Shown here: one piece after another, positions 1 through 54,255 of the stretch
How the letters are laid out: each line of letters opens with the position of its first letter
How positions within the stretch are numbered: position 1 is the first letter of the stretch
Assembly: GCF_018918095.1 (NCBI RefSeq)
Contig: NZ_JAHLPV010000015.1
Span: 1-54,255, forward strand
Length of the DNA stretch: 54,255 bases
Origin: Acetivibrio sp. MSJd-27
GTDB taxonomy: Bacteria; Bacillota; Clostridia; UMGS1840; HGM11507
Direction of reading: 5' to 3'
Program-made: the position numbers and the translations under genes
Notes under the pieces: generated by a model
The model's database searches: none
Told to the model about the DNA's origin: nothing
Seen by the model: only the letters and a program-made list of their open reading frames with translations

Positions 1-2
1 GC

Positions 3-74
3 TGGCCATGTGGAAGTGGCGGGATGGGAACCATGGCACGCTGCATCGGATACTCATGTTTTTATTCCCAATAG
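3..74 (+). CDS. Possible 3' end of an upstream gene (partial)
   Basis: The window opens inside something that cannot be identified. The frame starting at base 3 reads without a stop to TAG at 72-74, and a strong terminator hairpin starts four bases later, so this is the most natural tail of an upstream gene. The other two forward frames only stop inside or beyond that terminator. The 23 visible residues contain Gly and Cys (start WPCGSGGMGTM) but no family was recognised. Confidence 0.25.
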   Translation, partial: WPCGSGGMGTMARCIGYSCFYSQ

Positions 75-78
75 ACAC

Positions 79-118
79 AAAAACGCGTGGATTCGCTTGA
101 TGGAATCCATGCGTTTTT
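79..118 (+). terminator. Rho-independent terminator
   Basis: A long hairpin has left arm 79-94 and right arm 103-118, with one G-T wobble, an eight-base loop and a run of five T at the end. It separates the upstream gene from the valS transcription unit. Confidence 0.8.
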
Positions 119-128
119 CGACAGGCTG

Positions 129-154
129 TATAGATTAATGTACATTAATCTATA
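129..154. promoter_or_regulatory. Perfect 26-bp palindrome, possible operator
   Basis: Bases 129-154 are exactly self-complementary (13-bp arms, no spacer, half-site TATAGATTAATGT). The palindrome ends eight bases before the -35 element of the promoter that serves the small membrane protein and valS. The position suits binding of a dimeric regulator; it has no T-run so it is not a terminator. The regulator is unknown. Confidence 0.45.
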
Positions 155-161
155 TAATTTC

Positions 162-190
162 TTGATTTTTTTTCTCTTCAATGATAAAAT
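162..190 (+). promoter_or_regulatory. Sigma-A-type promoter for the small membrane protein and valS
   Basis: TTGATT at 162-167 and TAAAAT at 185-190 are separated by 17 bases. The promoter lies about 40 bases ahead of the first start codon. Confidence 0.6.
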
Positions 191-231
191 AATAAACAAT
201 GCAGTAAGATTGGAATATAAGGAGAAAAGCT

Positions 232-417
232 ATGAAAATTCTATGCCTGATCCTTGTCGCCGTCGGCGGCCTCATCTGCTTTCTATCCAAAAAGATATTG
301 AAGGTGCTGAAGGTCCAGGCAGATGGGGCGGATTTTGATAAATACGTGGTATATGTAAAAGCGGTAGGCTTTTTTGTTGCGGCCTTCGGCGCATTGATTT
401 TATTCATAAAGGGCTGA
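232..417 (+). CDS. Small two-helix membrane protein, function unknown
   Basis: This 61-residue protein has a hydrophobic segment at about residues 2-18 (starting [13 protein letters not shown]), a charged middle with several Lys and Asp, and a second hydrophobic segment at about 44-59. It is therefore probably a small hairpin-like membrane protein. The start has a clear AAGGAG site about eight bases upstream. It is the first gene after the promoter at 162-190 and is followed 19 bases later by valS, so the two are probably co-transcribed. No family is recognised, and the link to tRNA charging may only be shared transcription. Confidence 0.7.
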
Positions 418-436
418 ACTGAGAGGAGTTAACGGA

Positions 437-3061
437 ATGAGAAAAGAACTTGCAAAAAATTACGATCCGAAGGACGTGGAGGAAAAGATTTATGATACCT
501 GGCTGAAAAACGGCTATTTTACGCCGCAAATGGATAAAAAGAAAGAACCTTTTACCATTGTGATTCCGCCGCCGAATGTCACAGGACATCTGCATATGGG
601 ACATGCGCTGGATGAAACCCTGCAGGATATCCTGATGCGCTATAAAAGGATGCAGGGCTTTTGTGCTCTGTGGGTTCCGGGTACCGATCATGCGGGAATT
701 GCAACCCAGATCAAGGTGGAGGAGGTTCTTCGCAAGGAAGAAGGGCTTACCCGCCATGATCTAGGTCGTGAAAAGTTTTTGGAACGAGTCTGGGACTTTA
801 AGGAAAAACATGGGAACTATATCATGGATCAGATCAAAAAACTAGGCAGTTCCTGCGACTTCAGCAGAGAGCGTTTCACAATGGATGAGGGCTGTTCCAA
901 AGCTGTAAAAGAGGTTTTTGTCAATCTGTACGAAAAGGGCTTGATTTACCGCGGAAACAAGATTATCAATTGGTGCCCGCACTGCATTACAGCCCTGTCC
1001 GACGCAGAGGTAGAGCATGAGGACCAGGCCGGTGCGTTCTGGCATATCAAATATCCGGTGAAGGACAGCGATGAGTTTGTGATAGTTGCAACGACGCGGC
1101 CAGAAACGATGTTTGGAGATACCGCGGTAGCAGTTCATCCGGATGATGAAAGATATACTCATCTGGTGGGAAAAACATTGATTCTTCCTTTGGTAAATCG
1201 AGAAATTCCGGTCATTGCAGATGACTATGTTGACAAGGAATTTGGGACGGGCTGTGTGAAGATTACGCCTTCCCATGACCCAAATGACTTTGAGGTCGGC
1301 TTGCGTCATAATCTGGAACAGATTCGTGTAATGAATGATGATGCTACTCTGAATCAGTATGCGGGAAAATATGAAGGAATGGATCGCTATGAAGCTCGTA
1401 AAGCCGTTGTAGCTGATTTGGAAGCGGAAGGCTTGTTGTTAAAGACGGAGCCCCATTCCCACAATGTCGGGATCTGCTATCGCTGTGGTACGACGGTTGA
1501 ACCGATCACCTCCCGTCAATGGTTTGTTAAAATGGAACCTTTGGCGAAAAAAGCGATTGAAGTGGTAGAAAAACGGGAACTGGAATTCGTGCCGGATCGC
1601 TTTTCTAAGATTTATATGAACTGGATGGAAAATGTACATGACTGGTGTATTTCCCGTCAACTATGGTGGGGGCATCAAATCCCGGCATATTACTGTGATG
1701 CCTGCGGCGAGATGGTAGTCAGCAAAGAGAAGGTTCATACCTGTCCGAAATGCGGTGGAAAAATGCGTCAGGAGGAAGACGTACTGGATACATGGTTTAG
1801 TTCTGCTCTCTGGCCGTTTTCTACCTTGGGATGGCCCGAAAAGACGAAGGAAATGGATTATTTCTTCCCGACATCCGTTTTGGTGACAGGCTATGACATC
1901 ATCTTCTTCTGGGTTGCCAGAATGATCTTTTCTTCATTGGAACATACCGGCAAAATTCCGTTCCGTCACGTGTTTATCCATGGACTGGTACGGGATTCCC
2001 AGGGACGCAAAATGAGCAAATCGCTCGGCAACGGTATCGATCCTTTGGAAATTATAGATAAGTATGGTGCGGACACATTGCGCTTCACTTTGGCAAACGG
2101 GAATTCTCCCGGAAATGACATGCGTTTTTATATTGAGCGGGTGGAGGCGGCGAGAAACTATGCCAATAAGATTTGGAATGCTTCCCGTTTTGTGCTGATG
2201 AACCTGGAAATTGATAAAATCGAATTGCCGGCTCAGCTGGAGATGGAGGATAAGTGGATCCTTTCCAAATATAATACACTGGTCAAAGAGGTGACGGAAA
2301 ACCTGGATCGGTTTGAGCTGGGTGTTGCTTTGGCGAAGCTGTATGATTTCTCTTGGGATCTATTCTGTGACTGGTACATTGAAATGGTGAAACCACGGCT
2401 GTACGAAAAAGGGGAAAACGCAAAAACAGCGCAGAATGTTCTTGCTTATGTTCTGAGCGGATTCTTAAAGATGATTCATCCCTTTATGCCATTTATTACA
2501 GAAGAAATCTTCCAGTCCCTTCCTGTAGATGAGGAGAGTATTATGGTTTCCAAATGGCCGGAGTTTGATGAAAAACTTTGCTTTGAAGCCGAAGAAAAGG
2601 CTGCCGGTATGCTGATTTCCGCTATCACCGGGGTACGCAATATCCGTGCAGAGATGAATGTACCCATGTCGAAAAAAGCACAGATGTTTATAAAAACCAA
2701 AGAAAAGGACGCTTTTGAAAAATCCGAGGCAATTTTTCTGAAGCTGGCGGGTGCCAGCGGTATTACGGTGACCGATGACATGAATTTATCGGTGGAGGAC
2801 AGCGTATCTGTCGTTTCCGAAGATGCTGAGATCCTGATTCCCTTAGGTGATTTGGTTGATTTTGAAAAGGAGATTGAGCGTCTGGAAAAAGAGAAAAACA
2901 ATGTTTTAGGAGAAATCGATCGAGTGGAGAAAAAACTTTCCAATCACGGATTCCTTGAGAAAGCCCCTGCGAAACTGGTGGAGAATGAGAAAGCGAAAAA
3001 AGAAAAATATACCCAGATGCTTCAGCAGATTGAATCCAGATTGGAGAGCTATCGGAAGTAA
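437..3061 (+). CDS. valS: Valine--tRNA ligase
   Basis: Class I aminoacyl-tRNA synthetase that charges tRNA-Val in the cytoplasm. The 874-residue length is normal for bacterial ValRS. The HIGH signature is present as HMGH at residues 53-56 inside [15 protein letters not shown], and KMSKS is at 525-529. The editing (CP1) domain is marked by TTRPETM near residue 218. Cys pairs at 420/423 and 436/439 suggest a zinc knuckle. The C-terminal 70 residues form the lysine/glutamate-rich coiled coil typical of ValRS. The start has a GAGGAG site. No T-box leader is visible; transcription seems to come from the promoter upstream of the small membrane protein. A terminator follows within 25 bases. Confidence 0.97.
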
Positions 3062-3082
3062 GAAGTGCTTATTCTTTTCAAT

Positions 3083-3117
3083 GGCTGTATCACGATTTTT
3101 GTGATGCAGCCTTTTTC
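3083..3117 (+). terminator. Rho-independent terminator after valS
   Basis: The arms GGCTGTATCAC (3083-3093) and GTGATGCAGCC (3101-3111) pair, with one wobble, and are followed by TTTTT. Confidence 0.85.
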
Positions 3118-3288
3118 ATTCTCTAGCCACTTTTTATCATATATGGCCAAAAGGAGAAAAAACACTTTTTTCCTTGTACAGGATGTGATACAATAAAAAC
3201 GTGAAACGTTATGAGAACGAAAAGATGTGATGAAAAAGGGATTCAAAATCTGTACTTTCAAGGAATTGCTTAAAAGGAGAAAACAAAA

Positions 3289-5976
3289 ATGAGTCTGGAA
3301 GAAAAATACCGCAATACCCATGATCTGCATGTACCAGAATGGGGACCGTTTTCAAAGTTATATTATGGATTGTCCCATATTGCAGATCGAAAAAAGGGGC
3401 TGCGTTTTGATTTGAGTGTGATTCCATCCTATTACAGGGCAAAATATATGTTCCCCGATGCTTTGAGGGACTGCGGAATCCATCCCTGGGAGACGACCGT
3501 TGATTTGAGCTATTATTCTTACCGTTATGAGATGGAATGGAAGGATAAGGTCTATGCGGATGTGTCCTATTATACCTATGATAAAAATACGCGGGTGATC
3601 CGATGTCATTTTGTAAATAATACGGATGAAAATCAGAATACTTCTATGAGCCTGATGGCTTCCATGGAGACGCCTTTGGTATCCCTGAATGATCGCAGAG
3701 TAATGGAATATGCTTACTGCAAACTGCCAAAGGGAGCGGTTTATATTGATGCCCTATCCTATACGGATCTTACCTATCACACGCCCCGTCCTACGGATCA
3801 TCTGGTTTTTGAAGGACTGTTCCGCGGAGAAAAACGCAGGAGTGGCTTTGTAAACGGCAGTGCTCTGGCTGCCGGATTCGGAGATGAGAGGGGAGACCGC
3901 GTAACCTATCATTTTCAGACAGAAAAACAGATGAAAAATGCAGTTTTGATGGTACGGTATTGTGCGGAACATGCAAATGTATTTGAAATAGATGGAAGCT
4001 TTCGCGAGCAGATTATCCTGCCGAAATCCAACCAAATGACAGTCTGTCAATTTCCGATTGGACGTTTGAAAGAGGGCAGTCATGAAATCACTCTGACAGC
4101 CCATGGAGCAGGCGGGCTTGCGATAGATGGCTTTGTTGTTTGTGAAGCGGAAAAAACGAGGGAAGTGTCCTTTGAAATAGAGCATTGGAACAGAAAACCG
4201 GAAATAAAGAAAAAAGGAAACAGTTTGATACTGGATTATCCGGATACTCCTGTTGTCTATGGTCTCAAATGGCAGGAGGGCGGTTCGATTGTAAAAGAAT
4301 ACCTGACAGACTGCATTGAGCATTCTCTTCGGGCGACTTCCAATTGTTTTTTTGAGAAATGCTATGACGATGGCGGTGAGGGGCATTATACGGTGCCGGT
4401 GCTTTTTCCGTTTCATTTAAAGCCTCACAGTACCGAAACAGTTTACGCTTTTGTGACCTGTGGAACCAAAGAACAGGTAGAATCAAGAATAGAAGGACTC
4501 TCTGTCGAGCCGGAAATTTTAGAAGCACTTTATCGGGAAAGAAGAGCCGGAAGAATACAGTTCCGCAGCAATACAGCTGGACAGCAATACAAACAGGGAA
4601 TTTCCCTGATGGCCGCTACCATCCAGAACAATATTGTATTTCCCATCTATGTACATGGCGACTATATCCGCCACAATACGCCGGGAAAAGGGTGGGATTG
4701 CCTTTATACGTGGGACTCCGGATTTATTGGGCTGGCGCTTTCGATGATGTCAGAAGAAAGGGCGATGGACATTTTGAATGCGTATATGACGGAACCTGGT
4801 TTTCCGCACGCGGCATTTGTCCACTTCGGCTCACCGGTACCTGTTCAGTTCTATCTGTTTTTGGAGCTTATGAACCGTTATGGTACAGAGGAACATTTAG
4901 AATATTTTTATCCGAGGTTGAAGCAATATTACGAGTTTCTTGCCGGAAAAAGCGGGGGCTCTACGACGAACCAGCTGAGATCTGATGTGCTCAAAACCTG
5001 GGATTATTTCTATAACTCGGGAGGATGGGATGATTATCCCCCGCAAGTGTACGTGCATGAAAATGGCCTGACCGGCTGCATTTCTCCGGTTGTTACCAAT
5101 TGTCACGTGATCCGAATTGGGAAAATGATGACGGTTTTTGCGCAGAAATTGGGAAAAGAGAAAGAGGCTGAGGCATATCGCAGAGATAGCAAACGGTTTG
5201 AAAAGGCTCTTCAGGTAAATGCGTGGGATGAGAAGTCCGGTTATTTCGGCTATGTCGTTCACGATGAAAATGGAAAGCCAAAGGATATTTTACGCGATAA
5301 AGACGGAACGAACTTCGATATGGGATTGGATGGGCTATACCCCTTAGTGGCTGGTATTGTTACTCCCGTTCAGAAAAAAGCATTGCTGAGCCATCTGAAA
5401 TCAGAACGGGAGCTGTGGACTCCAATTGGAATATCTACAGTCGATCAAAGCGCTCCTTATTTTAATCCCTGTGGTTATTGGAATGGTGCGGTATGGATGG
5501 CACATCAATGGTTTCTCTTTAAAACGATGTTGGATTTAAATGAGACAGATTTTGCAAGAAAAATTGCTTTGACGGCACTGCAGCTGTGGAAGAAAGAGAC
5601 TGACCTAACCTATCACTGCTATGAGCATTTTCTGGTACAGAGCGGACGGGGAGCAGGGTGGCATGATTTTTCTGCCTTGTCCGGACCGGTTGTTAACTGG
5701 TTCTTTTCCTATTTCGTCATCGGAAATTTTACCTGCGGTTTTGAAGTTTTTGTGGAAAACAGGCGCTTTAAAGATAATTTTTCAGAATTCTATGCGGATT
5801 TAACCATTGAGGGGCAAGATGAAGTTGCTGTATTGCTGACACTGCAGGAGGGGAATGACTATCGTTTTACTTACCAGGGAAAGAAAGTGAAAGCAAAGGC
5901 TGTATTTGATGGCGTCTATGAAATTGTGCTTCCCGCCAGGACACAAGGAAAATTTATCGCAGAAAAGACAGCCTAA
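3289..5976 (+). CDS. Glycoside hydrolase of the GH63/GH37-like (alpha/alpha)6-barrel group
   Basis: This 895-residue protein lacks a signal peptide and is probably cytoplasmic. The first half (to about residue 400) is rich in beta-type sequence, as expected for an N-terminal beta-sandwich. The second half carries motifs typical of trehalase/GH63-like (alpha/alpha)6 barrels: WDSGF at 475-479 and YWNGAVW at 730-736. A short beta region closes the protein. Members of this group hydrolyse alpha-glucosides or related oligosaccharides; the substrate cannot be read from the sequence. The start has an AAGGAG site. TACAAT at 3189-3194 may be the -10 element, but no good -35 was found. The gene stands alone between terminators and a repeat. 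Confidence 0.75.
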   Translation: MSLEEKYRNTHDLHVPEWGPFSKLYYGLSHIADRKKGLRFDLSVIPSYYRAKYMFPDALRDCGIHPWETTVDLSYYSYRYEMEWKDKVYADVSYYTYDKNTRVIRCHFVNNTDENQNTSMSLMASMETPLVSLNDRRVMEYAYCKLPKGAVYIDALSYTDLTYHTPRPTDHLVFEGLFRGEKRRSGFVNGSALAAGFGDERGDRVTYHFQTEKQMKNAVLMVRYCAEHANVFEIDGSFREQIILPKSNQMTVCQFPIGRLKEGSHEITLTAHGAGGLAIDGFVVCEAEKTREVSFEIEHWNRKPEIKKKGNSLILDYPDTPVVYGLKWQEGGSIVKEYLTDCIEHSLRATSNCFFEKCYDDGGEGHYTVPVLFPFHLKPHSTETVYAFVTCGTKEQVESRIEGLSVEPEILEALYRERRAGRIQFRSNTAGQQYKQGISLMAATIQNNIVFPIYVHGDYIRHNTPGKGWDCLYTWDSGFIGLALSMMSEERAMDILNAYMTEPGFPHAAFVHFGSPVPVQFYLFLELMNRYGTEEHLEYFYPRLKQYYEFLAGKSGGSTTNQLRSDVLKTWDYFYNSGGWDDYPPQVYVHENGLTGCISPVVTNCHVIRIGKMMTVFAQKLGKEKEAEAYRRDSKRFEKALQVNAWDEKSGYFGYVVHDENGKPKDILRDKDGTNFDMGLDGLYPLVAGIVTPVQKKALLSHLKSERELWTPIGISTVDQSAPYFNPCGYWNGAVWMAHQWFLFKTMLDLNETDFARKIALTALQLWKKETDLTYHCYEHFLVQSGRGAGWHDFSALSGPVVNWFFSYFVIGNFTCGFEVFVENRRFKDNFSEFYADLTIEGQDEVAVLLTLQEGNDYRFTYQGKKVKAKAVFDGVYEIVLPARTQGKFIAEKTA

Positions 5977-6027
5977 CGATACAAAGAGAATAGACAATGG
6001 AACGAATTTATGGTATAATAACCTCAC

Positions 6028-6122
6028 AAACCTCTAGAATATTGAAAATGTTAAGAGGTTTGGAGAACGATTGAATCACAATACTGCGGCGACATTCCGC
6101 CGCCTTCGTTGTTGTGGTATAA
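6028..6122 (+). repeat. R2 dispersed structured repeat, copy 1
   Basis: This element closely matches 20157-20254. Shared blocks include TTGAATCACAATAC near the middle and GTTGTGGTAT at the end. It can fold into a first hairpin (AAACCTCT with AGAGGTTT) and a second two-level hairpin: outer CACAA/TTGTG and inner GCGGCG/CGCCGC. It lies 51 bases after the glycoside hydrolase gene. Function is unknown; a 3'-UTR or miniature mobile element are both possible. Confidence 0.65.
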
Positions 6123-6142
6123 TATACACGAGGTATATTATA
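6118..6142. promoter_or_regulatory. Perfect inverted repeat, possible operator/promoter
   Basis: Arms TATAATATAC (6118-6127) and GTATATTATA (6133-6142) pair perfectly around the spacer ACGAG. Both arms include or abut TATAAT-like -10 elements (6118-6123 and 6139-6144), so a promoter with an overlapping operator is plausible. It lies about 160 bases upstream of the DUF4234 gene. Confidence 0.4.
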
Positions 6143-6303
6143 ATGAATGTCTAAGTTTCGCTTGTCTGGAACAAATCCGTATAACCGAAGTTCATGAAAA
6201 TTGTATCATCAAGAGCGTTGCTTTTATGGTGACTTTTGCGAAGCAAAAGCATTTCGTTCTTATTATAAGGTTATAAAAAGAAGCAAAGAAATGAGGGGGA
6301 GTT

Positions 6304-6648
6304 ATGAGACAAAGAGATGTTGCACTCAGCATTGTATTTACTATTATTACATGCGGAATTTATGGGATTTATTGGTTCATCTGTCTAACGAATGAGATGA
6401 ATGAGGCAGCTGGAGAGGAAGATACATCCGGTGGGCTGGCATTTGTTTTTACACTGATCACCTGTGGAATTTATGGGATTTATTGGGCTTATAAGATGGG
6501 CGGAAAACTAAATCAGGCACGCCAGATGCGCGGAATGTCTGTAGATTCCAGCACAGGAATCCTTTATCTAATTTTGATGATTTTTGGGCTTGGAATTGTC
6601 GTTTATGCGTTGGCACAGGATGGCTTGAATAAAATGGCTCAGGAATGA
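6304..6648 (+). CDS. DUF4234-type membrane protein with internal duplication
   Basis: The 114-residue protein contains the motif ITCGIYGIYW twice (about residues 15-24 and 52-61), each embedded in a hydrophobic segment, so it has two related membrane units followed by a third hydrophobic segment at about 85-103. This matches the DUF4234 family of small bacterial membrane proteins of unknown function. The start has a GAGGGG site. The stop overlaps the next start (ATGA), which indicates translational coupling to the DUF2752 gene. Confidence 0.8.
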   Translation: MRQRDVALSIVFTIITCGIYGIYWFICLTNEMNEAAGEEDTSGGLAFVFTLITCGIYGIYWAYKMGGKLNQARQMRGMSVDSSTGILYLILMIFGLGIVVYALAQDGLNKMAQE

Positions 6649-7040
6649 GAACAAGATGGAGAAAAGTTCTGCGGACAGCAGTTTTTTTTGCTTCCGCAGG
6701 ATTTGTTTACACTGTGCTTTATCTGCTTGGCATACAGATTCCATGCCCATTTCATAGGCTTACCGGGCTTTATTGTCCAGGGTGTGGAGTGTCAAGAATG
6801 TGCATTTCTATTTTAAGACTTGATTTTTTATCTGCTTTACGTTATAATAGCATAGTATTGTTTTTGTTACCGGTGATATTTTTGTTGATGGTACAGTTGA
6901 CAGTGCGCTATGTGAAAACAGGAAGGAAACAGCTTACAAAGGGACAGAGGATTGTTGTTTGGAGTATGGCCGTAATATTGGTGCTGTTCGGAGTAATAAG
7001 AAATTTTCCGCAGTTTCCGCTTTTGCGTCCGCCTGTCTAA
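6645..7040 (+). CDS. DUF2752-type membrane protein
   Basis: This 131-residue protein has three hydrophobic segments (about residues 10-30, 64-86 and 102-120). Between the first two is the signature CPFHRLTGLYCPGCGVSR, the Cys-rich motif that defines DUF2752. The family is common in Firmicutes and Bacteroidetes and its role is unknown; the Cys pattern could bind a metal or take part in redox chemistry. It overlaps the DUF4234 gene by four bases and is likely co-expressed with it. The next feature, tRNA-Ala, begins 36 bases downstream. Confidence 0.8.
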   Translation: MRTRWRKVLRTAVFFASAGFVYTVLYLLGIQIPCPFHRLTGLYCPGCGVSRMCISILRLDFLSALRYNSIVLFLLPVIFLLMVQLTVRYVKTGRKQLTKGQRIVVWSMAVILVLFGVIRNFPQFPLLRPPV

Positions 7041-7076
7041 TATTTGAAAAACAGCAGGGGATATCCTGCTTATTAC

Positions 7077-7152
7077 GGGGCATTAGCGCAGTTGGGAGCG
7101 CGTTTGACTGGCAGTCAAGAGGTCAGGGGTTCGAACCCCCTATGCTCCACCA
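7077..7152 (+). tRNA. tRNA-Ala(GGC)
   Basis: The cloverleaf is complete. Acceptor arms GGGGCAT (7077-7083) and ATGCTCC (7142-7148) include the G3-U70 wobble that defines alanine identity. The anticodon loop CTGGCAG gives GGC, reading GCC codons. The T arm reads AGGGG TTCGAAC CCCCT and CCA is encoded (7150-7152). The 3' side borders the accessory region, but no duplicate of the tRNA end was found downstream. Confidence 0.97.
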
Positions 7153-7154
7153 TT

Positions 7155-7207
7155 AAGAAAGCCTATAACCTCTATAAGCATTGAGGTTGTAGGCTTTCTT
7201 ATTTTTT
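7155..7207 (+). terminator. Rho-independent terminator after tRNA-Ala
   Basis: Arms 7155-7172 and 7183-7200 pair almost perfectly over 18 bp around a ten-base loop and are followed by a T-rich run. Confidence 0.9.
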
Positions 7208-8135
7208 GAAATACCGCACTTTTATTTTATCATGGTTTTTAACATCTTTTGTACTTTAGATGCTGAATGTTTGGCTAATGATCTTGTCTAGCATCAAAGG
7301 ATATGCTAAAAATGATGTTAAAATCATTAGTTGTACAAAGAAAGCTGCTTTTTACTGCTTTTTTCTTTTTGTACACTTCATTTTACCGTTGCCTTCGTAC
7401 GTCAGAAAGTAGTTTTTATCTTGAAAATAATAGAATTGGTGTATCTGCGGCACATTTGAGATTGTCGTATTTTACAATGCTTTCTAAATCAAAAAAGACA
7501 TAATACTAGAAAATGCTACTTTGCTATTCAACAAGCGTACATGTAAAAATCGAATGGGAAAAAATGATATATATCGTAAAGAGACAAGTGAGAGCATGCC
7601 AGCTATTTTTGAAATCTCTTCACATAAAACTTCGTTTATCTCCAGTGAGTGCTGGGGAAAAACGGAGTTTTTATTTTGCTTCCAGAGTAAATAATACTGC
7701 ACTTATTACAGCTTGTATTATCGGTTCCGCTGCCTGCTTCCTCTTGTATTTTATTAGTATTATAACCGTATCTTTAAATGAAACTTTTCATAGATAGGAT
7801 GGTGAGCAGAATTTTAAGTCTACGTTCTAAGAAGGATTGCTATGATGCACTGAGACATATCATCTTTTAATTTTTCTATATACATTTTAATTACGATATT
7901 TTTCGACACAAAAGAAGAAAAATAAAGAGTTGATATTAATAATGTGAACAATTAAGCTTTAAAATCGTCATTTTTCGACACTTTTATTGTAAAAATAGGA
8001 AATAAATGAAAAAAGTTTCTGATATAGGACATTGTTTGTGCTATAATAATGAAAAAAGCAGATTACGATAAAAATCAAGTGACAATTCCGGCAAGGATAA
8101 TAATAGAATCATTTTGAAATTGCGGGGGAATGATA
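7208..8135. other. Gene-poor, AT-rich accessory stretch
   Basis: About 930 bases without a convincing gene. Short reading frames at 7303-7503 and 7513-7797 have no good ribosome site, atypical composition and no recognisable family, and look like decayed DNA. The informative part is the 3' end: two copies of a 12-bp direct repeat (7898-7909 and 7970-7981) and a TATAAT at 8042-8047, all upstream of the XRE regulator that follows. Confidence 0.6.
7898..7981. promoter_or_regulatory. Two direct repeats matching Spo0A boxes
   Basis: ATTTTTCGACAC occurs at 7898-7909 and again at 7970-7981. Each contains TTCGACA, the reverse complement of the Spo0A box core TGTCGAA (7902-7908 and 7974-7980). Both point the same way, 72 bases apart, upstream of the regulator gene that begins at 8136. 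They could instead be sites for that regulator itself. Confidence 0.4.
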
Positions 8136-8504
8136 TTGATTTGTAATTTGTATAAACTGAGGACAGAGCGCAATTTGAGTTTACGGAAACTGTCGAATTT
8201 GTGTCATGTGTCCAAATCGTATTTGAACAAATTGGAAAACAACAACATCGAAAATCCTTCATTTCCCCTTTGCCGAAAAATTGTGCTTGCGCTGGATGTC
8301 ACATATGATCAACTATTTACATTTGAGGGGGAGGAACACAGTGTGGTTATCGATTTTGAGGGCTATAAGAAAAGCAAAAAATTTTTTACTGACAAGGAAG
8401 CGGCGAATGCATATTCTGATTACCTGGATGATTCTCAAAAATATATGGTAACCAGAATGATCATTCATCTAACCGAAAAAAGGTCGGAATCAAAAGAAGA
8501 ATAA
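8136..8504 (+). CDS. XRE-family transcriptional regulator
   Basis: The N-terminal half is a helix-turn-helix of the XRE/Cro type (LRKLSNLCHVSKSYLNKLEN), followed by a short acidic/charged tail of unknown role; total 122 residues. An ATG six bases upstream of the chosen start is also in frame, but the GGGGG ribosome site lies directly against it, whereas TTG at 8136 has normal spacing, so TTG is preferred. The gene faces the second XRE gene tail to tail with one base between them. Spo0A-like boxes lie upstream. A SinR-like or phage-remnant regulator are both possible. Confidence 0.75.
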   Translation: MICNLYKLRTERNLSLRKLSNLCHVSKSYLNKLENNNIENPSFPLCRKIVLALDVTYDQLFTFEGEEHSVVIDFEGYKKSKKFFTDKEAANAYSDYLDDSQKYMVTRMIIHLTEKRSESKEE

Positions 8505-8505
8505 A

Positions 8506-8895
8506 TTAGTTCGCTTTTCTTTTGCAAATATGCTGTTCCGATTTCGGAATTTTGTCTCTGTCCTGATGCAAATCAGCGATATAACTTAATAAATCATCCC
8601 GTATGGGCTCATCAAAATCTCTTATTTGTGTGATGAGCTCTTTTTCTTCTTCCGTGAGAAAGAAAGTATTTTTAGGGTTATGGAAATTTGTCTCATCTTC
8701 CCATCCCATTAGATAAGCTGGTGTAGTGCCCAGGATTTCAGACAGCGGCTTTAAAACGGAAATAGGCATTTTTTCAATCTCCCCATTTTCATATCTGAAT
8801 ATCGTGGATCTTGAAACTCCCAATTTATCCGCAATATAGTCCGCATTCATTCGCAGTTCTTTTCTTCTTTTTTTCATCAATTCTCCAGTATTCAA
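8506..8895 (-). CDS. XRE-family (phage CI-like) repressor
   Basis: The N-terminal helix-turn-helix is clear (YIADKLGVSRSTIFRYENG), followed by a C-terminal region ending in a basic tail; 129 residues from the TTG start. A GTG three codons upstream is in frame but overlaps the AGAGGTG ribosome site, which suits TTG at 8895-8893. No Ser/Lys peptidase motif of LexA/CI type is seen. The divergent promoter region upstream carries two matching inverted repeats, consistent with a self-regulated switch between this gene and the plus-strand gene beyond. Confidence 0.8.
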   Translation of the reverse strand: MNTGELMKKRRKELRMNADYIADKLGVSRSTIFRYENGEIEKMPISVLKPLSEILGTTPAYLMGWEDETNFHNPKNTFFLTEEEKELITQIRDFDEPIRDDLLSYIADLHQDRDKIPKSEQHICKRKAN

Positions 8896-8919
8896 TAAAA
8901 ACACCTCTTTTCCTATTAT

Positions 8920-8948
8920 AATATATCACATAAGAGGAGAAAGCGCAA
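8920..8948 (-). promoter_or_regulatory. Repressor promoter
   Basis: On the minus strand TTGCGC (8948-8943) and TATATT (8925-8920) are 17 bases apart, about 25 bases upstream of the repressor start. Confidence 0.6.
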
Positions 8949-8956
8949 CTTATTTT

Positions 8957-8970
8957 TCGCAAAAATGCGA
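8957..8970. promoter_or_regulatory. Operator O1 of the phage-type switch
   Basis: TCGCAAAAATGCGA is an inverted repeat with five-base arms (TCGCA/TGCGA) and a four-base centre. It lies between the two divergent promoters. Confidence 0.5.
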
Positions 8971-8978
8971 TTTTCATA

Positions 8979-9007
8979 TTGACAAATGACTCAAGTGATG
9001 ATACGAT
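8979..9007 (+). promoter_or_regulatory. Rightward promoter of the phage-type switch
   Basis: TTGACA (8979-8984) and TACGAT (9002-9007) are 17 bases apart. The promoter is bracketed by O1 on the left and O2 on the right and would drive the Lar-like gene. Confidence 0.6.
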
Positions 9008-9019
9008 TAATCCACAGAG

Positions 9020-9033
9020 TTGCATAAATGCGA
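9020..9033. promoter_or_regulatory. Operator O2 of the phage-type switch
   Basis: TTGCATAAATGCGA repeats the architecture of O1 (arms five bases, centre four bases, right arm TGCGA identical, left arm one base different). It lies just downstream of the rightward -10. Confidence 0.45.
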
Positions 9034-9189
9034 TTTTATAAGATGTAAAACTACTTTTTTACAAACGATAATATATATAAAATAGTGGCAATCTGTCTAT
9101 ATCTAGAATACAAATACCGGAAATTAATAAGGCGAAAAAATAGCGTGATGCTATGCAAAGATAAGATTAGAAAGGATGTCGAATTTCTG

Positions 9190-9441
9190 ATGAATGGACT
9201 AAAACCATGCCCGTTTTGCGGCGGTCATGCTGAGATAAAAGTGTATAACCCTAAATATTATGGAACAGTTGGTGTTTCTGTTGTATGCAAAAACTGCGGT
9301 GCTCGGGGCAGACTGGCAGGTATAAATGATGTGGTAATATCAGGAAACACTATCTCTACTCCTATTACGAATGATACGGTTGAGAGAGGAAGGAGACAAG
9401 CGGCAGAATTATGGAACAGAAGGGTCAAAAGCAATGTTTAA
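9190..9441 (+). CDS. Lar-family restriction-alleviation-like zinc-ribbon protein
   Basis: The protein starts MNGLKPCPFCGG, the hallmark N-terminus of Lar-like proteins common in prophages, and has a second Cys pair (VVCKNCGARG), so a single zinc ribbon is likely. It ends with AAELWNRRV, also typical of the family. From this ATG it has 83 residues; the frame is open back to 9085, but family members start at this point. The AAGGA site is 13 bases upstream, rather far. It is the only gene under the rightward promoter of the phage-type switch and probably a prophage remnant; activity against restriction systems is unproven. Confidence 0.7.
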   Translation: MNGLKPCPFCGGHAEIKVYNPKYYGTVGVSVVCKNCGARGRLAGINDVVISGNTISTPITNDTVERGRRQAAELWNRRVKSNV

Positions 9442-9920
9442 GCATTACAAAGTTGGTTTTTACAAAACAATTTTTTGCAATTCTGCGTCGAAATATTCAT
9501 GAATATGACAGAATCGTCCCCGCATTTTCATAACTCATAAAAATTGATTTCTGGTGTATAGAAGAAAAATTTTGTTTTTCAGCTCATTAGTGTATCAATT
9601 GGGAAGAACCATTGTATAGAAAGTCACTATTTGGTGGAGACGGACCTTGAGTCTGATCCATTCTTCAATAAATATTTGGAGGTACAGGGGCTACTCGATT
9701 GTGCACAGAGAAGAAAGGCCTTAAACTAGAGAAGTATACATAATCTCAAAAGAAAACATTGTGTTATACCTATGATCTCGATTTTCTTTCTCAATATAGA
9801 CGAACCTTTTATAATGTAGTATAATGGTTTAAACAAACGAACCGTTAAACCGATAAAAATCGATAGACAGATACGGCCGGAAAGAAACTTCTCTTTCGGG
9901 TCGGGAAAGAGGACAGCTTT
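9442..9920. other. Intergenic region before the MMPL gene
   Basis: No gene is visible in about 450 bases. The first part is featureless. The 3' part holds two TATAAT elements (9810-9815 and 9820-9825) and an inverted repeat (9826-9851) that together probably form the regulated promoter of the pump operon. Confidence 0.6.
9826..9851. promoter_or_regulatory. Inverted repeat overlapping the pump operon promoter
   Basis: GGTTTAA (9826-9832) and TTAAACC (9845-9851) are inverted arms around a 12-base centre, immediately downstream of TATAAT at 9820-9825. The position fits a repressor site of TetR or ArsR type. The only regulator in the operon is the ArsR-like gene at its far end. Confidence 0.45.
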
Positions 9921-12386
9921 ATGAAGAAAGAAGAAAAGAAAAGTGCAATTGAGCGGCTGGCGGCTTTTATTGTAGACAAGCGGAAAGGTTTTTTTCTGGT
10001 ATTTATCGGAATGGCTATTTTCAGTGTCTTCGCCAGCACGTGGGTTTCTATCAATGAAGATCTAACCTCGTATCTTCCGGAGGAAACAGAGACGCGGCAA
10101 GGCCTGACGATTATGGAGGATGAATTTACAACCTTTGCTTCCGCACGGGTGATGGTGGATAATATTTCTTATGCAAAAGCGAAACAGGTTGCAGAGCAGC
10201 TTAAGGAGCTGGAGGGAGTCAAGTCTGTCACATTTGATGACACGCAGGATCACTTCCGCTCTGCAGCGGCTCTTTTTGATATTACATTTGACGGTGAAAC
10301 AGATGATCAAATCAGCCTGGACGCTATGAAAAGCGTGAGGGACGCCCTGTCTGGCTGGGATGTTTCAATCTTCACAGAAGTTGGAAATTCGGATTCTGAA
10401 ACTATTGCATCCGAGATGAATGTGGTAATGGTGATTGCAGTTGTTATTATCATTGCCGTTTTGCTTTTTACATCCCATACCTACATGGAAATCCCTGTTT
10501 TATTGATCACCTTTGGAACTGCGGCAATTTTGAATATGGGAACCAATTTTATATTCGGAGAAATTTCTTTCGTATCGAAATCCATTGCGGTTGTATTGCA
10601 GTTGGCGCTTGCGCTGGATTATGCAATTATCCTATGTCACCGTTATACCGAGGAACGAGTGCATCTCGAAGCGCGCGAGGCAGTTATTACTGCTTTGTCC
10701 AAGGCGATTCCGGAGATATCCGGAAGTTGCCTTACCACCATTTCAGGGCTTGTGGCGATGACTTTTATGCAGTTTCGAATTGGCTTTGATATGGGAATTG
10801 TGTTGATCAAAGCAATATTTTTCAGCCTTTTGTGTGTTTTTACTTTAATGCCGGGGCTGCTAATGCTGTTCTCGAAATGGATTGACAAGACACACCATCG
10901 CAGTTTTGTTCCGCGGATTACGGCAGTTGGAAAATTGGCGGTAAAGTCTCGTTTTATCATTCCTCCTGTTTTTGTTTGTCTCTTGGTGTTTGCTTTTTTG
11001 TTGTCAAATCAATGTCCCTATGTGTATGGAACCAGTACTTTACATACTGCAAAACAAAATGAAAGCCAGATTCAGCAGCAGAGGATTGAGGAAACTTTCG
11101 GCAGTCAGAATATGATGGCATTATTGGTGCCGGCGGGTGACTATAAAACAGAAGCCAAACTTCTTTCCGAGCTGAACAGCTGCACCGAAATCGATTCCAC
11201 GATGGGGCTCTCTAATATTGAGGCGATGGATGGATATGTATTGACGGATACGCTTACAAGCCGTCAATTCGCGGAGCTAACCGATTTGGATATTGAGGTA
11301 GCACGGCTGCTGTATACCGCTTATGCTGCCAATGAAAAAACTTACGGACAGATTGTCAGCGGAATTGATAGCTATGGAGTTCCTCTCATTGATATGTTTA
11401 TGTTTCTTTATGATCAAAAACAGCAGGGATATGTCAATTTGGATGAGGAACTTAATGAAAAACTTGAGGATATGCACAGCCAGCTGAAGGATGCACAGCT
11501 GCAGCTGCAGGGAGAGCATTATAGCCGTATGTTGCTGTATCTGAATTTGCCTGAGGAAAGTGCGGAAACCTTTGCGTTTTTGGATCAAATTCATCAGATC
11601 GCGGAAAAATACTATAATGATCCGGTTTATCTGGTAGGTAATTCTACAAACGATTACGATTTATCCAGTTCCTTTGGAAATGACAATATTCTTATCAGCA
11701 TTCTGTCAGCGGTATTTGTTATTCTGGTGCTGCTGTTTACCTTCAAATCCGCAGGACTTCCGATTTTACTGATTTTAGTAATACAGGGAAGCATATGGAT
11801 GAATTTTTCCTTTCCAACACTGACACACAGCAACCTTTTCTTTATGAGCTATCTGGTGGTCAGTTCCATTCAAATGGGGGCAAACATTGATTATGCCATT
11901 GTTATAACCAACCGTTACACCACACTGAAAAAGGAAATGCCGATCAAACAGGCTATGATAACGGCCTTAAACCAAGCATTTCCCACTATTATGACCTCCG
12001 GCCTGATGCTTGCATCCGCAGGTATTTTGATTGGACAGCTTTCCTCCAATCCAATTATTGCTTCCATTGGTGTTTGCCTGGGACGCGGAACGATTATTTC
12101 CATTATCCTGGTTATGTTTACACTGCCCCAAATCTTATTGCTGGGGGATGTTATTGTTGAGAAGACAGCATTTTCTCTGAAAAAACCGGATATCGTCCGA
12201 AACCATACGGGGAATATGCGGATAAGCGGTCATGTGCGCGGTTATATATCCGGTATGGTGGACGCTGATTTGCAGGGTACCGTTCATGGTACCATAAATG
12301 CGATGGTAGAAGCAGGAAATATCGAGGAAGAAAAAATGATAACAGAGCATACGGAAAATACAGAGCAAAATAAGGAGGAAGTGTGA
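9921..12386 (+). CDS. MMPL/RND-family exporter with a beta-repeat tail
   Basis: This 821-residue protein has the two-fold RND/MMPL layout. Helix 1 is at about 23-43, a large outside loop follows, then a five-helix bundle at about 168-315. The second half repeats this with helix 7 at about 345-362 and a bundle near 590-750. Each bundle carries the conserved Asp-Tyr pair of the proton path (LALDYAIIL at about 231-239, and ANIDYAIVI in the second half). After the last helix is a short tail with Ile/Val-Ser/His-Gly repeats (RISGHVRGYISGMV) resembling a small right-handed beta-helix. It likely exports a lipid or envelope compound using the proton gradient; the substrate is unknown. One base separates it from the surface-protein gene. 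Confidence 0.85.
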   Translation: MKKEEKKSAIERLAAFIVDKRKGFFLVFIGMAIFSVFASTWVSINEDLTSYLPEETETRQGLTIMEDEFTTFASARVMVDNISYAKAKQVAEQLKELEGVKSVTFDDTQDHFRSAAALFDITFDGETDDQISLDAMKSVRDALSGWDVSIFTEVGNSDSETIASEMNVVMVIAVVIIIAVLLFTSHTYMEIPVLLITFGTAAILNMGTNFIFGEISFVSKSIAVVLQLALALDYAIILCHRYTEERVHLEAREAVITALSKAIPEISGSCLTTISGLVAMTFMQFRIGFDMGIVLIKAIFFSLLCVFTLMPGLLMLFSKWIDKTHHRSFVPRITAVGKLAVKSRFIIPPVFVCLLVFAFLLSNQCPYVYGTSTLHTAKQNESQIQQQRIEETFGSQNMMALLVPAGDYKTEAKLLSELNSCTEIDSTMGLSNIEAMDGYVLTDTLTSRQFAELTDLDIEVARLLYTAYAANEKTYGQIVSGIDSYGVPLIDMFMFLYDQKQQGYVNLDEELNEKLEDMHSQLKDAQLQLQGEHYSRMLLYLNLPEESAETFAFLDQIHQIAEKYYNDPVYLVGNSTNDYDLSSSFGNDNILISILSAVFVILVLLFTFKSAGLPILLILVIQGSIWMNFSFPTLTHSNLFFMSYLVVSSIQMGANIDYAIVITNRYTTLKKEMPIKQAMITALNQAFPTIMTSGLMLASAGILIGQLSSNPIIASIGVCLGRGTIISIILVMFTLPQILLLGDVIVEKTAFSLKKPDIVRNHTGNMRISGHVRGYISGMVDADLQGTVHGTINAMVEAGNIEEEKMITEHTENTEQNKEEV

Positions 12387-12387
12387 A

Positions 12388-15300
12388 ATGAACAAGAATA
12401 GAATGATATCTCTATGGCTGGTTTTTCTCCTTTTCTTTTCTTTCATGCCGGCTGATTTTATTTCAGTATTTGCGCAGGAAGATACTATTTTTCTTTCCAC
12501 CGTGGAGGATTTCCGGGTGTTGTCCAAAAAATGCTCTCTGGATACCTGGTCACAGGGAAAGCAGATTCTTTTGATGAACGATCTGGATTTTACGGGAAAT
12601 GAATTTATTCCCATTCCTACCTTTGGCGGCACCTTTGACGGCGGAGGTCATACGATAAGCGGCATCGTTTTGCCTGCGGGCAGTCCGGTGCAGGGGGTAT
12701 TCCGTTATATTCAGAAAAGCGGCCTCGTTCAAAATCTGAATGTAAGTGTTTCTATTTCGTCAGGAGAGGGAAAAGATACATTTGGTGGGATTGCGGGAAA
12801 TAACCGCGGCAATATCCAAAATTGCCGCTTTTCCGGAAATATCAGCGGAAAAAGTATTGTGGGAGGAATTGTCGGAATCAATGAGTCGGAGGGAAGAATC
12901 GGCAATTGTGTCTCCCAGGGGATTTTAAGCAGCCAGAAGTATACCGGCGGTATCGTGGGGGAAAACTTCGGTATTCTTCTCAAATGTACCAATCAAAGTA
13001 AAATCAATACTACCTCGGAGGAGGCAGCGTTAAAATTAGAGGATATCCAATTGGAACAGTTGGATCAGCTGGATGAAAATACAGTTCCTATCAGCGGGCA
13101 TACCGATTCTGGAGGAATTGCCGGATACTCGAGCGGCATTCTTCAAAGCTGTTATAATTATGGTGTTGTTGGGTATCCGCATATGGGCTATAATATCGGG
13201 GGAATTGCCGGCCGGCAGGCCGGATATATGAACGGATGTTATAATTATGGACAAGTGCTTGGCCGCAAGGATGTGGGTGGCATTGCAGGTCAGATGGAAC
13301 CCTATGTGTTCCTGCAGTATTCGGAGGATGAACTGCAGCAGCTGAACAGTGAAATGAACAGGCTTCACACTCTGGTAAACCAGGCATTGGCCAATGTGAA
13401 CATCACGTCAGATACCGTATCAAATCGAATCAATATGATATCCGGATATGCCTCTGAAGCCAAAGACAGCTCTAAAAATTTGCTGGATCAAACTTCTGAT
13501 TATGCCGGGCAGGTTTCTGATTTTGTAAATCAAAGCATGGAAACAGTAAATGACATCAGTGCGATCGTGACGGAGACGCTGGATAAAACCGTTCCTGTAA
13601 TGGAGGATATCAGAATGGCTTCCGATACATTGTCAGATGCGGTTGGCCAGCTCAGCAACGCACTGGAGGAAATAGATCAAATAACGCAGAGCGGCAAGGA
13701 TGCGCTGCAAGCCATGAAGGAGGCTTTAAACGATCTGGATGCTGCCGTCGGCAATCTTCAGATTGGAATCAGCAAGATACAGACAGCCGCAGATAGGCTG
13801 CTGGATGCGGTGACAGGAGGAAATCCTGATAAGGTAACACAGGCCTTAACACAGCTTGCCGAAGGCATGGGAGGTTTAAAAACAGCATTTCAAGATATAG
13901 GAACCGCATTCCGCGATTTAAAGGATGCGTTGTTACCAATTGATTGGGGAAATTTGGAACAACAAAAGCAGGAGATTGCAAACGCGGTGAATGCGTTGGA
14001 AAGCGCTTTGAAAGCAGCGGGCAATGCGATAGCCGACATGCAGGAGGCCATAGACGTACTCAAGAGCCACCCAGTAGATTGGGAGAGACTGCTGGGTGCT
14101 TTAAGTGTTTTGGACAGGGCAATGGATAATTTCGTGGCAGCGGGAAACGCAGCGCGGAGTTCCTTCAAAAAAATAAAGACGGCAATGGACTCCCTTCAGG
14201 ATGCTTCGGATGCAGCGGGACAAATGGTTCAGGGAGTAAGAACCTCTCTGAATACCATGCAGGCGGCGACAGACAGTATCACGGCGGCAGTGGGGAAGAG
14301 CAGAGATATTCTAAAAGATCTGTCAGAACGGGAGCCTATCACTTTTCCGGCACTGGACAGTGATTTCCATTTGGATACAGACCGCTTATATTCCTCTCTC
14401 TCCGGAGTTTCGGTTCAGCTGAACAATCTGAACACCGAACTTCACTCAGCTGGAAAACAGTTCACTTCTGATTTGCAGGCGATCAGCGATCAGTTCCATG
14501 TGGTAATGCAGTTATTGATTGATGCTGTTTCTGCAAGAGATACTGATTTATCCGATTTGACGGAGGATATCTCGGAGCAGGACATTTCCTCTGCTACTGA
14601 CGGAAAGGTGAGTAGATGCATAAATTATGGTGCTGTAGAAGCGGATTTGAATGTCGGCGGGGCGGTTGGATCAATGGCGATTGAATACGACCTGGATCCA
14701 GAGGATGATATCTCTTCTATGGGGAAAAAATCGCTGAACTTCCGCTATGAAGCAAAAGCGGTTCTCCTTGGCTGTGTGAATGAGGGCAGTGTAACCGCAA
14801 AAAAAAATTATGCAGGCGGCTTAGTGGGAAGGATGAATTTGGGAACCATACAGGAATGTGAAGGATATGGCAGGGTGGAAAGTACAAGCGGTGATTATGT
14901 CGGTGGAATTGTTGGCCTGTCAGATGCGGCAATCCGCAGAAGTTACGCCAAATGTACCCTGGCTGGGAGAAGCAGCGTTGGCGGTATTGCCGGACAAGCA
15001 AAAAAGATGACAGAATGCTATTCCATTGTTAATATAGAAAAGGGAACCGGTCTTGTGGGTGCAGTTGCGGGGACAAGAAGCAAAAAGGAAAGCGGAATCA
15101 GCAGCAACTATTTTCTGGATACCGGATGGGCGGGAATTGATAATATCAGCTATGCCGGAATCGCCGAGCCCATCTCCTATGAAGCGCTCTCCAAACAGAG
15201 TCAGCTGCCGGATAAATTTCTGCAGTTTGTTTTAACCTTCCGTGCGGATGGCAATGTGCTTGGGGAAGAAGTACTGAAATTCGGCGAATCGCTGCCTGCA

Positions 15301-15888
15301 TCCAGAATGCCGCAAATCCCTGAAAAAGAGGGGTACTATAGCGCGTGGCCGGAATTTGATTTTTCAAATATCACTTTCAGCGCAGTTTTAGATGCAGTTT
15401 ACACACCATGGGTCACTGTGCTTACCAGTAGTGAGACAAATGAAAAAAGTGGAAAAGCATTGGCGCTGGCGGAGGGAAATTTCCGTGACACCGCTATACT
15501 GTCTGTAACAGACAGTACAGAATCTCCGCCGTCCGAAAGCGGCGAAGATTCTCCTGTGATGTGGAAACTGAAGATTGAGGGAGCGGATATAACGGCGGAT
15601 CAGGAAGTGCCAGTCCGGTTGCTTTGTCCAGCAGGCACGAAACAGATAAAAGTATGGTGTCTGTCAGGTGATGAGTGGAAAGAAGTTTCCTATACCAAAA
15701 ACGGGAGTTATCTGATGACTTATATGTATGGAAATGAAAATACATTCTGTATTACATCATCAAAAGGAAATATAATACTAATTGTAATTAGCATTGCAAC
15801 ACTTTTTATTTTGCTGGCTACCTTTATTTTCTTGAAGAGAAAAGGGCTCTTCCGCAGAAAATATCATTCGAAAACAAAGGTGAAATAG
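12388..15888 (+). CDS. Large surface protein with GLUG repeats and a coiled-coil core
   Basis: This 1166-residue protein has a signal peptide (about residues 1-29, likely cut after SVFA). An N-terminal block of GLUG-type repeats follows (motifs such as GGIAGNNRG and GGIVGINESE, to about residue 310). Then comes about 420 residues of heptad-rich, alanine-rich helical sequence (about 320-740), more GLUG repeats (about 750-900), a beta-rich region and a C-terminal membrane helix (about 1128-1150) followed by a basic tail. It is therefore anchored in the membrane and exposed outside. The coiled coil resembles the extracellular helical domains found inside many Firmicute MMPL/YhgE proteins, so it may be a separate partner of the preceding pump. 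The start has an AGGAGG site inside the end of the pump gene. Confidence 0.8.
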   Translation: MNKNRMISLWLVFLLFFSFMPADFISVFAQEDTIFLSTVEDFRVLSKKCSLDTWSQGKQILLMNDLDFTGNEFIPIPTFGGTFDGGGHTISGIVLPAGSPVQGVFRYIQKSGLVQNLNVSVSISSGEGKDTFGGIAGNNRGNIQNCRFSGNISGKSIVGGIVGINESEGRIGNCVSQGILSSQKYTGGIVGENFGILLKCTNQSKINTTSEEAALKLEDIQLEQLDQLDENTVPISGHTDSGGIAGYSSGILQSCYNYGVVGYPHMGYNIGGIAGRQAGYMNGCYNYGQVLGRKDVGGIAGQMEPYVFLQYSEDELQQLNSEMNRLHTLVNQALANVNITSDTVSNRINMISGYASEAKDSSKNLLDQTSDYAGQVSDFVNQSMETVNDISAIVTETLDKTVPVMEDIRMASDTLSDAVGQLSNALEEIDQITQSGKDALQAMKEALNDLDAAVGNLQIGISKIQTAADRLLDAVTGGNPDKVTQALTQLAEGMGGLKTAFQDIGTAFRDLKDALLPIDWGNLEQQKQEIANAVNALESALKAAGNAIADMQEAIDVLKSHPVDWERLLGALSVLDRAMDNFVAAGNAARSSFKKIKTAMDSLQDASDAAGQMVQGVRTSLNTMQAATDSITAAVGKSRDILKDLSEREPITFPALDSDFHLDTDRLYSSLSGVSVQLNNLNTELHSAGKQFTSDLQAISDQFHVVMQLLIDAVSARDTDLSDLTEDISEQDISSATDGKVSRCINYGAVEADLNVGGAVGSMAIEYDLDPEDDISSMGKKSLNFRYEAKAVLLGCVNEGSVTAKKNYAGGLVGRMNLGTIQECEGYGRVESTSGDYVGGIVGLSDAAIRRSYAKCTLAGRSSVGGIAGQAKKMTECYSIVNIEKGTGLVGAVAGTRSKKESGISSNYFLDTGWAGIDNISYAGIAEPISYEALSKQSQLPDKFLQFVLTFRADGNVLGEEVLKFGESLPASRMPQIPEKEGYYSAWPEFDFSNITFSAVLDAVYTPWVTVLTSSETNEKSGKALALAEGNFRDTAILSVTDSTESPPSESGEDSPVMWKLKIEGADITADQEVPVRLLCPAGTKQIKVWCLSGDEWKEVSYTKNGSYLMTYMYGNENTFCITSSKGNIILIVISIATLFILLATFIFLKRKGLFRRKYHSKTKVK

Positions 15889-15902
15889 GGGAGGAAAAAA
15901 GA

Positions 15903-16516
15903 ATGGCTTACCATGTGATTTGTATCAGCCGCCAGTTTGGGAGCGGGGGGCATGAAATCGGTGAAAAATTAGCAGAACAATTGCATGTTTCTTTTTATGA
16001 CAAAAATTTAGTTGTATTGGCTGCAGAAAGGAGCGGAATTCACCCGGAAACACTGGAAAAAGCCGATGAAAGGCGCACCAATCCATGGCTATATGAGAGT
16101 CTGCATGAGGAAAATCAGACATTTGGACGGGGACTTCCCGCAAGCGATGCTCTTTTTCAACTGCAAAGTCAGCTTATTCTGGAAGCGGCCAAAAAAAAGA
16201 TTGTGTTATTGTAGGCAGATGTGGAGGATATCTGCTGCGGCAAAATCAGATTCCGTGCATCAGTCTGTTTATCTGCGCTCCCTTTGAAGATCGCGTGCGG
16301 AGAAAAATGAAGCAGGAGGGCATCAAAGAAAAAGCAGCTTACGATCTGGTGAGGAAAGAGGACAAATACAGGAAAGCTTACTATAATTATTATACCGGAG
16401 AAAATTGGGGAAACCCTGAAACCTATGACTTTTGCATCAACAGTGCAGCAAGAGGAATTGAGACGACCATAGATTTATTAGGCAAAATGTTGTGCCGTGA
16501 GGAGTGGAAAAGATGA
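15903..16516 (+). pseudogene. Cytidylate-kinase-like protein interrupted by a frameshift at an A-tract
   Basis: The first frame (15903-16214) encodes 103 residues with a nucleotide-kinase-like start (ISRQFGSGGHEIGEKLAEQL), as in the cytidylate kinase-like family. It stops soon after a run of eight A (16191-16198). The continuation (GRCGGYLLRQ and onward to 16516) is in the -1 frame. Joining both gives about 204 residues, the family's usual size. The junction is A AAA AAG in the zero frame, the classic dnaX-type slippery heptamer, and slipping back one base leads exactly into the second frame. A hairpin GCAGAT/ATCTGC (16215-16220 and 16230-16235) lies downstream. A true deletion, a sequencing error and programmed frameshifting all remain possible. 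The stop overlaps the ArsR start. Confidence 0.75.
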
Positions 16517-16866
16517 AAACCAAAACAAATCTGTTACAGCTCAAAAAAAGATTTCTTGACTGCCAAAAGGTTATCTGCGCCATTGGCGATGAAACTCGCC
16601 AGGCAATCATCATCACGCTTTTGGAAGGAGAATGGAACGGCATGCGGGTCGGAGAGATTACTTCCCGCACTCATCTTTCCCGACCTGCGGTGTCGCATCA
16701 TCTGAAGATTCTTTTAGATGCGGGCGTTATCAGTCTGCGGCGGGAGGGAACAATGAATTTTTATTCCCTGAAGCCGAAGGAAAATGAAATAAAAAAATTA
16801 AACTTGCTTCTGAATGATATCTCCAGTTTATATACTGAGTTTCAGAACAAAAAACCAAAGGGATGA
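16513..16866 (+). CDS. ArsR-family transcriptional regulator
   Basis: A winged helix-turn-helix of ArsR type fills the 117-residue protein (recognition region TSRTHLSRPAVSHHLKIL). No Cys-rich metal motif is seen, so it is not an obvious metal sensor. A GTG three codons upstream is in frame but overlaps the GAGGAG ribosome site, so ATG 16513 is preferred. The start overlaps the stop of the kinase-like gene (ATGA). As last gene of the pump operon it may regulate the operon, possibly through the inverted repeat at 9826-9851; that link is inference. Confidence 0.8.
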   Translation: MKTKTNLLQLKKRFLDCQKVICAIGDETRQAIIITLLEGEWNGMRVGEITSRTHLSRPAVSHHLKILLDAGVISLRREGTMNFYSLKPKENEIKKLNLLLNDISSLYTEFQNKKPKG

Positions 16867-16885
16867 AGCTCATCTTCATCCCTTT
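16857..16885. terminator. Hairpin terminator at the end of the pump operon
   Basis: AAAGGGATGAAG (16857-16868) pairs perfectly with CTTCATCCCTTT (16874-16885). The stop codon of the ArsR gene lies in the left arm. The A/T tracts at both ends could serve both strands, as the next gene converges from the right. Confidence 0.7.
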
Positions 16886-16934
16886 GTATGATTCAGTATG
16901 ACATCCGGCAATCGAAATGATACCGTTTCAATGT

Positions 16935-17381
16935 TTAGATAAAAAACATAAATCCGTCCTGACCATTACGCTGTCTTACTTCCTGGATCAATTGCGCCAG
17001 GGATATGTTTTTTAATGTCTGGGAAACCATTTCGTCCAAAGGATGAAACACAAATTTTTGCATAATTTCCCCAAGATGGCTTTCATCGCCTGGGAGAGAG
17101 GTATCTGTCTTTTCGAAAAGGGTGGATTCAATGGCATATAAAATATCATATGCAGTGATGTCTTCTGATGGCTTTGCAAGCCGGTATCCTCCGCCAGCTC
17201 CTTTTACGGAGTGTACTAGTTCTGCTTTTTTTAATAAGGTAAATACTTGCTCAAGATATATTTTGGAAATACCGCATTTCTCTGAAACGGCAAGGATTGC
17301 GGTTGGTTCCGCTTCCTTTTCTTTCTGTCCTAAAAGAATCATGGAGGCCAGTCCATATCTGCCCTTTGACGATATTCGCAT
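16935..17381 (-). CDS. cymR: Rrf2-family regulator, CymR-like
   Basis: The 148-residue protein starts MRISSKGRYGL, the standard Rrf2 N-terminus, with a winged helix-turn-helix and the GAGGGYRLAKP motif. It has a single Cys (residue 36) and lacks the three-Cys cluster that binds iron-sulfur in IscR, so it fits the CymR type, which represses cysteine-uptake and synthesis genes. In Bacillus, CymR senses cysteine through a complex with CysK, and here cysK is the divergent neighbour. The start is chosen because GGAGGA lies seven bases upstream; the longer frame has none. The symbol is inferred from family and context. Confidence 0.75.
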   Translation of the reverse strand: MRISSKGRYGLASMILLGQKEKEAEPTAILAVSEKCGISKIYLEQVFTLLKKAELVHSVKGAGGGYRLAKPSEDITAYDILYAIESTLFEKTDTSLPGDESHLGEIMQKFVFHPLDEMVSQTLKNISLAQLIQEVRQRNGQDGFMFFI

Positions 17382-17412
17382 CGTTTTTCCTCCTCTTAAT
17401 TTGACTTTTATT

Positions 17413-17441
17413 ATTATAACAAGATAAAAATGTTTTTGCAA
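17413..17441 (-). promoter_or_regulatory. Promoter of the Rrf2 regulator gene
   Basis: On the minus strand TTGCAA (17441-17436) and TATAAT (17418-17413) are 17 bases apart, just upstream of the ribosome site. Confidence 0.65.
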
Positions 17442-17640
17442 GGCAAAAGCCAACGTAAAAGCGTTTCAGCCTTGCCAAGCGCAGGGATATCTTCTTTCCA
17501 TATGCTGTGAAATAGGAACTTGTCGACTTTTTCAGATCATTGGAAATTCTTTTTTTGCAGGGGCACACTCTGCCTCTGGTTCGCTTTCTTTTGGAGCATA
17601 CCCTTGCTGAAAAGATATTCCATGAATTATGAAAAAAGTG

Positions 17641-17669
17641 TTGACAAAAAGAAATGCAATGAGTATAAT
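17641..17669 (+). promoter_or_regulatory. cysK promoter, consensus
   Basis: TTGACA (17641-17646) and TATAAT (17664-17669) are perfect consensus hexamers with a 17-base spacer. Confidence 0.85.
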
Positions 17670-17672
17670 AAT

Positions 17673-17693
17673 AACATATTAATCATATATGTT
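17673..17693. promoter_or_regulatory. Inverted repeat in the cysK start region, possible operator
   Basis: AACATAT (17673-17679) and ATATGTT (17687-17693) flank a seven-base spacer directly after the -10 element. Repressor binding here would block transcription; the neighbouring CymR-like protein is the obvious candidate. Confidence 0.45.
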
Positions 17694-17723
17694 TTATATA
17701 AAATGAATTTGGAGGTGCTAGAT

Positions 17724-18656
17724 ATGGCAAAAATTTATGGAAGTTTAACCGATTTAATTGGAAAGACACCTTTGTTAGAACTGAAAAATTATAGCAAGAG
17801 TCAGGACCTTTCCGGTAAGATTATTGCCAAACTGGAATATTTTAATCCGGCGGGAAGTGTAAAGGACCGTGTCGCAAAGGCGATGATTGAAGATGCTGAG
17901 GCAAAGGGTGTATTAAAGAAAGATTCTGTCATTATTGAGCCGACCAGTGGAAATACGGGAATTGGGCTGGCTTCGGTGGCCGCGGCGAGAGGATACCGTA
18001 TCATTATAACGATGCCTGAAACAATGAGCATTGAGCGCAGAAAACTGATTAAAGGCTATGGTGCCGAAATTGTTTTGACCGATGGATCGAAAGGGATGAA
18101 GGGAGCCATTGAAAAGGCAGAAGAATTGGCCAGAGAGATTCCCAATGCATTTATTCCCGGCCAGTTTGTAAATCCTGCAAACCCGCAGATCCATAAGCAG
18201 ACAACAGGGCCTGAAATCTGGGAAGACACAGATGGGGAAGTGGATATTTTTGTGGCTGGAATCGGCACAGGCGGTACCATCTCTGGCACCGGAGAATATT
18301 TAAAATCCCGTAAGCCGGAAGTTAAAATTGTCGGTGTGGAACCAGCAAGTTCACCGGTATTGACAGAGGGAAAAGCAGGGCCGCACAAAATTCAGGGAAT
18401 TGGAGCAGGTTTTGTGCCGGACACTTTAAACACTTCCGTCTATGATGAAATCGTGACTGTTGAAAATGAAAATGCATTTTTAACGGCGAAAGAACTTGCC
18501 AAACGGGAAGGGCTTTTGGTCGGGATTTCTTCAGGAGCTGCGCTTTGGGTCGCCACAGACATTGCGAAACGCCATGAAAATGTTGGCAAAACCATTGTAG
18601 TTTTGCTTCCAGATACCGGAGAGAGATATCTTTCTACACCTTTGTTTGAAGGGTAA
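17724..18656 (+). CDS. cysK: Cysteine synthase (O-acetylserine sulfhydrylase) A
   Basis: PLP enzyme that makes cysteine from O-acetylserine and sulfide. The 310-residue length is typical. The PLP lysine is K47 in NPAGSVKDR, the substrate loop is TSGNTG at 74-79, and the phosphate-binding glycine loop is [10 protein letters not shown]. The start ATG 17724 has GGAGGTG eight bases upstream. It has its own consensus promoter and lies divergent from the CymR-like regulator, with which CysK also interacts physically in Bacillus. Confidence 0.95.
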
Positions 18657-18863
18657 AAGGGAGAGGGGGTTCTGAAGAAGTATTCTCAAAAACATAAGTG
18701 CTGGCTCCTATTATTTTAGTACACTATATTCTGCTAGAGGCTTATAAATGTTTCCAGTCTGCTCAAAGAACCACATCAGGAAATAGAAGTGATTACAAGA
18801 GTTGGGCTATATATAGATTTATTTATGTGAAGTCTTACTCTGCCAAGTGTTAACTATATAATG

Positions 18864-18904
18864 AAAAAGCGTGCCGTCTGTATCAGGCTTATAGCACGCT
18901 TTTT
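18864..18904 (+). terminator. Rho-independent terminator downstream of cysK
   Basis: AAAAAGCGTGC (18864-18874) pairs with GCACGCTTTTT (18894-18904). It lies about 210 bases after the cysK stop, so cysK may have a long 3' end or the hairpin may terminate a small RNA. Confidence 0.75.
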
Positions 18905-18970
18905 CCATATTCGGATGCAATAATCAAAAAATTTCTTTTTTCATTATTCTATAAAGTGTTTTACCTTGTT

Positions 18971-19043
18971 CTTCACAGAATTATGTGAATGCATATTTCA
19001 AAAAATAACGAGCTTGTATTTTTCGAAACGAAAAAACTTTTTC
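18971..19043 (+). repeat. R1 dispersed repeat, copy A (degenerate)
   Basis: The copy aligns with other R1 elements through GCATATTTCAAAAAATA in its middle and CGAAACGAAAAAACTTTTT at its end. The front hairpin is replaced by a shorter one (CACA/TGTG). Confidence 0.5.
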
Positions 19044-19052
19044 ATTTTATAT

Positions 19053-19081
19053 TCGACATCACAAGCATTTTGTATTATAAT
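19053..19081 (+). promoter_or_regulatory. Promoter of the secreted-protein gene, overlapping a Spo0A-box-like site
   Basis: TCGACA (19053-19058) and TATAAT (19076-19081) are 17 bases apart. The -35 overlaps TTCGACA (19052-19058), the complement of the Spo0A box core TGTCGAA; Spo0A-activated sigma-A promoters carry boxes in this position. Confidence 0.5.
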
Positions 19082-19171
19082 AAAACTGTTAAAATATTTT
19101 GATTTTGAATTGATAGGTTACAGCGCTTTTTATTGAATTGCTTTTTATGGAACTAGGAAGGAGAGAATGCT

Positions 19172-20137
19172 TTGAGAAAGCTGATGGTTATCTTGCTGGT
19201 ATTATCTATGTGCATCCCCGTGCGCATTTTTAGTGCTTCAAATATTTCTGCTAAAATTTTGTCCAGTGTTATCCTGGAGGATGGAAGTCAGTTTGCATCG
19301 GTAAGCGTTGCCGTTTCGCAGGGAACATCTGATGTTACCCTTCTTGTAATAGGAGATTCAGATAACGGCGAAAGCCAAAAATTTTCTTTTGCACATGCCG
19401 GCAAAATGGTAGAAGGATATATCTATTATATGGAACAGGCGCAGGTGACCGGCGAAAAAATATTTTCTATTCCCATAGAAATGCCTAAAACAATGGTAGA
19501 TTTAGAGAATTGTATTTATGTGATTTCCGGTAGTAATGCAGTAAAAGCCTCGAAAGTGATAGAAAATGAAATGAAAAGTCTCACGGTGAGGATTGGGCAG
19601 AATGGAAAAATTCGCACAGCAGGTGACGATATTGCCGACGGAACGGTTCTATCGCTTCCTGCGGGCAGTATTGTCAGCTTTGAAATCATTCCTGACCGGG
19701 GATATGTTACGGACGGCGTTTCTCTAAACGGCAGTTTAACCGTCAACATTTCAAGCCAGTACACCACTCCGCCGATCCAGAGCGATACGGTTGTAGCCTT
19801 TAGCTTCCGGGCGAAGAATGATGGGCGGCCGCTTGACTATCCAGCAGTTCAGAAGGGAGAAAGGATCGCTTTGTACCGGCAGATGGATCGCTATACCCCA
19901 GCGGGATATCGGCTTATAGAATATGGCCTGGTTTATTCCCCTGACGACAGTCAGCCGGAACTGCAAAAAAAGAATTGTTTTTCTATCCTTACAGATATCA
20001 ATCCTGTCTTTAAAACAGAGCTTCGATTACCGCAGATACCTGCTGTGAAAGATATGAAGAGGAAGAATTGCAGCAGGCCTTATGCAGTTTACTACGTGCT
20101 CGAAAAACAGCAAGTTAAAATTGTTTATGGTCAATAA
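19172..20137 (+). CDS. Secreted protein of unknown function
   Basis: The 321-residue protein has a signal peptide (about 1-22, ending in RIFSAS). The rest is beta-rich with no membrane helix. A segment near residues 140-190 (PAGSIVSFEIIPDRGYVTDG) resembles the bacterial repeat domains found in Gram-positive surface proteins. The start is TTG with a GGAAGGAGAG site; the nearby ATG is out of frame. It is a single-gene unit with its own promoter, flanked by R1 and R2 repeats. Function is not known. Confidence 0.75.
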   Translation: MRKLMVILLVLSMCIPVRIFSASNISAKILSSVILEDGSQFASVSVAVSQGTSDVTLLVIGDSDNGESQKFSFAHAGKMVEGYIYYMEQAQVTGEKIFSIPIEMPKTMVDLENCIYVISGSNAVKASKVIENEMKSLTVRIGQNGKIRTAGDDIADGTVLSLPAGSIVSFEIIPDRGYVTDGVSLNGSLTVNISSQYTTPPIQSDTVVAFSFRAKNDGRPLDYPAVQKGERIALYRQMDRYTPAGYRLIEYGLVYSPDDSQPELQKKNCFSILTDINPVFKTELRLPQIPAVKDMKRKNCSRPYAVYYVLEKQQVKIVYGQ

Positions 20138-20156
20138 AAGCAAATAAAAACCTTAT

Positions 20157-20254
20157 AAACCTTTGAGGCATTGAAGGTACCAAGAGTTCTGGAGAATGAT
20201 TGAATCACAATACCGCGGCGAAACACATTTCGCCGTCTCTGCTGTTGTGGTATA
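20157..20254 (+). repeat. R2 dispersed structured repeat, copy 2
   Basis: The element matches 6028-6122. The outer pairing CACAA/TTGTG is kept, while the inner hairpin changes to CGGCGAAA/TTTCGCCG with a different loop, so the pairing is retained although the bases differ. It begins 20 bases after the stop of the secreted-protein gene and sits before the convergent acetyltransferase gene. Confidence 0.65.
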
Positions 20255-20269
20255 AACGAAAAAAGATTT

Positions 20270-20794
20270 TTAAGGCGTTTTTGATTCCGGGACTTCAATT
20301 TCATAAATTTCTTCTTCAAGAATTCTATTATCCGGCGTTTTAACTTCTTTGTAAGCCGTTACCAATTTTCCTCCATAGAAAAGAGCAATTTTTTTGCTTG
20401 GAATATTTCTTCTGTCAACGGGGTAGCACAATTTTTTTATTCCTAAATGTTCGGCGTATTTTAGAATACCTCCGATAGCTTCTCTGCCGTAATGATTTCC
20501 GTGAGCCTCGATCTTTGACCAAATGCCGAGTTCAGGTATTTTATCCCTCAAATGATGCAATCCGACCAATCCAATAAATTCTTGGCTTGTTTTCAGTGTG
20601 ATTGCATAAACGTAATCGGTATTGTTTTTCCTCTGTTCGATAAATTTTTGTACAATCTCACGAGTTTCACTGATATCCTTTGGTACGCCCGGAAACATAT
20701 AGGTAATGACTTTCTCATTAAAATATTTGAATATGTATTTTGTATGCTCCTCATATACGGGGCTCAATAATAATCTGTTTGTTTCTATATTCAT
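20270..20794 (-). CDS. GNAT-family N-acetyltransferase (RimJ/RimL type)
   Basis: The 174-residue protein begins NIETNRLLLSP, the usual start of RimJ/RimL-like acetyltransferases. The acetyl-CoA binding region has HGNHYGREAIGGILKYA at about 97-113 and conserved Asn (NIPSKK) near 135. Such enzymes acetylate amino groups of proteins or small molecules; the target is unknown. A good AGGAG site precedes the ATG. The gene is alone, convergent with the secreted-protein gene. Confidence 0.85.
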   Translation of the reverse strand: MNIETNRLLLSPVYEEHTKYIFKYFNEKVITYMFPGVPKDISETREIVQKFIEQRKNNTDYVYAITLKTSQEFIGLVGLHHLRDKIPELGIWSKIEAHGNHYGREAIGGILKYAEHLGIKKLCYPVDRRNIPSKKIALFYGGKLVTAYKEVKTPDNRILEEEIYEIEVPESKTP

Positions 20795-21206
20795 GGTGTA
20801 TTCTCCTAAATAAAATAATCCGGAGCTGTCCCTGATTCTGTAGAAAGACCAGGCAAGGGGAAAAGGAATGATATGGTAAGATGGTTTGTCAACTATTTTT
20901 TGTTACTATATCATAGTTTTTATGGCAAATCAAGCCTTAACTCGTCAGACAGTCAGCCACGAATGAATCATCCTTCCATTCCGCCATCTGCCTGCATATC
21001 ATCCATTATTGTCAGTTGCTGCAGTTGACAGTTAAAATTTCGATAATGCTGGCAGTACAAATCGGCGTTTGAACTTCCTGTGGATTGGACTCTCTTAACC
21101 AATCAGACATATGGATTATATTGCTTTTGCGGTACAATAAAAAGGGTAATGTCTGATATATATTGTAACAAAATTATGAACTTTCCAAAAATCGGCATCC
21201 AACCTC

Positions 21207-21234
21207 TTGACATCTTAAAAAAGTGTGCTAAAAT
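21207..21234 (+). promoter_or_regulatory. htpG promoter
   Basis: TTGACA (21207-21212) and TAAAAT (21229-21234) are 16 bases apart, directly before the CIRCE operator. Confidence 0.75.
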
Positions 21235-21239
21235 AAATG

Positions 21240-21266
21240 TTAGCACTCGATGGAAGAGAGTGCTAA
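21240..21266. promoter_or_regulatory. CIRCE operator (HrcA binding site)
   Basis: TTAGCACTC (21240-21248) and GAGTGCTAA (21258-21266) flank nine bases, an exact match to the CIRCE consensus. HrcA repression of htpG is implied; in Bacillus htpG is not an HrcA target, so this is a Clostridia-type arrangement. Confidence 0.95.
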
Positions 21267-21292
21267 CAAAAGAAAAATCGGAGGATGATATT

Positions 21293-23185
21293 GTGGCAAA
21301 GAAAAAATTCAAATCAGAATCAAAGCGGTTGCTGGACTTGATGATCAATTCCATCTATACCCACAAAGAGATTTTTTTAAGAGAGCTCATTTCCAATGCG
21401 AATGACGCGATAGACAAGCTGTATTACTTATCCCTGAAGGATGAGAATATCACATTCAACAGGGATAATTTTTATATCCGTCTGACGCCGGACAAAGAGG
21501 CAAGAACCCTGACCATCACAGATACCGGAATCGGCATGAGTAGGGAGGAGCTGGAGGATAACCTGGGAACGATTGCAAAAAGCGGTTCCTTTGCATTTAA
21601 AAAGGAAAACGACATGGAACAGGATGTGGACATTATCGGCCAGTTTGGTGTCGGTTTTTATTCCGCTTTCATGGTGGCGGATTGTGTCACCGTGAAATCG
21701 AAAGCTTACGGTAGTGAAGAAGCTTACGTCTGGACTTCCAAGGGTGCTGACGGCTATGAAATTGACACCTGTGACAAGGCGGAAACCGGAACGGAAATCA
21801 TTCTTTACCTGAAAGCCGATACCGAAGATGAGCATTACAGCGAATTCTTGGAAACCTATCGTCTTTCCGAATTGGTAAAGAAATATTCCGATTATATCAA
21901 GTATCCTATCAAGATGCTGACGGAAAAGAGCCGCCCGAAGGAAGGCACAGCGGAAGAGGGTAAAACGCCGGAATACGAGACTTACTACGAGGATGAAACC
22001 TTAAATAGCATGATTCCCATCTGGCGCAAAAATAAAAATGAACTGAAACAGGAAGATTATGATCAATTCTATCAGGATAAATTCCATGATTTTGAAAAGC
22101 CGCTGAAAACGATTCACACAAGTGCGGACGGAGCAGTGAGCTATACCGCTTTGCTGTTTCTGCCGGCGAGAGCACCCTATGATTACTATACCAAGGAATT
22201 TCAGCGGGGCTTGCAGCTTTATTCCAACGGAGTGCTGATCATGGATAAGTGTGCGGATTTGCTGCCGGACTATTTCGGTTTTGTGAAAGGACTGGTGGAT
22301 TCGGCAGATTTGTCTTTAAATATTTCAAGGGAGATGCTGCAGCATGACCGCCAGCTGAAAACGATCGCCGCTCACATCAAAAAGAAAATCAAAAATGAGC
22401 TTTTAAACATGTTAAACAACGACAGAGCGAATTATGAAAAATTGTATGAAAGCTTTGGGCGTCCTTTGAAATTCGGCGTGTATGACAACTTTGGAATGGA
22501 AAAAGATTTTCTGAAGGATTTGATTTTGTTTTATTCTTCTTCCGAAAAGAAGTTGGTTTCTCTGGATGAGTATGCGAAACGCATGAAAGAGGAGCAGAAA
22601 TATATTTACTATGCCTGCGGTGAGGATACTGCCAAAATAGATAAACTGCCTCAGACAGAACTGGTCAAGGAAAAAGGATATGAAATTCTCTATCTGACGG
22701 AAGATGTGGATGAATTTGTGATAAAAATTCTCGGCAGTTATGAGGAGAAAGAATTTAAATCTGTTTCCGCAAGCGATTTAGGTTTGAAAAGCGAAGAGGA
22801 AGCTAAGGCGGAAAAGGAAACAAAGGAAGAGAACAAAGACTTATTTGATTTCATGAAAGAGGCCCTGGGGGATAAGGTAAAAGAAGTGAAGGCTTCCACC
22901 CGCTTAAAATCTCATCCGGTCTGCATCTCCAGCGTTGGGGAGGTATCTCTTGAAATGGAAAAGGTCTTGAACGCAATGCCGAACAATCAAAAAATCCATG
23001 CGGATCGAGCCTTGGAAATCAACATCAGTCATCCTGTTTTTGAAACGATAAAAACGCTTTATCAGACCGATAAAGAAAAATTGAAAAAGTATACCGGGGT
23101 TCTCTATGACAGTGCTCTGCTAATTGAAGGACTTCCAATTGAAGACCCCGTAGCGTTTTCTAACCATGTCTGCGATTTGATTTAA
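21293..23185 (+). CDS. htpG: Chaperone protein HtpG (Hsp90)
   Basis: ATP-dependent cytosolic chaperone of the GHKL family. The N-terminal ATPase shows [19 protein letters not shown] and [11 protein letters not shown]. The middle domain and C-terminal dimerisation domain are complete, giving 630 residues, normal for HtpG. The start is GTG 21293 with GGAGG eight bases upstream; an open frame continues 213 bases further but runs through the promoter and CIRCE. A stretch of charged residues ([16 protein letters not shown]) near residue 500 is a linker. Regulation by HrcA is expected from CIRCE. Confidence 0.97.
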
Positions 23186-23189
23186 CCGG

Positions 23190-23220
23190 AAAAATGCCGT
23201 CTGTAAAGGCGGCATTTTTT
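23190..23220 (+). terminator. Rho-independent terminator after htpG
   Basis: AAAAATGCCG pairs with CGGCATTTTT around a short loop and ends in a T-run. Confidence 0.9.
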
Positions 23221-23243
23221 CTTTAAAAAATTTCAATTTTTTA

Positions 23244-23272
23244 TTGACAACAAAAGAAATATAGTATATAAT
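23244..23272 (+). promoter_or_regulatory. tRNA-Thr promoter, consensus
   Basis: TTGACA (23244-23249) and TATAAT (23267-23272) with a 17-base spacer, 24 bases before the mature tRNA. Confidence 0.85.
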
Positions 23273-23296
23273 TATATACAGTTGTTAACACAGTAT

Positions 23297-23372
<76 letters not shown>

Positions 23373-23373
23373 G

Positions 23374-23405
23374 AAAAAGGCTTGTCATTTTGACAGGTCT
23401 TTTTT
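23374..23405 (+). terminator. Terminator after tRNA-Thr, merging into R1 copy B
   Basis: AAAAAGGCTTGTC (23374-23386) pairs with GACAGGTCTTTTT (23392-23404), with two wobbles. Its T-run is also the first part of the R1 repeat. Confidence 0.75.
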
Positions 23406-23504
23406 ATAACATAGGAAATTGCGCGGGATCGTGCGCAATTGCATGTTTCAAAAAACAGCGTGCGAAGCGCGGCTGCGTTTTTCGGAATGAAAAACTTTTT
23501 TATA
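23401..23504 (+). repeat. R1 dispersed repeat, copy B (most complete)
   Basis: The unit runs from TTTTTATAACATAGGAAATT to GAATGAAAAACTTTTTTATA. It contains a front hairpin AATTGCGC/GCGCAATT, the conserved block GCATGTTTCAAAAAACA, a variable GC-rich middle and a conserved end. It lies directly between tRNA-Thr and the Nudix gene. Confidence 0.75.
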
Positions 23505-23544
23505 AATTTTATAAAAATTTATTTCAAGGAAACGGGGATTCTGT

Positions 23545-24000
23545 ATGCATACAGCGGAAAAAACAATCTTTGCAAATATGTGTATGGTTTATGATAACAA
23601 TGGAAGAGTATTGGTTCAGAAACGCGTCAAATCAGATTGGTCCGGCATTGCTTTTCCGGGTGGTCATGTGGAAAAGGATGAGCCGTTTACGGATGCTGTT
23701 ATTCGGGAAGTATTTGAAGAGACTGGTCTTACCATATCAATACCCCAACTATGTGGAGTGAAGGATTGGTTTCGAGAAGACGGCACCAGATATGTTGTCC
23801 ATCTGTACAAAACGAATCAATTTCACGGCATCCTTACTCCATCCCATGAAGGGGAGGTGTTTTGGGTGAACAGGAAAGATTTATCCAAGATGGAATTAGC
23901 GAGCGGCATGGAGAGCACCCTGAAAATATTTCTTGACGAAAAGCTTAGCGAACAATTTGTTTATAAAAAAGACGGAGAGTGGCTTGAAATATTAAAATAG
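23545..24000 (+). CDS. Nudix hydrolase, 8-oxo-dGTP diphosphatase-like
   Basis: The Nudix box GX5EX7REUXEEXGU is fully present at residues 40-62 (G40, E46, R54-E55, E58-E59, G61). The 151-residue size and the FPGGHVE start of the box fit MutT/YtkD-like enzymes that clean the nucleotide pool. The ATG is preceded by AAGGAAACGGGG. R1 copy B ends 40 bases upstream, so the repeat may lie in its 5' leader. A strong bidirectional terminator follows. Confidence 0.88.
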   Translation: MHTAEKTIFANMCMVYDNNGRVLVQKRVKSDWSGIAFPGGHVEKDEPFTDAVIREVFEETGLTISIPQLCGVKDWFREDGTRYVVHLYKTNQFHGILTPSHEGEVFWVNRKDLSKMELASGMESTLKIFLDEKLSEQFVYKKDGEWLEILK

Positions 24001-24038
24001 CGGTATTGCTTACTCCAAAAAAGTACGTTTATCCTAGA

Positions 24039-24077
24039 ACAATGGGCATGGAATCATCAAAATTCCATGCCCATTGT
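24039..24077. terminator. Bidirectional terminator between the Nudix gene and argH
   Basis: Arms 24039-24054 and 24062-24077 are perfectly complementary over 16 bp around a seven-base loop. Convergent genes end on both sides. Confidence 0.85.
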
Positions 24078-24105
24078 TTGCTTTTACAGTCTGATAACAA
24101 ATGAA

Positions 24106-25494
24106 TTAATTTTCTAAAAATGCTTTTGCATTTTTCAGGCATATTTTCATAGCTTCTTTTGCGGGGCCGCCGTAAACCTTTCTCTCATTGACACAAGTCT
24201 CCAGAGAAATTGCCTCGTAAAAATCCTCCTTTATGTTTCCAAAGAACTCTTTCAGCTTTTCCAATGGGATTTCTTCCAGAGATATATTGTTCTGAATGGA
24301 GTAGGCAACCATTTTGCCGATGATTTCATGCGCGTCCCGGAAGGGAATACCGTTTTTTACAAGATAGTCCGCAGCGTCTGTAGCGTTGGTAAATCCTTTT
24401 TTGGCGCCTTCCTTCATAATTTCTTTTCTGAATTTTGCGGTTGCCAGCATTTTTGTAAACACGGGCAGACACATGTTCAGCGTATCCGCAGCATCGAAAA
24501 CGGCTTCTTTATCCTCCTGCATATCCTTGTTATAAGCGAGAGGAAGTCCTTTCATTACGGTGAGCATTGTCATAAGTGAACCATAAACACGTCCTGTCTT
24601 GCCTCGAGTCAGCTCGGCAATATCCGGATTTTTTTTCTGCGGCATAATGCTGGATCCTGTAGAAAAAGCGTCATCTAATTCTACGAATGAAAATTCGTTG
24701 GAGCACCAGAGGATGATCTCTTCGCAAAAGCGGGAAAGATGCATCATAATCATAGAAGCACAGAAGGTGAATTCCACTGCGAAATCCCGATCGGAGACAC
24801 CGTCAATGCTGTTTTCTGTCGCTTCTGCAAAACCGAGTTCCTTTGCGGTGAAGAAGCGATCCAGCTCATAGGTGGTGGAGGCAAGCGCGCCGGAACCGAG
24901 GGGGCAGGTGTCCATGCGGTCATAACAGTCCTGGAGTCTGGAATAATCTCTCCGAAACATTTGAAAATAAGCCATCAGATGATGCGCCAGAGTGATTGGC
25001 TGCGCTTTTTGCAAATGAGTATATCCCGGCATAATGGTATCTATATTGTCAGCAGAAATGTCATAAATCGTTTGAAGCAATTCTTTCACATATTGCATCA
25101 CGGTTTGAATTTCTTTTTTGACATACATTTTAAAGTCCAGTGCAACCTGATCATTCCGGCTTCTTCCGGTGTGAAGCTGTTTGCCTACCGCACCGATACG
25201 CTGTGTTAGAATGGTTTCAATATTCATATGAATATCTTCCGCATCTTCGGAAAAATTGATTTTTCCGTTCTCAATATCCGTAAGAATTTGCTTGAGTTCT
25301 TTCACAATCAATACAGCGTTTTCCGGCGGAATGATATTCTGTTTTCCCAGCATGGAAGCATGGGCAATGCTTCCGGTGATATCCTCTCGGTATAGCCTTT
25401 TATCAAAACGAATAGAGGAATTGTAATCGTTGGCAGCCTGGTCGATTTCTTTGGAAAAACGGCCGCCCCACAGTTTCGAGTTTTCTTTTGCCAT
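24106..25494 (-). CDS. argH: Argininosuccinate lyase
   Basis: Last step of arginine synthesis: argininosuccinate to arginine and fumarate. The protein has 462 residues. The fumarase/aspartase-superfamily signature GSSIMPQKKNP, with the catalytic Ser, is at about residue 280, and the N-terminal LWGGRFSKE motif is intact. The gene lies 58 bases downstream of argG on the same strand, separated by a hairpin, and is probably part of an argGH operon. Confidence 0.97.
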   Translation of the reverse strand: MAKENSKLWGGRFSKEIDQAANDYNSSIRFDKRLYREDITGSIAHASMLGKQNIIPPENAVLIVKELKQILTDIENGKINFSEDAEDIHMNIETILTQRIGAVGKQLHTGRSRNDQVALDFKMYVKKEIQTVMQYVKELLQTIYDISADNIDTIMPGYTHLQKAQPITLAHHLMAYFQMFRRDYSRLQDCYDRMDTCPLGSGALASTTYELDRFFTAKELGFAEATENSIDGVSDRDFAVEFTFCASMIMMHLSRFCEEIILWCSNEFSFVELDDAFSTGSSIMPQKKNPDIAELTRGKTGRVYGSLMTMLTVMKGLPLAYNKDMQEDKEAVFDAADTLNMCLPVFTKMLATAKFRKEIMKEGAKKGFTNATDAADYLVKNGIPFRDAHEIIGKMVAYSIQNNISLEEIPLEKLKEFFGNIKEDFYEAISLETCVNERKVYGGPAKEAMKICLKNAKAFLEN

Positions 25495-25514
25495 GGTTTA
25501 TCCCTTTCTATGCT

Positions 25515-25544
25515 TATGGCATCTACCGGACGATAGATGCCATA
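25515..25544 (-). terminator. Hairpin between argG and argH
   Basis: TATGGCATCTA and TAGATGCCATA are perfect 11-bp arms around eight bases. No T-run follows on the minus strand, so it more likely processes or partially attenuates the argGH transcript than ends it. Confidence 0.55.
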
Positions 25545-25552
25545 TTTGATGT

Positions 25553-26767
25553 TTATTTATTTTCCTTGTTTTTTTCCAGCATCAAAGCGCGCATTTTCAG
25601 CGGCAGGCCGAACAGGTTGATGAAGCCCTCCGCATCCTTATGGTTGTAAACCTCGTCCTCTTCAAAGGTAGCAAAGTCTTCACTGTACAGGGAGTAAGGG
25701 GATTTTGCACCGGCAGGGGTTGCTTTTCCCTTGTAGAGTTTCAGTTTTACGGTTCCTGTGACGGTTTTCTGCGTTTCGTCCACAAAAGCGGAAAGCGCTT
25801 CCCGCAGAGGGGTAAACCAGCAACCGTCATAAACCAGTTCCGCAAATTTGTTTGCGATCTGTTCTTTATAATGCATAGTTTGACGATCTAGACAGAGATA
25901 TTCCAGTTCCTTGTGTGCCGCGTACAGGATCGTTCCACCCGGTGTTTCATACACGCCGCGGGATTTCATGCCGACCAGACGGTTTTCAACGATATCGTCG
26001 ATGCCGACACCGTGCTTGCCGCCCAGCTCATTGAGCTTTTCCACAATTTTGAGCGGGGACAGCTTTTCACCGTTGACAGCAATTGCATTGCCTTTTTCAA
26101 AATCAATCGTAACATATTCCGCATCATTTGGAGCCTTTTCCGGTGTTACCATTAATTGCAGCAATTTATCATACTGGGGTTCATTCCAGGGATCCTCCAG
26201 ATCCATTCCCTCATGGCTTAAGTGCCAGATGTTCCGATCCATGCTGTAATTTTCTTCCTTGGTGACGGGAACCGGAATATTTCTTGCTTTGGCATATTCG
26301 ATTTCTTCTTCCCGGGACTTGATATCCCACATTCTCCAGGGGGCGATGATTTTCAGTTCAGGAGCCAGAGCCTTGATGGTCAATTCAAAACGAACCTGAT
26401 CGTTTCCTTTGCCGGTAGCGCCGTGGCAGATCGCAACAGCTCCTTCTTTTTTCGCAATTTCAACCAGCCGTTTTGCAATGCAGGGACGTGCGTGGGAGGT
26501 ACCCAGCAGATATTTTCCTTCATAGACAGCGCCTGCTTTCACGGTGGGGAATATGTAGTTTTCTACATAGTCTTCTCTTAAGTCTTCAATATATAATTTG
26601 GAAGCGCCGGTTTTTAAAGCTTTTTCCTCCAGCCCTTCGGTTTCTTTTCCCTGGCCCACATCACCGCAGACCGCAATGACCTCATAATCAAAATTTTCTT
26701 TCAGCCACGGAATAATGATGGACGTGTCCAGTCCGCCGGAATAGGCGAGAATAACTTTTTCTTTCAT
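25553..26767 (-). CDS. argG: Argininosuccinate synthase
   Basis: ATP-dependent condensation of citrulline and aspartate. The 404-residue protein starts [16 protein letters not shown], which holds the ATP-pyrophosphatase P-loop (YSGGLDTS), and has the second signature [13 protein letters not shown]. The start ATG has GGAGG ten bases upstream; the longer frame lacks a site. The promoter and an ArgR-like box lie upstream in the region shared with ruvC. Confidence 0.97.
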
Positions 26768-26848
26768 GTTTGAAATCCTCCAAAATCTATGATATACTAT
26801 ACACGTTATGTGCAGCCGCAAAGGCGGCAGACAATTGTCATTGTTGCT

Positions 26849-26877
26849 ATTATACTCTAACTGGTTAAAAAATTCAA
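26849..26877 (-). promoter_or_regulatory. argG promoter
   Basis: On the minus strand TTGAAT (26877-26872) and TATAAT (26854-26849) are 17 bases apart. The leader between here and argG also contains a small hairpin GCCGC/GCGGC. Confidence 0.7.
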
Positions 26878-26885
26878 GAGGTTTT

Positions 26886-26903
26886 AAGAATAAAAATTCA
26901 TTT
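26886..26903. promoter_or_regulatory. ArgR/AhrC-type ARG box
   Basis: AAGAATAAAAATTCATTT closely matches the ARG-box consensus (TGAATAAAAATTCA) with one main mismatch. It is just upstream of the argG -35. A further palindrome ATTATGCATAAT is at 26913-26924. Confidence 0.55.
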
Positions 26904-26957
26904 CAATTAATAATTATGCATAATAACGAATAATCATACGCTGTTTAAGGAGTTTTT

Positions 26958-27452
26958 ATGAGAATATTGGGGATTGACCCCGGATATGCCATTGTGGGAT
27001 ACGGAGTCATTGAATACGAGGGAAACCGATTTAAAACAATAGACTACGGTAAGATTACAACAACGCCAAAATATACGCTTGCAGAACGTTTGCAGAAAAT
27101 TTATGAAGGTGTTTGCGGAGTCATTAGCATACATAAACCAGAAATGGTTGCGGTGGAAGAATTGTTTTTCAACAATAATGTCACAACGGCAATCGCAGTG
27201 GCACAGGCGAGGGGAGTCGTTCTGCTGGCGTCCTCCCAAAGCGGCAAGCCATTGTATGAATATACGCCCCTGCAGGTGAAACAGGCGGTGGTCGGATATG
27301 GAAGGGCGCAGAAGGAGCAGGTTCAGCAGATGGTAAAGGTTCTTTTGAATTTGGAGAGAATCCCAAAGCCGGACGATGTTGCGGATGCCCTGGCGGTAGC
27401 TGTCTGCCACGCGCATTCCCATCATGTGAACAACCGATTGAATATACGCTGA
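26958..27452 (+). CDS. ruvC: Crossover junction endodeoxyribonuclease RuvC
   Basis: Resolves Holliday junctions in concert with RuvAB. The 164-residue protein has the four acidic active-site residues expected for the family: D7 in [13 protein letters not shown]67 in VAVEELF, D140 and D143 in [11 protein letters not shown]. An AAGGAG site precedes ATG. It is the first gene of ruvCAB and diverges from argG. Confidence 0.97.
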
Positions 27453-27466
27453 ATGGAGGAAAATTC

Positions 27467-28063
27467 ATGTTTTATTATATTAAAGGGAGAGTAACACATA
27501 AAGAACTGAATTTTCTGGTAATCGATGTGGGAGGAGTCGGATATAAAATTTATACTTCTATGAATACTCTTTCTCAAGCGGAACCGGAAAAAGAATTAAA
27601 GGTATATACCTATACGCATATCCGGGAGGATATCTTTGATATCTATGGTTTTTCAAAGGAGGAAGAACTCCATACCTTCCAGATGCTGATCTCCGTGTCC
27701 GGAGTAGGTCCCAAGGCGGCGCTGGCCATTCTTTCCTTTATGCCGTCACAGGATTTTGCCCTGGCTGTGATCAAAGGCGATGTCAAAAAGATCACCGGAG
27801 CCCCCGGCATCGGCAAAAAGATTGCAGAGCGCATTATATTGGAATTGAAGGACAAAATCAACAAGGATCTAAAGGATTCCGGAAGCAGTGAAATGGCATA
27901 TCAGGGGGCCGGTCAATCCTCCGTCTTTGAAGAAGCGGTAAACGCTTTGATGGTGCTTGGATATTCCGCGTTGGAATCCAAAGGCGCTGTTTCCAATGTC
28001 GATAAATCCTGCACGAATGTGGAAGAGATTATCAAAGCGTCTTTAAAACAGCTGATGAAATAA
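27467..28063 (+). CDS. ruvA: Holliday junction branch migration protein RuvA
   Basis: The 198-residue protein binds the four-way junction and loads RuvB. It has the N-terminal OB fold (MFYYIKGRVTH), two helix-hairpin-helix motifs (VSGVGPKAALAIL and APGIGKKIAERII) and the C-terminal RuvB-binding domain. It begins 14 bases after ruvC with a TGGAGGA site. Confidence 0.97.
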   Translation: MFYYIKGRVTHKELNFLVIDVGGVGYKIYTSMNTLSQAEPEKELKVYTYTHIREDIFDIYGFSKEEELHTFQMLISVSGVGPKAALAILSFMPSQDFALAVIKGDVKKITGAPGIGKKIAERIILELKDKINKDLKDSGSSEMAYQGAGQSSVFEEAVNALMVLGYSALESKGAVSNVDKSCTNVEEIIKASLKQLMK

Positions 28064-28136
28064 CAATCAGGTGTTGTAATGGGAATATTTCAATATCCCT
28101 TATCGAAAAATTCAAAAATGGAAAAAAGGAGTTTCT

Positions 28137-29159
28137 ATGGAAGCAGAGGAACGTATTATCACAAGTGAATTCGTAAGCGATGATCCCGATGTGACACTGC
28201 GGCCGAAAAATTTTGGTGATTATGTAGGGCAGGAAAAGGCGAAGGAAAATCTTGCTATCTATATTGAGGCGGCAAAGCAGAGAGGGGAAGCGCTTGACCA
28301 TGTTTTGCTGTACGGCCCGCCCGGATTGGGAAAAACCACACTTTCCAATATCATTGCCAATGAATTGGGGGTTAATATCCGCATCACATCCGGTCCAGCT
28401 ATCGAAAAGCCAGGAGATTTGGCGGCGATTTTAACCAATCTGACGGAAAATGAAGTTCTTTTTATTGATGAGATTCATCGCCTGTCCAAGAGCGTGGAGG
28501 AGATTCTTTATCCCGCTATGGAAGACTATGCGCTGGATATTATTATCGGGAAAGGACCGTCTGCCAGAAGCATCCGTCTGGATTTACCCAAATTTACGTT
28601 GATTGGCGCTACTACAAAGGCGGGAAGTCTGACATCGCCTCTGCGGGATCGGTTTGGCGTTATGCTTCGTCTGGAATTATATACCCATGAGGAGCTGAAA
28701 AGGATTGTTAAGCGTTCCGCGGGAATTCTCAATGTGGAGATTGACGAAGCGGGTGCCCTGGAGATTGCCTCCCGTTCCCGTGGAACCCCGCGTATTGCCA
28801 ATCGGCTCCTGAAACGGGTGAGGGACTATGCGCAGGTAAAAGGGAACGGCGTCATCACAAAAGAGATGGCCGATCAGTCTTTGAAAATGCTGGAGGTGGA
28901 TAAGATCGGCTTGGACAAGGTAGACAAGCGCATGATTCTCTCTATCATCAACGCCTTTAACGGCGGCCCCGTAGGCTTGGAAACGCTGGCTGCAACGATC
29001 GGGGAGGAAGCGGGAACCATTGAGGATGTCTATGAACCTTATCTGCTGCAAATCGGTTTTTTGAACCGTACCCCCAGGGGAAGAATGGCGACAAAGCTGG
29101 CCTATGAACATTTCGGAATGCAGTTCCTGAAGGATGAGCAGCAGCAAACATTTTCTTAG
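28137..29159 (+). CDS. ruvB: Holliday junction branch migration ATPase RuvB
   Basis: Hexameric AAA+ motor of 340 residues. Walker A GPPGLGKT is at 60-67, Walker B DEIH at 111-114, followed by the sensor regions and the winged-helix C-terminus ([11 protein letters not shown]). The start has AAGGAG eight bases upstream. It ends the ruvCAB operon; two tandem R1 repeats follow. Confidence 0.97.
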
Positions 29160-29180
29160 AGCGTTCGGAACATTTTTGGA

Positions 29181-29280
29181 ACATATAGGACATTGAGCGG
29201 AATCGTGTGCAATTATGTGTTTCAAAAAATAGTATGCGAAGCGGGCTTGTTGCTTTTCGGAATGAAAAACTTTTTTATAA
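29181..29280 (+). repeat. R1 dispersed repeat, copy C
   Basis: First unit of a tandem pair. The conserved block TGTTTCAAAAAATA and the end GGAATGAAAAACTTTTTTAT are present; the front hairpin is the least well paired of the family. Confidence 0.7.
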
Positions 29281-29376
29281 CATAGGAAATTGCGGGGAAT
29301 CGTCCGCAATTGCATGTTTCAAAAAACAGTGTGCGGAGCGCGACTGCGTTTTTCAGAATGAAAAACTTTTTTATAA
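29281..29376 (+). repeat. R1 dispersed repeat, copy D
   Basis: Second unit of the tandem pair. Its front hairpin is AATTGCGG/CCGCAATT where copy B has AATTGCGC/GCGCAATT, a compensatory change on both arms. Confidence 0.75.
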
Positions 29377-29397
29377 AATCAAAAAACAGCAAGAAAC

Positions 29398-29429
29398 TTG
29401 TGGAAATGGTCCACAAATTGTGATATAAT
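29398..29429 (+). promoter_or_regulatory. pyrE promoter with overlapping inverted repeat
   Basis: TATAAT at 29424-29429 has a weak -35 (TGGAAA at 29401-29406). Arms TTGTGG (29398-29403) and CCACAA (29411-29416) form an inverted repeat over the -35, a natural operator position. Confidence 0.5.
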
Positions 29430-29469
29430 ATTGCAAAATAAATTGAGAGACAAGATGGAGGAACTTTTT

Positions 29470-30051
29470 ATGTTGTCTGAAGAGAGAATTATTGAGATAC
29501 TGAAAGAAGCGGGTGTGTTGCTGCAAGGTCATTTTCAGCTGACATCCGGCAAACACAGCAACAAATATCTGCAGTGTGCAAAAATTTTCAAGAACGCGAA
29601 ATACAGCGAAGAGCTTTGCGGGGCTCTGGCGGAAAAATATGCGGATAAGGAAATTGATGTGGTTGTTGGACCAGCTATGGGAGCGGTCATCATGGCGTAT
29701 GAGGTTTCACGCCATTTGAACGTGCCCAATTTCTTCACAGAACGGGAAAACGGGGAAATGACCCTGAGAAGAGGCTTTCAGATTGAAAAGGGACAGAAAG
29801 TCCTGATCGTGGAGGATGTTGTGACCACCGGCGGTTCCGTGCGGGAGGTTATTGACGTGGTGAGGAATGCCGGCGGCGAAGTGGTCGGCGTCGGTTCTAT
29901 CGTGGACAGAACCGGGGGCAAAATTGATTTCGGTGTTCCCTATGCGTCGGTTATCTCTATGAAAGTGACAGCTTATGAAAAGGATGAATGTCCCATGTGC
30001 AAAAACGGTGAACCGGTCGTGAAACCCGGCAGCCGTGCGTTGAAATCTTAG
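29470..30051 (+). CDS. pyrE: Orotate phosphoribosyltransferase (Thermus-type)
   Basis: Transfers phosphoribose from PRPP to orotate in pyrimidine synthesis. The 193-residue protein has the PRPP loop VLIVEDVVTTGGS at 111-123 and the flexible catalytic loop in the form FTERENGEMTLRRGF, typical of the Thermus-like PyrE branch. The C-terminal CPMCKNG Cys pair is also common in that branch. ATG 29470 is chosen because GGAGG lies eight bases upstream; an ATG 15 bases earlier is possible. No other pyr gene is nearby; the downstream neighbour is a HisD-like gene 18 bases away. Confidence 0.88.
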   Translation: MLSEERIIEILKEAGVLLQGHFQLTSGKHSNKYLQCAKIFKNAKYSEELCGALAEKYADKEIDVVVGPAMGAVIMAYEVSRHLNVPNFFTERENGEMTLRRGFQIEKGQKVLIVEDVVTTGGSVREVIDVVRNAGGEVVGVGSIVDRTGGKIDFGVPYASVISMKVTAYEKDECPMCKNGEPVVKPGSRALKS

Positions 30052-30069
30052 TAGAAAGGAATCTTTGCT

Positions 30070-31365
30070 TTGGTTAATATACTTAAATGGAATGAACTTT
30101 CCGACGAAAAGAAAAGCTTTGTGTTAAAACGAGCGGAAATTGATATCACCGAATATATGAAAACTGCGACGGAAGTCGCTTTCGATGTTAAAGAGAACGG
30201 TGATAACGCAGTTCTCAAGTACACAGAAAAATTTGACCGCATCAAACTGACAAAAGACCGGATGAAAGTAACACCAGAGGAAGTTGAGGCAGCGTATCAG
30301 CGATTGCCCAAAGAGACTTTGGATGCAATCACTTATGCCTACGGCAACATCAAAAAGTTTCACAGCGAGCAGATGCCGGAAAAGATGTGGTTTACCGATG
30401 TGGACGAAGGCATTATGGCGGGTGAAAAGGTTACGCCAATCGTGGACGTGTGTCTCTATGTCCCGCGGGGAAAAGGCAGTTTCCCGTCCGTATTGTTGAT
30501 GCTGGGTGTGCCGGCGGCAGTAGCGGGAGTAAAAAAGATTGTCGTGGTAACGCCCCCGAACGAAAAAGGGGAAGTGGACGATGCCATTCTGGTTGCCGCG
30601 AAATTGATTGGAATCACAGAAATCTATAAGGTCGGCGGAATTCAGGCAGTAGCGTCTGTCGCATTTGGAACGGAGACGATTCCAAAATGCCATAAGATCA
30701 TCGGACCTGGAAATGCCTATGCCACTGCGGCAAAGCGGGTGCTGGCCAGCTATATTGACGCGGGGCTTCCGGCCGGACCTTCCGAGTCTATCATCCTGTG
30801 CGATGAGCATACCGCTCCACACAAGGCGGCCTTGGACTGGATGATTGAGGCGGAGCATGGACCCGACAGCGCAGCGTTGCTTGTCACCCATTCCAAAGAA
30901 TTGGCGGAACAGGTTTTGCCGATTGTGGAAAAACAGCTTACCAAGCTTTCTGATAAGAGAAGAGAATTTATCAATACCAATTTTTCGACTTACGGAGGTA
31001 TCATCCTGACAGATTCATTGGAGGAATCCATTGATTTTGTCAATGAATATGCGCCGGAGCACATGGAAATCCTGACAGAGAAACCATTTGATATCCTGCC
31101 CAAAATCGAAAACGCAGGGGAAATTTTGCTTGGAGAATGGACCCCCATCACCCTTTGCAATTTCTTGATGGGTCCCAATGCCATCCTTCCGACCGGACAA
31201 TTTGCCAAAACCTATTCCAGCGTTTCGGTCAATGATTTCTTAAAGAGATCCTCAATTGGTTATGTAACGCATGAAGGATTCCGTAAGGTGAAGCATAACG
31301 CAGCGGTTATCGCGAAAACAGAGGGATTTGAAACCCATGCACTTGCCGTTTTGGATCGAGAATAA
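30070..31365 (+). CDS. hisD: Histidinol dehydrogenase-like protein with altered active site
   Basis: The 431-residue protein is a full-length HisD homologue (GPGNAYATAAKRVL at 212-225, catalytic pair E330-H331 in APEHMEI, E418 and H423 near the end). Three positions that are conserved in histidinol dehydrogenases differ. The zinc ligand Gln of SQAEH is E260, the zinc ligand Asp of GDYxxGxNH is N364, and the His of that motif is A371. HisD oxidises an alcohol to an acid in two NAD-linked steps; this protein may do so on another substrate. The start is TTG with an AAAGGA site. No other histidine gene except the HisB-like neighbour is in the window. The symbol reflects homology only. Confidence 0.8.
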   Translation: MVNILKWNELSDEKKSFVLKRAEIDITEYMKTATEVAFDVKENGDNAVLKYTEKFDRIKLTKDRMKVTPEEVEAAYQRLPKETLDAITYAYGNIKKFHSEQMPEKMWFTDVDEGIMAGEKVTPIVDVCLYVPRGKGSFPSVLLMLGVPAAVAGVKKIVVVTPPNEKGEVDDAILVAAKLIGITEIYKVGGIQAVASVAFGTETIPKCHKIIGPGNAYATAAKRVLASYIDAGLPAGPSESIILCDEHTAPHKAALDWMIEAEHGPDSAALLVTHSKELAEQVLPIVEKQLTKLSDKRREFINTNFSTYGGIILTDSLEESIDFVNEYAPEHMEILTEKPFDILPKIENAGEILLGEWTPITLCNFLMGPNAILPTGQFAKTYSSVSVNDFLKRSSIGYVTHEGFRKVKHNAAVIAKTEGFETHALAVLDRE

Positions 31366-31377
31366 GGAGCAATTGCT

Positions 31378-32010
31378 ATGAAAAAACAAATTTCGGTAAA
31401 ACGAAGAACAAAGGAATCCTTCATTGAAGTCGCACTGGATTTCAATGGATTGCATGAAGATTATAAGGAGGACATTAAGACACCAATTCCTTTTTTTAAC
31501 CATATGTTGGAGCATATTGCGTACCGTTCCGGAATGAACCTCTCCGTAATCTTTGAGATGGATCGATTTGATCTCACCCATATTGTTTTTGAGGATATTG
31601 GTATGGCATTGGGCAAGGCAGTCAAAACATACCTCGAGGAGAATAGAGATGAGGGAATTCCTGGTTTTTCAGACGCAATTGGGATCATTGATGAGGCGCA
31701 TGCATCCTGTGCGCTGAGCTTTGAAAACCGCGCATCTTTTTATTTGTCAGAACAGATTGAAGTTCCTGCCCAGACGGAAGGAACCTTGAGCGAAGATTTG
31801 GAAACCTTTTTTGAAGGCTTTGTACAGGGAGCAATGTGTTCTTTGCATTTGGATATCAATAAAGGAAAAAATGGTCACCACATCTGGGAGGCGGCTTACC
31901 GTGCGTTCGGCGTAGCCCTCCGCAGGGCACTGACACCGGAAGAAAGCAGGCGCGGTTTGACATCCGGCGTTTGCGGTCCCATTCATTATAAAATTGAAGC
32001 AGAAGAATAA
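31378..32010 (+). CDS. hisB: Imidazoleglycerol-phosphate dehydratase-like protein with altered metal sites
   Basis: This 210-residue protein aligns along the HisB dehydratase. The second metal motif HHIWEA (167-172) and the DEA motif (105-107) are intact. The first motif, normally HHTxED, reads HIVFED (68-73), so the second His is Ile. The conserved His of the RHG motif is replaced (R50 aligned), and FFDHML is FFNHML. The C-terminal Lys of STKG is also absent. Two of the usual manganese-ligating histidines are therefore missing, in parallel with the changes in the HisD-like neighbour 12 bases upstream. A different dehydration substrate is likely. The symbol reflects homology only. Confidence 0.75.
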   Translation: MKKQISVKRRTKESFIEVALDFNGLHEDYKEDIKTPIPFFNHMLEHIAYRSGMNLSVIFEMDRFDLTHIVFEDIGMALGKAVKTYLEENRDEGIPGFSDAIGIIDEAHASCALSFENRASFYLSEQIEVPAQTEGTLSEDLETFFEGFVQGAMCSLHLDINKGKNGHHIWEAAYRAFGVALRRALTPEESRRGLTSGVCGPIHYKIEAEE

Positions 32011-32019
32011 AACGGAGAG

Positions 32020-32046
32020 AAGCCTGTGTTTCGGCCAGGCTTTTCG
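32020..32046 (+). terminator. Short hairpin terminator after the HisB-like gene
   Basis: AAGCCTG (32020-32026) pairs with CAGGCTT (32036-32042) and is followed by only TT, so termination may be partial. Confidence 0.5.
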
Positions 32047-32111
32047 TGTGTAATACGTTGAATATGAAAGAAACGCCGCAGGAAAGCGGCAGATTGGAGT
32101 AACAGCAATCT

Positions 32112-33152
32112 ATGGACGAGCATTCGCGACGATGGGAGCAAAAAAAGTATCAAAAAATTCTTTTTGACATGGACGGCGTTATCACCTCAGAACGACAATA
32201 TTGGACAACGGCAGCACTCACTGTATTTGAACTTTATTATGAAGATGAGGAATTGAACATTGCTTGGTGTGAAGAAAATGCAGCTGCAGTATCTCACCGT
32301 ATTTTTAACAATGATGAGACCATCAAAGTCTTAAAAGCATTGGGTGTCAATACCAATTGGGATTTGGCATATCTGACGCTTCTTGCCGCCAGCGTGAAAA
32401 AGGCAGAGGGCGAACCGGATGAATCGATTTGGGAATCGGTAACTGAATTTTTCTATGACAATGGGATAAATGCACCGGAGTTGTATGATTTTGCAGCAGA
32501 ATCTGTCTGCGAACTCTATAATTTTGAGTTTGACACGGTGAAACGTATGGGCAAGCTATGGCACAATGTTCAGGATGTATTTCAGCAGTGGTATATGGGT
32601 GATGAATTCTATGAATGCGTTTACGGACGGCATCCACAGCGGGGAAAAAAGGGGCTTATCAGCGGGGAACAGCCGCTGTTCCCTGTTGCGGAGATAAAAC
32701 AGTTGTTGAAGAATTTGAGGAAAAAAGGGTATTGTCTTGGAATCGGAACGGGCAGAAGTACTCTGGAAATCAGAGAACCTTTGGAAATGTGGGGCATTCG
32801 GGAGCTGTTCGATGAAAAATCCGTTGTAACCTATGATACCGTGGAACGGGCTCAGAAAAACTGTGTCGGCCTTCAGTTGGCAAAGCCGCATCCCTATGTA
32901 TTTTTAAAAGGCGCTTTGGGTTGCGACTATCCCGATCAGAAGATTGTCAGCGGAGAGTATGAAGCATCGTTACGGAAAACGATATTGGTTGTTGGAGATG
33001 CAGGTGCGGATATCCTTGCGGCTAAGGCAGCTGGAATGGATTTTGCGGCAGTGCTGACCGGTGTCGCTGGAAAGGATTCCTATGACTATTTTAAAGAACT
33101 AGATGCGGATTATATACTGGACGACGTTCTGGAATTAGATAAAGTTTTGTAG
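32112..33152 (+). CDS. HAD-superfamily phosphatase
   Basis: Motif I is FDMDGVITS (catalytic D19 and D21), motif II is GIGTGRS, motif III is the Lys in LAKPHPYVF, and motif IV is VVGDAGADILAAKAAG. A long helical insertion between motifs I and II (about residues 30-190) forms a large cap; total 346 residues, longer than most HAD hydrolases. The substrate is probably a phosphorylated metabolite. The gene follows the HisB-like gene by about 100 bases with a weak terminator between, and leads tightly (16 bases) into the fumarase-like gene. The ribosome site GGAG is 13 bases before the ATG, so the start is slightly uncertain. Confidence 0.8.
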   Translation: MDEHSRRWEQKKYQKILFDMDGVITSERQYWTTAALTVFELYYEDEELNIAWCEENAAAVSHRIFNNDETIKVLKALGVNTNWDLAYLTLLAASVKKAEGEPDESIWESVTEFFYDNGINAPELYDFAAESVCELYNFEFDTVKRMGKLWHNVQDVFQQWYMGDEFYECVYGRHPQRGKKGLISGEQPLFPVAEIKQLLKNLRKKGYCLGIGTGRSTLEIREPLEMWGIRELFDEKSVVTYDTVERAQKNCVGLQLAKPHPYVFLKGALGCDYPDQKIVSGEYEASLRKTILVVGDAGADILAAKAAGMDFAAVLTGVAGKDSYDYFKELDADYILDDVLELDKVL

Positions 33153-33168
33153 AAGGGAGACTGCGGTT

Positions 33169-33720
33169 ATGGCAATACGTGTTACAGTGCCTTTTGACAA
33201 AGAGCAGGCAGTGAAACTGAAAGCCGGTGACAATGTTTTGATTTCCGGTGTGATATACACGGCAAGAGATGCCGCTCATAAACGAATGACGGATGGATTG
33301 AAAGCTGGTACGCCGCTTCCGATGAACGTGAAAGATGCAATGATTTACTATGCCGGACCGACTCCCAGCAAACCGGGGCAGATTATTGGTTCCTGCGGGC
33401 CTACGACCGCAGGACGGGTAGACCGGTATACACCGGTAATGCTGGAATGCGGCCTGCGGGGAATGATAGGGAAAGGTGAGCGTTCCTCTGAGGTCGTGGA
33501 AAGCATGATCAAAAATAAATGTGTTTACTTTGCGGCAATCGGCGGTCTGGGAGCCTTGATATCAAAATGCGTCAAGCGTGTAGATATTATCGCCTTCGAG
33601 GATTTGGGCTGTGAAGCTGTCCGGCGTCTCGAGGTGAAAGATTTGCCGGCGGTTGTCGTGATTGATTCCAAAGGGAATAATCTTTATCGCCAAGCAATTG
33701 AAAAATATGCGGTAAAATGA
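33169..33720 (+). CDS. Class I fumarase/tartrate dehydratase beta subunit, without its alpha partner
   Basis: The 183-residue protein matches the C-terminal (beta) part of iron-sulfur fumarases and tartrate dehydratases. The motif SCGPTTAGRVDRYTP (75-89) and the IGKGERS segment are intact. The beta subunit normally works with an alpha subunit of about 280 residues that holds the 4Fe-4S cluster, usually encoded immediately upstream; here that place is taken by the HAD gene and no alpha gene exists in the window. The alpha subunit may lie elsewhere, or the protein may have another role. GGGAG precedes the ATG. Confidence 0.85.
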   Translation: MAIRVTVPFDKEQAVKLKAGDNVLISGVIYTARDAAHKRMTDGLKAGTPLPMNVKDAMIYYAGPTPSKPGQIIGSCGPTTAGRVDRYTPVMLECGLRGMIGKGERSSEVVESMIKNKCVYFAAIGGLGALISKCVKRVDIIAFEDLGCEAVRRLEVKDLPAVVVIDSKGNNLYRQAIEKYAVK

Positions 33721-33729
33721 GGGATTGTT

Positions 33730-34398
33730 ATGCATGAAGGACATCGTGAACGAGTTCGCAAACGTTTTATAAAAGAAGGAATTGATTCCTTTGAGCAGCA
33801 TCAGATTCTGGAATTGATTCTTTTTTATGCAATTCCGAGGAAGGATACCAATGAAATTGCACACCGGCTTCTGGAAAAGTTTGGAACATTCTCCAGAGTG
33901 CTGGAGGCGGAGCCGAAAGATCTGATGCAGATTCCGGATGTTGGGGAAAATGCAGCATGCCTGCTTTCCCTGTTTGCGGGTGTTTTTCGTGTGTATTCCC
34001 AAGACAAAATGAAAAAAAAGACAGTGCTTAATCATTTGGAGGACATCTTCGCATATGTACGGTCTTTATATCACGGCCGGCTTTATGAAACGTTTTTTCT
34101 GATCTCTTTGGATGCGCAGAACCGTGCCCTCCATTCTGAAATCATTATGGAAGGGACAATCGATGAGATTGCTGTTTATCCAAGATTGGTGGTAGAGGCC
34201 GCACTGCGGCACAAGGCCTACTCGGTAATTATTGCACACAATCACCCTGGTGGTTCAGTCATGCCTTCCAAGGTAGATGTGGAGGCCACACGCCATATTG
34301 CAAAAGCGCTTAAAACAATTGATATCGGTTTGAAAGATCATATCATTGTGACAAATGAAAATTGCTTGAGTTTCCGGGAAATGAAGCTGTTAAATTAA
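33730..34398 (+). CDS. radC: RadC-family protein with JAB metalloprotease-like domain
   Basis: The 222-residue protein has an N-terminal helix-hairpin-helix-like region (IPDVGENAACLL, about 68-79) and a C-terminal JAB/MPN domain with the zinc motif H170-x-H172 and D183 in HNHPGG-x4-PS-x-x-D. RadC was named for a proposed repair role that is no longer supported; the activity is unknown. It starts ten bases after the fumarase-like gene and ends with a strong terminator. Confidence 0.93.
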   Translation: MHEGHRERVRKRFIKEGIDSFEQHQILELILFYAIPRKDTNEIAHRLLEKFGTFSRVLEAEPKDLMQIPDVGENAACLLSLFAGVFRVYSQDKMKKKTVLNHLEDIFAYVRSLYHGRLYETFFLISLDAQNRALHSEIIMEGTIDEIAVYPRLVVEAALRHKAYSVIIAHNHPGGSVMPSKVDVEATRHIAKALKTIDIGLKDHIIVTNENCLSFREMKLLN

Positions 34399-34434
34399 AG
34401 GCGCTGCATTCTGTACATGCAGCGCCTTTTTGTG
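34397..34434 (+). terminator. Rho-independent terminator after radC
   Basis: AAAGGCGCTGCAT pairs perfectly with ATGCAGCGCCTTT and is followed by TT; the convergent uvsE gene ends just beyond. Confidence 0.9.
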
Positions 34435-34455
34435 CTATAAGGGAAGCGTTTGTTT

Positions 34456-35397
34456 TCAGATGTCAAAGGATGGTTTTTTCTGTCCTATGTTTTCCAATAG
34501 CCGGAACAAAGCACTGTCCTTTGCCTTTGCCTCCAGCATGATATCAGCATCTTGTCCAAGTTCCTTTAGAATATCGAGAAAATCGAGAAAAGATTGCGTA
34601 TGAATATAATTGCTGTGAGCTCTCAGGTTTTTTCCATCCTTCGGAGTAGAAAAATGAATTTTTGGAGGAAAGCCTGTCTTGTCCCAAGTCTGAAAGATAT
34701 CGTCAAGCAATTTGGGAAAGGATATGCTGCATCCATTGCAGAAATGATGATGGGCATCGAATACAAAAGGAACTTGTAGATGTCGGCATACTTCAAGGAC
34801 ATCTTCCGCATGATAAACTTTATCATCGTTTTCCAGGATAATGCGTTCGGAGACAGCAGGAGGCAGACGTTTAAAATGATCGCAGAACCGCTGCTTTGCT
34901 TTTTCCTTGCTGTCATACTTGCCGCCCAGATGCAATACCAGTGCATATTTTTTGTCCGTAAGCCCCATCAGGTTCAACATGTTGTGATGATGATTCAAAT
35001 CTTTTATGGTTTTTTCCAGAATTTCATCGCTGGGGGTTGAAAGAACCGTAAAGTGATCGGGATGAAAAGAAACGCGCAGGTGATGCTGTAATACCAAATT
35101 CCCAATTTCCTGAAACTGTGTTCTGCATTGGGAGTAGGAAAAAGGCGGCTCCTCAAAATAGGTTGCGAGCGGAACCAATTTTGAGGAAAAGCGGTAGACA
35201 TCAATATGGTGGGCAATATTATGGGTCAAAATGCGCTTGGTATTCACTAGGTTTTTGACGACAGTGTTTTTCAGTTTTCTCGCTTTTGCCTGCTTTGTAT
35301 CCAGCTTGCTCAACGTTTTTAAAGTGACGGTTCCGGAGGGGGAGGCGTCATGCAGATTCAAACTCATTGCGACATATCCAAGGCGTATACGCGGCAT
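34456..35397 (-). CDS. uvsE: UV DNA damage endonuclease
   Basis: The 313-residue protein is a UVDE/UvsE-type TIM-barrel nuclease that nicks DNA 5' of UV photoproducts. The N-terminus IRLGYVAMSLNL and the metal-binding His/Glu/Asp positions (RVSFHPDHF, HLGGKYDSKEKA, ILENDD, FDAHHH) are present. The start has a weak GAGAG site. It lies 24 bases downstream of the FAD oxidoreductase gene on the same strand, probably co-transcribed. Confidence 0.93.
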   Translation of the reverse strand: MPRIRLGYVAMSLNLHDASPSGTVTLKTLSKLDTKQAKARKLKNTVVKNLVNTKRILTHNIAHHIDVYRFSSKLVPLATYFEEPPFSYSQCRTQFQEIGNLVLQHHLRVSFHPDHFTVLSTPSDEILEKTIKDLNHHHNMLNLMGLTDKKYALVLHLGGKYDSKEKAKQRFCDHFKRLPPAVSERIILENDDKVYHAEDVLEVCRHLQVPFVFDAHHHFCNGCSISFPKLLDDIFQTWDKTGFPPKIHFSTPKDGKNLRAHSNYIHTQSFLDFLDILKELGQDADIMLEAKAKDSALFRLLENIGQKKPSFDI

Positions 35398-35421
35398 ATT
35401 TTTCTCTCTTTTCTCTGTTTT

Positions 35422-36552
35422 TTACAGACTGCTTCTGCCCGGACTTATAAAAGAAAAATCCTTCGGATAATTCCCAAGATAGAGGGAGCAAAGCGCTTTT
35501 CCAGCATAGATAGAGGATAATACGCTGCTTGTTCCATAGGGCAGAGCATACAGCAGAGAAGGATTAACTGGCTCTGCACCTACAATTGGAAGAAAATCTC
35601 TCGTTTCAATTGTTTTTGAAACGGTTCGACGGATAATTTTTTGCCGTTTGCCTGTCAGTTCATACAAAAAGTGTTCTAACTGGTTCGACTTCGACAGAAT
35701 ATTACGGCTATTTCCGATGGTTTCCAATAAAATTTGCTGTTCTTCTGTAACATAAAAGCGGGTATTTGTCCGTATGTTTTGAAAAATGGTATTTTTCCAT
35801 TGCGAGTCAAGGTTTTCCAATGGTTCGGAAAGAAGCTGGCATCGGCAGGACTTCTGGCCAAATTTCCGTTCTGTGAAAAGGTCTGTTTCCGATCCAGCAG
35901 CGCAAATGATAATTTTGCTTGTTATGATGTTGTGATAATTGGTTTTGCAAAGATAGCGCTCTGCGGTATTCTGAAACTGAACCGCTTTGGTATTTTCAAA
36001 TACTTTCAAACCGTTTTCCACTGCACAGTCAATCAAATAATGCATGAATGAAAACGGATGAATGGTTCCTGCCGCATTTTCCTGAAAAATTCCCGTTTTC
36101 ATCGGTAAACCCGGGAATGAATTAAGCAGACTGCAGGGGATGTTTTTTTCTTTCCGGCAAATGTATTCCAGGGTTAGCTCATTTGTTCCGGTTATGGTAT
36201 CGGAATAGAGCAGATAATCCTTCTCGTTATAACCGCAGCGATTCACCAGAACATCTGGAAGTTCTTTGAAATTCTGCAGCATATCACGATAAAAAGAGTA
36301 TGGAAAATTTGGGAATTCTGACAGCGTTTTTCTGCGGTTCACAGTGTTTTCGGGAACCAACTGTAGGATTCCGGTATCCGATGAGGTTCCTTGATAGCCC
36401 AGTTTTTCGGCTTCGATTAAAACCGTGTCGATTCCCGCCTCGGTGAAAAAGTAGGCAAGGCATGCACCGGTCAGTCCGCCCCCGACAATCAGAACATCTG
36501 TTTTTATATCTTCATTTAAATAGGGAAATGTCTTTGTTGTTTGAGAATTCAT
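35422..36552 (-). CDS. FAD-dependent oxidoreductase (DAO family)
   Basis: The 376-residue protein has the FAD-binding Rossmann motif VGGGLTGACLAYF (23-35) followed by an acidic strand end (LIEAEKLG), as in glycine/D-amino-acid oxidases. The C-terminal half has the substrate domain. Family members such as YurR-like proteins oxidise amines, but the substrate is unknown. Start ATG 36552 is chosen because AAAGGAG lies eight bases upstream; a weaker in-frame ATG seven codons earlier and a much longer frame have no good site. Confidence 0.85.
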   Translation of the reverse strand: MNSQTTKTFPYLNEDIKTDVLIVGGGLTGACLAYFFTEAGIDTVLIEAEKLGYQGTSSDTGILQLVPENTVNRRKTLSEFPNFPYSFYRDMLQNFKELPDVLVNRCGYNEKDYLLYSDTITGTNELTLEYICRKEKNIPCSLLNSFPGLPMKTGIFQENAAGTIHPFSFMHYLIDCAVENGLKVFENTKAVQFQNTAERYLCKTNYHNIITSKIIICAAGSETDLFTERKFGQKSCRCQLLSEPLENLDSQWKNTIFQNIRTNTRFYVTEEQQILLETIGNSRNILSKSNQLEHFLYELTGKRQKIIRRTVSKTIETRDFLPIVGAEPVNPSLLYALPYGTSSVLSSIYAGKALCSLYLGNYPKDFSFISPGRSSL

Positions 36553-36943
36553 TTGAAGCACTCCTTTATTCATATCATACCCTGATTTCTTTTTAATAAC
36601 AGTCCAAATGCCGTAAAGATGTGTCAATTTGATTGCTTTAAAACAGTTTGCTATTGATAAATCTATTTTTATTTTATCAAAGGAAGGTGCAAAATACAAC
36701 TCAGGAAACAAAATATATGGAACAACTTTGAAAAATAATCCAAACTCTTTGTGCCAGTTTCCTAAATTGTTTCCCGGAAAATAGTGAAAATGGGAGATAA
36801 GCCCTTAAAATTTACTGAAAAATAAAAGAAAATTGTACAATATTTTATGAAAAGCTCTAGATCTTTTTCACAAAATTTGATATAATATATATGTTTATTT
36901 GGCAAAAATTTAACAATCATTATAAGCATGGAGGGAATCATAC
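36553..36943. other. Control region upstream of the hydrogenase operon
   Basis: No gene is visible. TATAAT at 36881-36886, 58 bases before the first hydrogenase gene, is the likely -10, with a poor -35 (TAGATC at 36858-36863), so activation may be needed. A palindrome ATTGTACAAT is at 36832-36841. No match to a Rex operator was found by eye. Confidence 0.5.
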
Positions 36944-37435
36944 ATGAATGAGGTGAAGGTTGCCCCCTTTAAGGGGACAAAGGAGCAGGAAGCGGAGTTA
37001 AAAACGGTGATCGACAAATATCGTGATACCAATGGGGCTTTGATTCCGATTCTGCATGAGGCGCAGGAAATATATGGATATCTTCCGCTGGAGGTACAGA
37101 AAATTATTTCCGAGGAATTAAACATTTCTATGGCGGAAATCTATGGAGTTGTTACTTTCTACACCCAGTTTTCCCTGTATCCGAAGGGAGAATATAAAAT
37201 AGGCGTGTGTTTGGGGACAGCGTGCTATGTAAAAGGCTCCGGCGAGATTCTGGAGAAAATTAAGCGGAATTTAAATATGGAGGTCGGCACCTGCAGTGAG
37301 GATGGCAGATTTTCGATTGATGCCACGCGCTGTATAGGCGCTTGCGGTTTAGCTCCCGTTATCACCATAAATGAAGATGTTTATGGCAAATTGACAGAGG
37401 ATCAGGTTGATGAAATTTTAAGTAAATATAAATAA
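36944..37435 (+). CDS. hydC: NuoE-like 2Fe-2S subunit of bifurcating hydrogenase (HydC type)
   Basis: The 163-residue thioredoxin-like ferredoxin carries the full 2Fe-2S ligand set C89, C94, C130 and C134 (CLGTAC and CIGAC). It passes electrons in the NADH-reacting part of the HydABC complex, in the cytoplasm. It is the first gene of an eleven-gene plus-strand operon that ends with the catalytic subunit. A GGAGG site lies upstream of the ATG. Confidence 0.9.
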   Translation: MNEVKVAPFKGTKEQEAELKTVIDKYRDTNGALIPILHEAQEIYGYLPLEVQKIISEELNISMAEIYGVVTFYTQFSLYPKGEYKIGVCLGTACYVKGSGEILEKIKRNLNMEVGTCSEDGRFSIDATRCIGACGLAPVITINEDVYGKLTEDQVDEILSKYK

Positions 37436-37453
37436 AATAGAGGGGCAAACAAT

Positions 37454-37837
37454 ATGCTGTTATCCGATATTAAGTCCACTTTGACAGCTCAGGTTTTGAC
37501 CGGCGAAAGCGAAAAGGAACTTTGTGAAACTGAAATTCATACGGCCTGCGGATGTGACCTGATGAGTGATGTTCTGGCCTTCGTCAAGGATCAGACGTTG
37601 CTATTAACCGGCCTTATCAACTCCCAGGTAATCCGGACGGCTGAGATGATGGACATTGCGGCGGTTTGTTTCGTGCGCGGAAAGGTTCCGCCTGCGGATG
37701 TGATTGGGCTGGCAAGAGAAAAGAACATCGTTTTGCTGGCTACCGAATATCCTTTATATGCGGCGTGCGGCATGCTGTATGAAAAGGGGTTGGGAGGTCG
37801 TTCCGGTGGTTCTTCAGTATCAGATTCCCGGCAATGA
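37454..37837 (+). CDS. DRTGG-domain-like protein in the hydrogenase operon
   Basis: The 127-residue protein resembles the DRTGG regulatory domain (similar to CBS-associated and phosphotransacetylase N-terminal modules) and is about the size of a single domain. A related but distinct copy is encoded at 39546-39881. Such proteins recur in clostridial hydrogenase operons; their ligand is unknown. The last 32 bases overlap the next gene. Confidence 0.7.
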   Translation: MLLSDIKSTLTAQVLTGESEKELCETEIHTACGCDLMSDVLAFVKDQTLLLTGLINSQVIRTAEMMDIAAVCFVRGKVPPADVIGLAREKNIVLLATEYPLYAACGMLYEKGLGGRSGGSSVSDSRQ

Positions 37838-38216
37838 TTTCTCATCAGCAGGCGAGGCTTCCAGCAATTTTAAAACAGTGCTGAAAAAGCTGGGACTTCC
37901 GTCTCAGACGATCCGCAGAGTAGCGATTGCGATGTATGAGGCTGAAATCAATACGGTCATACATGGCGGCGGCGGTGAATGCAAAGCGGAAGTGAACGGA
38001 GACCGGATCCGGATAACCTTCTGTGACCATGGACCGGGAATTCAGGATGTAAATCTTGCCATGCAGGCGGGGTATTCCACTGCTTCTGAAAAAATCCGGG
38101 AATTGGGATTCGGAGCTGGAATGGGTCTTCCTAACATTCAGAAATATGCGGATGATTTACAGATAGATACAGAGATAGGAAAGGGTACTACATTGGTTCT
38201 GACTGTGAATTTGTGA
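37806..38216 (+). CDS. RsbW-type serine kinase/anti-sigma-like ATPase
   Basis: The 136-residue protein is a GHKL-type ATPase: N box YEAEINTVIHG, G1 box DHGPGI, and glycine-rich lid FGAGMGLPN. Size and motifs match RsbW/SpoIIAB-like proteins. No anti-anti-sigma partner is in the window, so it may act on the neighbouring sensors. The start is GTG 37806, with GGGAGG eight bases upstream; longer frames overlap deeply with the previous gene and lack a site. Confidence 0.8.
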   Translation: MVLQYQIPGNDFSSAGEASSNFKTVLKKLGLPSQTIRRVAIAMYEAEINTVIHGGGGECKAEVNGDRIRITFCDHGPGIQDVNLAMQAGYSTASEKIRELGFGAGMGLPNIQKYADDLQIDTEIGKGTTLVLTVNL

Positions 38217-38225
38217 GGTGAGGCT

Positions 38226-39530
38226 ATGTCGTATTTTCATTCTGTTACGCTTGACAGGGAAAAATGTCATGGGTGTACGAACTGTATCAAGCGCTGCCCA
38301 ACCGAAGCAATTCGTGTGAGAGGCGGAAAAGCAAAAATTATCAAAGAGCGTTGTATTGACTGCGGGGAATGCATCCGGGTTTGTCCGTATCATGCAAAAT
38401 TAGCGGTGACGGATCCGCTGGAGATGCTGGAGGAGTATGAGTATAACATTGCTTTGCCGGCGCCTTCGCTGTATGGGCAATTTAAGCATAATGCCAATAT
38501 TAATAAAGTGTTAACCGGACTGTTAAAGATTGGATTCGATCATGTTTTTGAGGTGGCAAGAGGCGCTGAATATGTCAGTGCCGCGACAAGGGAACTGATG
38601 GAACAGGGAAATCTGCAGCTTCCGGTGATTTCATCGGCTTGCCCCGCTGTGGTGCGGCTGATACGCGTCCGTTTTCCTGATCTTCTCGGCAATGTAATTC
38701 AATTGCTTTCCCCTATGGAAGTGGCTGCAAAGCAGGCGCGGGAAGAGGCACGATTGCGCACAGGCTTGGAGGCTGACAAAATCGGTGTGTTTTTTATCAC
38801 ACCCTGTCCGGCAAAAGTCACCAGCATCAAAGCGCCGCTTGCAATTGAAAAATCCTATGTCAGCGGAGCACTTTCCGTCAATGACATTTATGTGAAGCTG
38901 CTTCCGGTCATCAAAAACATGCAGAAACCGGAAACGCTTTCATGTTCCGGCTTTGAAGGGATCTCCTGGGCGCGGAGCGGAGGGGAGAGCGAAGGCACAA
39001 AGTCTTTGAAATACATAGCGGTTGACGGCATTAACCATGTGATGAAAATTCTGGAAGAGATAGAGGATGACAAACTGGAGGATATTGAATTCATTGAATT
39101 GTCTGCTTGTACCGGAGGGTGTGTCGGTGGTGCGCTGAATGTGGAGAATTCATTTGTATCCTCAACAAGAATCAAAAATATGGCGGTGGACAAACCGGAA
39201 TCCACTCCAGTGGCGAAAATAAATATTCCGGAAATATCCTGGAAGAGAAGAGTGGAAGCTGCCCAGGTTATGAAGCTGGATGATGACTTCAATGAGGCAA
39301 TCCGCAAGATGGAAGAGATGGAACGCATCTATCAAAGCATGCCGGATTTGGACTGCGGTTCCTGCGGAGCACCATCCTGCAGAGCATTGGCGGAGGATAT
39401 TGTCCGTGGATTCGGCAATGAAAATGACTGCATTTTCAAAATGAGGGAACGGGTCAGGGAACTGGCTAAGGAACTGTTTGACCTGGAAGCCCATCCCTAC
39501 GGCAGTTACGGGAATGAGAATGATAGATAG
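38226..39530 (+). CDS. Sensory-type [FeFe]-hydrogenase-like iron-sulfur protein
   Basis: The 434-residue protein has an N-terminal 2x[4Fe-4S] ferredoxin (two CxxCxxCxxxCP sets, residues 14-53), an H-cluster domain, and a C-terminal four-Cys motif (C377, C380, C385, C402) as in small iron-sulfur domains. H-cluster motifs are present but changed: SSACP (136-140, the proton-relay Cys replaced by Ala138, ligand C139 kept), PCPAK with C194, and SACTGGCVGG with C295 and C299. Such features are typical of putative sensory hydrogenases rather than catalysts. No PAS domain is fused to it; the surrounding HATPase proteins could carry the output. Confidence 0.8.
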   Translation: MSYFHSVTLDREKCHGCTNCIKRCPTEAIRVRGGKAKIIKERCIDCGECIRVCPYHAKLAVTDPLEMLEEYEYNIALPAPSLYGQFKHNANINKVLTGLLKIGFDHVFEVARGAEYVSAATRELMEQGNLQLPVISSACPAVVRLIRVRFPDLLGNVIQLLSPMEVAAKQAREEARLRTGLEADKIGVFFITPCPAKVTSIKAPLAIEKSYVSGALSVNDIYVKLLPVIKNMQKPETLSCSGFEGISWARSGGESEGTKSLKYIAVDGINHVMKILEEIEDDKLEDIEFIELSACTGGCVGGALNVENSFVSSTRIKNMAVDKPESTPVAKINIPEISWKRRVEAAQVMKLDDDFNEAIRKMEEMERIYQSMPDLDCGSCGAPSCRALAEDIVRGFGNENDCIFKMRERVRELAKELFDLEAHPYGSYGNENDR

Positions 39531-39545
39531 AAAGGAAGCGCTGTT

Positions 39546-39881
39546 TTGAAATTATCAGAATTGATAAAACGTTTGGATTTGAAACTTTTGACAAAATCTG
39601 ATTTCGAAGACAGAGAAATCACCGGCGGATATTGCGGCGACTTATTAAGCTGGGTGATGGGCAAAGCAAAACCCGGAAATGTCTGGATCACCATAATGAG
39701 CAATGTCAATATTGTTGCAGTTGCTTCGCTGACAGATGCAGCGTGTATCCTGCTTTCGGAAAATATGAACCTGGAGAGGGAAATCATTGAAAAGGCCGAT
39801 GAACAGGATGTGGTTATCCTTCGCTCTTCCAAACCAAGCTACATACTTGCGGCGGAAGTGTTTCAGGCTGTTGAAAAGTAG
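39546..39881 (+). CDS. Second DRTGG-domain-like protein in the hydrogenase operon
   Basis: This 111-residue protein is a distant relative of that at 37454-37837 (shared plan, low identity). It contains the DREITGGYCGDLL segment near residue 20 that resembles the DRTGG signature. The start is TTG with an AAAGGAAG site. Its role is unknown; its place between the sensory hydrogenase and a PHP protein suggests signalling. Confidence 0.7.
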   Translation: MKLSELIKRLDLKLLTKSDFEDREITGGYCGDLLSWVMGKAKPGNVWITIMSNVNIVAVASLTDAACILLSENMNLEREIIEKADEQDVVILRSSKPSYILAAEVFQAVEK

Positions 39882-39882
39882 T

Positions 39883-40587
39883 ATGGTATACTACGATTTT
39901 CATATTCATTCCGCGCTTTCCCCTTGCGGAGACATTGATATGACGCCCAATAATATTGTCAATATGGCGGCTTTGATCGGCCTTGACGCCATAGCTGTTT
40001 CCGATCACAATACAGTCGGAAATGTAGGAGCGGTAGTGAAAGCGGGAGAAAAGGCAGGAGTCACCGTGATTCCGGCAATGGAAGTAGAAACAGCGGAAGA
40101 GATACATGTCTTGACGCTTTATCCCAGCCTGGAAAGCGCTGAATATGCGGGCAATGAGGTGTATAAACATCTGCCTGAAATAAAAAACCGTTCTGATATC
40201 TTCGGGGAGCAGCTTTTGATGGATGAAAATGATGAGGTCATCGGGAGGGAAGAGAAGCTTTTGATTTCGTCCACCTCACTTTCTGTTAACATGCTTTTTG
40301 ATTTGGTAAAGGAAAGCGGCGGACTTTTTATCCCAGCGCATGTGGATCGGCATTCTTACAGTGTCCTGACCAACTTGGGATTTATACCCGATGACTTGCC
40401 GATTGCATGGATTGAGATATCCAAACGGGTGACGGATTTGGATGCGTATTTCAACAGCAGGCCCGAACTTCGGGGGTATCGCGTTCTTAGAAATTCGGAC
40501 GCGCATTATCTGATGGATATTTCGGAGCGGGAGGCCTCCCTTTCGAGCAGTGTGGAAGATATCTTTGATTTCCGGAGGAAGAGATGA
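39883..40587 (+). CDS. PHP-domain phosphoesterase
   Basis: The 234-residue protein has the metal-binding motifs of PHP phosphoesterases: H7 and H9 in DFHIHSALSPCG, D41-H42 in SDHNT, E67 in AMEV, and the late HVDRH and SDAHY motifs. It may hydrolyse a phosphate ester or nucleotide second messenger. The ATG starts one base after the previous stop, and the weak site suggests translational coupling; the end overlaps the next start by four bases. Confidence 0.85.
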   Translation: MVYYDFHIHSALSPCGDIDMTPNNIVNMAALIGLDAIAVSDHNTVGNVGAVVKAGEKAGVTVIPAMEVETAEEIHVLTLYPSLESAEYAGNEVYKHLPEIKNRSDIFGEQLLMDENDEVIGREEKLLISSTSLSVNMLFDLVKESGGLFIPAHVDRHSYSVLTNLGFIPDDLPIAWIEISKRVTDLDAYFNSRPELRGYRVLRNSDAHYLMDISEREASLSSSVEDIFDFRRKR

Positions 40588-41129
40588 AAGAGCTGTCACT
40601 TCACATTTTGGATATTATTCAGAATTCCGTGAACGCCGGGGCAAGCATCATTGAAATTGAGATAGAGGAAGAAGAAAAAGAAGATATTTTCCGATTTTCC
40701 GTCAAGGACAATGGCTGCGGAATGAGCGCGGATTTTTTGAGGAAGGTAAAGGATCCTTTTACAACAACCCGGACAACGAGAAAGACCGGACTTGGAATTC
40801 CGCTTCTGGAAGCTGCTGCGGTTCAGTGCGGCGGCAGACTGGATATTGTATCAGAGCCTGGAAAAGGGACTGCTGTAACGGCCGTTTTTCAGAACTCCCA
40901 TATTGACCGCGCTCCTTTAGGAGACATGGCTCAGACGATGGTAACGGTTATTTCCGGCAGTCCGGAAATCGACTTTTTATATACACATATCAAAAACGGT
41001 CAATCTTTTGTGTTTCAAACAGAGGATTTAAGGCGGGTCCTTCAGGGGGTTCCTCTTGATACGCCGGAGATTATCGGATGGATTGAGGAGGCAGTCCGGG
41101 AAGGACTTGCGGAAATTCAGGTAAAATGA
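40584..41129 (+). CDS. GHKL-type ATP-binding (histidine-kinase-like) protein
   Basis: The 181-residue protein has an intact ATPase core: N box DIIQNSVNAG, G1 DNGCGM, and the lid TTRTTRKTGLGIPLL. It lacks the dimerisation and phosphoacceptor His domain, so it is not a full kinase. A C-terminal extension of about 70 residues is unassigned. The ATGA overlap couples it to the PHP gene. It may phosphorylate a serine or act as a regulator of the sensory hydrogenase branch. Confidence 0.8.
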   Translation: MKELSLHILDIIQNSVNAGASIIEIEIEEEEKEDIFRFSVKDNGCGMSADFLRKVKDPFTTTRTTRKTGLGIPLLEAAAVQCGGRLDIVSEPGKGTAVTAVFQNSHIDRAPLGDMAQTMVTVISGSPEIDFLYTHIKNGQSFVFQTEDLRRVLQGVPLDTPEIIGWIEEAVREGLAEIQVK

Positions 41130-41157
41130 TTTCTATGATATATTTTAGGAGGAAAGT

Positions 41158-41529
41158 ATGAAGAGTTTAGCAGAATTGCAGGAAATCCGGAACAAAGTTC
41201 TGGGACAGGTGAACTTGCGCAAGGAGCGTGAGGATGGCATCCGCGTTGTTGTCGGAATGGCGACCTGTGGAATCGCGGCCGGGGCAAGGCCGGTTTTGAA
41301 CGCCTTTTTAAGCGAGATCGGCAAAAGGGAATTAAAAGATGTGATGGTGACCCAAACCGGATGTATTGGTATGTGCCGTCTGGAACCGATTGTTGAGATC
41401 TATATGCCGGGCGAGGAAAAGGTAACCTATGTAAAAATGACAGAAGACAAGGTTGCCAGAGTGGTTGCGGAACATATTGTCAACAAACAGCCGGTTGTGG
41501 AATATACCATCGGCGCAGTAAAAGATTAA
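41158..41529 (+). CDS. 2Fe-2S thioredoxin-like ferredoxin of the hydrogenase complex
   Basis: The 123-residue protein is a NuoE-C-terminal-like ferredoxin. Only three of the usual four ligand cysteines are present (C37, C69 and C73; the expected second Cys reads Gly42 in CGIAAG), as in related HydD-like proteins of clostridial operons. It is probably an electron-transfer or assembly partner of the bifurcating complex. Start has AGGAGG; hydB follows 16 bases later. Confidence 0.82.
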   Translation: MKSLAELQEIRNKVLGQVNLRKEREDGIRVVVGMATCGIAAGARPVLNAFLSEIGKRELKDVMVTQTGCIGMCRLEPIVEIYMPGEEKVTYVKMTEDKVARVVAEHIVNKQPVVEYTIGAVKD

Positions 41530-41545
41530 GTGGGGGTATAAACAG

Positions 41546-43342
41546 ATGAACATGTACAGAGCACATGTATTGGTATGCGGCGGAACTGGCTGTACTTCTT
41601 CGGGTTCTGCGAAAATCCAGGAGGAATTTACAAAGGAGATTCAGAAGAAAGGTCTCGAAAATGAGGTGAAGGTAGTACAGACAGGCTGTTTCGGTCTTTG
41701 TGCGCTGGGACCGATTGTCATTGTCTATCCGGAGGGGGCTTTCTATAGCATGGTGAAACCGGAAGACGTAGCGGAGATTGTGGAAGAGCATCTTCTGAAG
41801 GGAAGAATTGTACAGCGTTTGCTGTATGAGGAAACCATACATCAGGATGACGAGATTAAGTCTTTGAATGAAGTGGATTTCTATAAAAAACAGATGCGGC
41901 TTGCACTTCGGAACTGCGGTGTGATCAATCCGGAAAATATTGAAGAATACATAGCGCTGGACGGGTATCAGGCTCTTGGCAAAGCGGTGACTGAGATGAA
42001 GCCGGAGGAAGTCATTGCGGTCGTGAAGGACAGCGGGCTCCGCGGAAGAGGCGGCGCGGGTTTCCCTACAGGCCTGAAATGGCAGTTTACAGCTCAGGCC
42101 CAGGGCGATCAGAAGTATGTCTGCTGTAATGCGGACGAAGGCGATCCCGGTGCATTCATGGACAGGTCTATTTTGGAGGGCGATCCCCATGCTGTGATTG
42201 AAGCAATGGCAATCGCGGCTTATGCTGTGGGGGCTGACAAAGGTTTCGTATACATCCGCGCGGAATACCCTATAGCGGTAAAACGTCTTCAGATAGCAAT
42301 CGATCAGGCGAAGGAATATGGTCTGCTCGGCGATCATATTTTTGACAGTGATTTTTCTTTTGACTTAGAGATCCGTTTGGGAGCCGGTGCGTTTGTGTGC
42401 GGTGAGGAAACTGCTTTGATGAACTCTATTGAAGGAATGCGCGGCGAGCCGCGTCCCCGTCCTCCGTTCCCGGCTGTAAAGGGACTTTTCGGAAAGCCGA
42501 CTTTGCTGAATAATGTGGAAACCTATGCAAACATTCCCCTGATCATCCGCAACGGTGCGGAATGGTTCGGAAAAATCGGAACGGAGAAGAGTAAGGGGAC
42601 CAAAGTATTTGCATTGGGCGGAAAGATCAATAATACCGGTTTGGTGGAAATCCCTATGGGGACTACCCTGCGTGAGATTGTGGAGGAGATCGGAGGAGGC
42701 ATTCCAAACGGCAAAAAATTCAAAGCGGCACAGACCGGAGGACCCTCCGGCGGCTGTATTCCCGCTTCACTGATTGATACTCCCATCGATTATGATTCTT
42801 TGATACAAATCGGATCCATGATGGGATCCGGCGGTTTGATTGTTATGGATGAGGATACCTGTATGGTGGATATCGCAAAGTTCTTTTTGGAATTTACCGT
42901 GGACGAATCCTGCGGAAAATGTGCGCCATGCCGTATTGGTACGAAACGGATGCTTGAAATTCTGGAAAAAATCACCCATGGACAGGGGACAATGGAAGAT
43001 CTGGACAAACTGCAGGAATTGGCGACTACCATCAAAAATTCGGCGCTGTGCGGTCTGGGACAGACAGCTCCGAATCCAGTTTTGAGTACACTTCACTATT
43101 TCCGGGATGAATATATTGCTCATGTGGTAGACAAAAAATGTCCTGCCGGCGTTTGCAAAGCGCTGACTGCTTTTGAGATTGATCCAGATAAGTGCAGGCG
43201 CTGCAGTATCTGTGCAAAGCAATGTCCTGTTTCTGCAATTTCCGGTGATAAGCAGACGCCTTACCACATCGATAAGACAAAATGTATCAAGTGCGGTGTC
43301 TGTGCAGAAAAATGTCCCTTTAAGGCGATAGAAAAGAAATAG
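41546..43342 (+). CDS. hydB: Bifurcating hydrogenase beta subunit (NuoF-like)
   Basis: The 598-residue subunit holds an N-terminal 2Fe-2S thioredoxin-like domain (C11, C16, C48, C52), a NuoF-type FMN/NADH domain (GRGGAGFPTGLKW, and GAGAFVCGEETAL), the NuoF iron-sulfur motif (SCGKCAPCRIG) and a C-terminal 2x[4Fe-4S] ferredoxin. It is the FMN site where NADH and ferredoxin electrons are joined with the hydrogenase. It sits directly before the catalytic subunit. Confidence 0.95.
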   Translation: MNMYRAHVLVCGGTGCTSSGSAKIQEEFTKEIQKKGLENEVKVVQTGCFGLCALGPIVIVYPEGAFYSMVKPEDVAEIVEEHLLKGRIVQRLLYEETIHQDDEIKSLNEVDFYKKQMRLALRNCGVINPENIEEYIALDGYQALGKAVTEMKPEEVIAVVKDSGLRGRGGAGFPTGLKWQFTAQAQGDQKYVCCNADEGDPGAFMDRSILEGDPHAVIEAMAIAAYAVGADKGFVYIRAEYPIAVKRLQIAIDQAKEYGLLGDHIFDSDFSFDLEIRLGAGAFVCGEETALMNSIEGMRGEPRPRPPFPAVKGLFGKPTLLNNVETYANIPLIIRNGAEWFGKIGTEKSKGTKVFALGGKINNTGLVEIPMGTTLREIVEEIGGGIPNGKKFKAAQTGGPSGGCIPASLIDTPIDYDSLIQIGSMMGSGGLIVMDEDTCMVDIAKFFLEFTVDESCGKCAPCRIGTKRMLEILEKITHGQGTMEDLDKLQELATTIKNSALCGLGQTAPNPVLSTLHYFRDEYIAHVVDKKCPAGVCKALTAFEIDPDKCRRCSICAKQCPVSAISGDKQTPYHIDKTKCIKCGVCAEKCPFKAIEKK

Positions 43343-43359
43343 TGAGGAGGAGAATGACC

Positions 43360-45099
43360 ATGTCTGAATTCGTAAATATCAAAATTAACAATAAAGAAGT
43401 CCAAGTGCCTTCTGACTATACGGTTCTGGAAGCTGCCAGAAAAGCGAATATCGATATTCCAACCCTTTGTTATCTGAAGGATTTAAATGAAATCGGCGCC
43501 TGTCGGATGTGCCTGGTGGAGGTCAAGGGAGTAAGAAACTTGCAGGCCTCCTGTGTTTATCCAGTATCTGAGGGAATGGAGGTTATCACGAACAGCCCGA
43601 AAGTGATGGAAGCCCGCCGCGGAAATCTGGAATTGATTTTATCCAACCATGAAAAGAAATGTCTGACCTGTATCCGGAATCAGAATTGCGAACTGCAGAA
43701 GCTTTCTGAGGAACTGGGAATCACGGAACTGCGCTTTGAAGGGGAAAATCCGGTTCTTCCGATTGACAATACCTCCACTTCACTGGTCAGAGACAACAAT
43801 AAATGTATTCTATGCCGTCGTTGTATTGCAGCCTGCCGCAACCAGACGGTAGATGTCATTACAGCCAAGGAGAGAGGGTTTAACACCAATATCGGAGCAG
43901 CCTTTGACAAACCGATCAGCGATGTTGACTGCATCTTTTGCGGACAGTGTATCGTTTCCTGTCCTACCGGTGCGCTTACCGAGCGGGACGACACCAAAAA
44001 AGTTTGGAATGCCATCAAAGATCCTGAAAAACATGTTGTATTTCAGACTGCCCCGGCAGTCAGAGCGGCATTGGGAGAAGAGTTCGGCATAGAAATCGGC
44101 ACACCGGTAACTGGTAAAATGGTAAGTGCAATCCGAATTCTGGGCGCGGATCGCGTATTCGACACGGATACAGGTGCTGACCTGACAATCATGGAGGAAG
44201 GAACCGAGTTTATTGAGCGGTTCACTAAAGGGGAGAATCTTCCTCTGATTACTTCCTGCAGCCCCGGATGGGTAAAATTCTGTGAACATAATTATCCCGA
44301 GTTTTTAGACAATCTTTCCACCGCAAAATCTCCTATGGAGATGTTTGGGGCGGTTCTGAAAAATTTCTATGCGAAGAAGATGGGGCTCAAACCGGAGGAT
44401 GTGTATGTTGTTGCAGTGATGCCGTGCACCTCCAAGAAGTTCGAGGCCGCCAGAGAAGAGATGAATACCACCGGCGGAAAAGATATTGATGTATCCATCA
44501 CCACCAGGGAACTGGCGAGAATGATCAAATCCTGCGGCATTGATTTTAAGAATCTGGAGGAGGAAGCGTTTGACCAGCCCTTTGGCGAAGCGACAGGCGC
44601 CGGCGTTATCTTCGGCGCAACCGGCGGCGTTATGGAAGCGGCACTGCGCACGGTCAGTGAAGTGCTGGAAAACAAACCGCTGGAAAAACTGGATTTCGAG
44701 GCTGTCAGAGGGGTAGAAGGCGTGAAGGAAGCGGCGTTGACCATTGCCGGCAAAGAGGTGAAGGTAGCTGTTGCCCACGGCCTGAAGAATGCAAGAAAAG
44801 TACTGGAGAGCGTGAAGAGCGGCAAAGCACACTATGACTTTATCGAGATCATGGCATGTCCCGGCGGATGTGTCAACGGCGGCGGTCAGCCGATCCGCAG
44901 CGCAAAATTCCATATGGATCACGATGTGCGCGCACTGCGTGCAAAGGCTTTGTATCAGGAAGATGCAAATGCGTCGATGCGCAAATCCCACGAAAACCCT
45001 GTTATCACAATGCTTTACGATGAATATTTTGAAAAACCGTGCAGTCACAAATCCCATGAATTGCTGCACACTCATTATCATAAGAGAGAAAAAATCTAA
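43360..45099 (+). CDS. hydA: Bifurcating [FeFe] hydrogenase catalytic subunit
   Basis: Reversibly makes H2 from NADH plus reduced ferredoxin together with HydB/HydC. The 579 residues comprise a 2Fe-2S domain (C37, C48, C51, C65), a His-cluster region, two 4Fe-4S clusters (about 149-201) and the H-cluster domain. H-cluster motifs are TSCSPGW (298-304), MPCTSKK with C356, and MACPGGCVNGGGQP with C500 and C504. The first motif has Ser301 where many enzymes have a second Cys. ATG 43360 is chosen because GAGGAGGAG lies seven bases upstream. Confidence 0.95.
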   Translation: MSEFVNIKINNKEVQVPSDYTVLEAARKANIDIPTLCYLKDLNEIGACRMCLVEVKGVRNLQASCVYPVSEGMEVITNSPKVMEARRGNLELILSNHEKKCLTCIRNQNCELQKLSEELGITELRFEGENPVLPIDNTSTSLVRDNNKCILCRRCIAACRNQTVDVITAKERGFNTNIGAAFDKPISDVDCIFCGQCIVSCPTGALTERDDTKKVWNAIKDPEKHVVFQTAPAVRAALGEEFGIEIGTPVTGKMVSAIRILGADRVFDTDTGADLTIMEEGTEFIERFTKGENLPLITSCSPGWVKFCEHNYPEFLDNLSTAKSPMEMFGAVLKNFYAKKMGLKPEDVYVVAVMPCTSKKFEAAREEMNTTGGKDIDVSITTRELARMIKSCGIDFKNLEEEAFDQPFGEATGAGVIFGATGGVMEAALRTVSEVLENKPLEKLDFEAVRGVEGVKEAALTIAGKEVKVAVAHGLKNARKVLESVKSGKAHYDFIEIMACPGGCVNGGGQPIRSAKFHMDHDVRALRAKALYQEDANASMRKSHENPVITMLYDEYFEKPCSHKSHELLHTHYHKREKI

Positions 45100-45111
45100 G
45101 AGGTTTATTCC

Positions 45112-46191
45112 ATGTTTGAATTTTACAATCATGTGAAGGAGATTACCTTAATTTTTCAAAATGGCAGGCTCATTTTTGCAAATGAGTCTGCCTTACACTT
45201 TTTTCATTGTTATTTTCATACGATTGAGGGGAAACCAATTGCATTCTTCTTTCAGAACAGTTTGTCGGAAGGCACAGAAACACTTTCTCTGTGCAGCGGC
45301 GGCAGTTTAACCTGCGAGTGCAAACGTTTTGTGCAGGATGGAATGGAATTTCTTTTGATTCATCAGACTGCTGAAAATGAGCAAGAAGGGGAGATACGTC
45401 TTACGACACCGAAAGCGATGTATGATCCGCTTATGATTGGAAAAGCGGCGGTAATGGCACAAAGTATCACCGATTCCATTCAGAATATTATAGAATCAGC
45501 CGATCATCTTTTGCGTGAAGAGCATATTCAGCTGAAAATGCGGGAAGAACTGCAGGAAATATCAAAAAATGCAGGGGATGTCTACCGTAAAACAAAGAAA
45601 ATGCTGGAGGAATATGAGACGCTCAGCCTGAATCAGGAACCCTTGGTGTCCTGCTTTGATTTAAAGGAGGCTGTTGGGAAATCTTGCCGGCGGATAGAGG
45701 AGTATCTTATCCTGGAAAAACTGCCTGTAAACCTTCGTTTTTCAAGCCGGGATCCAGCTTGTCTGATTCTTGCGGATAAACAGCAGGTTATCAAGGCGGT
45801 AACCGGTTTGATTGCCGGTTCTGTCCGCTATTTAACGGACCATGAGGAAAAGGGCCGCATTAATGTCAAAGCCTATGCAGAACAAAATTTTGGAAAAGTG
45901 ATTATAGAAGACAATGCAAAAGAGCCGTCCAGCATTCTTGAGAAGCTTGCTTATGCGGATACCTTTCCGCTTTCTATACCGTCTGACAGGGAAGTGCTCA
46001 GCCTGCAAATGCTCAATTCATTGATCGAGAAAAACAATGGAAGCATTCATCTTTCAAAGAACAAGGGAATCGGAATGCGATATATGATCCGGTTCCCTCT
46101 GATGGATAAAAACAGATTTTCGGAGAAGGAAAAAGAGGTGGATTATAAATCCATCATATGTAATGAAATGGAGTTTTTTCTTTCAGTGTAG
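45112..46191 (+). CDS. Degenerate histidine-kinase-like protein at the end of the hydrogenase operon
   Basis: The 359-residue protein has an N-terminal PAS-like region (about 1-90), a helical segment (about 105-170) where a kinase would carry its phosphoacceptor, and a GHKL-like end. The phosphoacceptor His is not evident. The N box reads GLIAGSVRYL instead of having its Asn, and the G1 box reads EDNAKEPSS instead of DxGxG. It thus looks like a pseudokinase or sensor that lost catalysis. It begins 12 bases after hydA and ends the operon. Confidence 0.7.
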   Translation: MFEFYNHVKEITLIFQNGRLIFANESALHFFHCYFHTIEGKPIAFFFQNSLSEGTETLSLCSGGSLTCECKRFVQDGMEFLLIHQTAENEQEGEIRLTTPKAMYDPLMIGKAAVMAQSITDSIQNIIESADHLLREEHIQLKMREELQEISKNAGDVYRKTKKMLEEYETLSLNQEPLVSCFDLKEAVGKSCRRIEEYLILEKLPVNLRFSSRDPACLILADKQQVIKAVTGLIAGSVRYLTDHEEKGRINVKAYAEQNFGKVIIEDNAKEPSSILEKLAYADTFPLSIPSDREVLSLQMLNSLIEKNNGSIHLSKNKGIGMRYMIRFPLMDKNRFSEKEKEVDYKSIICNEMEFFLSV

Positions 46192-46348
46192 AAAAATGAT
46201 GTGTTGATTTGTATATATCGCACAAAAAAAGAGAGGAAAAAATGCATTCTTCGTGTAATCAGAGAATAGATTTTTTCTGAGAGATTTGGTATTATAATAA
46301 ACGAACCACACGATTTTTTTCCTTCCCTCCTTTTATTTTATTATAGAT

Positions 46349-46390
46349 AATCGACAAGAATTCCGTTATAATTCTTTGTCGATTTTTTTT
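46349..46390 (+). terminator. Rho-independent terminator of the hydrogenase operon
   Basis: AATCGACAA-GAATT pairs with AATTC-T-TTGTCGATT (one bulge) and is followed by a run of T. Confidence 0.85.
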
Positions 46391-46443
46391 GCATATACTA
46401 GGAAAAATATTACAATTTGTTCAAGCTTTATTCATAAATAATT

Positions 46444-46473
46444 TTGACATTCGTCATATTTCTCTGATATAAT
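46444..46473 (+). promoter_or_regulatory. Promoter of the two-component system
   Basis: TTGACA (46444-46449) and TATAAT (46468-46473) with an 18-base spacer. Confidence 0.75.
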
Positions 46474-46499
46474 ACTTTTATAATCAAGTATAATAAAAG

Positions 46500-46575
46500 C
46501 AGATCGTCCTCCGCTGGCTGCTTAGCAGGGGGGCAAAGCGGATGGAGCTGTTTCGGATTTTGGAAACCGTATGAT
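46500..46575 (+). ncRNA. Structured 5' leader of the response-regulator mRNA, class unknown
   Basis: The leader contains CTGCT/AGCAG closing a one-base turn and an outer CCGCT/AGCGG pairing, followed by CGG/CCG around a T-rich loop. It is clearly more GC-rich than its flanks. No known riboswitch consensus was matched with confidence. Confidence 0.35.
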
Positions 46576-46592
46576 AAAAGGGGTGTTTGACA

Positions 46593-47294
46593 ATGAACAG
46601 TAAGATAAAAATTTTGTTTGCCGACGATGACACGAATATCTGTGAACTGGCAAGGCTTTATTTGGAAAAAGAGGGATTTCAGGTTGTTCTGGTCAATGAT
46701 GGAAAACAGGCGCTGCACGCTTTTTCCCGTGAAAAACCAAACCTGGTCATTCTAGATATCATGATGCCTTATTATGATGGATACCAGGTATGCAAAGAAA
46801 TCCGAAAGGATTCCCAGGTTCCGATTATCTTTCTGACTGCAAAAGGGGAAGTGTTTGATAAGGTGCTGGGCTTGGAACTCGGAGCGGATGATTATATGGT
46901 AAAACCCTTCGATGTAAAGGAACTGATTGCAAGAATAAAAGCTGTTCTGCGGCGCTTTGAATCGGAAAAGGAACCGGAGAAGACAGATGAAGTAACCTAT
47001 GATAATATTACCATCAATCTGTCAAACTATCAGTTGATCATAGACGGACAGGTATATGAAATTCCCCCGAAAGAATTGGAGCTTTTGTTTTTTCTGGCGT
47101 CTAATCCCAATAAAGTATTCACGCGTGATCAGCTTCTCTCCAGCGTATGGGGGTATGACTATTTCGGCGACTCCCGAACCGTCGATGTCCATATTAAGCG
47201 GATCCGCGAAAAAATAGAGGATAAAGGAACGATCTGGAGCTTAAAGACTGTCTGGGGTGTAGGCTATAAGTTCGAGGTTCGGGAGAATGAATAA
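46593..47294 (+). CDS. OmpR/PhoB-family response regulator
   Basis: The 233-residue protein has a receiver domain (phospho-acceptor D55 in VILDIMMP, acidic pair D11-D12, Lys in MVKPF) and a C-terminal winged helix of the OmpR type (DSRTVDVHIKRIREKI). ATG 46593 has GGGGTG seven bases upstream; a TTG two codons earlier is possible but too close. The sensor kinase gene overlaps its end by eight bases, and htrA lies downstream, which suggests an envelope-stress circuit such as CssRS-HtrA in Bacillus; that link is inference. Confidence 0.92.
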   Translation: MNSKIKILFADDDTNICELARLYLEKEGFQVVLVNDGKQALHAFSREKPNLVILDIMMPYYDGYQVCKEIRKDSQVPIIFLTAKGEVFDKVLGLELGADDYMVKPFDVKELIARIKAVLRRFESEKEPEKTDEVTYDNITINLSNYQLIIDGQVYEIPPKELELLFFLASNPNKVFTRDQLLSSVWGYDYFGDSRTVDVHIKRIREKIEDKGTIWSLKTVWGVGYKFEVRENE

Positions 47295-48723
47295 GAGTAT
47301 TTTTTCAAAGTTTTTTGTCAATTATCTTGTTGTAACTTTGATTTCTTTTTCCCTTCTAGGGCTTATGCTGTATTCTTTCCTTGGAAATTATGCAGTGGAG
47401 GAGAAACAGTATAATCTTGTATTGGCTGGGAAAAAACTAAGTGATATGACTGCTTCTATCCTCAAAAGCAATTCCGAACAATTAGAGGATTTTTATGACG
47501 CTACTCTGGATATTATGAGTAAGAATCTGGATGTTACCATCCTTTTGGCGGATACCAGCGGCAGCATCAAGTCCTCATCGTCAGATACGAGACTGTATAA
47601 CAAACGATTTTCCGTTCCAAAGGATATTTTAAAAACTGTGAACGAAAATAAAATATCAAAGAGCATAAATGATTTTGACGGTGTTTTTGAGGTGGATGTT
47701 CTTGTTGTAGGTACTCCGATTAAAATAGAGGATACCGTGATAGCCGGTGTTTATCTGATAGCCGATATTCCGGAACTTTCGAAGCTTAGAAAAGATGTGC
47801 TGCGGATTTATTTAATTTCGGTTATGCTGGCGTTTTTCGCGTCTTTTATGATTATTCTTCTATTGTCAAAACGGATTACGGATCCCATTAAGGAAATCAG
47901 CAAGGCGGCTAAAAAATTGGCTTCCGGTGATTTTACTGAGCGGGTGAGGCTAATTTCTGAGGATGAAATCGGGCAGCTGGCGGATACATTTAATGAGATG
48001 GCGGATTCGCTGGAAAAGCTCGAGGATATGCGCAGAAATTTCATTTCGGATGTATCTCATGAACTGAGAACGCCAATGACGACCATCACAGGCTTTGTGG
48101 AGGGGGTTTTGGATGAAACAATTCCTCCTGAAAAACAGAAGTTTTATCTAAAAATCGTTCTGGATGAATCCAAGAGGCTCTCAAAGCTTGTCAATGATCT
48201 GTTGGATATTTCAAGAATTTCTTCTGACCAGAAGCCGCTTGAACTCTCTCATTTTGATATCAATGAATTGATACGGCTTTCCGTGATCGGCTTTGAAAGC
48301 AGATTTAATGAAAAGAAATTGGAAGTAAATGCCTTCTTTGAACACGAAAACGAAATGGTTACGGCAGAAAAGGACAGCATCAAGAGGGTAGTGACCAATT
48401 TGCTTGACAACGCCATTAAATTTAGCTATGAAAAAGGTCAGATTGATATCAGTACAAAGGTTACGGGCAATAAGGTTTCTGTCTCGGTTCGAAATACGGG
48501 AGTTGGCATCAGTGAGGAAAACCGAAAATCGATTTTTGAACGTTTCTTTAAACAGGACAAATCCAGAAGCGTAAACAAGTCGGGTGTCGGTCTGGGCCTG
48601 TATCTGGTGAAAAGCATCATAAAGAAACATGGGGAAATCATTTCGGTGGACAGCGTGGAAAACGAGTATGCCGAATTTACATTTACCTTGCAAAAAGCGG
48701 TTTCGTCAAAGAGCGGCGCTTAA
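47287..48723 (+). CDS. Membrane sensor histidine kinase
   Basis: The 478-residue kinase has membrane helices at about 11-33 and 172-194 with an extracellular sensor domain between them, then HAMP (about 195-247), phosphoacceptor H258 in SHELRTPMTT, N box NLLDNAIKFS and a GVGLGLYLVK lid. All residues needed for activity are present. The extracellular domain is about 140 residues and of the PhoR-like size. It overlaps the response regulator gene and is its cognate kinase. Confidence 0.92.
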   Translation: MNKSIFSKFFVNYLVVTLISFSLLGLMLYSFLGNYAVEEKQYNLVLAGKKLSDMTASILKSNSEQLEDFYDATLDIMSKNLDVTILLADTSGSIKSSSSDTRLYNKRFSVPKDILKTVNENKISKSINDFDGVFEVDVLVVGTPIKIEDTVIAGVYLIADIPELSKLRKDVLRIYLISVMLAFFASFMIILLLSKRITDPIKEISKAAKKLASGDFTERVRLISEDEIGQLADTFNEMADSLEKLEDMRRNFISDVSHELRTPMTTITGFVEGVLDETIPPEKQKFYLKIVLDESKRLSKLVNDLLDISRISSDQKPLELSHFDINELIRLSVIGFESRFNEKKLEVNAFFEHENEMVTAEKDSIKRVVTNLLDNAIKFSYEKGQIDISTKVTGNKVSVSVRNTGVGISEENRKSIFERFFKQDKSRSVNKSGVGLGLYLVKSIIKKHGEIISVDSVENEYAEFTFTLQKAVSSKSGA

Positions 48724-48779
48724 AGCTGATTCTGAAAAATATTTTATTTAATTTGTGTTTATAGAATATTCATATTTAT

Positions 48780-48794
48780 ATGATAAAGTATCAT
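48780..48794. promoter_or_regulatory. Inverted repeat upstream of the HtrA gene
   Basis: ATGATA and TATCAT are perfect six-base arms around AAG, about 34 bases before the htrA start. It could be a regulator site; evidence is only the symmetry. Confidence 0.3.
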
Positions 48795-48827
48795 TATCAA
48801 ATATAAAAACAGAAAGAGGTAACTCAC

Positions 48828-50069
48828 ATGGATGACAATCAAAATTTCAATCAATGGAATAAAGATGATTTTGAAATGAATCGCGAAAAGCAGAAAGAAG
48901 AAAAATATTTTTCTTATACCGAGCAGTATCCAATGCCTAAGAAAAAGAAAAAAGGTTTCTTTAAAAAACATATGCGTGCAATTGCGATCATTGTGCTTTC
49001 TGCGGTTATCGGTTCTGGGGTAACTGCGATTGGATTTTCCTTTGCCATTCCTTATTATGTGGATAAGCAGATTGCCAAGTCAGGACAATATGACAATTTA
49101 AACGGAAATGAAAATTTCACTCCTACGACGAAGGGAAACACGGATAGCATGTCGGTTGCGGATGTCGCGGCTAAGGTTGGACCAGCAGTTGTCGGCATAG
49201 TATCTAAAGTTCCCCAGAGTTCTATCTTTGGCACTAATTATGCAACAGCAAGCGGATCTGGTTTTATCATTAGCGAAGATGGCTTGATCGCAACCAACAA
49301 CCATGTGATTGAAGGCGCGAAAGATATCACTGTTATGCTAAGCAACGGTGAATCCAAAAAAGCAACTGTTGTAGGAGCGGATGCCACCTCCGATCTGGCT
49401 GTTATCAAAATGGAAAGCGGAAAATATTATTCTTCTTCCCTTGGAAGTTCCGGAGACCTTCGGGTGGGCGACAGAGTTGTGGCCATTGGAAATCCGCTGG
49501 GGCAAGAATTTGCAGGCAGTGTGACGGTGGGGTATGTCAGTGCACTGAACCGTACCGTTACAACGGGTAATAAAACAATGAATCTGATTCAGACGGACGC
49601 GGCTATCAATGAAGGAAACTCAGGCGGGCCCTTGGTAAACCTGCAGGGAGAAATCATTGGTATCAATACGTTGAAGATGGCGGCTACAGGCGTCGAAGGA
49701 TTAAGCTTTGCCATTCCGATGGATGAAGCAAAGCCCATTATCAATGATCTGGCGAACTATGGATATGTAAAAGGCAGACCCGTGATAGGACTGACAGGAA
49801 GAAATATTACCAGCGAGGCAGCGAAATACTATGGTTATCCAGAGGGGATTTTTGTGGAAGCTGTCACAGAAGGTGGGGCAGCACAAAAAGCTGGTATTCG
49901 CAGAGGCGATATTATCACCCATTTCAATAACGAGCGGATAAAGAGCATGGAAGAATTGAATGCAAAGAAAAATAAATTGAAAGCCGGCGACACGGTTTCC
50001 ATTGAGCTCGATCGTTCGGGAGAGATTATAAAGCTGGAATTACAGCTTTCCGAAGAAACAAAAGAATAA
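48828..50069 (+). CDS. HtrA/DegP-like membrane-anchored serine protease
   Basis: The 413-residue protein has a charged cytoplasmic N-terminus, one membrane helix (about 50-72), a trypsin-like protease domain and one PDZ domain (about 310-405). The catalytic triad is H159 (NNHV), D189 (SDLAV) and S265 (GNSGGPL). Such proteases degrade misfolded proteins outside the membrane. Gene order after a two-component system suggests control by it. A GAGGT site precedes the ATG. Confidence 0.95.
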   Translation: MDDNQNFNQWNKDDFEMNREKQKEEKYFSYTEQYPMPKKKKKGFFKKHMRAIAIIVLSAVIGSGVTAIGFSFAIPYYVDKQIAKSGQYDNLNGNENFTPTTKGNTDSMSVADVAAKVGPAVVGIVSKVPQSSIFGTNYATASGSGFIISEDGLIATNNHVIEGAKDITVMLSNGESKKATVVGADATSDLAVIKMESGKYYSSSLGSSGDLRVGDRVVAIGNPLGQEFAGSVTVGYVSALNRTVTTGNKTMNLIQTDAAINEGNSGGPLVNLQGEIIGINTLKMAATGVEGLSFAIPMDEAKPIINDLANYGYVKGRPVIGLTGRNITSEAAKYYGYPEGIFVEAVTEGGAAQKAGIRRGDIITHFNNERIKSMEELNAKKNKLKAGDTVSIELDRSGEIIKLELQLSEETKE

Positions 50070-50108
50070 GCAGTTCTGAAATATTATATATTGTAGTTTT
50101 AGATAAAG

Positions 50109-50150
50109 AAAAATGCACAGCTGTCTGGGATAGGCAGCTGTGCATTTTTG
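50109..50150 (+). terminator. Rho-independent terminator after the HtrA gene
   Basis: Arms 50109-50123 and 50135-50149 pair perfectly (AAAAATGCACAGCTG/CAGCTGTGCATTTTT), and the right arm ends in TTTTT. Confidence 0.9.
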
Positions 50151-50215
50151 TTTCATAAGAGGGGGGATTGTATTCCTGGTGAAGAGGGATAGAAAGGCAA
50201 GCGAATCGATAGAAT

Positions 50216-50413
50216 TTATGACAGTTTTTCAATATAACTTTTTAAACTTTCCAATTCGCCGATTAGAGGAGTACCGATGACTTTAGACAATGCCTGGTTC
50301 AATTCCTCATATTGATTCCCTGTGATGATGATTTCCTCATCTTGATGTTCTCTGAGAATTTCAATTCTGTGATCAATTTCCTGTATGATTTCTGATTTTA
50401 AATTTGAGTGCAT
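50216..50413 (-). CDS. Small protein beside the CotJC-like catalase
   Basis: The 65-residue protein is rich in Glu/Ile with a helical pattern and no known motif. The start ATG 50413 has a full AGGAGG site six bases upstream; the longer frame has none. It lies ten bases downstream of the catalase gene. No family is recognised. It may be a partner or structural protein of a spore coat or catalase assembly, but that is only context. Confidence 0.6.
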   Translation of the reverse strand: MHSNLKSEIIQEIDHRIEILREHQDEEIIITGNQYEELNQALSKVIGTPLIGELESLKSYIEKLS

Positions 50414-50423
50414 AGTTACCTCC

Positions 50424-51092
50424 TTAATGTGTAAAACTAGGGGGAGTTGTTCTGGGAGCATCGAAATGATTGGAAGGCGATGGTGTTGATAAGTTGAAGT
50501 ATAGCTTTGAATCCTCGGTCACGCCAAAGTCATGGTTTGAACCAGTATCCTGCACTTTGTTGAACGCTTCACGGAAGAGGGCGTTATGCGCTTCCTCACG
50601 GTTCAAAAGAAAATCAATCGTTTGACGTACATAGCTGTCTTCTATCTGCCGGTAAAGGTATTCATAGACGACTTTTGCCCTTTGTTCAGATGCAATGTTA
50701 GACAGCAAATCTGCGCAAAGATCTCCGGTTACGGTAACATAGTCCGATGTCCAGGAATAACCCGACGCATTAATCAGCCCCGGATTTAGCCCCATAATGA
50801 CATGGCTTTGTATTTCTCCGGCCTGAATCTGGCTGGCATCTACATCATGTCCGTTCAAAAGATTTATAGTCGTTGCAACCATTTCCATATGGGAGAGTTC
50901 TTCCGCTCCGATATCCATGAAAAGATCTTTGATTGCAGGATCTTTTATGCGAAAGCTTTGGGAGATGTACTGCATGGCCGCTTTTAGTTCTCCATTCCCT
51001 CCGCCGAGCTGTTCCTGCAATAGAGCGGCATACTGGGGATTTGCCTTCTCAACTTTTACATTTTCTAATAATTGTTTTTCGTGTTTAAACAT
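50424..51092 (-). CDS. Manganese catalase family protein (CotJC-like)
   Basis: The 222-residue protein is a ferritin-like di-manganese catalase homologue. The likely metal ligands are visible: E35, E65 with H68 (GAEELSHMEM), E136, and E167 with H169 in the NREEAH motif. In spore-formers CotJC belongs to the inner coat and manganese catalases protect against peroxide. CotJA and CotJB are absent here. Start has AAAGGAG. Confidence 0.88.
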   Translation of the reverse strand: MFKHEKQLLENVKVEKANPQYAALLQEQLGGGNGELKAAMQYISQSFRIKDPAIKDLFMDIGAEELSHMEMVATTINLLNGHDVDASQIQAGEIQSHVIMGLNPGLINASGYSWTSDYVTVTGDLCADLLSNIASEQRAKVVYEYLYRQIEDSYVRQTIDFLLNREEAHNALFREAFNKVQDTGSNHDFGVTEDSKLYFNLSTPSPSNHFDAPRTTPPSFTH

Positions 51093-51183
51093 TTTTTTCT
51101 CCTTTTGATGAAATAATTTTAAGAGATTTCATTCATATTATTGTTCACAGCAAAAGAAATATGTTTCTATGTATTTCCGGGCA

Positions 51184-51208
51184 GAAAAAAGGCCTGCGAT
51201 TCGCAGGC
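51184..51208 (-). terminator. Terminator after the Hsp20 gene
   Basis: On the minus strand GCCTGCG and CGCAGGC pair around a three-base loop and are followed by CTTTTTT. Confidence 0.85.
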
Positions 51209-51218
51209 TGGAAATATT

Positions 51219-51635
51219 TTATTCAATATTAATTTTTTTGATTTTTTCTGTTTCTGATGTGTGAAGTTTTGGCATGGTCAGTTCCAATACACCATTTTTA
51301 TATTTTGCTTTAATCTGTTCTGTATCGACATCCGAAATATTGAAACTTCTGGATATGGAATTGTAACTACGTTCCTGGCGTATGAATTTGCGATCCTTTT
51401 TTTCTTTTCGCACATCCTGCTGTGCATGAATGGTCAAATAATTTCCATCAATGTCGATATGAATATTTTCTTTGTCAAAGCCTGGCATCTCAGCTTCCAA
51501 AAGATAATGATCTCCTTTGTCTGCAATGTCGGTTTTGCAGGATGTTGTGAAACCATCAAAAAAGTTTTTTTCCATGTCATCAAACATTCTCATCATATTT
51601 CTTTCTCTTCTGTCAAAGGGTATTAAGTCGAACAT
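51219..51635 (-). CDS. Small heat-shock protein (Hsp20/alpha-crystallin)
   Basis: The 138-residue protein has the alpha-crystallin domain (about 40-130) with the conserved GVLELTMPK motif near the end. It is an ATP-independent holdase chaperone. ATG 51635 is chosen because GGAGG lies eight bases upstream. CIRCE lies in the divergent gap with typA, about 210 bases before this start; an inverted repeat TACACT/AGTGTA (51784-51789 and 51793-51798) is also present. Confidence 0.92.
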   Translation of the reverse strand: MFDLIPFDRRERNMMRMFDDMEKNFFDGFTTSCKTDIADKGDHYLLEAEMPGFDKENIHIDIDGNYLTIHAQQDVRKEKKDRKFIRQERSYNSISRSFNISDVDTEQIKAKYKNGVLELTMPKLHTSETEKIKKINIE

Positions 51636-51848
51636 ATAAAAACCTCCAGTCATAAGCTTTCTTATTTTATTCGTGTTCCGGTGAAATGTCTGCCGGAAAG
51701 ATTTTGTGTTTTGTTATCTGTCGTAAGACAGAACTTTCATTCTTTTTGAAACATTGCAGACGCCTTCTTTTCTCTTTTTTATTTACACTTACAGTGTACC
51801 CTTATTTTGTTAAAAAAGATGCGGTTTCCTATGAACAAAATGTTAATT

Positions 51849-51875
51849 TTAGCACTCTGTTATTGAGAGTGCTAA
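51849..51875. promoter_or_regulatory. CIRCE operator (HrcA) between hsp20 and typA
   Basis: TTAGCACTC (51849-51857) and GAGTGCTAA (51867-51875) flank nine bases, an exact consensus; pairing extends four bases outward on each side. It stands upstream of the plus-strand -35 by 14 bases and could regulate either divergent gene. Confidence 0.95.
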
Positions 51876-51889
51876 AATTTCAAAAATAC

Positions 51890-51918
51890 TGGATATTTGC
51901 TAAATAATCTGATATAAT
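51890..51918 (+). promoter_or_regulatory. Putative typA promoter
   Basis: TGGATA (51890-51895) and TATAAT (51913-51918) with a 17-base spacer. CIRCE ends just before it. Confidence 0.55.
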
Positions 51919-52066
51919 GAAGAGTAAAACAAAATTTAATATGTTATTTTGTTGTATTTACCCAGTTGTAAAGGCAGAAAAAATATATTTGTGTCTATTT
52001 TTCAAATTGACATAGAAAATAAAAAGCAATAAAATAATGATATTATGGATAAAAGGAGAAATCTTT

Positions 52067-53887
52067 GTGAAGAAAAAGATTGAAAATATTCGCAATATTG
52101 CGATTATTGCCCATGTTGATCATGGTAAGACAACGCTTGTCGATGCAATGCTGCGGCAGAGCAAAGTGTTTCGCTCAAATGAACAGGTTGAAGAAAGAGT
52201 CATGGATTCTAATGATCTGGAGAGAGAAAGAGGTATTACAATCCTTTCTAAAAATACAGCTGTCATGCATGACGGGGTCCGGATTAATATTGTTGATACG
52301 CCAGGACATGCGGATTTTGGCGGCGAGGTAGAACGGGTGCTCGGCATGGTAGAAGGAGTACTTCTGTTGGTCGATGCCTTTGAAGGGGCAATGCCACAGA
52401 CACGTTTTGTCTTGAAAAAGGCATTGGAATTAGATTTAAAACCTATTGTTGTAGTAAATAAAATCGATCGTCCGGAGGCAAGACCGCTGGAGGTAGTGGA
52501 TGAGACAATTGATCTGTTTATTGATCTGGATGCAACGGAAGAACAGTTGGAATTTCCGGTAGTATATGCTTCCTCAAAAGAGGGTTATGCTATGCTGGAG
52601 ATTGATGACACTGCAGAGAATTTGGAAAAGCTGTTTAAGACAATTATCAGTGAAGTTCCTGCACCTGAAGGTGATCCGGAAGATGGTCTGCAGATGCTTA
52701 TCTCCAATATCGACTATGATGAGTATGTGGGAAGGATCGCTGTCGGGAAAATTAATCGGGGCACACTGGAATACGGTCAGACGGTTGCTGTCTGTAAAAA
52801 AGATGGTACAACCGTCAACAGCAAAGTGGGGAAAATTTATATATATGAAGGATTGAAGCGCACTGAGACTCAGAAAGTGAGCGTAGGAGATATCGTCTGT
52901 ATCTCTGGTTTGGGGGATATCAATATTGGGGAAACTCTTTGTGCAACAGATCGTATTGAACCCCTCCCTGTAATAGAGGTAGATGAACCAACACTTTCTA
53001 TGAATTTTCTTGTTAATAACAGCCCGTTTGCTGGCAAAGAAGGGACCTATGTGACCTCAAGGCATTTGAGAGATCGTTTGTTCAAAGAAATTGAAACCAA
53101 TGTTAGCCTGAAGGTGGAGGAGACAGATAGTGCTGATTGCTTTAAGGTGTCAGGGCGGGGAGAGTTGCATCTTTCTATACTAATTGAAACAATGAGAAGA
53201 GAAGGCTATGAATTTCAAGTTTCCAAGCCTCAGGTTATCATGAAAGAAGTCGATGGAAAGAGAATGGAACCGGTTGAACTTTTGGTCATTGATGTGCCGG
53301 AAGAATATGTTGGAAATGTCATTGAAAAGCTTGGAAACCGGAAAGCAGAAATGGTGAATATGCAACCTATCAACAATGGGAGCTATACCAGAATAGAATT
53401 CCGTATACCATCCCGTGGATTAATTGGATATAGAAGTGAATTTTTAACCGATACCAAAGGAAACGGAATCATGAACTCCATGCTGGACGGATTTGAAGAG
53501 TATAAAGGAGAAATCCAGGGTCGGCAAAGAGGTGCGATGGTAGCGTGGGAAACAGGCGACTCTGTTACTTATGGACTGTATAACGCTCAGGGGCGCGGAC
53601 GCTTGTTCATCGGTGCCGGTGTTCCCGTTTATGAAGGCATGATTGTTGGGGAAAACGCAAAGAATGAGGATTTAACGATCAATGTTTGTAAGAAAAAGCA
53701 TATTACAAACACACGAGCATCTGGCTCGGATGATGCGCTTCGGCTGACACCTCCTGCACAGCTGAGTTTAGAGCAATGTCTCGAATTTATTGAAGACGAT
53801 GAATTGGTGGAGATTACTCCTAAAAATATTCGGCTTCGCAAAAAAATACTCAATAAAGATTTGAGAGCAAAAGCTAGAAATAAATAA
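52067..53887 (+). CDS. typA: Ribosome-associated translational GTPase TypA/BipA
   Basis: The 606-residue GTPase has G1 AHVDHGKTT (15-23), the RGITI segment (G2), DTPGHADF (G3), NKIDR (G4), and the elongation-factor-like domains with the BipA C-terminal region (GRQRGAMVAW). It assists ribosome assembly and stress growth. Start is GTG 52067 with AAGGAG eight bases upstream; a longer frame starting at 52037 covers the ribosome site. Confidence 0.96.
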   Translation: MKKKIENIRNIAIIAHVDHGKTTLVDAMLRQSKVFRSNEQVEERVMDSNDLERERGITILSKNTAVMHDGVRINIVDTPGHADFGGEVERVLGMVEGVLLLVDAFEGAMPQTRFVLKKALELDLKPIVVVNKIDRPEARPLEVVDETIDLFIDLDATEEQLEFPVVYASSKEGYAMLEIDDTAENLEKLFKTIISEVPAPEGDPEDGLQMLISNIDYDEYVGRIAVGKINRGTLEYGQTVAVCKKDGTTVNSKVGKIYIYEGLKRTETQKVSVGDIVCISGLGDINIGETLCATDRIEPLPVIEVDEPTLSMNFLVNNSPFAGKEGTYVTSRHLRDRLFKEIETNVSLKVEETDSADCFKVSGRGELHLSILIETMRREGYEFQVSKPQVIMKEVDGKRMEPVELLVIDVPEEYVGNVIEKLGNRKAEMVNMQPINNGSYTRIEFRIPSRGLIGYRSEFLTDTKGNGIMNSMLDGFEEYKGEIQGRQRGAMVAWETGDSVTYGLYNAQGRGRLFIGAGVPVYEGMIVGENAKNEDLTINVCKKKHITNTRASGSDDALRLTPPAQLSLEQCLEFIEDDELVEITPKNIRLRKKILNKDLRAKARNK

Positions 53888-53906
53888 AAAATATATATAA
53901 AAAGTA

Positions 53907-53935
53907 TTGACATTTTCTTTAGGATATAGTATTAT
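53907..53935 (+). promoter_or_regulatory. rRNA operon promoter P1
   Basis: TTGACA (53907-53912) and TATTAT (53930-53935) with 17 bases between. A weak terminator lies directly downstream, so P1 output may be limited. Confidence 0.65.
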
Positions 53936-53945
53936 AAACATCGTT

Positions 53946-53968
53946 GAAAGAAAATGTCTTTCTTTTTT
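53946..53968 (+). terminator. Weak terminator downstream of typA/P1
   Basis: GAAAGA (53946-53951) pairs with TCTTTC (53957-53962) and is followed by six T. It may end typA transcripts or attenuate P1. Confidence 0.5.
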
Positions 53969-54040
53969 ATAATATAGGAAATTGCACGGAATTACGCGCA
54001 ATTGTATGTTTCAAAAAATATTAAAAAATAATGAAAAAAG
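53963..54040 (+). repeat. R1 dispersed repeat, copy E (shortened)
   Basis: The copy starts TTTTTTATAATATAGGAAATT, with the front hairpin AATTGCAC/GCGCAATT, then GTATGTTTCAAAAAATA. The GC-rich middle is missing and the end is reduced to AATGAAAAAAGT. It fills the space between promoters P1 and P2. Confidence 0.65.
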
Positions 54041-54042
54041 TA

Positions 54043-54071
54043 TTGACATTTGTTTTCTATCTTGATATAAT
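54043..54071 (+). promoter_or_regulatory. rRNA operon promoter P2
   Basis: TTGACA (54043-54048) and TATAAT (54066-54071), both consensus, with 17 bases between. Confidence 0.8.
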
Positions 54072-54077
54072 AATCAG

Positions 54078-54255
54078 GCACTGTTAAGTGAGACGACAAA
54101 ATATAACAATTTCTTTATACTAACTTAACATGCCAACCGGTCCTTGAAAATTGAACAACATGACGGTCCTAGCAATAACTTAGAGTTTAAAAACAAGTAC
54201 AACTCAAGTAGAAACGAGTAAAAAGGAAACGACAAACAAAGTTTGTTTAAAGGGG
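54078..54255 (+). other. Pre-16S rRNA leader
   Basis: The sequence GGTCCTTGAAAATTGAACA (from about 54140) is the usual Firmicute pre-16S leader element with boxA-like character. Near the end ACAAAC/GTTTGT forms a small hairpin, and the sequence runs out just before the expected 5' end of mature 16S. Confidence 0.7.

Follow-up and report, generated by a model that had tools for sequence, protein, structure and literature searches.

The window (the whole stretch of 54,255 nucleotides from Acetivibrio sp. MSJd-27 that was analysed) contains a HisD-like, a HisB-like and a HAD phosphatase gene, with the identities and coordinates that an earlier reading of the DNA (the original prediction) had given them:

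30070..31365, + strand: hisD2, encoding HisD2, a divergent member of the histidinol dehydrogenase family (431 aa, read from a TTG start; assigned by family profiles and alignment)
31378..32010, + strand: hisB2, encoding HisB2, a divergent imidazoleglycerol phosphate (IGP) dehydratase-family enzyme (210 aa; family profiles, alignment and predicted model)
32021..32044, + strand: weak stem resembling a terminator, with a short T run, in the hisB2-HAD intergenic gap (read by eye)
32112..33152, + strand: HAD-superfamily phosphatase gene (346 aa), the third gene of the triad

The order hisD2-hisB2-HAD is a conserved triad in diverse Bacillota, with the HAD gene adjoining hisB2 in 26 of the 28 loci having hisB2 and frequently overlapping it, and most relatives have either an overlap or a gap of at most 60 bases between the two, which bears out the predicted association of the phosphatase with the other two genes. 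Hydrogenibacillus and Carbobacillus have the pair without an adjoining HAD gene. The stem thought to separate the HAD gene from hisB2 is visible by eye, but is missing from the sites listed by a terminator scan, and no T-box was found beside the hisD2-hisB2 pair in 26 loci and one further locus (L008). Conserved co-occurrence, which holds for the HAD gene, does not extend to the upstream pyrE: its product scores as a true orotate phosphoribosyltransferase (TIGR01367, 241.7 bits) and adjoins the triad only in the window and in one genome from the same taxonomic order (L233), and on these grounds we rejected both PyrE as a pathway partner and the suggestion that it makes a ribosylated precursor.

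HisD2 matches the Pfam Histidinol_dh profile (PF00815) with 493.5 bits and clears TIGR00069 (460.7 versus a cut-off of 243.8 bits). Residues were numbered by alignment to solved HisD (E. coli numbering), in a comparison of 34 variant, 13 canonical and 5 HpsN-like sequences and 4 proteobacterial homologues. This alignment agrees with the substitutions described previously, as well as with the retention of E330-H331, and highlights the following sites:

30472..30483, + strand: HisD2 codons 135-138 (K-G-S-F), substrate-pocket motif site; K-G-S-F in all 34 variants and all 4 proteobacterial homologues
30847..30849, + strand: HisD2 codon E260 (equivalent to the E. coli zinc ligand Gln259); all 34 variants have E, all 13 canonical and all 5 HpsN-like sequences have Q
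31159..31161, + strand: HisD2 codon N364 (equivalent to the E. coli zinc ligand Asp360); all 34 variants have N, all 18 canonical and HpsN-like sequences have D
31180..31182, + strand: HisD2 codon A371 (equivalent to E. coli His367); all 34 variants have A, all 18 canonical and HpsN-like sequences have H

The zinc ligand set Gln, His, Asp, His of HisD reads Glu, His, Asn, His in all 34 variants, and the catalytic Glu326-His327 pair is kept in every one of them. HisD2 shares with HisD full-length homology (32-42% identity to the canonical sequences sampled), the Glu-His pair, the zinc histidines and E414, but differs in two zinc ligands (Q to E and D to N), in H367 (to A) and in its G-K-G-S-F pocket, and forms its own clade apart from canonical HisD (100/100 support). 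At the pocket motif HisD has G-S-A-P-L and HpsN has G-R-Y-A/S-H (PMC11382572). HpsN, sulfopropanediol 3-dehydrogenase, is a HisD-family enzyme which oxidises the alcohol of a vicinal diol to the acid in two steps (PMC11382572) and is a precedent for such chemistry in this family; HpsN-like proteins do however retain Q, D and H and other pocket residues in place of the E/N/A and G-K-G-S-F of HisD2, and both the pocket motif and the tree, where HisD2 lies outside the HpsN-like clade, led us to reject HisD2 as an HpsN. Closer relatives are the HisD homologues of rhizobia and a Klebsiella plasmid (L194-L196), which have E, N, A and G-K-G-S-F in common with HisD2 and fall in one clade with it, although their operons contain ABC transporters, ADH, SDR and FMN alpha-hydroxyacid dehydrogenase genes and, unlike hisD2, no adjoining hisB2. 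No paper title was found on the substrates of this rhizobial cluster. The occurrence of a HisD2-type active site beside an FMN alpha-hydroxyacid dehydrogenase fits conversion of a diol-type alcohol into an alpha-hydroxy acid; oxidation of L-histidinol to L-histidine may be ascribed to HisD2 only as a putative activity.

HisB2 matches the Pfam IGPD profile (PF00475) with 115.8 bits (E 2.3e-33) and stays under every NCBIfam HisB equivalog cut-off (best 128.2 versus 189 bits); its Monoglobus counterpart is annotated as "hypothetical protein". The predicted model (pLDDT 94.3) superimposes on Arabidopsis IGPD2 with Z 26.5 and an rmsd of 1.9 Å over 194 residues. Using IGPD2 numbering, 34 variant and 11 canonical sequences were compared:

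31525..31527, + strand: HisB2 codon R50 (phosphate-site His55 of IGPD2); R in 34/34 variants
31582..31584, + strand: HisB2 codon I69 (Mn1 ligand His74 of IGPD2); all 34 variants have V/L/I, all 11 canonical sequences have H
31663..31665, + strand: HisB2 codon G96 (phosphate-binding Arg99 of IGPD2); all 34 variants have G, all 11 canonical sequences have R
31804..31806, + strand: HisB2 codon T143 (Mn2 ligand His145 of IGPD2); all 34 variants have T/A/V, all 11 canonical sequences have E/H
31966..31974, + strand: HisB2 codons G197-V198-C199, in the phosphate-binding C loop (S199-x-K201); all 34 variants have G at S199 and A/C at K201, where all 11 canonical sequences have S and K

The manganese sites of IGPD are formed by H47, H74, H169 and E173, and by H73, E77, H145 and H170 (PMC4509728). 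One ligand is gone from each site in all 34 variants, with the remaining six kept; the loss at H145, a position that is Glu in most canonical bacteria sampled, adds to the original prediction. The alignment confirmed the motif changes already noted, with HHTxED reading HIVFED, the His of A-S-H-G replaced by Arg50 and the second HHxxE intact. The lost A-S-H-G His was rejected as a manganese ligand, as the numbering places H47 at the kept His of N-H-M-L. From the IGPD phosphate set (Q51, H55, R99, K177, R121, S199 and K201), R99 and S199 are changed to G, K201 to A/C, and H55 and K177 to R, with R121 kept, and the catalytic acids E21, D108 and E173 are present in 34/34 variants. HisB2 therefore has the whole-chain fold, the PF00475 match, the catalytic acids and the second HHxxE in common with IGPD, but differs in its manganese and phosphate residues and in its sub-cut-off NCBIfam scores, and a very long branch sets it apart as its own clade in the tree. 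HisB2 retains R121 and a basic residue at K177, its new R50 could still bind phosphate, and it may have a putative IGP dehydratase activity.

These substitutions are fixed in 34 HisD and 34 HisB variants and absent from the 13 canonical HisD, 5 HpsN-like and 11 canonical HisB sequences, and thus do not reflect chance or decay. The predicted alteration of both enzymes at their substrate and metal sites is hence upheld, none of the canonical sequences examined having the same changes, and trees including these forms place the variants of either family in separate clades. That HisD2 and HisB2 are degenerate paralogues on their way to loss in histidine auxotrophs is very improbable: while the branch to canonical HisB is long and residues invariant elsewhere have been lost, the replacement residues are fixed and the catalytic residues kept across distant lineages, the reading frames are open, none of the HisD2 or HisB2 family matches having a reported internal stop, and the remainder of the pathway is intact.

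The Acetivibrio genome (98.8% complete) has a hisZ-G-H-A-F-IE operon on a different contig from the triad, and the finding of HisG, HisA, HisF and HisI means that the upstream IGP-making enzymes are present. Related genera have hisZ-G-D-C-B-H-A-F, so that this operon lacks exactly D, C and B. HisD2 and HisB2 are the sole PF00815 and PF00475 matches in the genome, searches with these profiles giving no second HisD or HisB. A search for genomes with both paralogues gave 31 variant genomes from diverse Bacillota, all of which (31/31) have only the variant HisD and HisB, with no canonical copy of either (0/31). The triad thus does not stand beside a canonical his set, and genome comparison establishes a replacement of HisD and HisB. 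HisA and HisF were found in 29/31 variant genomes; the other two (G010 and G026) have no true HisA or HisF and one of these contains two copies of the pair, which possibly reflects incomplete bins or a second function. Operons of the hisZ-G-H-A-F-IE type without D, C and B recur in several distant lineages (L219, L221, L222, L229, L230), and in Hydrogenibacillus (L035) the pair is located inside the his operon, after hisE. H. schlegelii is autotrophic, and autotrophy would prove prototrophy.

Since the operon lacks exactly hisD, hisC and hisB, and canonical copies are absent from the variant genomes, the most likely end product of the triad is histidine itself, and on this genomic pattern we consider it very probable that the triad takes over the last part of histidine synthesis from HisB, HisC and HisD. 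A biosynthetic or salvage pathway that has nothing to do with histidine but uses HisB- and HisD-like chemistry would be in line with the rebuilt active sites, the catabolic-looking operons of the proteobacterial HisD2 homologues and the two genomes that have the pair yet lack a true HisA or HisF match. We regard it as improbable, as in 31/31 genomes there is no other HisB or HisD and IGP would be a dead end, and as both the Hydrogenibacillus arrangement and the D, C and B gap tie the pair to histidine. The predicted supply of late-histidine reaction types therefore stands, whereas the notion of a pathway distinct from histidine does not.

HisC was called with the curated TIGR01141 cut-off (276.55 bits), and is absent above this cut-off from 11/31 variant genomes (best scores 134-157 bits), including that of Acetivibrio (147.8 bits) and five that are at least 92% complete, whereas it is present in 3/3 canonical relatives. 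The missing HisC is suggestive only, as 20/31 variant genomes retain HisC or a near-cut-off fragment and stand-in aminotransferases are hard to recognise by sequence. Where HisC is present and its neighbours could be named, it often adjoins DAHP synthase/chorismate mutase or tyrA. An operon-embedded aminotransferase in one genome (G033, L217) was rejected as the last enzyme, since its family (LL-diaminopimelate aminotransferase) and its asd and aspartate kinase neighbours assign it to lysine synthesis. In the HAD phosphatase, the catalytic D19, D21, K258, D296 and D300 are invariant; its predicted model (pLDDT 93) is closest to 1qyi among solved structures (TM 0.77, 28% identity), a structural genomics entry whose title states no function and which thus provides no information on the substrate.

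On these data our best explanation overall, with a probability of roughly 0.55, is that the triad replaces HisB, HisC and HisD with transamination moved to the end of the pathway. The ordinary upstream enzymes (hisZ, G, IE, A, H and F) would deliver IGP, from which the HAD enzyme would strip the phosphate early to give imidazoleglycerol; HisD2 would turn the terminal CH2OH into a carboxylate and HisB2 would take out water before or after this oxidation, via imidazoleglycerate or imidazole acetol, to give imidazolepyruvate, which a general aromatic or aspartate-type aminotransferase would convert to histidine. The intermediates, step order, HAD substrate and last aminotransferase are all inferred. 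The net chemistry would equal that of the textbook route with its steps permuted, and a final transamination would make HisC unnecessary. We give about even odds to transamination coming last, and find oxidation before dehydration rather unlikely. Whether such a permuted end, running through dephosphorylation, oxidation, dehydration and imidazolepyruvate transamination, with no histidinol phosphate or histidinol and with HisC dispensable, extends across many Bacillota is similarly finely balanced. The loss of R99, S199 and K201, the changed H55 and K177 and the kept E21, D108 and E173 of HisB2 count in its favour; against it are the HisC, or near-cut-off fragment of it, in 20/31 genomes, the HisJ-family phosphatase retained in the Acetivibrio genome, the basic residues in HisB2, G010 and G026, the two genera without an adjoining HAD gene and the lack of a T-box.

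Divergent enzymes could also follow the canonical step order, with HisB2 as IGP dehydratase, another aminotransferase performing the HisC step, the HAD enzyme or HisJ as histidinol phosphatase and HisD2 as histidinol dehydrogenase, which we consider possible but doubtful. HAD histidinol phosphatases do exist in other bacteria, HisC is present in roughly two in three variant genomes, the pair is a perfect swap for canonical HisB and HisD and co-occurs with the upstream his genes, the catalytic residues of both enzymes are kept, and the exchange of Q and D for E and N at the HisD zinc site leaves the net charge unchanged. Yet residues invariant in the canonical enzymes have been replaced by other fixed ones in every variant, which is beyond drift, both enzymes changed together with hisC also gone in 11 genomes, and the HisD2 active site is also found in proteobacterial operons without HisB.

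Histidine synthesis is taught as a single unbranched route common to bacteria, archaea, fungi and plants, and no paper on an alternative end of the pathway was found in the literature searched. Genome surveys count HisB and HisD as necessary: a gut survey scored histidine prototrophy on them, with HisC and HisN optional, and its new alternative enzymes fall in other pathways, none in histidine (PMC9026213), while gaps for HisN and HisC have been recorded as unsolved (PMC7311316). This bacterium and many other Bacillota seem to have swapped the textbook HisD, HisC and HisB for a divergent pair and a phosphatase, and the rebuilt active sites suggest that the final steps of histidine synthesis follow a different order there. 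Some of the HisN and HisC gaps would be accounted for by a replacement module whose active sites are new, and prototrophy predictions made for Bacillota of the gut and the environment would be corrected by it. As IGPD is a herbicide target, the rebuilt phosphate site of HisB2 also informs inhibitor selectivity, and the replacement module, if real, would be a natural experiment in reordering the same reactions.

The window holds a cluster of four genes read in one direction, namely pyrE, hisD2 and hisB2 (the pair) and a HAD phosphatase gene (with the pair, the triad), with two further genes beyond it:

pyrE, first gene of the cluster
30070-31365, same direction, hisD-like gene encoding the full-length HisD2
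31378-32010, same direction, hisB-like gene encoding HisB2
32112-33152, same direction, HAD phosphatase gene
33169-33720, class-I fumarase/tartrate dehydratase beta-subunit-like Fe-S hydro-lyase (FumA C-terminus/TtdB-type), directly past the HAD gene
radC, past the hydro-lyase subunit gene

The hydro-lyase gene follows the HAD gene in seven clostridial loci (the window, L023, L024, L026, L027, L041 and L193). L193, from Monoglobus pectinilyticus, where HisB2 is annotated "hypothetical protein", is a 518 kb record labelled plasmid (NZ_OY725736.1), which looks like a chromosome since it carries pta, acetate kinase and sigH as well as the triad.

The original prediction of an undescribed biosynthetic pathway left room for a canonical his operon beside the variant genes, but none was found: our genome, with a completeness of 98.8%, carries hisZ-hisG-hisH-hisA-hisF-hisIE on a different contig, with about 335 bases from hisG to hisH, and a search for further HisD or HisB found none besides HisD2 and HisB2. 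Three genomes of the same family have canonical enzymes, and their gene order, where readable, is Z-G-D-C-B-H-A-F, so that the operon of our genome lacks exactly the D-C-B block. All eight members of the order searched have one HisB per genome, of variant type in five and canonical in three.

Both paralogues and the HAD gene do co-occur in other genomes. When 84,980 species genomes were scanned for HisB2, 26 loci turned up, ranging from Clostridia to Sulfoacidibacillus, Hydrogenibacillus and Carbobacillus; as the scan used exact peptide patterns, the family is probably larger. HisD2 adjoins HisB2 at all 26, while the HAD gene adjoins the pair in 26/28 loci counted, often overlapping hisB2. Together with our genome and four of the same order this gives 31 variant genomes, mostly metagenome bins, in which every HisD and HisB is of variant type (31/31; two copies in two genomes). 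The direct search for HisG covered our genome; in the other variant genomes HisG was seen where operons were read. HisA/HisF are present in 29/31; G010 and G026 (loci L022 and L038) have no true match and carry the pair, G026 twice; these bins may be incomplete, or the pair may have a second use. The order in Hydrogenibacillus is hisZ-G-A-F-I-E-hisD2-hisB2, and Sulfoacidibacillus and several other lineages have a Z-G-H-A-F-IE operon without D, C and B (L219, L221, L222, L229, L230), which ties the pair to histidine. No T-box supporting histidine control of the pair was found in the loci examined. In Hydrogenibacillus schlegelii a hisH-hisF pair is located away from the his operon (L223, G023:C17; L035); the operon lacks hisH, and its own HisF-like gene is a second and more divergent one. 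At L217, a 218-aa open frame without Pfam or NCBIfam match (4966-5622) lies directly upstream of hisA, in an operon where it comes after asd and the genes for LL-diaminopimelate aminotransferase and aspartate kinase.

HisB2 belongs to the IGPD family and scores under every curated HisB cut-off; its predicted structure (pLDDT 94.3) matches Arabidopsis IGPD2 (Z 26.5, 1.9 A), so the fold is intact. In IGPD2, Mn1 is bound by H47, H74, H169 and E173 and Mn2 by H73, E77, H145 and H170, while phosphate is contacted by Q51, H55, R99, K177, R121, S199 and K201 (PMC4509728). Aligned variants (n=34) have V/L/I for H74 and T/A/V for H145, thus losing one ligand from each metal site, and at the phosphate positions G for R99 and S199, A/C for K201 and R for H55 and K177, with R121 and the catalytic acids E21, D108 and E173 retained. 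Variant HisD (n=34) has Glu, His, Asn, His as Zn ligands instead of the canonical Gln, His, Asp, His, Ala for H367, and a G-K-G-S-F pocket motif; the Glu/Asn/Ala changes occur in 0/13 canonical HisD and 0/5 proteins resembling HpsN (sulfopropanediol 3-dehydrogenase). Such fixed replacements beside conserved catalytic residues indicate changed specificity, not decay. Trees including the variant forms, both containing long branches, gave separate clades (support 100/100 each), on a long branch for HisB, and for HisD including proteobacterial homologues of uncertain position within the clade. Homologues with HisD2's altered active site are found on plasmids of Klebsiella oxytoca, Rhizobium leguminosarum and Sinorhizobium meliloti (L194-L196), annotated only as histidinol dehydrogenase, in operons with an ABC transporter, alcohol dehydrogenase, SDR and FMN-dependent alpha-hydroxyacid dehydrogenase. 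Literature searches covering few subscription papers found no publication on such HisB/HisD variants, or on a histidine route ending with transamination.

HisC over the curated cut-off is absent from 11/31 variant genomes, including ours and four more with a completeness of 92% or above, by a cut-off that is not infallible, since 4/14 control genomes also miss it; the top score of each genome falls into one of two groups (134-157 bits vs 275 and more). Where named, HisC neighbours are DAHP synthase/chorismate mutase (three loci), tyrA (two, one with trpA) and purE/miaB (three), the remainder being uninformative. HisJ-family phosphatase over cut-off is absent from at least one third of variant genomes, consistent with the HAD protein acting as phosphatase; our genome retains a HisJ-family protein.

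HisD-family enzymes convert a terminal alcohol to the acid via the aldehyde, and the IGPD reaction requires an imidazole together with a hydroxyl leaving group on C3 and an acidic C2 proton. In HpsN, the group next to the oxidised alcohol can be hydroxyl, not amine (PMC11382572). A substrate with carboxylate instead of CH2-phosphate would meet the needs of the IGPD reaction. Dephosphorylation would come early, and transamination would move to the last step, imidazolepyruvate to histidine, which is feasible for many aminotransferases. This order is proposed because HisB2 has lost phosphate residues, the operon encodes a phosphatase, HisC is lost and HisD2 relatives adjoin alpha-hydroxyacid dehydrogenases, and we give it roughly even odds. 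That the triad serves histidine synthesis, whatever the order of steps, is considerably more probable (about 0.87).
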